Below are positions 1-40,964 of a stretch of 40,964 nt of DNA, piece after piece. The notes beneath the pieces were generated by a model that made no database searches, was not told where the DNA came from, and worked only from the letters and a program-made list of their open reading frames with translations. Where the stretch lies: positions 1 to 40,964 of IMG/VR virus record IMGVR_UViG_3300037040_000002. The stretch is one strand, 5' to 3'. Positions within the stretch are counted from its first letter, which is position 1. Each line of letters begins with the position of its first letter. Made by a program: the position numbers and the translations under genes. Source of the stretch: a virus.

Positions 1-49
1 TGGCGGGTGTGGCCTCGATGCGATGGCGTGAAGGATCAGTCCAAGCAAC

Positions 50-309
50 TAATCCATACACCAAATCAACATCTTACGCTACATCCGCCAGCCCAAAATC
101 AAGCCCTCGGTGAATAAGACGGGTTAGACCCTCGGAATAAAACAGGGTTGAAGGGTGTTCGTAAAAACAAGAAGCGTTTTCTGGCCATGATTGCAATTAA
201 TGGCAACGAGACGTATCTAGGGACTTTCGATACAGCGATCGAAGCGCACTCTGCTTATGTGTCCGCTGCAAAGAAATTGCGCGGCTCCTACTTTAACCCG
301 GGGGGTTGA
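50..309 (+). pseudogene. Decayed HNH-AP2 homing endonuclease remnant
   Basis: Codons from about 136 to the TGA at 307-309 read as a complete AP2 DNA-binding domain: a GLKGV start, a central YLGTF(D) strand, then an EA.SAY..AAKKLRG helix and a final YFNPGG. Upstream the reading is broken. A stretch resembling the end of an HNH domain (NILRY....NKTG) lies in another frame and stops at 125-127. The junction carries a partial tandem duplication: CCCTCGG, then a near-copy of AATAAGACGGGTT, appears twice. AP2-HNH proteins are free-standing mobile endonucleases common in phages. Here the nuclease part is lost to frameshift, so this is a remnant sitting directly before the 311 gene. Bases 1-49 show nothing recognisable. 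Confidence 0.7.
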
Positions 310-310
310 G

Positions 311-928
311 ATGCTCTTGGCTAGCGTGGACGACATAAGGTCTCAACTAGGTTTTGATCCGATGACGGACATCAACTCCGCGATCTCCATGGCGATGGAC
401 GCGGCCGAGGCGCAGCTCGCCGCCATCCTGAACACGGAGTTCGACCGGGCCAGCTTCGTCGACACCTATTTCGTGCGCGAGCCGCCGTTCCGCGACGGCC
501 CGGCCGTGGAGACCGAGTTCCGGCTCCAGCGCGGCATGGTGCAGAGCCTGACGCAGGTCGTCTACGCCTACCAGATCAGCGACCTGTCCAATTCGGCGGC
601 CTATACGGACACCACGGCCGTCTCGGTGCTCTCGGCCGACAAGGGCGTCGTCACGGATTATCAGACGCACTTCATGCGCCAATACGTGCAGATCAGCTAC
701 ACGGCCGGCTTCGACGTGGACCCGAGCACGCCGGGCAGCTATTTGCTGACCGAGGTCCCCGATTGGTTGCAGAACGCCGCCAAGCTGCGGACCTTGTTGT
801 CGCTGGCGGACAGCCCTGTCCTTTCCGAGGCGCAGATCAAACTCGATACGCGGATGCTGCAAACGCAGTTCAACGCGCTCGTGTCCCGCCACATGCGTTA
901 CGCGCCACGATCCCTCTTGCCGCTCTGA
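311..928 (+). CDS. Head-tail connector-like protein
   Basis: This 205-residue soluble, mostly helical protein begins MLLASVDDIRSQLGF. An N-terminal helix pair (SVDDIRSQLG, then SAISMAMDAAEAQLAAIL) is typical of gp6-like head-tail connector/adaptor proteins, which form a ring under the portal. The assignment rests on that opening pattern and on position, immediately before neck and tail-terminator genes; it is not proven by a strict motif. The frame is open further upstream, to an ATG at 257, but that part overlaps the AP2 remnant. The ATG at 311, just after the remnant's stop, is the likely start, with a weak G-rich site before it. Confidence 0.6.
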   Translation: MLLASVDDIRSQLGFDPMTDINSAISMAMDAAEAQLAAILNTEFDRASFVDTYFVREPPFRDGPAVETEFRLQRGMVQSLTQVVYAYQISDLSNSAAYTDTTAVSVLSADKGVVTDYQTHFMRQYVQISYTAGFDVDPSTPGSYLLTEVPDWLQNAAKLRTLLSLADSPVLSEAQIKLDTRMLQTQFNALVSRHMRYAPRSLLPL

Positions 929-935
929 GGTCGAC

Positions 936-1589
936 ATGGCGGCCTATGAAATCGAGTTTGAGTTTCGCAACAAGCGATATACCGACGCCGAGAAAGGTTT
1001 AGCTGCTTTCGCGGAGGCAATTTCGGCCGATTGGGATGGCTCCGCGCAGGTGCTCTCCCGGGAGATGAAAGCCTTCCTCGACGAGGTCGCCAAGGCGCTG
1101 GCCGAACGCCACGGCACGGCTTGGCCGGGGGGCACCACGGAACAGACCTTGAGCAAGCGCAGCGGCAATCTGATCGCCTCGATTGTCGACAGCGTGCGCG
1201 TCACCGGCACGACGATGGCCACCGTTCAGGGCACGATCGGTTCCGATCTTCCCTACGCGCGTATTCAGGAGTTCGGCGGCACGATCACGCCGAAGAAGGC
1301 GAAGTTCCTCGCCATCCCCCTGCCCGCCGCCTTGAACTCGAACGGCACCCCGATCAAGTCGTCGCCGCGAGATTGGCCGAATACTTGGTGCGCTCGTAGT
1401 AAGGCAGGAAACCTTTTGATCTTTCAGCGCCGAGGGACGCAGGTCGTCCCGCTCTATGTTTTGCGTTCATCTGTGACGATACCCCCTCGGCTAGGCCTGC
1501 GGAAAACCTTGGACGCGGGACTGCCTTACTTCGTTTCCCGCGCGATGGACGAAATGGTGCGGTCGCTTCAGGAAGGTCTTAGCAAATGA
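936..1589 (+). CDS. Phage virion morphogenesis / HK97 gp10-like neck protein
   Basis: This 217-residue protein has the hallmarks of the gpG-like/HK97-gp10-like tail completion family. It shows an LSKRSGNLIASI segment near residue 70, a YARIQEFGGTI.PKKAKFLAIPLP block near residues 107-130, and a late PLYVLRSSVTIPPR motif near residue 170. Members act at the neck, joining head and tail or finishing the tail. It lies 7 bases after the connector gene and before the tail terminator, the usual order. Its stop overlaps the start of the inserted HNH-like gene (ATGA, 1586-1589). Confidence 0.8.
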   Translation: MAAYEIEFEFRNKRYTDAEKGLAAFAEAISADWDGSAQVLSREMKAFLDEVAKALAERHGTAWPGGTTEQTLSKRSGNLIASIVDSVRVTGTTMATVQGTIGSDLPYARIQEFGGTITPKKAKFLAIPLPAALNSNGTPIKSSPRDWPNTWCARSKAGNLLIFQRRGTQVVPLYVLRSSVTIPPRLGLRKTLDAGLPYFVSRAMDEMVRSLQEGLSK

Positions 1590-2038
1590 CCCACCATAAT
1601 ACGAAGCACGGAATGGAAGGCACCAAGATTTATCGCTTGTGGTCGAGTATGCTGACCCGCTGTCGAAATCCGAAATCGCCAACATACAAGCGCCACGGCG
1701 CGCGAGGCATCACTGTTTGCGATCGTTGGCTAAAATTCGAGAACTTTTACGCCGACATGGGCGAGCGCCCTCAGGGTATGCAGCTCGAACGGCAAGACAA
1801 CAACGGTCCATACTCACCAGAGAATTGCGTTTGGGCGACCGTGCAAGCCCAAGCCTTGAACCGTCGTAACAATCGTCTGGTCACGATTAACGGCGTGACG
1901 CGGCCATGCTCTGTTTGGGCGGCAGAGGCCGGTCTGAGCCAACAGTGTCTGTCTCACCGGTTGAAGGCCGGTTGGCCCGAGCACTTGCTACTTGTCCCGA
2001 ATGGGGCTGGCTTGTCGAATTGGAGTAAAGCAGCATGA
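1586..2038 (+). CDS. HNH-like/HTH free-standing endonuclease-like protein, copy 1
   Basis: This 150-residue protein is one of five paralogues in the window. The shared pattern is W..M..RC near residue 18, then Y..(H/Y)G.RGI.VC.RW, F.NF..DMG..P.G, L.R.D..G.Y.P.NC.WAT, and a C-terminal helix-turn-helix-like stretch (VWAAEAGLSQQCLSHRL). The NC.WAT..Q..NRR end resembles the last part of HNH endonuclease domains. The usual HNH histidine position reads Arg (QLERQ), so catalysis is uncertain. The gene overlaps both neighbours by ATGA, exactly splitting the neck gene from the tail-terminator gene. It is probably a homing-type mobile gene; DNA binding is likelier than proven cleavage. Confidence 0.7.
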   Translation: MTHHNTKHGMEGTKIYRLWSSMLTRCRNPKSPTYKRHGARGITVCDRWLKFENFYADMGERPQGMQLERQDNNGPYSPENCVWATVQAQALNRRNNRLVTINGVTRPCSVWAAEAGLSQQCLSHRLKAGWPEHLLLVPNGAGLSNWSKAA

Positions 2039-2526
2039 CGACCCCCAATATGACCTCGGTCAGGCTGACGATCCTGAACAACATGGTCGCGACCTTTCAA
2101 GCCGTGCAGGCCGACCAGCCGACCGACGATCCTTACGGCATCACGTTCTCGACAGTCGCGCTCGGCCCGCTCGCGGATTACGACCAGCGCAAACGCTTCT
2201 CGCTCGGCGTCGTCCCCGGCCCCGAGAAGGAGACGTTCATCATCCCCTACGTCATGTGCTTCATGACGGTGAATTTCGAGTTCCGCGTCACCGTCAACCG
2301 TGACGACGAAGCCCCGGGCATTATGATCGAACAGCTGCTCACCGTCGTGAAGCGCCTCGTCACCGCCAATCGCCAATGGGGCGGCGTGGCGATCGACACC
2401 AAGGTCACGGGCTCCGAGATCGACCTCATAACCTATGCGGACCGCTCGGCCGTCGGCGTCATGACCGCCGAAGTGCAGTATCGCTACTCGTATCTCGACC
2501 CGCGCAACCCCTTGCCCGCGATCTAA
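2035..2526 (+). CDS. Tail terminator-like protein
   Basis: This 163-residue protein lies between the neck gene and the tail tube, where siphoviruses encode the tail terminator (gpU-like), the ring that stops tube growth. Its composition fits: an N-terminal helix (SVRLTILNNMVATF), then strands such as VMCFMTVNFEFRVTVNR, a long helix (IMIEQLLTVVKRLV), and a closing strand (TAEVQYRYSYLDPRNP). A GGAG ribosome site lies about 9 bases before the ATG. The start codon overlaps the stop of the HNH-like gene. Family membership is by layout and general resemblance, not by a signature motif. Confidence 0.6.
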   Translation: MTTPNMTSVRLTILNNMVATFQAVQADQPTDDPYGITFSTVALGPLADYDQRKRFSLGVVPGPEKETFIIPYVMCFMTVNFEFRVTVNRDDEAPGIMIEQLLTVVKRLVTANRQWGGVAIDTKVTGSEIDLITYADRSAVGVMTAEVQYRYSYLDPRNPLPAI

Positions 2527-2555
2527 CGACCGGTCTCCTAAACGAGCCACTCCTT

Positions 2556-2571
2556 GCGCAAGTAATTGCAA
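2556..2571. promoter_or_regulatory. 16-bp palindromic motif, site 1 (GCGCAAGTAATTGCAA)
   Basis: Match to the recurrent GTGCAATTAATTGCAC element. It is followed by AATCGCGACAGCC, nearly the same as the downstream flank of site 6663-6678, so these two promoter regions share a longer common block. Confidence 0.6.
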
Positions 2572-2583
2572 ATCGCGACAGCC

Positions 2584-2599
2584 GTGCAATTAGTTGCAC
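2584..2599. promoter_or_regulatory. 16-bp palindromic motif, site 2 (GTGCAATTAGTTGCAC)
   Basis: Close match to the recurrent near-palindrome, 12 bases after site 1 and 59 bases before the start of the 2659 gene. Two sites in tandem occur in this gap. Confidence 0.65.
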
Positions 2600-2658
2600 C
2601 GCATGTTTTTGATCTTGGAGCCGGGCCGTTTCCCGGCGCATCTTAAGGAGATGCTCCA

Positions 2659-4008
2659 ATGACCGCAGTTAAGGTTCGCCTCGGCCAGTTTTCTGGTCTC
2701 GGCAAGGTTTACAGCCGCGACAACGACGGCCTCGCCGCCATCGTCCGTGGCCTCGCCATTGACCACGCCCGCCTCGTCCTTGAGGTCAGCGGCGTTTCCG
2801 ACCTGACCGACAACACGACCGGCACCAATGGCGGCGCGATCGTGAACATGGTCGGCCCGGCCTTCGCCAGCGGCGTCTACAACGCTGTCTCGGGCGGCGG
2901 CGCGCAGGCGGCGGCCCTGAACACCTCGCTTGGCAAGATCGCCAACGCTTCGAAGGTGCTCGTCAACTCCTTCAACAACGCTCGCGCCCGCATTGGCCTT
3001 CCTCCGCTGTCTCAGTCGGACGGCGTGCAGGCTTCCGCGAACACCCTGCCGGCGCAGGACCTCACGGCGACCACGGCTTCCGGCACGTCGGCGGCGGACT
3101 ACCAGTCCACGCAGGCGGCCTTCGAGGTCGTGCGCCGCAATACGCGCCAGCTCTCCTATGCGCTCAACGAAATCCTCGTCGCTATCGGCATGAGCCCTCT
3201 GGCGATCACCATCCCGGGTTCGGAAGTCCAGCCCGACTATGTGATCGACCCGCAGCTGACGATCGTCGCGGCGGTCGACGGTTCGTCCTCGGTCGCGCTG
3301 GCCGACGCCACCGCCTTCCTCGCGGCCGTCGCCAATAATTACGCTTCGCTCGCCTATGCTTGGAACAGCGCGATGGTGCAGGGCACGATCACCGCGCTCA
3401 CGGACAACAGCGGCGGCACGGCGGCGGCTTCCATTGTCGCCAATGCCAACCCGGCGACCGTCGACGGCGCGGCCTCGACCTCGGCTCCGAAGGCCGATTT
3501 CGACACGCAGCTGGCTCTGGTGGCCAACGCGATCGCTTCGCTCGCCGCGACGACCAACATCCTGCTTCGCGAGAACTCGCTGCCCGTGCTGACCGACAAT
3601 TCGGGCGGCACGGTCTCGACCACGTTGGCCTCGGAAAGCGTCGCGCTGACGGCGGTCGACGGCACCGCGACCTCCCCGGCCGTCGCGCTCGACACGGTGA
3701 CTGCGGCTGCTCGCATGGCCGCGATCGACAACGCCCTGTCCTCGATCGCCGCGAAGCTGAACATTCTCGCTGCGCTCTATGACATGGACCCGATCACGGA
3801 CAACCTCGGCGGCGCAGTGAGCGGCACGCTGGCGGTCATTTCGGCGACTGGCGCTGCGGTTCATGGCGCGGCCTCGACCATGTTGAACACGGCGGTCAAC
3901 ACGTGGCTGACGAACAACCGGAACAACATCTCGTCCCTCGCCGCGCTGTTGGACCTGATGGTCGGTTCGAACGCCCCCGCGAAGCCGTTGCATGTGATCG
4001 CTGGTTAA
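2659..4008 (+). CDS. Repeat-containing virion structural protein (unknown role)
   Basis: This 449-residue protein is rich in Ala, Ser, Thr and Asn, with five to six diverged repeats of roughly 68 residues. Each begins near a TDNSGG-type turn, continues through a strand-like stretch, then a helix such as QLALVANAIASLAATTNILL or MAAIDNALSSIAAKLNILAAL. The last three repeats (from about residue 240) are the clearest. The high translation signal (AAGGAG before the ATG) and its place between tail terminator and tail tube suggest an abundant particle protein, perhaps decoration or an auxiliary tail protein. I do not recognise its family. Confidence 0.7.
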   Translation: MTAVKVRLGQFSGLGKVYSRDNDGLAAIVRGLAIDHARLVLEVSGVSDLTDNTTGTNGGAIVNMVGPAFASGVYNAVSGGGAQAAALNTSLGKIANASKVLVNSFNNARARIGLPPLSQSDGVQASANTLPAQDLTATTASGTSAADYQSTQAAFEVVRRNTRQLSYALNEILVAIGMSPLAITIPGSEVQPDYVIDPQLTIVAAVDGSSSVALADATAFLAAVANNYASLAYAWNSAMVQGTITALTDNSGGTAAASIVANANPATVDGAASTSAPKADFDTQLALVANAIASLAATTNILLRENSLPVLTDNSGGTVSTTLASESVALTAVDGTATSPAVALDTVTAAARMAAIDNALSSIAAKLNILAALYDMDPITDNLGGAVSGTLAVISATGAAVHGAASTMLNTAVNTWLTNNRNNISSLAALLDLMVGSNAPAKPLHVIAG

Positions 4009-4049
4009 TCGGCGTCATCGGGCACTCGAACCAGATAGGAGATTGAACG

Positions 4050-5660
4050 ATGACGGTGCTTCTCACTCGCATGGCGGTCCTTCAGGCCGCCCTTGAGACG
4101 ACCTATGACACCCCCGAGAGCGTCGGCGCGAACGACGGCGTGCTGGTCAGCAAGCCGCAGTTTTCGATCAAGCCGAACGTGCTGGAGCGGGACTTCACCC
4201 GCAACGATCTGTCGCCGCTGCCCTTCATCATCGGCCGCAAGATCGCCTCGGTGGAGTTCGAAACCGAACTTCGCGGCAACGGTTTGCAGAACTCGGGTCT
4301 GACCGCCAACGCGCCCGTGATCGCCCGCCTGTTTCAGGCGTGCGGTTACGCGCTGACGCCCAATCCCGCGCCGAGCATATCGAACGTGTTTCAAGTCGGC
4401 GACGAGGCGACGCCGGTCGCTTGGGCCGAAAGCTCTGGCGCGACCGCTTCGGGCACCTATACGCCGTCGGGCAACTTCAGCGCCGGCGACGTGATCACCA
4501 TTGGCACGAAGCATTATACCTTCGTGAACAGCTACACGAACACGGACGGCGACGTCTTGCTCGGCGGCTCGGAGGGCGCTTCGATCAATAACCTGATCGC
4601 GGCGGTCAATCTCGGCGCTGGCGCTGGCACGGTCTACGCGGCGGCCATGACCGCCAACCCGGCCGAGGTGCTCGCCTCGCTCAGCGGCTCGAACTTGGTG
4701 ATCACCTCTCGGTCGCAAGGCGCGGCCGGCAACAGCATCGCGACCACCTATACGCCTTCCGGTTCGTCCGAGGGTGCTTGGGGCCACGCCACGCTGCAAG
4801 GCGGCGCGGACGTCGCCTCGAATACGGACATGATCGCCTATTATCTCACGGTCAGCTCTGGCGGCGCTTCCGGCACGGCTGAGGTCGTCATCACGTCCGA
4901 CACTGCCGGCGAGGGCTCGCCCGCGCAGGCGCTCACTTCCGGCTCGCCGCTCACGGTCGGCACGCAAGGTCTCGCCTTGACCCCGACGTGGGCCGGCAAC
5001 CTCGAAGCCGGGCAGCAATGGGTCATGTGGCTGCGTCCCCCGGGCCTGTCGCTCGATCCGATTTCCGACAATTTCCAGAGCGTCACGCTGGCGCTGCACA
5101 AGGACGGCGTGCTGCACACCGTCCCGGGTTGCTTCGGCACGTTCCAGATCAACGCGGCGGCCGGCAACTACGCGACCGTGAAGTGGACCTTCACCGGCAC
5201 CTATCAGGCTCCGGTCGACGACCCGAACCCGTCGCCGAACTTCGAGACCGAGCTGCCCTCGCAGGTCCAGTTGGCGCGGCTCCGCATCAACGAGTTCAAC
5301 GCCATCGTCGAGAAGTTCACCTTCGACCAGAAGAACGACATTCAAATCCGACCCGACGTGTCGTCCTCGGACGGCTACATCGGCACCCGGATCGTGTCGC
5401 GCAAGCCCGACGGCGGCATCGACCCCGAGGCCGATCTCGTCGCCAACAATGACTTTTGGGGGCAGTTCGCGGCGGCTCAGCGTATGCCGTTCCAGTTCAG
5501 GGTGGGGTCCGCACCCGGTAACACCGTGTGGTTTATTGCCCCCAACACGCAATACACCGGCATGACCTATGGCGACCGCAACGGCATCCTCGTCTATGAC
5601 GCCGGCTTGAGTTTTGCTAGGTCCGTAGGTAATGATGAGTGCTCCCTGTTCTTTTGCTGA
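4050..5660 (+). CDS. Major tail tube protein with inserted surface domain
   Basis: This 536-residue protein starts like phage tail tube proteins (TRMAVLQAALETTYDTP, then a VLERDFTRNDLSPLPF segment), and the second half resumes with strands typical of tube subunits. Between residues about 140 and 260 lies a separate module with GDVITIGTKHYTF, a SINNLIAAVN helix, TSRSQGAAGNSIATT and a final LQGGAD. This module recurs in many phage surface and fibre proteins and is probably displayed on the outside of the tail. The gene has a GGAG site before the ATG and is followed within 23 bases by a strong terminator, fitting high expression. The family call is by pattern and gene order. Confidence 0.75.
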   Translation: MTVLLTRMAVLQAALETTYDTPESVGANDGVLVSKPQFSIKPNVLERDFTRNDLSPLPFIIGRKIASVEFETELRGNGLQNSGLTANAPVIARLFQACGYALTPNPAPSISNVFQVGDEATPVAWAESSGATASGTYTPSGNFSAGDVITIGTKHYTFVNSYTNTDGDVLLGGSEGASINNLIAAVNLGAGAGTVYAAAMTANPAEVLASLSGSNLVITSRSQGAAGNSIATTYTPSGSSEGAWGHATLQGGADVASNTDMIAYYLTVSSGGASGTAEVVITSDTAGEGSPAQALTSGSPLTVGTQGLALTPTWAGNLEAGQQWVMWLRPPGLSLDPISDNFQSVTLALHKDGVLHTVPGCFGTFQINAAAGNYATVKWTFTGTYQAPVDDPNPSPNFETELPSQVQLARLRINEFNAIVEKFTFDQKNDIQIRPDVSSSDGYIGTRIVSRKPDGGIDPEADLVANNDFWGQFAAAQRMPFQFRVGSAPGNTVWFIAPNTQYTGMTYGDRNGILVYDAGLSFARSVGNDECSLFFC

Positions 5661-5663
5661 GAC

Positions 5664-5679
5664 GTGCAAGCAATCGCGC
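5664..5679. promoter_or_regulatory. Degenerate palindromic motif (GTGCAAGCAATCGCGC)
   Basis: Weak match to the recurrent 16-bp element, between the tail tube stop and the terminator. Several central and right-arm positions differ, so it may be a decayed copy. Confidence 0.35.
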
Positions 5680-5682
5680 ATG

Positions 5683-5706
5683 AAAAGGCGGCTTCGGCCG
5701 CCTTTT
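5683..5706 (+). terminator. Rho-independent terminator after tail tube gene
   Basis: A perfect 10-bp stem, AAAAGGCGGC / GCCGCCTTTT, closes on a TTCG tetraloop and ends in a T run. The A run on the other side means it could also act on the opposite strand. It ends the transcript of the 2659 and 4050 structural genes. Confidence 0.93.
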
Positions 5707-5800
5707 CCATTTGTTAGGCACACCGCTGTTTCAGAATGGCCTTCCCGACCCAAAATGCTAGAATTTGATCGTCGAAACAGACCATCTCATGGGGGGGAAA

Positions 5801-6187
5801 ATGGATCAGAAAACGAAGGACGGTTTGCAGGGTTTTGCGATTTTTGCCGTTGGTATCGCTATCTGGACCTCGTGGCCGTCCACGCCAAAAACTCCCGAGG
5901 AGTTCTTGTCTGAGCGGACGAAAACTTATTGCACCAATAGCGGTTTGGGACGGGCGCAGGCCGAGGCGAGTTCCGAGGCGGCGATCACCAAGAAGCTCAA
6001 AGCGCCATCTACCACCGAATTTGGTGGCGACGAGGCGCATTACGTAAAGGGCTGCGAATGGCGAGTGTCGGGTTACGTCGACGCCCAAAACGCCTTCGGG
6101 GCCAGAATTCGGATGCCTTGGGTTTCGTCGCTGACTTTTCACCCCGAGCATGACACCTACACGATCAGCGCGAACTTGGTCCAATGA
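5801..6187 (+). CDS. Small membrane-anchored protein, moron candidate
   Basis: The start is set at the ATG at 5801, preceded by a strong GGGGGGG-AAA site, rather than the ATG at 5765. The product of 128 residues has a hydrophobic N-terminal segment (GLQGFAIFAVGIAIW, residues about 7-22). A soluble domain follows, with two cysteines (Y.CTNSG and GCEW) and a WRVSGYVDAQNAFGARIR block seen in assorted bacterial and phage envelope proteins. Its codon use is less GC-biased than its neighbours. Lying just after a terminator and amid tail genes, it behaves like an independently expressed accessory gene. No function is assigned. Confidence 0.7.
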   Translation: MDQKTKDGLQGFAIFAVGIAIWTSWPSTPKTPEEFLSERTKTYCTNSGLGRAQAEASSEAAITKKLKAPSTTEFGGDEAHYVKGCEWRVSGYVDAQNAFGARIRMPWVSSLTFHPEHDTYTISANLVQ

Positions 6188-6204
6188 TGCACGCGGAGAG
6201 TCCC

Positions 6205-6423
6205 ATGCGTAAAGTCCTGATCACCATCGCAATGATCGCCATGTCGGCTCCGGTGCACGCTGACGAGGCTGCTGACCGGCGCGCAGCCGCGCGATATTGC
6301 TCGCAGCACTACCATATGGCCAAGGACCGCATCGCGTGTTGGGACGCTCGCATCAAGACGGCGGCAGGACCTAGCGACAACCTGACGAACCAGAACCCTC
6401 AGGTCGATGCGGGCTATCGTTGA
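6205..6423 (+). CDS. Small secreted protein, unknown
   Basis: The preferred start is the ATG at 6205, with GGAGA six bases upstream; an in-frame ATG at 6184 overlaps the previous stop. The 72-residue product opens with a clear signal peptide (MRKVLITIAMIAMSAPVHA, likely cleaved before DEAADR). The mature part is short and charged, with two cysteines (YCSQH and ACWDAR), and probably acts in the periplasm. It forms a unit with the preceding membrane protein gene. The family is not recognised. Confidence 0.65.
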   Translation: MRKVLITIAMIAMSAPVHADEAADRRAAARYCSQHYHMAKDRIACWDARIKTAAGPSDNLTNQNPQVDAGYR

Positions 6424-6468
6424 GCCCGCCCACGTAGCGCGACCAGACCATGTCGGCTATCGTTTCGC

Positions 6469-6672
6469 ATGGCTTATCAGGCGAAGGTCTACGTTGTGCA
6501 GCGGTTCGACCATGACGGGCGACACGGTCCCGTCGTGGCCGTCAAGCTCACCCACGCCGACGCGCACAGGATCGCCAAGGACCATGCACCCGCAAAGGTG
6601 ACGTGTATCATCGCCGACAAGACGCCCGAGCCGAACGTGGATCGTTTCGCGAGCCAGCGGGCGTGCAAGTAA
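6469..6672 (+). CDS. Small hypothetical protein
   Basis: This 67-residue cytoplasmic-type protein (MAYQAKVYVVQRFDHDGR opening) has strong GC-third-position coding bias, which supports a real gene. However, there is no good ribosome site before the ATG. Its last codons overlap the palindromic motif at 6663-6678. It is the last member of the short accessory cluster between the terminator and the tail chaperones. Function unknown. Confidence 0.5.
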   Translation: MAYQAKVYVVQRFDHDGRHGPVVAVKLTHADAHRIAKDHAPAKVTCIIADKTPEPNVDRFASQRACK

Positions 6673-6678
6673 TTGCAA
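6663..6678. promoter_or_regulatory. 16-bp palindromic motif (GTGCAAGTAATTGCAA)
   Basis: Good match to the recurrent element, 75 bases before the tail chaperone gene. Its right arm doubles as a possible -35 box (see 6673-6700). Confidence 0.65.
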
Positions 6679-6700
6679 ATCCAGACAGCCCCGGTAGTGT
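6673..6700 (+). promoter_or_regulatory. Candidate promoter for tail chaperone/tape measure unit
   Basis: TTGCAA (6673-6678) and TAGTGT (6695-6700) are 16 bases apart, giving a predicted transcript start near 6707, ahead of the gene at 6754. The match to sigma-70 is moderate, and the -35 box is the right arm of the palindrome. Confidence 0.4.
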
Positions 6701-6753
6701 GACCGCACTCGGCGAGTAGCCGTGCCACAGCCACACAGCCCGGAGGCAGACAG

Positions 6754-7254
6754 ATGGCCCTGATCGCGATGACGACCGCCGAAGCGGTCGATTACGTTTC
6801 CGTCCTCGACCCGTCCAAGACGAAGGTCAAGGTTCCGAATGACATAGCCGACCCGAGCAAGGGGTCGAAGGACAGCTGGCAGATCGGACCCGGCGCAACC
6901 GTCTTCAAGCTCGCCCCGCTCGACGTGTTCCTGATGGGCTTCATATATGACAACGCTTCGCAGCTGACCGGTGAGGAAGGCTCGGCGAAGATCGGCATCA
7001 ATACGCGCGTCAACCAGACCAATATCGAAGCCGTCCGCCACGGCTTGAAGGGCCTCGTGAACTTCAAGGACGCCAAGGGCGGCGAAATCGTGTTCGAGAC
7101 GCAGAAGGCTGTCGTCAACGGTCGCCCCTATGACGTCGTCTCCGACAAGGTGATGAACACCTTCGGCGTGCGCCTGATCCAAGAACTCGCGGCGAAGATC
7201 AAAGAGATCAGCGAGGTCACGGCGTCCGAGGAAAAAAACTCCGACACGGCGTAA
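6754..7254 (+). CDS. Tail assembly chaperone (gpG-like)
   Basis: This 166-residue protein directly follows the tail tube/accessory block and precedes the tape measure gene, the position of lambda gpG-type chaperones. It is a mixed alpha/beta soluble protein ending in a helical, charged tail (LIQELAAKIKEISEVTASEEK). Near its 3' end, bases 7233-7239 read A AAA AAC in the zero frame, a textbook slippery heptamer. A -1 slip opens a frame that continues to 7682. The RBS is a GGAGG about 8 bases before the ATG. Function is by position and frameshift architecture rather than by sequence motif. Confidence 0.75.
   Translation: MALIAMTTAEAVDYVSVLDPSKTKVKVPNDIADPSKGSKDSWQIGPGATVFKLAPLDVFLMGFIYDNASQLTGEEGSAKIGINTRVNQTNIEAVRHGLKGLVNFKDAKGGEIVFETQKAVVNGRPYDVVSDKVMNTFGVRLIQELAAKIKEISEVTASEEKNSDTA
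7233..7239 (+). other. Slippery heptamer for programmed -1 frameshift
   Basis: The sequence A_AAA_AAC is in correct register with the 6754 frame. The -1 frame is open from here to the TAA at 7680-7682, whereas the zero frame stops at 7252-7254. Confidence 0.75.
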
Positions 7255-7682
7255 TCGCCGTTCGCTTGATGCCCGAGCGTCAATGCTCCGGGTGCGTCAA
7301 GCAGAAGGAGTGGGGTTGTCGAGCCAAGCGTTTCCCGGCCGCCGTTAAGGAGCCGGGGGCGAAGCCCGACAGGAACGGCAGGTGGTGGCGCTGGGAGAGC
7401 CCAGCCAACATGCCAATGACGTTCGATGGTGAGGAGACCTATGCGTGCCCTCGTCAAGACCTCAGGGAGCGGCCGTTCGCGTGGCACCGCATGCTGATGT
7501 TCTACGGCATGTATAAAAACGGGTTCCTGCCGCAGCCCGGCTCGGTGATGGATCAGTCGAATAAGGCGTTGCAGGTGTTCTCGATCCTCGACGCCGTGAA
7601 CGCGGAATGTGACGCCGCAGCAAAGGACCAACCGCCAGACCAGCCCCCGCACGGGGGCCGACGTAAGGGAAGACCGCAATAA
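7233..7682 (+). CDS. Tail assembly chaperone extension (gpT part of a G-T fusion)
   Basis: This frame is -1 relative to the 6754 gene and lacks a convincing start of its own; the only early candidate is a TTG at 7266. It is therefore most likely made only as a fusion by frameshifting at 7233-7239, as in lambda G-GT. The added part of about 149 residues has four cysteines near its start (CSGCVKQKEWGC, then YACP) that could bind metal, a helical core (RMLMFYGMYKNGFLP..., then a VFSILDAVNAECDAAA helix), and a basic Pro/Gly tail. The stop overlaps the tape measure start by one base (TAATG). Confidence 0.75.
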   Translation, partial: KKLRHGVIAVRLMPERQCSGCVKQKEWGCRAKRFPAAVKEPGAKPDRNGRWWRWESPANMPMTFDGEETYACPRQDLRERPFAWHRMLMFYGMYKNGFLPQPGSVMDQSNKALQVFSILDAVNAECDAAAKDQPPDQPPHGGRRKGRPQ

Positions 7683-10600
7683 TGGCCGACGCAGAACTCC
7701 AGTTCCTGTTGAAACTTCGGGACGAAGCGTCGGCTGTCATCGCGAAGCACGCGGACGCCTTCAAGCAGGCGGGTGCGGCGGCGGGCTCCATGGGCGCGGC
7801 TGGCCAACAGGCCGCTCAGGCTTATGACACCGTCGCCACCGCCATGTCCAAGGCCGGCAAGGAGGCTCTCGACGCCCACAAGAAGGCGTCCGAGGGCGCG
7901 AAGGAGCACGGTTCCGCGCTCAACGATATCAAGGAGCATATCAGCGACCTCGGCCGTGGTTACGGCGAGCTGAAGGAAGCCGCCGCTGGCGCGGTCGAGA
8001 CCATGCTCGGCCTGTTCGCCGTCAACGCCCTATTCCGCGAGACCGTCGGGGAAGCCGAGCGGTTCGAGCAAGCCCTGATCAAAATCCATCAAGCCGGCAG
8101 CATGTCGACCGAGCAGGTCAAGGAGCTCGGCGAGGAGATCGGTAAGCTGTCGACCACCAAGGGCGTCGCCGAGACCGCCGAGCAGTTGCTTGGCATCGCA
8201 GGGGCCGCGACCCGTCTTGGCGCTGACGGGCCGGAAGGGGTGAAGGAGTTCACGGTCGCCGTTGATCGGATGGCGTCGGCCACGGGCACCGCTGGCGACG
8301 AGGTCGCGGGCAGCATCGGCCGCATCCTGAAGGCGACCGGCGAGGGTCTCGAAAACGTCGAGCACTTCACCAATGCCTTGGCGCAGATGGGTCCGAAAAC
8401 GGGTGGCGGCGTGGCGGGGATGGTCGCGACCATCGACGGCATTACGCGCATGTCGCAGGGCCTCAAGTTCACGACCAACGAGCTGATAGGCTTCTCCGTC
8501 GCGGCGCAAAAGCTGAACGTCATGCCGCGTCAATTCGGCGTGGAGCTGGTCAATGTTCTCGACCGCATGAAGATGGGCGCGGAACAGGGCAAGGTCGGCA
8601 TGTTGGCGCTCGGCGACGCGATCGGCATCCCGGCCGAAAAGTTCAAGGAGATGATCGCCAGCAGCCCGAATGAAGTGCTCATGGCGCTGTTGCACACGCT
8701 CCACGACATGGAGGCGCAGGGCAAGGATGTTTCCGGCATCCTGTCGCAGCTAGGACTGGAAAGCGGGCGCGCGGGCGTCTTGCTCCAGAACATGGCCAAG
8801 AACGTCGACACGCTCACCAACGCGCAGGGGCAGGCCGCGTCCGCGTCGGAGAACACCGCCAAGACCACTGAGATGGTCAAGGAGCGTTTCGAAACACTCG
8901 ACGGCGCGTTCAAATACTTGCACAACAGCATCTCGGAGTTCGGCAAGGACATTGGCGAGGTCACGCGCTCCGACTGGATGGCGTGGATCAATCACGGGGC
9001 CGACGCCGTCAACGCATTGCACGAGGCGTTCAACGCCATACCCGAGCCTATCAGGAAGGTTGGCGTCAATCTGGCGATCGGCTCTGGCGCTGCCATGCTG
9101 TTCGGTGTCGCTTTCAAAACCCTAAAGTCCTTCGCCCTACCGCTGGTCGAAATGTTCGGCAACTTGGCCGGGGTCGTTAGACTGGCTGCTTCGGCGTTCA
9201 CGGCCTTGCGCGCGTCGGCCTTGCTGACGGGCATCACGATAGGTGGCGTCACGGCACCGTTGTGGCTAATCGTCGGCGCGGTCGCGGCGGTCGGCGTGGC
9301 GATCTATGCGTATTGGGACAAGGTCAAGGAGGTCGGCTCTTGGATCAAGGAGCACCTTGCGGCGATGCTCGGCATCAATGTGAGCGACGCCGAGAAACAG
9401 GGTAAGGCGGCCGGCGAGGCGTTCCGCAAGGGCGTTGAGGCTCGCCACAAGGCCAACGCCCATCAAAAGGAGCAAAAGCAGCACGAAGGGCAGCAGTCGG
9501 CGCGAACCCCGGCCAACGACAACAAGAACGGCGTCCTCAATGAGCGTGACTATGAGCTGGTCATGCAGCTCGACCACGCGCGAAAGCTGCGTGAGGAAGT
9601 GGCGAAGCTCCAAAAAGCCTATGCGGCTTGGGCTGCAATGTCTTCCGGGCCGATGGCCCCGAAGGACAACTTCGAGCGCGAGCGCGTCGGCCAACAGCTG
9701 AAGGAGAAGCAGAACGAGGCAGACGACCCGCTCTACGCGCAGAAGAAGAAGCTCAGCGATCAGGCCGATGCGTCCCTCGCGGTGACGCAGTCCGAGAAGG
9801 ATCGGCTGGAGGTTGAGAAGGCGATCCGCGACGCGATCGAGGCCGGCAATCTGGCCATGAGCGATGCCGAGAGTAAGGCCAAGCTGGTCGCCGCGATCCA
9901 ATCGGCGCAGGCCGCTAAGAAGGCTGGCGAGTTCAAGTCCGAGATGGTCGGCATGAGCAACCAGCTGGCGAACGCCAAGGCGATCACGCAGGCCGAGAAG
10001 GATCAGCTCGGCATCGCGCAGCAGATCGACACGCTGCGCCGGTCCAAGGGCTATTCCGAGGAACAGCTCGGGCAGCTGAAGCAAATCCTCGAAGTCACCA
10101 AGCAGATCGAGCGCGAGACCGAGCAGTGGCAGCGCCTGAACCCGCAGGCCAAGGCGATCTCGGACTATTCCGATCAGCTGAAGCTGTTGGATCAGCGCCG
10201 GAAGGAAGGTTCGATCAGCCTTCAGGAGTTCCAGCGCGAAAGCACCAAGCTGCATTTCGACACGCTGTCGGCGCGCGATCCGATTGGTGCGATCGCCCAG
10301 TCTCAGAAGGACGAGATCGCGCAACTCAGCATCGTCGGCGATCACGAGGAGGCGATCCGCAAGGCCGAGCAGCAAGTCCTCGAACTGCGCAAGCAGGGCA
10401 TCACCGTCACCTCGCAGATGTCCGACGCGCTGAAGAAATACAACGTCGACATCGAGCAAGCGAAGAAGGCGCAGGAGGGCGGCTTCGCGGGTTGGGCCAA
10501 GCAGAATGGCAACCTGCAAGACAACATGAACAAGCTCGAAAGCTCGTTCGCCGACGGCCTGTCTGGGGCCATCTCCAGCGCGCTGAGCGGCAAGAAGGAC

Positions 10601-13036
10601 GCCTTCAAGCAGTTCGCTCAGAACTTCGGCAAGACGATGATGGACACCGGCATCAAGATGATGATGGCCGATTTCATCAAGAGCGTCCAAGGCACTCCGG
10701 GGGGGAACTTCCTGAAGGACGCCGCCAAGCAAATGGGTCTGATCAAGGACGAGGCCGGCAAGCAGGTTAAGAGCACCGCCGCCGAGGCGGCCAAGACCGC
10801 AGACGCGCTCAAGAATATGAACACCGGCACGATGGCGGTCACGGCCAGCGTCGTGAACATCAACGGCACGCCGGTAGCTGGGGTCGGAGCGGGCGCTGGC
10901 GGCGGGGTTGGCAGCACTGGTGGCGTCGGCTCGCAAGGACCGGTCGGCTCTGGCGGCTCTGTGACGACTGGCGCAGCCAATGAAAGCGCGGCTGGGACCG
11001 GCAACGTCGGCTCCATGCCGAACTTGGGCGGCTCGACGGCGGCAATCAGCGCCGGCACGCAGGCTGTGCAAGGCACTGGCACTGGCGCGATTTCGTCCAT
11101 GCCGAACCTCGGTTCGTTTGGCGTGACGCCGAGCGCGCCAACGGCCGCGCCGTCGAACGACAACACTGCGGGCCAGACCTTGCCCGGCGCTTTCGCCGGC
11201 AAGAGCGTTGGTTTGCTGCCCGGCGCGCAGCTGCCAAGCGGCGTCAACGGCATGGGTGCGTTGGTCGCGCAAGGGTCGCAAGGGGTTCAGAGCGCCTTCG
11301 GCGGAAATGGTGTCGGCACTCTTCCGGGCATGACATTGCCGGGCGGGGTCAATGGTTTTGGGTCACTGCTACCGCTGCCGGCTTCTTCGCCCAACGGCAT
11401 CCCGACTGAAGGCAAGGCTCTGCTCGACGCGATCGGCGTCGGCGAGAGCCATGGTGATTACACGTCCATGTTCACAGGTCACGGACCTACGCGCCATTTC
11501 TCCGACTTCAGCCAACACCCGAACAGCCCCGATCAGATTGTCCGTGGCCCAAACGCCGGCAAGTGGTCGTCGGCGGCTGGCAAGTATCAGTTCATCAAGG
11601 GAACGTGGGATGACGAACAAAAGCGCCTCGGCCTGAAGGACTTCAGCCCCGAGAGCCAGGACAGGGCTGCGTGGGATTTGGCGCAGCGCACCTATAAGGA
11701 AAAAACGGGAGGTGATCTGACGGGAGCGTTGCGAAAGGGGGACGTGGGTTCCGTCGGCCCGGCTCTGCACGGGCAATGGACCTCTCTACCGGGCGGCATA
11801 GAGGCGACCGCCAGTCAGCAAAAGCTACAGGAGCGATATAACGACGCTTTTCAGAAGCAGCATGGTTCTAACGACAACGTTGATCGCACGCCTACCAACA
11901 GCATACCAGACGGAACGAAGGGTCAGATTGATCAGGCGCGCAAGGCGCAGGATGATTTGCGCCGCGTGGAGGCCGATGGCGCGAAGGACCGCGTCTCGGC
12001 GGCCAAGGACGCGCATGACCAGATACGCGACGCAGACCAGAACGGGTGGAAGGATCAGGTTAAGGACAACAAGGATCAGCTGCGCGACCTGTCCACGAGC
12101 AACAGCGCGACGGGCGCAGGCAGCAGCGACACGACGACCACGGCCGGCAACACGTCGAGCGGCCTCGACGGTCTATCCGGCATGTTGCCCGGGCTGCTGG
12201 CCTCGGGGGGCGGTTTGCTGTCGGGCGCGTTCAACCATCATAAGGACCAGTATCACAGCGTTTTGGACGCCAAGAGCGACACTGAGGCTATGGCCGCGCT
12301 CGGTATCACGGCGGGGCCGAATGGCGGTCACACGATCACCTTCGGCGGACCCGACAATCCGAACGGCAGTCGCGCCAAGATGATGGCGATGATGCCGTTG
12401 GGCATGAGCCTTCTGAAGCAGCTTCCCAGCCTGTTCGGCAAGGGTGGCCTCGGCAATCTGTTCGGCAGCGCGCAGACCGGCGCTCAGAGCTTGGTCGATG
12501 GCGTGATGCAGCCGGCGACTGACGCGGCTTCCTCGGCGGCCTCGGGCCTCGGGGACGCGGCTTCCGGCGCTGCTTCTGGATTGGGCGACGCGGCGTCTGG
12601 CGCGGCTGGCGGCATGGCCGACGGCGGCGGGGGTATATTCGACCTGTTGGCGGGCCTGTTCCATGAAGGCGGCTTGGTCGGCGCTGGCACCCCGGCGTCG
12701 GGTTATCGCTCGGCCTCGCCTAGCCTGTGGATCGGCGCTCCGCGTTACCATGACGGTTTGAACGACGACGAGTTCCCTGCCATCTTGCAGCGCGGCGAGC
12801 GCGTGCTCACCGCCAACGACAATGCGCGCATGTCGAAGACGTTGGCCGGTCTGACGGAGCAGCTGGCGAACCAGCACAAGAGCAATGGTGGCAACAACAA
12901 TGTGAATAACAGCCGCACGGTCAATCAGACGGTGCACTTGCACGCCAAGGACGAGGACGGCGTGCGCAAATCCTCCAATCAGGTCGCCTCCGCGCTCAGC
13001 CACGCGACCGCGCAAGCCGCCGCTCGTTGGCGGTAA
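7682..13036 (+). CDS. Tape measure protein with embedded muramidase-like domain
   Basis: This 1784-residue protein is the longest in the window; its length sets tail length. The N-terminal 420 residues follow the TP901-type tape measure pattern of helices and short repeats. Hydrophobic segments near residues 460-480 and 525-545 (PLWLIVGAVAAVGVAIYAYW) come next, then long coiled coils (about 590-1030). A Gly/Ser-rich linker (about 1060-1240) follows. Residues about 1245-1375 form a lysozyme-like domain with GVGESHGDY (the Glu is the likely catalytic residue) and the KWSSAAGKYQFIKGTW signature of phage muramidases. The C-terminus has Gly/Ala-rich and Asn-rich tracts. The hydrolase part probably opens peptidoglycan during DNA entry. 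Confidence 0.92.
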   Translation: MADAELQFLLKLRDEASAVIAKHADAFKQAGAAAGSMGAAGQQAAQAYDTVATAMSKAGKEALDAHKKASEGAKEHGSALNDIKEHISDLGRGYGELKEAAAGAVETMLGLFAVNALFRETVGEAERFEQALIKIHQAGSMSTEQVKELGEEIGKLSTTKGVAETAEQLLGIAGAATRLGADGPEGVKEFTVAVDRMASATGTAGDEVAGSIGRILKATGEGLENVEHFTNALAQMGPKTGGGVAGMVATIDGITRMSQGLKFTTNELIGFSVAAQKLNVMPRQFGVELVNVLDRMKMGAEQGKVGMLALGDAIGIPAEKFKEMIASSPNEVLMALLHTLHDMEAQGKDVSGILSQLGLESGRAGVLLQNMAKNVDTLTNAQGQAASASENTAKTTEMVKERFETLDGAFKYLHNSISEFGKDIGEVTRSDWMAWINHGADAVNALHEAFNAIPEPIRKVGVNLAIGSGAAMLFGVAFKTLKSFALPLVEMFGNLAGVVRLAASAFTALRASALLTGITIGGVTAPLWLIVGAVAAVGVAIYAYWDKVKEVGSWIKEHLAAMLGINVSDAEKQGKAAGEAFRKGVEARHKANAHQKEQKQHEGQQSARTPANDNKNGVLNERDYELVMQLDHARKLREEVAKLQKAYAAWAAMSSGPMAPKDNFERERVGQQLKEKQNEADDPLYAQKKKLSDQADASLAVTQSEKDRLEVEKAIRDAIEAGNLAMSDAESKAKLVAAIQSAQAAKKAGEFKSEMVGMSNQLANAKAITQAEKDQLGIAQQIDTLRRSKGYSEEQLGQLKQILEVTKQIERETEQWQRLNPQAKAISDYSDQLKLLDQRRKEGSISLQEFQRESTKLHFDTLSARDPIGAIAQSQKDEIAQLSIVGDHEEAIRKAEQQVLELRKQGITVTSQMSDALKKYNVDIEQAKKAQEGGFAGWAKQNGNLQDNMNKLESSFADGLSGAISSALSGKKDAFKQFAQNFGKTMMDTGIKMMMADFIKSVQGTPGGNFLKDAAKQMGLIKDEAGKQVKSTAAEAAKTADALKNMNTGTMAVTASVVNINGTPVAGVGAGAGGGVGSTGGVGSQGPVGSGGSVTTGAANESAAGTGNVGSMPNLGGSTAAISAGTQAVQGTGTGAISSMPNLGSFGVTPSAPTAAPSNDNTAGQTLPGAFAGKSVGLLPGAQLPSGVNGMGALVAQGSQGVQSAFGGNGVGTLPGMTLPGGVNGFGSLLPLPASSPNGIPTEGKALLDAIGVGESHGDYTSMFTGHGPTRHFSDFSQHPNSPDQIVRGPNAGKWSSAAGKYQFIKGTWDDEQKRLGLKDFSPESQDRAAWDLAQRTYKEKTGGDLTGALRKGDVGSVGPALHGQWTSLPGGIEATASQQKLQERYNDAFQKQHGSNDNVDRTPTNSIPDGTKGQIDQARKAQDDLRRVEADGAKDRVSAAKDAHDQIRDADQNGWKDQVKDNKDQLRDLSTSNSATGAGSSDTTTTAGNTSSGLDGLSGMLPGLLASGGGLLSGAFNHHKDQYHSVLDAKSDTEAMAALGITAGPNGGHTITFGGPDNPNGSRAKMMAMMPLGMSLLKQLPSLFGKGGLGNLFGSAQTGAQSLVDGVMQPATDAASSAASGLGDAASGAASGLGDAASGAAGGMADGGGGIFDLLAGLFHEGGLVGAGTPASGYRSASPSLWIGAPRYHDGLNDDEFPAILQRGERVLTANDNARMSKTLAGLTEQLANQHKSNGGNNNVNNSRTVNQTVHLHAKDEDGVRKSSNQVASALSHATAQAAARWR

Positions 13037-13037
13037 C

Positions 13038-13053
13038 GTGCAATCAATTGCAA
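13038..13053. promoter_or_regulatory. 16-bp palindromic motif (GTGCAATCAATTGCAA)
   Basis: Near-perfect copy placed in the 29-base gap between the tape measure stop and the next start, 12 bases before that start. Confidence 0.75.
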
Positions 13054-13065
13054 ATGGGGTAGGTC

Positions 13066-14283
13066 TTGTCGATAATTTACGCCAACGGGTTCGACCAGCT
13101 CGGTAAAGGACCGGCTAACAGCGGCACCGGCAGCAGCACTGGCGGCGGCGACGGCGAACCTTGGAGCCCCTACTGGGTCGGAACCTATTTCGCGACCGAG
13201 GGCTGGGTTCCCCAGACCCGAGGCGGCGGCCCTGGCGCGGGCGCTGTGGATGTCTACGCCATCAGCGACAACACGCCCGACGGCGAGGGCACGGCGATCA
13301 TGATTGGGTTCGCCGAAAGCCTCAGTTTACCCCTGCCGAGGTCGCCGAGCACGGTGATCCTGTCGCTTAAAGCCTGGAGCGACAACACGGCGTGGGAGGT
13401 GTTCGCGCTGTGCTGGTGGGCGCTGGGATCGGCCTCGTTCGACAACGCCTTCCAGTATCAGGCCGAGATCGTGGTGAACGCCGACGGCTCGGTGACGGTG
13501 AACTGCGACACCAATGTCCCCGAGGTGAACTCCCATTGGGCGGTCTATTCCTACACGACCGCTCCTGGCTTGATCGAACCGGGGACGTGGCATCGGTATG
13601 AGATTTACTACGATTGCGACTTGGCCAACGGCACTATCGTGCTGCGGGTCGACGGCCTCACCCAAATCAGCCTCTACAGCGTGCCGACGGTGAGCAATGT
13701 CACTGGCGAGCTGCCAGACACGGGCTTCACGCCGCAGATCAACATGATCCAGTTGTTCGGCTCTGGCAGCATCGGCAACCGCATCCTCTACGACGACATG
13801 ATCGTCGTCGACCCCACGGACGGCGTGGGCCTGTGCGATTTCCCCGGCCGCGTGCGCGTCGGGGCGATCCCCGTGGCGAAGGACGCAGGCCCCAATCAGA
13901 TGACGCCCTCGACGGGAACCGAGCATTTCGCTTGCGTCAACACTTTTCCCGACACGGAAGGCGTGGAGTGGTCGCCGCCGACGCCGACTTACCTGACGGC
14001 GAACGCCGCCAACCAGTCCGAGGTGTTTGGCTTCGGGCCGTTGCCCAGCGACGCGATGGACATCCTCGCCGTCATCCCCTGCGTTCGAGCCAAGGGCGAC
14101 GGCACGGCCGGCGTGCAGGCCACCGTGGCGCTGGGGGGTGAAGAATTCGCCACCACCCCATTCGTTCCGCCGTCAGCTAATTACGCGGGCAATCCCCAGA
14201 CGGTCATGGAGATTGATCCGCTGGGAGGCAGCTGGACCGTCAGGGAATTCCCTAACGCCTCGATGGTGGTGATCTCCAAATGA
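13066..14283 (+). CDS. Minor tail protein with lectin/laminin-G-like fold
   Basis: The start is a TTG at 13066 (SIIYANGFDQL follows) behind a GGGGTAGG site; no ATG or GTG fits. The 405-residue product is nearly all beta strand. Its middle part (about residues 20-270) reads like the concanavalin/laminin-G-like sandwiches of phage minor tail proteins: a YANGFD opening, a WHRYEIYYDCD...GTIVLRVDG strand pair, then ILYDDMIVVD. These usually contact the host surface or stabilise the tail tip. The gene ends in an ATGA overlap with the DUF2460 gene. Confidence 0.7.
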   Translation: MSIIYANGFDQLGKGPANSGTGSSTGGGDGEPWSPYWVGTYFATEGWVPQTRGGGPGAGAVDVYAISDNTPDGEGTAIMIGFAESLSLPLPRSPSTVILSLKAWSDNTAWEVFALCWWALGSASFDNAFQYQAEIVVNADGSVTVNCDTNVPEVNSHWAVYSYTTAPGLIEPGTWHRYEIYYDCDLANGTIVLRVDGLTQISLYSVPTVSNVTGELPDTGFTPQINMIQLFGSGSIGNRILYDDMIVVDPTDGVGLCDFPGRVRVGAIPVAKDAGPNQMTPSTGTEHFACVNTFPDTEGVEWSPPTPTYLTANAANQSEVFGFGPLPSDAMDILAVIPCVRAKGDGTAGVQATVALGGEEFATTPFVPPSANYAGNPQTVMEIDPLGGSWTVREFPNASMVVISK

Positions 14284-15329
14284 CCTACTCCCTTACGCTC
14301 GCCCAAGCCTACGTGCAGGTGATCTACAGCCCAAATCCCAACTTCGAGTGGATCGAGATGGTTCAATACACGCAATTCCCGAACGACATCAGCTACGGGT
14401 CGCTCAGCACGATCGGCTTCAGCACCTCGGTGGTTCAGGCCGACAGCGGCACCAATCAGCGCACGGCTCGATGGGATCAGGCGCTGCGCAAATACAACAT
14501 CTCCTATGGCGTCCGCACGCGCGAGCAGTTGCACGACCTGATCCAGTTCTTTCACGCGATGAAGGGGCGCTATTACTCGTTCCTGTATTTCGATTGGGCC
14601 GACTATTCCTCGAACTTCGCCACGCAGACCGAGGAGCGCGGGGTTCCCCCGATCACGGACACGGATCAGGTCATCGGCACGGGCGACGGCACCACGCAGG
14701 TGTTTCAGCTGACGAAGACCTATCAGACCAAGAACGGCTCGACCTCGCACGTCAGGCTGATCACCAAGCCGATGACCGCGCAATGGACCGACGCGCAGAT
14801 GACCATTCCGTGGTCGCCCGTGCTCGTCTCGCTCAACACTTGGGCTTGCAAAAACTTCACCGTCGACCCGACGACTGGCCTCGTCACGTTCGGAGCGCCC
14901 CCGATCATCAGCGGGACGTTCAACGGCGTGTTGCTCGATACGAACAAGGTGCAATACACAGGAGCCCCCGGCACCTTCCCGCAGGCGTTGTTGAACCAGA
15001 CCGTGCAGATCACGGGAGCCGCGACGCAGAACAACTGCCCGATGTTCACGACGGCCGAGTGCATCAGCGTGGCCGAGGACGGCGGCAACTGTGTCATCGA
15101 GTATTTCGGCCCGGGTAGCGCGCCGATCGCCGGCGCGTGGGACATGACCATTCAAGGCCATGACGGCACGCCGATCGAAGGCTCGACCGTTTTCGCCGGC
15201 TTCTATTTCTATGTTCCCGTCCAATTCGACACGGACGAGATTTCCACGAACTTCGAGGATTACGGCGTCGGCGCGGTCGACGGCGTCAAGCTGCTTGAGG
15301 TTCGTCCGACGGAGGCGCTCGGCATATGA
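14280..15329 (+). CDS. DUF2460 distal tail protein (GTA gp12-like)
   Basis: The N-terminal region carries the DUF2460 signature: FPNDISYGS near residue 35, an R.A.WDQALRKYNISYGV stretch, and FFHAMKGRYYSFLYFDWADY near residue 97. In the Rhodobacter gene transfer agent the corresponding protein forms the distal tail ring. At 349 residues it is longer than a typical member; the extra part (about residues 180-290) is beta-rich and may be an inserted surface module. It overlaps both neighbours by ATGA and is followed by the gp13-, gp14- and gp15-like genes in the GTA order. Confidence 0.88.
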   Translation: MTYSLTLAQAYVQVIYSPNPNFEWIEMVQYTQFPNDISYGSLSTIGFSTSVVQADSGTNQRTARWDQALRKYNISYGVRTREQLHDLIQFFHAMKGRYYSFLYFDWADYSSNFATQTEERGVPPITDTDQVIGTGDGTTQVFQLTKTYQTKNGSTSHVRLITKPMTAQWTDAQMTIPWSPVLVSLNTWACKNFTVDPTTGLVTFGAPPIISGTFNGVLLDTNKVQYTGAPGTFPQALLNQTVQITGAATQNNCPMFTTAECISVAEDGGNCVIEYFGPGSAPIAGAWDMTIQGHDGTPIEGSTVFAGFYFYVPVQFDTDEISTNFEDYGVGAVDGVKLLEVRPTEALGI

Positions 15330-16618
15330 AGCAGATCAATCCGCTCCTGTTCGAGGAGCTGTGCAAGACCTCGAACAATATCGTCACGGCTTGGACGGTC
15401 ACGCGGCTGGACGGCGTGGTGCTGGGCTTCACGTCGCATGACGTTCCGTTCATTTACAACGGCATCGCCTACAATCCGGCCAACGCCTTCAGCGCCTCGG
15501 CGGCCATGTCGAAGGCCGACTTCTCGCTCGACAACATGGAGGCCGACGTGCTGTTCACGGAGGGCATCCAAGAGCAGGACGTGATCAATGGCGTCTATGA
15601 TTACGCCTCGGTGCAGATGTTTTGGATCAACCCCTATAATCCTCAGTGGGGCTCGATCCCGATACGGGGCGGCAATCTCGGCGTAGTGACCTCGAAGCAG
15701 GGGCATTTCACGTCCGAGTTGCGGTCGTTTCAAGAACAGCTGCAATTGCCGTTCGGCGAGCTGTTCACGCTGGAGTGCAACGCCAAGCTCGGCGACGCGC
15801 AATGCAAGGTCGTCACGGCGGCCGGCGCTTGGGCTCCAAGCACGCAGTATTTCACGAGCGCGGTCTCCGACGCCTCCTACACGTCGGTCGTTCGCCCGAG
15901 CGTCTTTAACGGCTTCTGGTATAAGCTCGTCGGAGGCCCCAACACGCAGACGATCAGCAAGCCGTCAGGCGAGAATTACGCCGGCAACACATGGGTCGGC
16001 AACGCCTTCCTCTATACGCTGCTTTACGGGCAGGACCCGCCGATTTGGGTCGTCGTTTGGGCGATGCAGTTGCAGCAGGCTTGGCTCGCCAACCCGCCGC
16101 AGGGTCAACAAGTCACGGACACCGTGCCGCTCTCCAGCGGCAACAGCGGCGCGACCGAGCCCGCGTGGCCGACGACGCTCGGCGCGACCATCACGGACAA
16201 CGGGCTGACGTGGCAGGCGATCCGGGCGCGGGTGCAGTATGGCACGGTGTCGGGCGTCGTGAACCGCATGGGCTTCGTCGACAACAGCATCGCCCAAACC
16301 TCCGACATGTATGAGTTTTTCCAATACGGCACCCTGCAATGGCTCACCGGGGCCAATGCTGGCGTCGTCACGGAAATTCGTGATTTCCAAATCTTCAAGC
16401 CGGGCTACCCGACGTTTCAGCTGATCGACGTGATGATGTCGCCGATACAGGTAGGAGACACCTATTGGGTCTCTCAAGGCTGCAATCACATCCGCTCGAC
16501 CTGTTCAACGGTCTTCGACAACGTGTGGAACTTTCGAGGCTTCCCCGACATGCCGACCGAGGACACGGTGCTCGCGACGCCGAACTTCGAAAACGCAAAC
16601 TCCTCGTTCAACCTCTAG
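15326..16618 (+). CDS. DUF2163 baseplate hub protein (GTA gp13-like)
   Basis: The first 160 residues match DUF2163: TAWTVTRLDGVVLGFTSHD, then SLDNMEADVLF, FSWINPYN-like WINPYNPQWG, and LECNAKLGDAQC near residue 150. The C-terminal part has GCNHIRSTC near residue 386 followed by NFRGFPDMPTED. These four cysteines correspond to those reported to hold an iron-sulphur cluster in the GTA hub protein. About 200 residues of beta-rich sequence are inserted between the two cysteine pairs, making the protein (430 residues) longer than usual. It acts at the tail tip together with the NlpC/P60 peptidase and megatron. Confidence 0.88.
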   Translation: MKQINPLLFEELCKTSNNIVTAWTVTRLDGVVLGFTSHDVPFIYNGIAYNPANAFSASAAMSKADFSLDNMEADVLFTEGIQEQDVINGVYDYASVQMFWINPYNPQWGSIPIRGGNLGVVTSKQGHFTSELRSFQEQLQLPFGELFTLECNAKLGDAQCKVVTAAGAWAPSTQYFTSAVSDASYTSVVRPSVFNGFWYKLVGGPNTQTISKPSGENYAGNTWVGNAFLYTLLYGQDPPIWVVVWAMQLQQAWLANPPQGQQVTDTVPLSSGNSGATEPAWPTTLGATITDNGLTWQAIRARVQYGTVSGVVNRMGFVDNSIAQTSDMYEFFQYGTLQWLTGANAGVVTEIRDFQIFKPGYPTFQLIDVMMSPIQVGDTYWVSQGCNHIRSTCSTVFDNVWNFRGFPDMPTEDTVLATPNFENANSSFNL

Positions 16619-16635
16619 CCTTCGAGCTCATTTTC

Positions 16636-16651
16636 GTGCAATCAATTGCAC
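16636..16651. promoter_or_regulatory. 16-bp palindromic motif (GTGCAATCAATTGCAC)
   Basis: Near-perfect copy in the 55-base gap before the peptidase gene, 22 bases upstream of its ATG and followed by an AGGAGGG ribosome site. Confidence 0.78.
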
Positions 16652-16673
16652 GCACAACAGTCTAGGAGGGATC

Positions 16674-17135
16674 ATGTTCTCACGTAGCGCCATCGTGACC
16701 GAGGCCACCAGCTGGGTGGGCACGCCTTTTCAGCATCAAGGCCGGACGAAGGGTCCGCACGGCGGCGTCGATTGCGTCGGCCTGATTATCGGCGTGTCCA
16801 AGAACCTCGGTTATTACCCTCAGGACGTGCCGCATAACTATCAGAAGCAGCCGAACACGCCGATGTTGAATAAGACGTGCGAGACACTGCTGACCAAGCC
16901 GGCCAATCGCCAAGGGCTCGCCAAGGCGCTGCCCGGCGACATTCTGATGTTCGCCACCAATCAGGCTGGGCAGGGCACGCATCTGGCTTGGGCCGTCATG
17001 CTGAACGGTCGTCTGTCCATGCTGCACGTGATGACCACGCAAGGCGCGACGGTCTGTATGCACCGTATCGCCCCGCCATGGACGAGCAAATACCTGACTA
17101 CCTACACCCTGCCCTTCACGGAAGAGCCCGCTTAA
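16674..17135 (+). CDS. NlpC/P60 tail peptidase (GTA gp14-like)
   Basis: This 153-residue NlpC/P60-fold cysteine peptidase cleaves peptide cross-links of peptidoglycan at the tail tip. The catalytic cysteine is in GGVDCVGL (about residue 34), preceded by the family's ATSWVGTPFQHQG opening. THLAW near residue 103 supplies the expected histidine. The length is that of the GTA gp14-type enzyme. A strong AGGAGGG precedes the ATG, and the megatron gene follows after 15 bases. Confidence 0.88.
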   Translation: MFSRSAIVTEATSWVGTPFQHQGRTKGPHGGVDCVGLIIGVSKNLGYYPQDVPHNYQKQPNTPMLNKTCETLLTKPANRQGLAKALPGDILMFATNQAGQGTHLAWAVMLNGRLSMLHVMTTQGATVCMHRIAPPWTSKYLTTYTLPFTEEPA

Positions 17136-17150
17136 CCACAGGAGGCGACC

Positions 17151-19781
17151 ATCGCTACTGGTGCAATTGGTCTGGTCCTCGGCCTTGGCGGCATGGTCCT
17201 ACAGGGGCTGATGGCCCCCAAGGCCAAGACGAAATGGAACTTCGGTCCGCGCGTGTCGGATTTGAACGTGCCGTCGGTCAACCCCGGCAACACGATCCAA
17301 TACGTTTGGGGGGCGATGAAGGTTCCGGGGCAGTTCATTTACTGCCAACGGCTCGTCGAGACGACTTGGATCATCACGACCTACATTAGCTCTGACAATA
17401 TCTTCTCGTCCATTTTCGGCGGCGGCAAGAAGCCAACTTATAACGTAAAGTTCACCTATTCGTCGACGATGGCGCTCGCGTGGTGCGGCGGCCCTGTGCT
17501 CCAGATCAACCGCATTTGGGCCAACGGCAAGCTCATGTGGGCCAATCCAGACATCACGGCGGCGGAGATACAGGCGGAGTTCGACGCCTGCTACTACTCC
17601 GAGCAGAGCCGCCTGATCTCGCTCGGCGTCGACGCCACGCTCGCCTCGTGCTCAGCCTACATCTTCGCGATGAACAATTACGTGAACCCGGAAGACGTGA
17701 CTTGGGGCACGATCCAATCGGCGGACGCCTACATCTCCTCACACCCGCCGACGCCGCTTGGAAACTTCAACGGCAGCGCGATCGGCCCCACGATAGCACA
17801 GCTGTTCGACCCGATTATTTGGGACATCTTCTACACGCCGACGATGGTGCGCTATGGCAGTCTCACCCATTACCTCGGCGACGAGAACCAAGAGCCTGAC
17901 CCGACCTTGCAGTCGCTGGCCGGCGCGCAGGCGGCCGACGTGCCCGCTTATCGCGGCATCTGCTACACGGTGATCAACGCCTTGCAGCTCGGCGGCTTCG
18001 GCAACACGATCCCGACGTTCCAAGCCGAAATACAGGAGCGCAACGGGCAGGTCCGCATCGTGGATTTGGTCAACGATCTCATGAGCATGTCGGGGCTCAC
18101 GAGCGACCAATACAACCCCTACGGCACGATGGACAACACGCTGGCCGTGGACGGCTACGCGGTCACGCAGGCCGTCGCCACCCGGCAGGTCTTGCAGGAC
18201 ATGCAGAACGTCTTCCCGTTCTATGCGTGCGAGCAGAATTATCAGCTGACGTTCCACGAGCTCTACTCCAAGCCCGTCGCCATCCTTCGGCGCGAGGACT
18301 TGGCGGCGCATCAATATGGCGACGAATTTCCCGACCCCGAGGAAGTGAAGCGCGCCCCCGACACGGACCTGCCGCGACGCTTGAACCTGAAGTATCAGGA
18401 GAAGGCGCGCAACTATTCGATGAACACGGTTTGGGCCGAACGGTTCACTGGACCGTCGTTCACCGTCGAGGACATGGACATCACCTTCGCGCTGGAGCGA
18501 ACGCAGGCTCAGCAGCAAGTCGAGGAGATGCTCGCCTACCGCTACTTGAACCGCGTGTCGGTCAAGGTGCAGGTGCCGATGAAATACATCATCCTCGACC
18601 CCGGCGACGTCGTTTACATCCCGAACAAGTATGACCCGACGGTCAGGGACATGTGGCGGATCATGTCGATGTCGGTCGGCGCTAACGGCCTGATCGAACT
18701 GGAGATGACCCATTTCGAGTATATTCAGGACGTGCAGACGACCGTCACCCTAGACCTGCCCGAGATCGTGCAAGCCCCGACGGTCAACGCCAACACGAAG
18801 ACCTGGCCCTTCCTGTTCGACTGCCCGATGCTGAACGACACGGACAGCGGACAGTCGCCCGGCTTCTACGTCGTGTTGTCTGGCTCGACCGTCAATTGGG
18901 GCGGCGGCTCGCTCTATGTCGACACGTCCAATGCCGGCGCGGTTCCGGCGTTCGACGGCATGTTGCCGCCCGATCAGCAAGGCACCAATTTCGCGCTGCT
19001 CGCCTCGTCCAACTTCGAGGTCCCGCAGGGCAAGGTCGTCTCTCCGCTGGCCTCGGGCTGCATCCCCGGCGTTTGGGATTACGCGAGCCGGCTCTACGTG
19101 CTGTTGCGCGACACGACCCTCGTGCTGCCCAGCGTCGACCCGACCACCATGCTGACCACGCCGTCGAACGTGTTCATGTGCGGCAAGGAGGTCATTGCCT
19201 TCTGCAACGCGACGAACCTCGGCAACGGCAATTGGGAGCTGTCGCAGATCATGCGCGGCATGTGGGGGACCGAGCAGTTTATGGACGGCCATTTGGCCGC
19301 CGAGGACTTCGTGTCCTTGCAGAACGTGCAGCGCATCTCGCACGAGGCGTCCTATCTGAACGACACCAACGATTACATCGCGCTGACCAGCGGGGAGCCC
19401 TTCAGCAACGAGACCCCGTTCAACTTCACGGACACGGGCGTCTCGCTGATGCCGCACGCCCCGTGGATCGGTCAATGCTACACCCCATCGGACGGCTCCG
19501 GTCGGGATTACATCCTGAACTGGCAACCGAGGAACAGGCAGAACGGCGAGTGGGCGGACGGGTCCGACATCACGCTCGATCAGCTCACCGAAGCCTACGT
19601 CATCACCGTCACGATCGGCGGAACGACCAAGACTTACAATCTCGGCGCGGTCCGCACGTGGACTTACACCGTAGCGATGCAGACGGCTGACTTCGGCGGA
19701 CCCGAGGAGCACCCCTTGTTCACGATCTATCAGGTGGGAGCCATCATCGGTAACGGCTTCACCTCCCCTGTCCAATTTTAA
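17151..19781 (+). CDS. Tail tip megatron-like protein (GTA gp15-like), apparent ATC start
   Basis: The protein has about 877 residues and holds the position of the GTA megatron that anchors the tail tip and forms the penetration channel. The body shows GNTIQYVWGAMKVPGQFIY near residue 45 and a YRGICYTVINALQLGGFGNTIPTF stretch near 265. Later comes a long tail-attachment-like domain with QIMRGMWGTEQFM. Start choice: GGAGG at 17141-17145 sits five bases before an ATC at 17151, and reading from there gives (M)ATGAIGLVLGLGGMVLQG. That is the hydrophobic opening usual for such proteins (MATIV...). The first ATG (17193) has no ribosome site; the ATG at 17211 has a weaker one. Confidence 0.85.
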   Translation: MATGAIGLVLGLGGMVLQGLMAPKAKTKWNFGPRVSDLNVPSVNPGNTIQYVWGAMKVPGQFIYCQRLVETTWIITTYISSDNIFSSIFGGGKKPTYNVKFTYSSTMALAWCGGPVLQINRIWANGKLMWANPDITAAEIQAEFDACYYSEQSRLISLGVDATLASCSAYIFAMNNYVNPEDVTWGTIQSADAYISSHPPTPLGNFNGSAIGPTIAQLFDPIIWDIFYTPTMVRYGSLTHYLGDENQEPDPTLQSLAGAQAADVPAYRGICYTVINALQLGGFGNTIPTFQAEIQERNGQVRIVDLVNDLMSMSGLTSDQYNPYGTMDNTLAVDGYAVTQAVATRQVLQDMQNVFPFYACEQNYQLTFHELYSKPVAILRREDLAAHQYGDEFPDPEEVKRAPDTDLPRRLNLKYQEKARNYSMNTVWAERFTGPSFTVEDMDITFALERTQAQQQVEEMLAYRYLNRVSVKVQVPMKYIILDPGDVVYIPNKYDPTVRDMWRIMSMSVGANGLIELEMTHFEYIQDVQTTVTLDLPEIVQAPTVNANTKTWPFLFDCPMLNDTDSGQSPGFYVVLSGSTVNWGGGSLYVDTSNAGAVPAFDGMLPPDQQGTNFALLASSNFEVPQGKVVSPLASGCIPGVWDYASRLYVLLRDTTLVLPSVDPTTMLTTPSNVFMCGKEVIAFCNATNLGNGNWELSQIMRGMWGTEQFMDGHLAAEDFVSLQNVQRISHEASYLNDTNDYIALTSGEPFSNETPFNFTDTGVSLMPHAPWIGQCYTPSDGSGRDYILNWQPRNRQNGEWADGSDITLDQLTEAYVITVTIGGTTKTYNLGAVRTWTYTVAMQTADFGGPEEHPLFTIYQVGAIIGNGFTSPVQF

Positions 19782-19790
19782 GGAACGACG

Positions 19791-20573
19791 ATGGTCAACA
19801 CCCCGAAGCTCGGCATGACCTTGATGGCCACGAACATGGCCAACAAGGAGATGGTCTTCAACAACTCGCTGCTGATCATGGACGCGCTGTTCGGACGCAG
19901 CGTGCTGTCGGCGACGACCGCCGCGCCTCCCAGCTCCCCCAACAACGGCGACGCCTATATCGTCCCGGCCTCTCCGACCGGCGTTTGGGCCGGCAAGACC
20001 AACTCGATCGCCGTCTACTCCTCCGGTTGGCAGTTCGTTTCGCCGCCCGTGAACATGGAACTGAAGGCGGCGGACACGGCGGCCTATTGGACGTGGAACG
20101 GCACGGCTTGGGCGAACACCACGGGCAGCGTCGTCCCCGTCAACTTCAAGGACATGGACGACGTCAGCGTCGCCGAGAACTCGGGCAACGACGGCACGTT
20201 CGCCATGTGGGATAACGCCTTGGGCAAATGGACCAACGGCCGAGAGCCCTACCCGGTCGGCTGGTTCGTGATCAATGCGCCCTATTCCGGCGAAGTGATC
20301 TTGATGCACGTGTCCTATCGCGCTTGGACGCTGCCCGCGAGCTTCACGGGATCGGTCGGCAAGTGCCTCTCCAATCCGACGAGCGCCTACACGATGAACG
20401 TCCTGCAAAACGGCACGTCCATCGGCACGATCAGCATCAGCACTTCCGGCGTGTTCACGTTCACCGCCGCCAGCGCGACGACCTTCGCGGCCGGCGATTT
20501 GTTGGAAGTGGTCGCCCCCGTGACCGCCGATCCGACCGTCGGCAAATTCGGCATCACCTTGCTCGGTAGCTAA
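19791..20573 (+). CDS. DUF2793-type tail fibre/tip protein
   Basis: This 260-residue protein has a middle part matching the DUF2793 pattern: PSSPNNGDAYIVPASPTGVWAG, then SIAVYSSGWQF and AYWTWNGTAW. This pattern is found in fibre and tip proteins of alphaproteobacterial phages. The C-terminal 90 residues (GWFVINAPYSGEV..., then FTFTAASATTFAAGDLLEV) form a beta-sandwich like those ending phage fibres. It lies directly after the megatron gene with an AAGGA site and probably caps or attaches a fibre. Confidence 0.75.
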   Translation: MVNTPKLGMTLMATNMANKEMVFNNSLLIMDALFGRSVLSATTAAPPSSPNNGDAYIVPASPTGVWAGKTNSIAVYSSGWQFVSPPVNMELKAADTAAYWTWNGTAWANTTGSVVPVNFKDMDDVSVAENSGNDGTFAMWDNALGKWTNGREPYPVGWFVINAPYSGEVILMHVSYRAWTLPASFTGSVGKCLSNPTSAYTMNVLQNGTSIGTISISTSGVFTFTAASATTFAAGDLLEVVAPVTADPTVGKFGITLLGS

Positions 20574-20576
20574 ACC

Positions 20577-20592
20577 GTGCAGTTAACTGCAA
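20577..20592. promoter_or_regulatory. Palindromic motif variant (GTGCAGTTAACTGCAA)
   Basis: Both half-sites change A to G at the same symmetrical position (TGCAGTT on each strand), so the dyad is preserved. It sits 11 bases before the ATG at 20604. Confidence 0.65.
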
Positions 20593-20603
20593 AGGAAAGA
20601 ACC

Positions 20604-20783
20604 ATGTCGCAGATGACCCCCGGTGCAAGTTTGATACAGGCCGGCGCGAAGAAGACCATATTGCGCGCCACAATCACGCGAGCCGATGGTAGAACGGAAG
20701 AGCTCGGAGTTATCTCCTACTGGCACAAGAACCCGATCAAGCGAGCGTGTTTCGGCTTCCTTCAACGGCTCAAGAAAAGGTGA
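20604..20783 (+). CDS. Small basic hypothetical protein
   Basis: The ATG at 20604 has an AAGGAAAG site. The product has 59 residues, soluble and basic, ending FLQRLKKR. It sits between two fibre genes, with the palindrome directly upstream. No family is recognised. It could be a fibre assembly factor, but nothing in the sequence shows this. Confidence 0.55.
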   Translation: MSQMTPGASLIQAGAKKTILRATITRADGRTEELGVISYWHKNPIKRACFGFLQRLKKR

Positions 20784-20786
20784 TCC

Positions 20787-21173
20787 ATGACCGTCCGTCT
20801 GCAAAATAGAGGGCTCGCCGCCGTGACCGCCGCTTTGGTGGCCGCCGCCGCGTTCAAATATATGCAATGGGGCGTCGGCTCCGACCCCGGCGCGACCAGC
20901 AACGTGCTCGGCTCGACCACGGGCACCACGGAGGCTCGCACCGTCGGCACCGTCTCGCAAGTCACCACGACCGTGACGAACGACACCTATCAGGTGGTTG
21001 GCGCGATCACGGCGCTGGAAACGCTCTCGGTGACGGAGCTGGGGCTGTTCGACGCTGCGGGTTCGGGCTCGCCCCCGACGGGCGGCAACATGGCCTGGTA
21101 TGCGGTGTTCTCGTCCATCGGGCTCAGCTCCGGGGATAGCGTGACGTTCACCGCGCAGGTCCAGTTCCAGTAA
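20787..21173 (+). CDS. Fibre-associated structural protein
   Basis: This 128-residue, Thr/Val-rich beta protein has YMQWGVGSDPGAT, an EARTVGTVSQVTTTVTND stretch, TELGLFDAAG and a closing SGDSVTFTAQVQF strand. The same order of motifs occurs in short tail-fibre and collar-type proteins of many phages, where the E..GLFDA motif is characteristic. It sits three bases after the preceding small gene and probably is its translational partner. Confidence 0.7.
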   Translation: MTVRLQNRGLAAVTAALVAAAAFKYMQWGVGSDPGATSNVLGSTTGTTEARTVGTVSQVTTTVTNDTYQVVGAITALETLSVTELGLFDAAGSGSPPTGGNMAWYAVFSSIGLSSGDSVTFTAQVQFQ

Positions 21174-21235
21174 AATTGCAATCATCTTCAAATAGAGCAT
21201 CGCGGTAGACCGACCGCAACAAAAACGGAGACGAC

Positions 21236-22063
21236 ATGACTGCGGTGCTCACTAAACATTACGATCTCGTGCTGTGCAACACGCCGACGGTCGGCACCGG
21301 CTCGGTTGTGGCGGCCAGCGCGGTCGCGCCATACATGAACTTCACGCAGGGCGGCGTTCAGAGCGGCGACACGATCTCCTATTCGCTGATCGACGTGGCG
21401 GGCGGCAACAGCGAGACCGGCTGGGGCGTCGCCACGTTGTCAGGTTCGACATGGACACTGACGCGCAATCCTACCGCCAGCACCAACAGCGGATCGAATA
21501 TCAGCCTTTCAGGCTCGGCGACGATCAGCATCAGCATCATTTCGCAGGATATAGGTCTTGGGCTGCCTCAGTTGCTCAACACCGTCACCGGATCGGGCGT
21601 GGCGTCGCTTGCCGACACGACCAGCATCACTTCGACGTTTACGTCTTACACGCTTAGGTTTACAGGCATAATACCTTCGGCGGACGGAATTAGCGTAGGG
21701 CTACAGGTCTACGCGAATGGTGGATGGGTAACGTCGTCCGTCTATGGCGTCTGCAACTACGCCTGCACGTTCGGCATGGGCTCTGCGATCAACACCTCTA
21801 CTACCGCATCCAAGATTTATATGGACTACACACCTGATAATAACATATCTCACACCTATCCAATGGGTGGCACGATGGATTTGTTTAATATCGGTGGCTA
21901 TATGACGACACGTTTAGGGTGCACATACTATACCTCTGGTGGAACCCCTGTTCAGCTACAGGGGTCCGGTGCGTATGCAGCTAACTATGCTGTCACAGGC
22001 ATCCGGCTAATACCTGACAGCGGCACCATTAGTGGCACTATGAAGATTTACGGCAACCCGTGA
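21236..22063 (+). CDS. Tail fibre / receptor-binding protein, copy 1
   Basis: This 275-residue protein has an N-terminal phage-attachment module (GTGSVVAASAVAPYMNF, SETGWGVATLSGSTWTLTRNP, ISLSGSATISI). A variable beta-rich distal part follows and the protein ends with TMKIYGNP. The attachment module is common to fibre proteins; the distal part likely binds the receptor. The end of the gene is identical in DNA to the end of the next gene (46-bp repeat 22033-22078). The distal half is visibly less GC-rich than the tail genes, suggesting exchange. The start is the ATG at 21236 with ACGGAG before it. Confidence 0.78.
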   Translation: MTAVLTKHYDLVLCNTPTVGTGSVVAASAVAPYMNFTQGGVQSGDTISYSLIDVAGGNSETGWGVATLSGSTWTLTRNPTASTNSGSNISLSGSATISISIISQDIGLGLPQLLNTVTGSGVASLADTTSITSTFTSYTLRFTGIIPSADGISVGLQVYANGGWVTSSVYGVCNYACTFGMGSAINTSTTASKIYMDYTPDNNISHTYPMGGTMDLFNIGGYMTTRLGCTYYTSGGTPVQLQGSGAYAANYAVTGIRLIPDSGTISGTMKIYGNP

Positions 22064-22078
22064 GATTTTGATAATGAC
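22033..22078 (+). repeat. 46-bp perfect direct repeat, copy A
   Basis: Identical to 22904-22949. It covers the last codons (..TMKIYGNP), the stop, and the start of the following fibre gene, so it is a module border. Confidence 0.95.
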
Positions 22079-22934
22079 CCTTCTGAACGGACTTACCGTC
22101 GTAGACCTAGCCCGCGTTTCCACCGCAACTACCGGAACAGGAACCATTACGCTAGGAGCGGCGGTGTCTGGCTTCCTGACCTTCAACGGCGCGGGAATCA
22201 CCAGCGGCTCGAACGTGCCTTATGCGATCACGGACAATAGTGGGGCGGCTAGCGAGACCGGCTGGGGAACTGTCACCAATTCGGCGGGCACATGGACGCT
22301 GACGCGCAACGTCTTGCAGAGCACGAATGGCGGTGCGCCAATTAGCTTGTCAGGCTCGGCGCAGGTGATGGTATCGCCCATCGCCTCGTTATTTCCTAAT
22401 GGACCCACTTTGCTCAACACCACTACGTTGAGTAGTGGAGCGGCATATCTTTCGGATACAACCAGCTTGGTGGGAGCCGCTTACTCATCCTACACCGTGA
22501 GACTATTTAACGTCGTTCCTGCGACGAACAGTGTCGATATTTGCCTACAATTCTATGCCAACGGCGCTTGGGTGACTTCCGGTTATCAGGTCGCACTTTA
22601 CACCTACGTCGATAGCTATGGTAGTGCACAGCGAGCAGCAACGGGCATTGGGTCCATCGTTCTTAGCTACACCAACCGCGTGGGGGTTGCAGCTAACTGG
22701 GGCGGTATGAACGCGCGGCTTGAGTTGTGGAACCCTGCCGCCGACAACATGCAGATTACAGGAGAGAGCACGTATTACGATACAACCGCCGTCTCGCAGG
22801 GCGTCAACTTTATCGGTGCTGCATTGGTGGTTGCTTATCCAATCACTGGAATTCGCGTCTACGCCGCCGCGTCTGGTGGTTCTAGCAGTGGCTACAACAT
22901 TACTGGCACTATGAAGATTTACGGCAACCCGTGA
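22074..22934 (+). CDS. Tail fibre / receptor-binding protein, copy 2
   Basis: This 286-residue paralogue of the previous gene has the same module order: DLARVSTATTGTGTITLG, SETGWGTVTNSAGTWTLTRN, ISLSGSAQVMV, a diverged beta-rich distal domain, and the same TMKIYGNP ending. The start is placed at the ATG at 22074 because the truncated third copy begins at the matching ATG (22945). A TTG at 22068 is also in frame. The distal domains of copies 1 and 2 differ strongly, fitting alternative receptor specificities. It may assemble with or substitute for copy 1. Confidence 0.78.
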   Translation: MTLLNGLTVVDLARVSTATTGTGTITLGAAVSGFLTFNGAGITSGSNVPYAITDNSGAASETGWGTVTNSAGTWTLTRNVLQSTNGGAPISLSGSAQVMVSPIASLFPNGPTLLNTTTLSSGAAYLSDTTSLVGAAYSSYTVRLFNVVPATNSVDICLQFYANGAWVTSGYQVALYTYVDSYGSAQRAATGIGSIVLSYTNRVGVAANWGGMNARLELWNPAADNMQITGESTYYDTTAVSQGVNFIGAALVVAYPITGIRVYAAASGGSSSGYNITGTMKIYGNP

Positions 22935-22949
22935 GATTTTGATAATGAC
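22904..22949 (+). repeat. 46-bp perfect direct repeat, copy B
   Basis: Second copy of 22033-22078, offset by 871 bases, spanning the end of fibre copy 2 and the start of the truncated copy 3. Confidence 0.95.
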
Positions 22950-23089
22950 TGCTTTAATCCCTGCACTCAGCTTCGCTGACCTTGCTCGTGTAACTACCTC
23001 TACAACAGGCACGGGCACTATCACGCTCGGCTGCCTTCGGGGCAGGCGGCACCAACAAGGCGTTCAGCATAGCGCTGTATAACGTGTAA
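22945..23089 (+). pseudogene. Truncated third fibre gene
   Basis: From the ATG at 22945 the frame encodes SFADLARVTTSTTGTGTITLG, the start of the same attachment module. It then jumps into unrelated sequence and stops at 23080-23082. In another frame, 23031-23089 reads AFGAGGTNKAFSIALYNV and a stop, like the end of a different fibre protein. The central part of a fibre gene has therefore been deleted, leaving a start fused out of frame to an end. It is a footprint of fibre swapping. Confidence 0.75.
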
Positions 23090-23098
23090 GGATCAACA

Positions 23099-24286
23099 AT
23101 GCCCGGTTTCGGCCCCGTAGGCGGTCTTCCCATAGGCGGCAACCCTCCCGCGCCGACAGGCACATGGACGGCTGGAGTGGCCAACACGCACAAGATGGCC
23201 GCGTTCGGCGAGATGGCCTTTGGTCAATTGCCGCAGGTGGCCTATGCCTACACGCGGACGCTCGCCTATCTGAGCACGACAGCCTCGGCGATCACGTCGA
23301 TCAAGGCCGTCGGCAAGATACTGACCTACGCCTCGACCACGGTGTCGGGCGTCAAGCGCGCCTCGACCCGCACGCTGTCGGGCTTGTCAACCAGCGTTGG
23401 CGGCCTCCTCAATAATTTCGGCCACAGCCGAGTGCTCACCGCGACCTCTGTCACCATCAGCCGCTTGGCGAAGTCGCAGACGCTGTTCCGCATGCTCATC
23501 GGCGTGTCGACGACCGTCGGCAAGTTGAAGGAGAATTTCGCGTGGGTGCTGACCCTGATCGCGCGACCGAGCGCCAACGGCGTAGTGAAGGCGCACCTCG
23601 TCCTATTCCGCACGCTTAGCTATGCGTCCGCGACCATCGGCGCGTTGAAGGCTAATGCGTCCTTGCTGCGGACCCTGCGCTATGTGTCGACGACCGTCGG
23701 GGCGTTCTCGCGCAGCGCCGTGCATTTCGGCCGCATACTGCTGGCCGTGTCGACGACAAGCGGCAGCGTCTTCAAGAACACGAGCAAGACCTTCGCGTAT
23801 CTGTCGCAGACGATCGGCGTCTTCATCAACAGTCGTTATCGCTTCTACACCTTCACCTATAAGATGACGACCGTCCCGAAGCTGAAGAAGCACATTTACC
23901 CGGGCGCGAAACGCTACGTTATGACCACGATCCCGCACGTTTGGAAGCGCGCTGGCAAGGTGCTGCGCGTGATCTCGACGCAGACTGCGATGTTCCCAGC
24001 TTACACCCGGCAATATAATCGCAAGCTGGCCTACACGTCGCATACGCTGAGCACGGTGATCCGGGGCGTCTTCAAGGGGCCGCTCACGTATCTGTCGTCG
24101 ACGCTCTCGTTCTTCGACTTCGCGATGGGCGGGTTCCACTACCTGACCCTGAAGTATGTCGCGGTGACGAACAGCAGCCTGAAGAAGCAGGTGGCCGCGA
24201 CGCTGCTGTATCCGATGACGACGATCGGCAACATGTCGACGACCGTCGTCCACGCGATCCGCCGCCTAATCCAGCTCTACCTATGA
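23099..24286 (+). CDS. Highly basic ~20-residue-repeat structural protein
   Basis: This 395-residue protein has a short opening (GFGPVGGLPIGG, then AAFGEMAFGQLPQ) followed by about 17 tandem repeats of roughly 20 residues. The consensus is R-x-L-x-Y-x-S-T-T-V-G-x-L-K, for instance RTLRYVSTTVGAF and RTLSYASATIGAL. The alternating pattern suggests a beta-solenoid or repetitive beta stack. Acidic residues are almost absent (about three in total) while Lys/Arg are frequent, an extreme charge. Position after the fibre genes points to a tail fibre or a surface/DNA-binding virion part. The function is not known to me. Confidence 0.75.
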   Translation: MPGFGPVGGLPIGGNPPAPTGTWTAGVANTHKMAAFGEMAFGQLPQVAYAYTRTLAYLSTTASAITSIKAVGKILTYASTTVSGVKRASTRTLSGLSTSVGGLLNNFGHSRVLTATSVTISRLAKSQTLFRMLIGVSTTVGKLKENFAWVLTLIARPSANGVVKAHLVLFRTLSYASATIGALKANASLLRTLRYVSTTVGAFSRSAVHFGRILLAVSTTSGSVFKNTSKTFAYLSQTIGVFINSRYRFYTFTYKMTTVPKLKKHIYPGAKRYVMTTIPHVWKRAGKVLRVISTQTAMFPAYTRQYNRKLAYTSHTLSTVIRGVFKGPLTYLSSTLSFFDFAMGGFHYLTLKYVAVTNSSLKKQVAATLLYPMTTIGNMSTTVVHAIRRLIQLYL

Positions 24287-24367
24287 GGCGGCCGGTCCAC
24301 GTTTTGCCCCGCCCGGGTTCGTCGCGGATGAAAAGCTCGCCCTAGTGCGTTAGACCTCTCTTCGCAC

Positions 24368-24383
24368 GTGCAATCAATTGCAC
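24368..24383. promoter_or_regulatory. 16-bp palindromic motif (GTGCAATCAATTGCAC)
   Basis: Near-perfect copy, 13 bases before the endolysin ATG and followed by an AGGAGG site. The rest of the 110-base gap (24287-24367) shows only a TTAGAC -10-like hexamer near 24350. Confidence 0.78.
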
Positions 24384-24396
24384 ACAGGAGGGCGCG

Positions 24397-24909
24397 ATGT
24401 TGTCGTTTTACTCGAACGTGCTGGCCAAGTCGCCCGCGTTTCAATCGACCGAGGTTCAGAAATCGACCGATCTTCTTGAGCCCGGCACGCGCGCCGCCGT
24501 CGCCGCGCTGATCAAGGAAGCCGCCGAGCATGATCACCATCTCGTCGTGCTCGAAACCTTCCGCTCCTCGCGCCGCCAAATCCAGCTGTTCAATCAGCGC
24601 AAGACCGAGCTGCGCAACGTCGGTTGCCACGGCTACGGCGTCGCCGCCGACCTCGGCATCACCGGCCCGTCGGGTCAGGTGGATTGGAGGGCCAACTACA
24701 CGCTGTTGCAGGCGCTCGCCGAGAAGCACGGCCTGATTTGGGGCGGTGATTGGGGCACGCCGAAGTGCCACCACAGCTTCAAGGACATGGATCACGTCCA
24801 ACGCATCCCTGTGTTTCGGCAGGAGCAGATGTTCAAGGGCGAGTTCTATCCGCCCGAGACCTATGACCCCTACGCCGACATGAAGGCCCACAACGTCGCG
24901 GGCGTCTAA
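24397..24909 (+). CDS. Endolysin, M15-type peptidase
   Basis: This 170-residue zinc peptidase of the VanY/L-Ala-D-Glu endopeptidase type cuts peptidoglycan peptides at lysis. The motif set is present: TFRSSRRQIQLFNQRK near residue 48, HGYGVAADLGI near 79 (zinc His and Asp), GLIWGGDW near 113, and DMDHVQ near 130 (second zinc His). No signal peptide is seen, so release needs a holin. A good AGGAGG precedes the ATG. Confidence 0.88.
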   Translation: MLSFYSNVLAKSPAFQSTEVQKSTDLLEPGTRAAVAALIKEAAEHDHHLVVLETFRSSRRQIQLFNQRKTELRNVGCHGYGVAADLGITGPSGQVDWRANYTLLQALAEKHGLIWGGDWGTPKCHHSFKDMDHVQRIPVFRQEQMFKGEFYPPETYDPYADMKAHNVAGV

Positions 24910-24939
24910 TCCCCCCCACCACAGCAAAAGGAGTTTGCA

Positions 24940-25893
24940 GTGACTGCTCGCATCCTCGACATCGTAACGGTTGTGTCCAATCCGATCGGTTGGGCCAGCC
25001 GCGTCAAGCTGGCGCGCGACGCCATAAACTCGTGGCTAAAGGAGCCCAACGTCCGCGTCACGCTGGTCGAGTGCGCGCACGGCGCTCGCGGCTATGAGCT
25101 GGCGGACCTCGCCGACCCGCGCGTCACGCATATTCCAGTTCGAGCGACAACGCTGGTTTGGAATAAGGAGAACCTGCTGAACATTGGCATCTCGCGCCTG
25201 CCGCCCGACGCCAAATACATCGGCACGTTCGACGCGGACATTGAGTTCCGCCGCGACGGCTGGGCCTCGAACACCATCCGCGCCCTCGACCTCTATCCGG
25301 TCGTGCAGCCGTGGGATAAGGCTTACGACCTCGGCCCGAATGACGAGCATATTCAGACGCACGTTAGCTTCGCCAGCGTTTATCACGCGGTTGGCCCGGT
25401 CGTTCCGAAGAGCGGCAAGTTCTGGAAGACTGACAACGGCCCTTACGACTACCCCCACTCGGGCTTCGCTTGGGCGTGGACCCGCGACACGCTCGATCGC
25501 ATCGGCGGCATGTTCGAGCTCGGTGGGATGGGCAGCGGCGACCACCACATGGCGCTGGCCATCGTTGGCCAATCAGATCGTTCGGTGCCGGAAGGCGCGC
25601 ACCCAAACTACGTCGCGGCGATCAAGCGTTGGGAGACCGGCGCGCTCTCGCATATCAACGGCAAGCTCGGTTTCGTCCACGGCACCATTGAGCATTGGTT
25701 CCACGGCCGCAAGCACCAGCGATACTACCTCGGCCGCTGGGATATGTTCGTGAAGCACCAGTTCGACCCGATAGCCGACCTGAAGCGCAACACCTTCGGC
25801 GTGATTGAGTTCGCAGGCAACAAGCCCGATCTGGAGCTCGATTTCGACCGGTATCTGCGGTCGAGGCATGAGGACGTGAACACCCTCACCTAA
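24940..25893 (+). CDS. Glycosyltransferase-like protein
   Basis: This 317-residue cytoplasmic protein has a GT-A-type fold pattern: ILDIVTVVSNPIGW opening, VTLVECAHG, WNKENLLNIGI, and a DxD motif in FDADIEFRRDGW (about residue 97). A later HSGFAWAWTRDTLDRIGG and GGMGSGDHHMAL resemble the galactosyltransferase C-terminal block. It starts with GTG (24940) behind AAAAGGAG. It sits between the endolysin and small membrane genes and might modify host surface sugar or phage DNA/virion. The substrate is not deducible. Confidence 0.75.
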   Translation: MTARILDIVTVVSNPIGWASRVKLARDAINSWLKEPNVRVTLVECAHGARGYELADLADPRVTHIPVRATTLVWNKENLLNIGISRLPPDAKYIGTFDADIEFRRDGWASNTIRALDLYPVVQPWDKAYDLGPNDEHIQTHVSFASVYHAVGPVVPKSGKFWKTDNGPYDYPHSGFAWAWTRDTLDRIGGMFELGGMGSGDHHMALAIVGQSDRSVPEGAHPNYVAAIKRWETGALSHINGKLGFVHGTIEHWFHGRKHQRYYLGRWDMFVKHQFDPIADLKRNTFGVIEFAGNKPDLELDFDRYLRSRHEDVNTLT

Positions 25894-25910
25894 GCGTCTT
25901 CAACGCGCGC

Positions 25911-25926
25911 GTGCAATTAATTGCGC
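25911..25926. promoter_or_regulatory. 16-bp palindromic motif (GTGCAATTAATTGCGC)
   Basis: Perfect in the core with one change at the right edge, 23 bases before the small membrane protein gene. An AAGGAG site follows. Confidence 0.75.
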
Positions 25927-25949
25927 GGCTTTAAACCAAGGAGTGGAAC

Positions 25950-26129
25950 ATGAAACACATGGTCACGAACTGGCAGACGACGGCCTTTGGCCTCGTCGTG
26001 CCGACCCTCTACGCCCTGAAATTCGCGGGCGTTCCCGGCCTCGATTTCCTGCCGCCGTTCGAGCAGGAGCTGCCGCTCGTTTTGTCGGTCTTCGGCATCG
26101 GCGCGGCGGCCAAGGACGCCGGCAAGTAA
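25950..26129 (+). CDS. Small membrane protein, holin candidate
   Basis: This 59-residue protein (MKHMVTNWQTTAFGLVVP start, GIGAAAKDAGK end) has two moderately hydrophobic stretches and a short charged tail. It resembles the small NWKTT...AKD-type membrane proteins often found beside phage lysins and suspected to be holins. An AAGGAG lies before the ATG. Its place three genes from the endolysin supports a lysis role. The call is inference; the hydrophobicity is modest. Confidence 0.6.
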   Translation: MKHMVTNWQTTAFGLVVPTLYALKFAGVPGLDFLPPFEQELPLVLSVFGIGAAAKDAGK

Positions 26130-26151
26130 TCACCAACGGAGGGACACTGCC

Positions 26152-26865
26152 ATGAGCACCGCCGCCACGACGATCTCGATCACCGCCAAACTTTCGTTGC
26201 CCTCGCTGGCGACGGTGCTGAAGCTGCCGACCTCGGTCGGCGGCGTTTCCGTGTCCACGCTCGCTGGCGTGCTCACGCACGGTTCGACCGACCTCAAAAA
26301 GCTGATCCTCGATCTCGAACATCACGAGTGGCGCGACGCCGCCGAGCTGTTCGCCGACGATGGTCTTTACGCGGCTGGCGAGTTCGGCGTTCCCGGCGCG
26401 GCTCTCGCGGCGACCCTCGCGCCCTACGTCTTCGATGCGGTCAACGACGCGATCGACAGCCACGGCAAACCGACCGTGCAGCAGTTCATAACCGAGCTGG
26501 CCTATTCGCAGACCAATCTCGACCAGATCATCGTCGACATCGGCAAGCACGACTGGTCCGAGGTCACGGAGTTGACGCTCGACGACTTGCTCGACGTCGC
26601 CAGCGCGTTCGGTGCCGGTCCGGCCGCGACCGTGACCAAGGCCGCCATCAACATCGCCTTCGCCATCGCCAAGAGCGGCGGCGAGCCCTCCGCGTTCAAC
26701 GCCCTGTTCGCTGGCGTCGATCAGTTCGTGCAGGACGCCAAGAGCCTTCCGAGCGAGTTCGCCACCGCCGTCGAGGACTTGTTCACGGGCAATTCCCAGC
26801 CAATCGCCGGTTATCCCGGCTGGTATTTCAGCCCCGTGCGCGGGGCGTTTCAGGTCAAAAAGTAA
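26152..26865 (+). CDS. Hypothetical acidic helical protein
   Basis: This 237-residue protein is mostly helical and acidic. It contains two similar segments, LKKLILDLEHHEWRDAAEL near residue 49 and LDQIIVDIGKHDWSEVTEL near 123, that look like an internal duplication. The C-terminus (GYPGWYFSPVRGAF) is distinct. There is no signal or membrane segment. It lies in the lysis/host-interaction block with a GGAGGG site. No family is recognised. Confidence 0.65.
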   Translation: MSTAATTISITAKLSLPSLATVLKLPTSVGGVSVSTLAGVLTHGSTDLKKLILDLEHHEWRDAAELFADDGLYAAGEFGVPGAALAATLAPYVFDAVNDAIDSHGKPTVQQFITELAYSQTNLDQIIVDIGKHDWSEVTELTLDDLLDVASAFGAGPAATVTKAAINIAFAIAKSGGEPSAFNALFAGVDQFVQDAKSLPSEFATAVEDLFTGNSQPIAGYPGWYFSPVRGAFQVKK

Positions 26866-26874
26866 GGAGTGAAC

Positions 26875-27294
26875 ATGAAGAAGCATTTCGCGCTCGCGCT
26901 CGTTGTCGGCCTTTCCGCTGGTATCGCCGGCTGCTTGGGCCTGCCGAGCCTCGGTCAGGTATCGAGCAGCATCACCACCTTCAACCAGAACGTCGGCCGC
27001 ATCGCGCCGGTCGTCGGCAAGGACGTGATCCTTCTCGGCGACGCGCTCGTGCAGATCGAGTGCTCGCCGGCCGTGCAGCTCGCCACGCAGGGCGTGACGG
27101 CGGCCATTGGCGTGACTGGCACGACGAACGCCACGGCGTTGACGGCGCAGAGCTACCTCCAAAAGAACGCGCAGATCGCTGCCGCCCTGTGCCCCGTATA
27201 TCAGGGCATCAAGGCCAGCATCGTGGCTCAGGTCGCTCCCTTGCCAACGAGCACGCCGTCGCAGGTCATCGCCGTCCCCGCCGCGACAAACTGA
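26875..27294 (+). CDS. Lipoprotein (possible outer-membrane spanin)
   Basis: The ATG at 26875 is preferred over a GTG at 26869 because the AAGGAG ends 7 bases before it. The 139-residue product has a lipoprotein signal peptide (MKKHFALALVVGLSAGIAGC, lipobox IAGC with the cysteine at 20). A mature helical domain with two further cysteines (IECSP and ALCPV) and a Pro/Thr-rich end follow. In the lysis block, next to a single-pass coiled-coil membrane protein, it could be the outer-membrane half of a spanin pair. It is larger than lambda Rz1, so this stays an inference. Confidence 0.65.
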   Translation: MKKHFALALVVGLSAGIAGCLGLPSLGQVSSSITTFNQNVGRIAPVVGKDVILLGDALVQIECSPAVQLATQGVTAAIGVTGTTNATALTAQSYLQKNAQIAAALCPVYQGIKASIVAQVAPLPTSTPSQVIAVPAATN

Positions 27295-27310
27295 AAAAGG
27301 GGTCGCTCCG

Positions 27311-27598
27311 ATGGAACATGCGTCCCCTCTCATACAAATCGACTGGACGATTTCGATCGGAGCCATCATCCAAACCGCTGCGATTGTGGTCGGCGGCGTC
27401 GGCGTCGTTTTCACCATCCGCGCCGAGCTTAAATCCGTCTCGAAGCGCGTCGAGGGGCTTGAGATCGAGGCCAAGCAACAGACCGCCATCCTCGTCCAGC
27501 TCGCCGAGCAGAAGGTCAGGCAGGAGGGCTTCGAGGTCAGGCTGAACGACTTCGGCCGCCGCCTTGATAGCGACGAGAGGACTTGGGCCAAGGGCTGA
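27311..27598 (+). CDS. Single-pass membrane coiled-coil protein (possible inner-membrane spanin)
   Basis: This 95-residue protein has one membrane segment near the N-terminus (IGAIIQTAAIVVGGVGVVFTI, about residues 16-36). A charged heptad-rich helix follows (AELKSVSKRVEGLEIEAKQ, running to about residue 85). This is the topology of Rz-type inner-membrane spanins, and the gene follows a lipoprotein gene. The AAAAAGGGG before the ATG is acceptable as a ribosome site. Other phage membrane proteins share this plan, so the spanin role is only suggested. Confidence 0.6.
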   Translation: MEHASPLIQIDWTISIGAIIQTAAIVVGGVGVVFTIRAELKSVSKRVEGLEIEAKQQTAILVQLAEQKVRQEGFEVRLNDFGRRLDSDERTWAKG

Positions 27599-27625
27599 CG
27601 CCGCGCCGAGCGGGGCCTATCGCGC

Positions 27626-28018
27626 ATGAGCACCATCAACTTCGCCAATATCAGGATCACCAGCGGCTTCTATTATCTCGCCACGCCCTACAGCCAATGG
27701 CCAGATGGGATTGACGACGCCGCGAAACGAGCGTCTATTATCGCCGCGCACTTAATTGCACGTGGGCTCGCGGTCTTCTCGCCGATTGTTCATGCTCACG
27801 CCATTGCAATTAATGGCAATCTGGACCCGCTCAGACATGACCTTTGGCTTCCACTCGATAAGGAGATCGGCGCGGCGGCGCACGGTCTGATCGTCGCGGG
27901 CATCGAGGGCTGGGAGACCAGCCACGGCATCGAAGAGGAGCTCAAATGGTTCAGGGCCAGAAACAAGCCGCGCTACTTGCTGAACACAAAGGACCTTACC
28001 TTCGCGCAATTAACGTGA
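27626..28018 (+). CDS. DUF1937 family protein (nucleoside deoxyribosyltransferase-like fold)
   Basis: This 130-residue protein matches DUF1937: YYLATPYSQWPDG near residue 16, an LIARGLAVFSPIVHAHAIA block near 44, RHDLWLPLDKEIGAA near 67, and GWETSHGIEEELKWF near 93. The family shares a fold with nucleoside 2-deoxyribosyltransferases, and many phages carry it beside nucleotide kinases, as here. Activity is not established. Two copies of the palindromic motif lie inside the gene (27746 and 27804), an unusual placement. Confidence 0.85.
   Translation: MSTINFANIRITSGFYYLATPYSQWPDGIDDAAKRASIIAAHLIARGLAVFSPIVHAHAIAINGNLDPLRHDLWLPLDKEIGAAAHGLIVAGIEGWETSHGIEEELKWFRARNKPRYLLNTKDLTFAQLT
27746..27761. 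promoter_or_regulatory. Palindromic motif inside DUF1937 gene (GCGCACTTAATTGCAC)
   Basis: Match to the recurrent element, within coding sequence (AHLIARG). Confidence 0.5.
27804..27819. promoter_or_regulatory. Palindromic motif inside DUF1937 gene (TTGCAATTAATGGCAA)
   Basis: Identical to the motif-like site at 191-206 in the AP2 remnant. Both encode an IAINGN peptide in the same frame of the site. Confidence 0.5.
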
Positions 28019-28572
28019 CGCCGGGCACGCTGATCGCCTTCACCGGGCGCGCTGGCGCGGGCAAGTCCACGGCGGCGTATTATCTCTCGGAGGGTCGTGG
28101 CTTCACGCGGATGCGTATAGCCGGACCGCTCAAAGCCATGCTGCGCGCCATCGGCCTGACCGACCGCGAGATCGACGGCGACCTCAAGGAGCGACCCTGC
28201 GCTCGGCTCAATGGCCGCACCCCGCGTTACGCCATGCAGACGCTCGGCACGGAATGGGGCCGCGCCCTCATGCACCCCGATCTTTGGATCGACCTGTTCG
28301 TCAGTGACGTGCGCGAGCGGCTCTCCCTTGGCGAGAACGTGGTCGTTGATGATCTGCGCTTCCCGAACGAGGAGGCGATCATCCGCAAGCTCGGGGGCGT
28401 CATCGTCCACGTCTACGAACAGTCTGGCAGTCCCGCCGTCGGCGCGCACGAGAGTGAGACGCACGTCCTCGGACATGACCATTCCATCGTAAACGCGAAG
28501 GTCAATCTCGACGATCTTTATGACCGCATCGACGCCGTCCTTAAAAAAATCGCGGAGCCTGTTTGCAGTTGA
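28015..28572 (+). CDS. Deoxynucleoside monophosphate kinase
   Basis: This enzyme of about 185 residues phosphorylates dNMPs to feed phage DNA synthesis. A P-loop FTGRAGAGKST lies at residues about 9-19. The GFTRMRIAGPLKAMLRAIG helix, RYAMQTLGTEWGR and VVVDDLRFPNEEAIIRKLGG segments match T4 gp1-like/phage dNMP kinases. The GTG at 28015 overlaps the upstream stop (GTGA) and gives an N-terminus of the normal length. An in-frame ATG at 27946 would add 23 residues overlapping DUF1937. A half-site of the palindrome (28004-28011) sits just before the start. Confidence 0.88.
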   Translation: MTPGTLIAFTGRAGAGKSTAAYYLSEGRGFTRMRIAGPLKAMLRAIGLTDREIDGDLKERPCARLNGRTPRYAMQTLGTEWGRALMHPDLWIDLFVSDVRERLSLGENVVVDDLRFPNEEAIIRKLGGVIVHVYEQSGSPAVGAHESETHVLGHDHSIVNAKVNLDDLYDRIDAVLKKIAEPVCS

Positions 28573-28578
28573 TTGCAC
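28563..28578. promoter_or_regulatory. Palindromic motif variant (TTGCAGTTGATTGCAC)
   Basis: Overlaps the kinase stop and lies 52 bases before the next gene's start. No clear -10 follows. Confidence 0.6.
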
Positions 28579-28630
28579 TTGTCTGGCGTCGAAAAACCTG
28601 ACAAGATGAAGCATCAGCAAGGAGGCTGTT

Positions 28631-28987
28631 GTGCTCAATTTAGCGATCAAGGCGTCTTTGCCGCTCATAGCGGTGACGACGCGCGACACCATGAACTTTC
28701 AAACGGTCCTCGCGACCATCTCTAAGCGGACGCCCGTCCCTTATGTGCAGGGGACGGGGCAAGCGATCGAGAAGAACAAGCTCTATTACGTCGTCTTCGA
28801 TCCGGCTTTGAAGCTGGTGCTGCCGTGGCTCTATGCGCGGATGGTCAAGGTTGAAAGCTCGTTGATCATCGTCAACCCGGCGAAGATCGTCGAGCCGATG
28901 TTCAATGCAGGGGAGGTCCCTGTCCCGCGCGAGCTGATGCTTTCATGCACGCGGTCGTCGACGACAAGAAGAAGGCCGAGGAACTGA
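28631..28987 (+). CDS. AAA+ ATPase, N-terminal part (frame-broken)
   Basis: The GTG start at 28631 lies behind AAGGAGG. The first about 105 residues (LNLAIKASLPLIAVTTRD..., then PVPRELM) read like the N-terminal domain of phage AAA ATPases. The last dozen (CTRSSTTRRRPRN) look like out-of-frame sequence. The real continuation, MHAVVDDKKKAEELMRGLGG, is in the -1 frame at 28945. The two frames are both open from 28855 to 28987. Either one protein is made by a -1 shift, the gene is mutated, or two polypeptides act together. No classical slippery heptamer is visible. Confidence 0.6.
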   Translation: MLNLAIKASLPLIAVTTRDTMNFQTVLATISKRTPVPYVQGTGQAIEKNKLYYVVFDPALKLVLPWLYARMVKVESSLIIVNPAKIVEPMFNAGEVPVPRELMLSCTRSSTTRRRPRN

Positions 28988-29850
28988 TGCGCGGCCTCGG
29001 CGGATGCACGCTCAAGGAGGCCGCCGAGCTCGTGCGACTCACCATGGCGCGTGACAAGAGCCTGACCGTCACGGGGCTCATGCGGACCCGCAAATCGTCG
29101 TTTCAAGCCTCCAGCGGGCTCGTGCAGGTCGACACGGCGCAAGGCTTCTACGTGCCGCCCGAACAGCTGTTCACATGGGCGATGATGGAGAAGCAGTTCT
29201 TTCTGACCGGCGACGACCCGCGCCTCATGCCGCGAGGACTGTTGCTTGACGGCCCCCCAGGCGTAGGCAAAACGGCCGCCGCCAAGTGGATCGCCGGGCA
29301 GTTCGGGGTTCCGCTCTACCGCGTCGACATCGGTGGAACCAAGAACAAATACATCGGCGAGAGCGAGGCGAACTTGCTCACCAATCTGTCGCGCCTCGAC
29401 CATGAAGCGCCGGCCGTGGCCTTGCTCGACGAGATAGAAAAGGTCTTCGCGTCCACGACCAGCGACACGTCGGGGGTCACAGCCTCCATGCTGTCGCAGC
29501 TGTTGTGGTGGCTCGCCGAGCGGCACTCCCGCGTTCTGGTCGTTATGACCACGAACAACGCCAAGGCGCTGCCCAAGGAGCTATACCGCGAGGGGCGCAT
29601 TGACCGGACCATGTGGTTCGGCGGGCTCGAATTTGGCGAAGCAATTAATTTCACCAAATCGGTGCTCAAGACCTTCAAGCAAGCGCAAGGCGCGACCGAG
29701 GCCGACGCGGTGAACATCGTTAAGTGGGCGTTCAAAGCCGCCATGGAAGGCGACAAGACGGCCCTTCGTGTTTCCCAAGCAAAACTCAGTGAGGGTGTTA
29801 CCAGCTTCGTTAAGATCAACTTGTCACCGCAATTGACGGGGACCGTCTAA
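28945..29850 (+). CDS. AAA+ ATPase
   Basis: This protein of about 301 residues has Walker A LLLDGPPGVGKTAAAKW near residue 100 and a GGTKNKYIGESEANLL segment, like FtsH/proteasomal-type AAA proteins. Walker B VALLDEIEKVF lies near 157, sensor 1 MTTNNAKALP near 194, and the arginine-finger region REGRIDRTMWF near 212. It is soluble and probably remodels protein or DNA complexes during replication. It lacks a strong ribosome site at its ATG and probably forms the C-terminal part of the 28631 gene product. It lies just ahead of the replication block. Confidence 0.82.
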   Translation: MHAVVDDKKKAEELMRGLGGCTLKEAAELVRLTMARDKSLTVTGLMRTRKSSFQASSGLVQVDTAQGFYVPPEQLFTWAMMEKQFFLTGDDPRLMPRGLLLDGPPGVGKTAAAKWIAGQFGVPLYRVDIGGTKNKYIGESEANLLTNLSRLDHEAPAVALLDEIEKVFASTTSDTSGVTASMLSQLLWWLAERHSRVLVVMTTNNAKALPKELYREGRIDRTMWFGGLEFGEAINFTKSVLKTFKQAQGATEADAVNIVKWAFKAAMEGDKTALRVSQAKLSEGVTSFVKINLSPQLTGTV

Positions 29851-29860
29851 ACTGTAGAAT
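29833..29860 (+). promoter_or_regulatory. Sigma-70-like promoter
   Basis: TTGACG (29833-29838) and TAGAAT (29855-29860) are 16 bases apart. The predicted transcript start (~29867) falls within the palindromic motif at 29865-29880, the arrangement of a repressor operator. Confidence 0.55.
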
Positions 29861-29864
29861 ACAC

Positions 29865-29880
29865 GTGCAATCAATTGCAA
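29865..29880. promoter_or_regulatory. 16-bp palindromic motif (GTGCAATCAATTGCAA)
   Basis: Near-perfect copy overlapping the predicted transcript start, 22 bases before the ATG at 29903. Confidence 0.75.
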
Positions 29881-29902
29881 CACCGAGCATGGAGGCTCAA
29901 AA

Positions 29903-30634
29903 ATGAACGCTACCGCTGAAAAGACCGAAGCTAAACTGATGACTGGCACGTCGGGTTATCCGAAATACTTCCCGTTCGCCCGCAAGGGCAACGTGTTGCT
30001 CGGGATCAAGATCAACGGCATTGCCAACGGCGCACACTTCGGTGTTCCCGGGACGACCTATTTCGCCGGTCGCTTGCGCTCGGCCCCCGAGAACGGGCTG
30101 CTCGCCGATCAGCAGGAGGGCAACGTCGTCAAGCTGGAGAAGAACCCCGAGAACCTGTGGGACGCTTGGCCTGACGTCGAATGGGAGAAAAAGGACGATA
30201 CGCGCGCCTCGACCACCGTCGGCATCTACCTGCGCGGCTCCCTCGGCGGCGACCCCGAGGAACAGGCGAAGCTGGCCAACGCCGTCAAGGACGGCGAGCT
30301 GACGCAGAAGATGACCGACTATCTGGTCGGCGTCGCGGGCGAGGACAACATGATCGTCCCGCATCGCGAGCTCCGGGCGTGGCTTGACGCGCAGTTCGGG
30401 CCGATCTTCGACGGCGGCATCCAGAAGGTCGAGCAGGCCAAGCAGGTCGCGGCGGCGCTGGAGGGGAACATCGGCGTGTTCGGCTGTCAGGCGGCGATCT
30501 TGAAGAAGGCTTACGGCAAGACGCAGGACGAGGACGGCGGGCTCGTCCCGGCCGAAAGCCATGACAGCGGCCACGGCGACGACGATCCGGTCGACAGCGA
30601 TCACGACGGCACCGGCAACCTCGGCCAAGACTAA
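29903..30634 (+). CDS. Hypothetical protein with acidic C-terminal tail
   Basis: This 243-residue soluble protein has a beta-rich N-terminal half (YPKYFPFARKGNVLLGIKI). A helical section (EEQAKLANAVKDGELTQKM, then GGIQKVEQAKQVAAAL) and a tail of Asp/His/Gly (HDSGHGDDDPVDSDHD) follow. Acidic tails are common in ssDNA-binding and recombination mediators, but no fold-specific motif is seen. It has its own promoter/motif and its own terminator, so it is a monocistronic unit and probably highly expressed. Family unknown. Confidence 0.75.
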   Translation: MNATAEKTEAKLMTGTSGYPKYFPFARKGNVLLGIKINGIANGAHFGVPGTTYFAGRLRSAPENGLLADQQEGNVVKLEKNPENLWDAWPDVEWEKKDDTRASTTVGIYLRGSLGGDPEEQAKLANAVKDGELTQKMTDYLVGVAGEDNMIVPHRELRAWLDAQFGPIFDGGIQKVEQAKQVAAALEGNIGVFGCQAAILKKAYGKTQDEDGGLVPAESHDSGHGDDDPVDSDHDGTGNLGQD

Positions 30635-30654
30635 CCTACCCGGCTCTGCATAAA

Positions 30655-30683
30655 CCTCGGGGCTTCGGCCCCGGGGATTTTTT
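30655..30683 (+). terminator. Rho-independent terminator
   Basis: A 9-bp stem CCTCGGGGC / GCCCCGGGG (one G-T pair) closes on TTCG and is followed by ATTTTTT. Confidence 0.92.
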
Positions 30684-30698
30684 GTGCTCGGAGGACCT

Positions 30699-31676
30699 AT
30701 GGCACACGGCGACAATATGGTGGCCCGGCTCAACTTGGCGACGGGCAACCCGACCACCACGACGTTCCTGTTACGGTTGGAATTTTGGTCCCGGCTGTCA
30801 AAGACGGTCGAGGACGACGCCCGTTGGGTTACGAATGACCAAGCCGATTGGAGCGTCGAGTGCGGGCTCACGCACCGGCAGATACGGCGCATCTTCGATC
30901 AGGCCAAGAAGGACAATCTGATCGCCACGCGGTTCGCTTGGTTCGGCGGACGCCGATGTTTGCAGACCGCTCTAACCGACCGCGCGCGGCGCATTTTGAC
31001 GGGGGCACTTGCCCTTAAAGAGGCAGACCACTTGCCCTTAAAAGGGCAGACCACCTGCCCGTTAAAGGGCAGTTCTTATATACATGGAGAAAAGCATGGA
31101 GAAACACACGGAGAGAAACAGCACCCCGCCGTTGGCGGACTGCCGTATTGCGAACCAGAAAAAGAAAAATGCGGAGTGAAGGGGAAGAATGAAAACATGA
31201 AATACGGTGGAAGCATGAAAGGGGTTGAAGGAGCTGTTAAGGCTCAAAAGGTCCTTCACAAGCCCGACAGCGTTCAAGGCTTGGTGAGCATATGGTGCAA
31301 CCACATGGCCGAGATCGAGGGCCATGTGATCGTGGCTCTCCCGAAGCACAAGGGTCAGCTGGCGAACTTTTTGAAGGCTTGTCCGCCCCTTCGGGCCGAG
31401 ACCGCCTTGCAGACGATCCTCGACAACTGGAAGGCCGTTTGCGCCGCCATTCAGGACGTGGCCGGCGTCGAGACCAATCCCTACAAGCCGAGCTTGAATT
31501 ATCTCTTGAAGTATAGCGACATTGCGATAAGCTATGCGCTCTCCAACAAGCCCTCCGGTCCGGTTCCGCAGCAGGAGGTTGCGCCGGCATCGAATATGCA
31601 ATTAACTGCAAAAGATGACCCCGACGAGAAGGCGGCGCAGGCCGCCATCCTCGGCATCAAGTGGGAGAAGAAATGA
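30699..31676 (+). CDS. Replication initiator-like protein carrying the origin
   Basis: The start is placed at the ATG at 30699 with GGAGG five bases upstream, not the GTG at 30684. The 325-residue product has an N-terminal winged-helix-like part (WVTNDQADWSVECGLTHRQIRRIF). A low-complexity linker (residues about 103-175, including EKHGETHGEKQ) follows, then a C-terminal helical domain (VQGLVSIWCNHMAE...). The linker DNA contains three 23-bp iterons. This matches lambda O: DNA-binding domain, origin inside the gene, and a C-terminal part that recruits the helicase complex. It is followed by a loader-like gene and DnaB-like helicase. Assignment is by architecture and context. Confidence 0.7.
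   Translation: MAHGDNMVARLNLATGNPTTTTFLLRLEFWSRLSKTVEDDARWVTNDQADWSVECGLTHRQIRRIFDQAKKDNLIATRFAWFGGRRCLQTALTDRARRILTGALALKEADHLPLKGQTTCPLKGSSYIHGEKHGETHGEKQHPAVGGLPYCEPEKEKCGVKGKNENMKYGGSMKGVEGAVKAQKVLHKPDSVQGLVSIWCNHMAEIEGHVIVALPKHKGQLANFLKACPPLRAETALQTILDNWKAVCAAIQDVAGVETNPYKPSLNYLLKYSDIAISYALSNKPSGPVPQQEVAPASNMQLTAKDDPDEKAAQAAILGIKWEKK
31006..31074 (+). repeat. Three 23-bp iterons, candidate replication origin
   Basis: Contiguous repeats start at 31006, 31029 and 31052, exactly 23 bp apart. Each has a 16-bp imperfect palindrome: TGCCCTTAAAGAGGCA, TGCCCTTAAAAGGGCA and TGCCCGTTAAAGGGCA. They lie within the linker of the initiator gene. An A/purine-rich tract follows (about 31071-31230), a plausible unwinding element. 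Confidence 0.85.
31596..31611. promoter_or_regulatory. Palindromic motif (ATGCAATTAACTGCAA)
   Basis: Within the 3' part of the initiator gene, 61 bases before the next start codon. Confidence 0.55.
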
Positions 31677-32221
31677 CGTTCAACCCATACGCGGAAGGCG
31701 CGCTGATCGAGGAGCGCCACGCCCCGATCGTCAAGCGCCTCGATTTCTTCGCCAAGGACGCCGGCATCCAGCCGCATTGGATCGCCAAGCCGTCCAAGCC
31801 GTTCCTGATCAAGCCCGAGATCGACTACCTGATTGACTATCGCAAGATGGCCTTGCAGGGGGTTCATGGCCTGTGTCTGGTCCGCTCGTCATCGGACGCC
31901 GATCCGAACACGCATATGGCGGCGCTGGCGGCGGCGCTGGTGCGCAATTTCATCCGGGCGCGGGTGTTCACTCTCGGGCAGGTCTTGGACGACGTAGCGG
32001 CCTCTGGGCCTCCTCAAGCCGATTGCTTGTTGATCCCGAACTTTTTCGAGGACAGCTTGGCCAAATGGCGCGTCGGCGCGCTTTACGATCTGATGATGCA
32101 GCGCCAGTTCGAGGGCAACCAAACGATCGTGTTCGTGCCCGGCATGGCCGCGCTCAAATCGAGCTACGGCGAGGAGCTCACGCGCTTCGTCAAGACCTAT
32201 TACCACACCGTCGCGATCTGA
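31673..32221 (+). CDS. DnaC-like helicase loader with degenerate P-loop (putative)
   Basis: This 182-residue protein overlaps the initiator stop by ATGA and has a GGGAG site. The layout follows DnaC/IstB-type loaders: a strand (VHGLCLV), a position where the P-loop should be (RSSSDADPNTHMAALAAAL instead of GxxGTGKTHLA), ADCLLIPNFFED where Walker B should be, WRVGALYDLMMQRQF as the following helix, and QTIVFVPG for the sensor strand. The Walker A glycines and lysine are missing, so ATP binding is doubtful. Its position between initiator and DnaB-like helicase supports a loading or adaptor role. This is inference from pattern and context. Confidence 0.55.
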   Translation: MTFNPYAEGALIEERHAPIVKRLDFFAKDAGIQPHWIAKPSKPFLIKPEIDYLIDYRKMALQGVHGLCLVRSSSDADPNTHMAALAAALVRNFIRARVFTLGQVLDDVAASGPPQADCLLIPNFFEDSLAKWRVGALYDLMMQRQFEGNQTIVFVPGMAALKSSYGEELTRFVKTYYHTVAI

Positions 32222-32230
32222 GGGGGACAC

Positions 32231-32662
32231 ATGAGCAAGACAGGCCCGCGCGGCCCGCATCATGGTGGGAGCGGGACGAGAGCCTACCGCTCTTGGCAGA
32301 ACATGAACACCCGTTGCCTCAACCCCAAGAACGAGAAGTTTAAGTCCTACGGCGGACGGGGCATCAAGGTCTGTGACCGTTGGATGATCTTCGCCAATTT
32401 CCTTGAAGACATGGGTCAACCGCCACCGGGAATGACTTTGGAGCGCAAGGACGTAAACGGCAATTACGAGCTTTCGAACTGCAAGTGGGCGACCGCTAAA
32501 GAGCAATGCAACAATCGTCAGAAGTCCGTCGTGCTTAACGGGGTTCGCATGTCGATGGCCGAGGCTTCACGTCTTCACGGAAAGTCCTCAGGCTACATCT
32601 CCACGCGCTTATACATGGGTCACAAGCTCGACGATGTTCTGACACAACTGGCGGGGGTTTAG
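32231..32662 (+). CDS. HNH-like/HTH free-standing endonuclease-like protein, copy 2
   Basis: This 143-residue paralogue carries the shared W..MNTRC, YGGRGIKVCDRW, F.NFLEDMG, LERKDVNGNYELSNCKWAT blocks. Its HTH-like end is AEASRLHGKSSGYISTRLY. It lies between the loader-like and helicase genes, nine bases after one and one base before the other. The ribosome site GGGGG is before the ATG. The nuclease His is replaced by Arg as in its relatives. Confidence 0.7.
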   Translation: MSKTGPRGPHHGGSGTRAYRSWQNMNTRCLNPKNEKFKSYGGRGIKVCDRWMIFANFLEDMGQPPPGMTLERKDVNGNYELSNCKWATAKEQCNNRQKSVVLNGVRMSMAEASRLHGKSSGYISTRLYMGHKLDDVLTQLAGV

Positions 32663-32663
32663 C

Positions 32664-40539: not shown

Positions 40540-40857
40540 ATGGCTTTGAACTTCAAGAAGGCCGGCGTCAAAGCGTCGACGAACAGCATGAGCGCCATGC
40601 TGACCAAATACCAGAAGGACATGGGCGACGAGATCGGCAGCTTCGGCGGCAAATTGCCCCCGGCGTCCCGCGTGCCGACTGGTCTATTTCCCCTTGACCT
40701 CGCGCTCGCTGGCGGCTTCCCGCGCGGCAAATGCACGATGATCTACGGACCCAATAGCTCGAACAAGACCAACATCGCCTTGCGGGCGATCGCGCAGCAT
40801 CAACTGCTTTGGCCTGAGCTCACATGCGCCTTCGTCGATCCTTGCCTATCCGGTTGA
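40540..40857 (+). pseudogene. RecA/UvsX-like recombinase, cut by insertion
   Basis: The first about 100 residues are the N-terminal part of a phage RecA/UvsX-like ATPase: an opening helix, [20 protein letters not shown], Walker [21 protein letters not shown] (Asn where Gly is usual), and CAFVDP. After FVDP the expected Glu and core are missing, and an unrelated CLSG and stop follow. The break coincides with the start of the insertion-sequence-like region, so the gene is interrupted about a quarter of the way in. Confidence 0.8.
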
Positions 40858-40964
40858 CTCCCATACCCACTAGATCTAGTTGTTGGGCATGGATGTCCTG
40901 GCCCGTGAAGATCTGCCGTTCCCGCAGTCTCTGCCGGAGTTCCAGCGTATTTTCCCGGACGACG
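40840..40964 (+). mobile_element. Left end of an IS1595-family insertion sequence
   Basis: From the ATG at 40889 the frame reads MDVLAREDLPFPQSLPEFQR then IFPDD, the characteristic opening of IS1595-family transposases (LPEFQ..FPDD). The element runs off the window. The border with the recA-like gene is near 40838-40850 but cannot be fixed without the other end. A 12-bp palindrome ACTAGATCTAGT (40869-40880) lies in its leader. Confidence 0.75.

Follow-up and report, generated by a model that had tools for sequence, protein, structure and literature searches.

The window analysed here is a 40,964-bp IMG/VR virus fragment in which a gene for a putative replication initiator is followed by several other replication genes. 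The features discussed below are, in order along the window:

30690-30694, + strand: Shine-Dalgarno sequence GGAGG of the initiator gene (sequence)
30699-31676, + strand: initiator gene, 325 aa (PHROG matches, structure model)
31010-31025, no strand: iteron 1, TGCCCTTAAAGAGGCA, an imperfect palindrome (repeat and palindrome analysis, codon-shuffle test)
31033-31048, no strand: iteron 2, TGCCCTTAAAAGGGCA (repeat and palindrome analysis, comparison with relatives)
31056-31071, no strand: iteron 3, TGCCCGTTAAAGGGCA (repeat and palindrome analysis, comparison with relatives)
31074-31120, + strand: predicted DNA-unwinding element, TATATACA followed by three 12-bp repeats of GGAGA type
31083-31238, + strand: purine/A-rich stretch continuing the predicted unwinding region (composition and stability)
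31673-32221, + strand: helicase-loader-like protein (DnaC/IstB AAA+ fold without Walker A or B)
32664-33926, + strand: DnaB-like replicative helicase (PF03796, 3.8e-22)
34916-35587, + strand: RNase H of the conserved replication block (domain/PHROG matches, shared gene order)
35888-37024, + strand: DnaG-type primase of the conserved replication block (domain/PHROG matches, shared gene order)

The ATG of the initiator gene at 30699 is supported by the GGAGG at 30690, nine bases upstream. The encoded protein matches PHROG 6493 (DnaD-like loader, 2e-5) and PHROG 428 (replication initiation, 4e-4), and in its AlphaFold model a winged helix predicted with confidence (aa 4-108) is joined by a disordered linker (aa 109-185) to a C-terminal domain made of helices (aa 192-283). 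A fold search likened the winged helix to MarR/ArsR-type regulators, and sequence searches of the PDB returned nothing decisive. The disordered linker is encoded by the iteron and purine-rich DNA, in keeping with the initial annotation, which had placed the repeats in a low-complexity linker of the putative initiator. Directly upstream of the Shine-Dalgarno sequence lies a strong intrinsic terminator (30655-30676; 9-bp stem, TTCG loop, T6), which leaves no room for a promoter before the initiator and thus suggests control by read-through or antitermination; we counted this terminator against the origin reading developed below.

The protein encoded at 31673-32221 has a DnaC-like fold, its model (AlphaFold pLDDT 93.8) matching IstB, DnaC and DnaBC in Foldseek with E values of 5e-5 to 3e-4. 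Walker A and B motifs are absent from all 15 aligned members of this loader family, which carry in their place an invariant RNFIRAR, and this Walker-less DnaC-fold loader is another starting point for work on ATP-independent helicase loading. The DnaC fold and the PF03796 match agree with the earlier assignment of loader-like and DnaB-like genes after the initiator, to which must be added an HNH gene between the two. Two related HNH endonuclease genes (32231-32662 and 33934-34374; 53% identical over 109 aa) in fact flank DnaB. Since nine relatives have loader and DnaB side by side, with a gap of -45 to 16 nt, the first HNH gene is probably an intruding, homing-type element.

About 310 bp inside the initiator gene, within the linker-coding DNA, three contiguous 23-bp repeats occupy 31006-31028, 31029-31051 and 31052-31074 (spacing 23, 23), each containing one 16-bp palindrome. 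We compared them with 1000 permutations of synonymous codons that kept the protein unchanged. Identity at lag 23 is 0.85, against a shuffle mean of 0.54 and maximum of 0.72 (0/1000 reach the observed value), and the three-palindrome score is 19/24, against a null maximum of 18 in 1000 shuffles. Across the whole window, 31006-31074 is the top three-copy tandem array for periods of 20-26, scoring 0.87 to the runner-up's 0.66. As 23 is not divisible by 3, the copies lie in different reading frames and selection for a peptide repeat cannot explain them. The three contiguous palindromic repeats described in the initial annotation are thus real; it had called every palindrome imperfect, a description that fits the first.

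The array is followed by DNA of a different character. The segment TCTTATATACATGGAGAAAAGCATGGAGAAACACACGGAGAG, which starts at 31074, is purine-rich with a 12-bp period; a 12-bp tandem repeat spans 31082-31120, and GGAGA recurs at 31086, 31098 and 31110 within the predicted unwinding element. The same element contains, at 31077-31082, the only TATATA in the 41-kb window, and no 20-bp segment of the 41 kb has a less stable duplex than the one at 31073 except a segment at 31496. Over about 160 bp after the array the GC content is 41-54%, compared with 61%, and the A-skew is about +0.49, bearing out the A/purine-rich stretch noted earlier. The element is written in rare AT-rich synonymous codons. 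Both phased palindromes in coding sequence beyond protein constraint and an adjacent low-stability, AT-rich element, as in an iteron origin within an initiator gene, are therefore present at this site.

To place the site in an evolutionary context we examined the DLP group as well as seventeen distant relatives in which the neighbouring genes are the same as in the window. A tblastn search with the initiator found three distant homologues among annotated phages (RcZahn, RHph_Y1_11 and RHph_TM16; 20-26% identity), all with the gene order ATPase, hypothetical, initiator, loader, DnaB, hypothetical, RNase H, primase, SSB-like or hypothetical, helicase; the Stenotrophomonas DLP/Summit phages were reached via RcZahn. 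Searching viral contigs with the initiator itself returned nothing, or the window's near-identical contig alone. A scan with the loader gene, independent of the initiator, yielded 14 distinct further contigs, several of about 100 kb, and in 14/14 an initiator-like ORF immediately precedes the loader. RcZahn has three GGTGCAGATATGCACC-type palindromes at spacings of 23 and 23, the middle one degenerate, followed by CTCTATATATAAGGGAGATACG with 12-bp repeats. DLP and Summit have 23-bp repeats based on TTGGnCCCAAAGGGACCAA; the DLP phages did not pass a rigid 16/17-bp palindrome test, owing to a longer dyad with a 3-bp centre, and their 23-bp direct repeat stands. Tandem repeats with dyads lie at the same place in 11 of the 14 loader-found contigs, nearly every palindrome being different, as the following examples illustrate:

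L094: GGTGGGACYCAAGTCC, 24 bp spacing
L098: GTGTCTnnAGACAC, 24 bp spacing
L100: CCCGCAAATCTGCGGG, 23 bp spacing
L102: GAGACTAACGATAGTCTC, 23 bp spacing
L107: GAGTCTCACATTGGAGACTC, 24 bp spacing
L106: GTCCCTGGAGGGAC, 33 bp spacing

Spacing in most relatives is thus 22-24 bp, with 33 found once. In that contig (L106:3956-4996) the 33-bp spacing is about one helical turn more than 23-24 bp, so that rotational phase is kept. The main irregularity is presented by L095, L103, L104, RHph_Y1_11 and RHph_TM16, which have no clear palindromic iterons and retain the downstream purine-type element. In the wider survey of initiators described below, most phages tested, including P22 and lambda, had iterons at 22-24 bp that outscored codon shuffles; those of phiLdb, D'Alembert and a Vibrio phage were marginal or not significant.

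For the window, codon shuffling at lag 12 gave no significant result by itself (p=0.34), and we therefore relied on a held-out matrix and a synonymous null to assess the downstream element. It was aligned by hand in nine members, and each was scored by a matrix to which only the remaining eight contributed. The window site ranked 1 of 81,882 positions; the sites of RcZahn, Y1_11, L095, L096 and L098 took rank 1 too, L094 and L107 ranked 2 and L103 ranked 8. The nine-member matrix did not pick out the element in TM16, L104, L100 and other further members, so the TATATACA/GGAGA element is graded rather than uniform. When codons were resampled from each genome's own usage, the DNA of the element proved conserved beyond the protein in 8/9 members (p=0.006 for the window, 0.013 to 5e-5 for the others), L107 showing no such DNA-level conservation. 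Across a wider set of 33 initiators, including those of Staphylococcus, Listeria, Geobacillus, Acinetobacter, Pseudomonas and Erwinia phages, paired RGAKW words 12 bp apart occur in 16/33, with none on the opposite strand; their 73-fold enrichment over flanking DNA is descriptive only, as the pattern was picked after some of those sequences had been seen.

The winged helix of the window protein is homologous to that of the Pantoea phage AH07-type initiators (profile comparison, E=6e-11), a family (PHROG 428/6493) of enterobacterial prophages with iterons at exactly 23 bp followed, as in the window, by 12-bp repeats (ACAGAGATTACA in the AH07-type). It differs from the window in its C-terminal domain, its five iterons and its gene neighbours. 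Among 80 viral loci of this type (L012-L091), 65 distinct proteins have a clear iteron class, in which all five iterons together are TTGC or TTGT, with a few degenerate positions. Residues 66-67, where the recognition helix begins, track this class in 65/65 proteins (S/P-D versus A/G/T/E-K). Segments 81-95 and 96-108, which lie between the recognition helix and the iterons, can be identical across opposite classes. L048 and L074, whose classes differ, show 7 differences in the first 108 residues, including SD to EK. A tree of the C-terminal domain requires 14 changes of iteron class, at least 3 of them forced by well-supported branches; in these prophages C-terminal domains are freely shuffled against the winged-helix-plus-iteron cassette. 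This co-variation belongs to the AH07-type family rather than to the window's own, in which the equivalent residues would, by profile alignment, be H59-R60. It makes origin specificity, and the switching of all iterons together with two recognition-helix residues, directly testable in laboratory prophages.

Origins inside initiator genes have precedents in lambda and Stx O (PMC7466680, PMC5043065) and in P22/L gene 18, where each initiator has its own iterons (PMC8022706). In lambda, O dimers occupy the iterons and a 40-bp AT-rich stretch opens (PMC5043065, PMC7466680). Like these systems, the window has palindromic iterons in mid-gene, then an A/T- and purine-rich element, with helicase-recruitment genes next. 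Unlike lambda, whose iterons are spaced 20, 24 and 23 bp, it has a regular 23-bp spacing, 12-bp repeats in the unwinding element and its own DnaB and DnaC-fold loader in place of lambda P. The protein itself had been described as not visibly related to lambda O, and this held in a direct test: its profile compared with O gave E=0.11 and a probability of 0.5%, and there is no Phage_rep_O Pfam match. The winged helix does connect to broader O-like PHROGs through relatives, L102 matching PHROGs 678 and 9773.

The lambda plan invoked in the initial annotation is an apt comparison, and the staphylococcal RepA_N/pPR9 replicons are equally close. The 319-aa Rep of pSK41 binds four Rep boxes inside the rep gene through an N-terminal winged helix; its ori-encoded linker is dispensable, and its essential C-terminal domain contacts primase (PMC5703833). 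In pPR9 a phage-type HTH_36 N-terminal domain and ori are joined to the pSK41 C-terminal domain, and the plasmid replicates (PMC5703833). The window protein resembles these Reps in length (~320 aa), N-terminal winged helix and central in-gene repeats that encode the linker, and its model has the same succession of winged-helix N-terminal domain, ori-encoded linker and helical C-terminal domain (compared with PMC5703833). Two members of its family match HTH_36. By sequence, no PF06970 domain or other RepA_N Pfam match was found; 4pql and 4pt7 are among the fold-search matches, but the similarity to the RepA N-terminal domain is weak and common to general winged-helix regulators. The host group and the helicase/loader genes also differ from those of RepA_N plasmids. 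By analogy, then, the window protein would work like lambda O and RepA_N while belonging to neither family by sequence, and the site appears to fit a known kind, the in-gene iteron origin of lambda, P22 and pSK41/pPR9.

Taken together, the array kept in relatives, the unwinding-type element, the domain architecture, the adjoining DnaC-fold loader and DnaB genes and, from the related AH07-type family, the co-variation of iterons with recognition-helix residues argue that 31006-31120 (extending to about 31240) is very probably a theta-type replication origin lying within the gene of its initiator, as had been proposed. Iteron binding, melting and a start of replication at the site are steps that we infer. 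The winged helix of the 325-aa protein would bind the three palindromic iterons, probably as dimers, at a spacing of 23 bp or about 2.2 helical turns. The resulting complex would strain and open the adjoining TATATACA and 12-bp purine repeats, and the DnaC-like, Walker-less loader may then put the phage DnaB on the opened strand, with primase next. The GC-skew check that accompanied the original proposal revealed no turn that could inform on the site, whether in the window or in RcZahn, RHph_Y1_11 and DLP5, since almost all genes point in one direction. As the contig is a fragment, there may be further origins elsewhere.

Several other functions could be imagined for the repeats. Palindromic sites would suit a dimeric regulator, and the resemblance of the initiator domain to MarR/ArsR-type proteins invites the idea that the repeats are operators through which it regulates the replication operon from within its own gene, with no origin role. 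We consider this unlikely, as operators are expected at a promoter rather than ~310 bp into a gene, and here three to five phased copies precede a conserved low-stability element, with loader and DnaB genes next in an arrangement common to lambda, P22 and pSK41. It is very improbable that the repeats act as RNA hairpins that govern translation or termination ahead of the loader and helicase genes. As RNA the region does fold better than shuffled versions (z=-3.8 in the window, -4.7 in RcZahn), but any tandem DNA palindrome would do so; iteron 3 with its T tract also has a terminator-like score. A spacing fixed at 22-24 bp (in L106 33, longer by about one turn), together with the tie of iteron sequence to recognition-helix residues, points to a protein on duplex DNA.

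Repeats at the protein level, in a low-complexity linker and with no DNA function, are strongly disfavoured. The linker is indeed disordered in the model, and the 24-bp versions in relatives yield in-frame peptide repeats, but the 23-bp period of the window is out of frame, protein-preserving codon shuffles destroy the signal (0/1000) and the element after the array relies on rare, AT-rich synonymous codons. We give almost no credence to a partition or packaging site instead of an origin; iteron-like arrays serve as centromeres too, and the relatives encode ParB-like proteins, but their ParB-like genes lie far off in the genomes, whereas the array tracks the gene beside loader and DnaB and has an unwinding-type element attached.

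Beyond this locus, the least expected part of the finding is that the 12-bp element, of which we found no description in the open-licence literature, is common to phages across phyla, which raises the question of what reads it. We tentatively suggest, as a conjecture rather likelier to fail than to hold, that DnaD/HTH_36-type initiators from Staphylococcus/Listeria to E. coli/Rhodobacter phages have in common a two-part in-gene origin code, in which fast-changing ~23-bp iterons set identity and a slow single-strand element (TATA plus 12-bp RGAGA repeats) is recognised by a conserved factor, for instance the helicase loader, SSB or the initiator itself. In practical terms, the findings suggest a simple rule by which origins might be located from sequence alone in many phages: palindromes in the initiator linker, spaced 22-24 bp, with 12-bp purine repeats after them. 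No origin is marked for RcZahn, RHph_Y1_11 or the Delepquintavirus/DLP phages in their GenBank annotation or in the DLP3 paper, and the present analysis offers a candidate for this group of roughly 100-kb phages. RcZahn (MW677529) also carries another tandem array, of three 22-bp copies, between genes at about 82243-82310.
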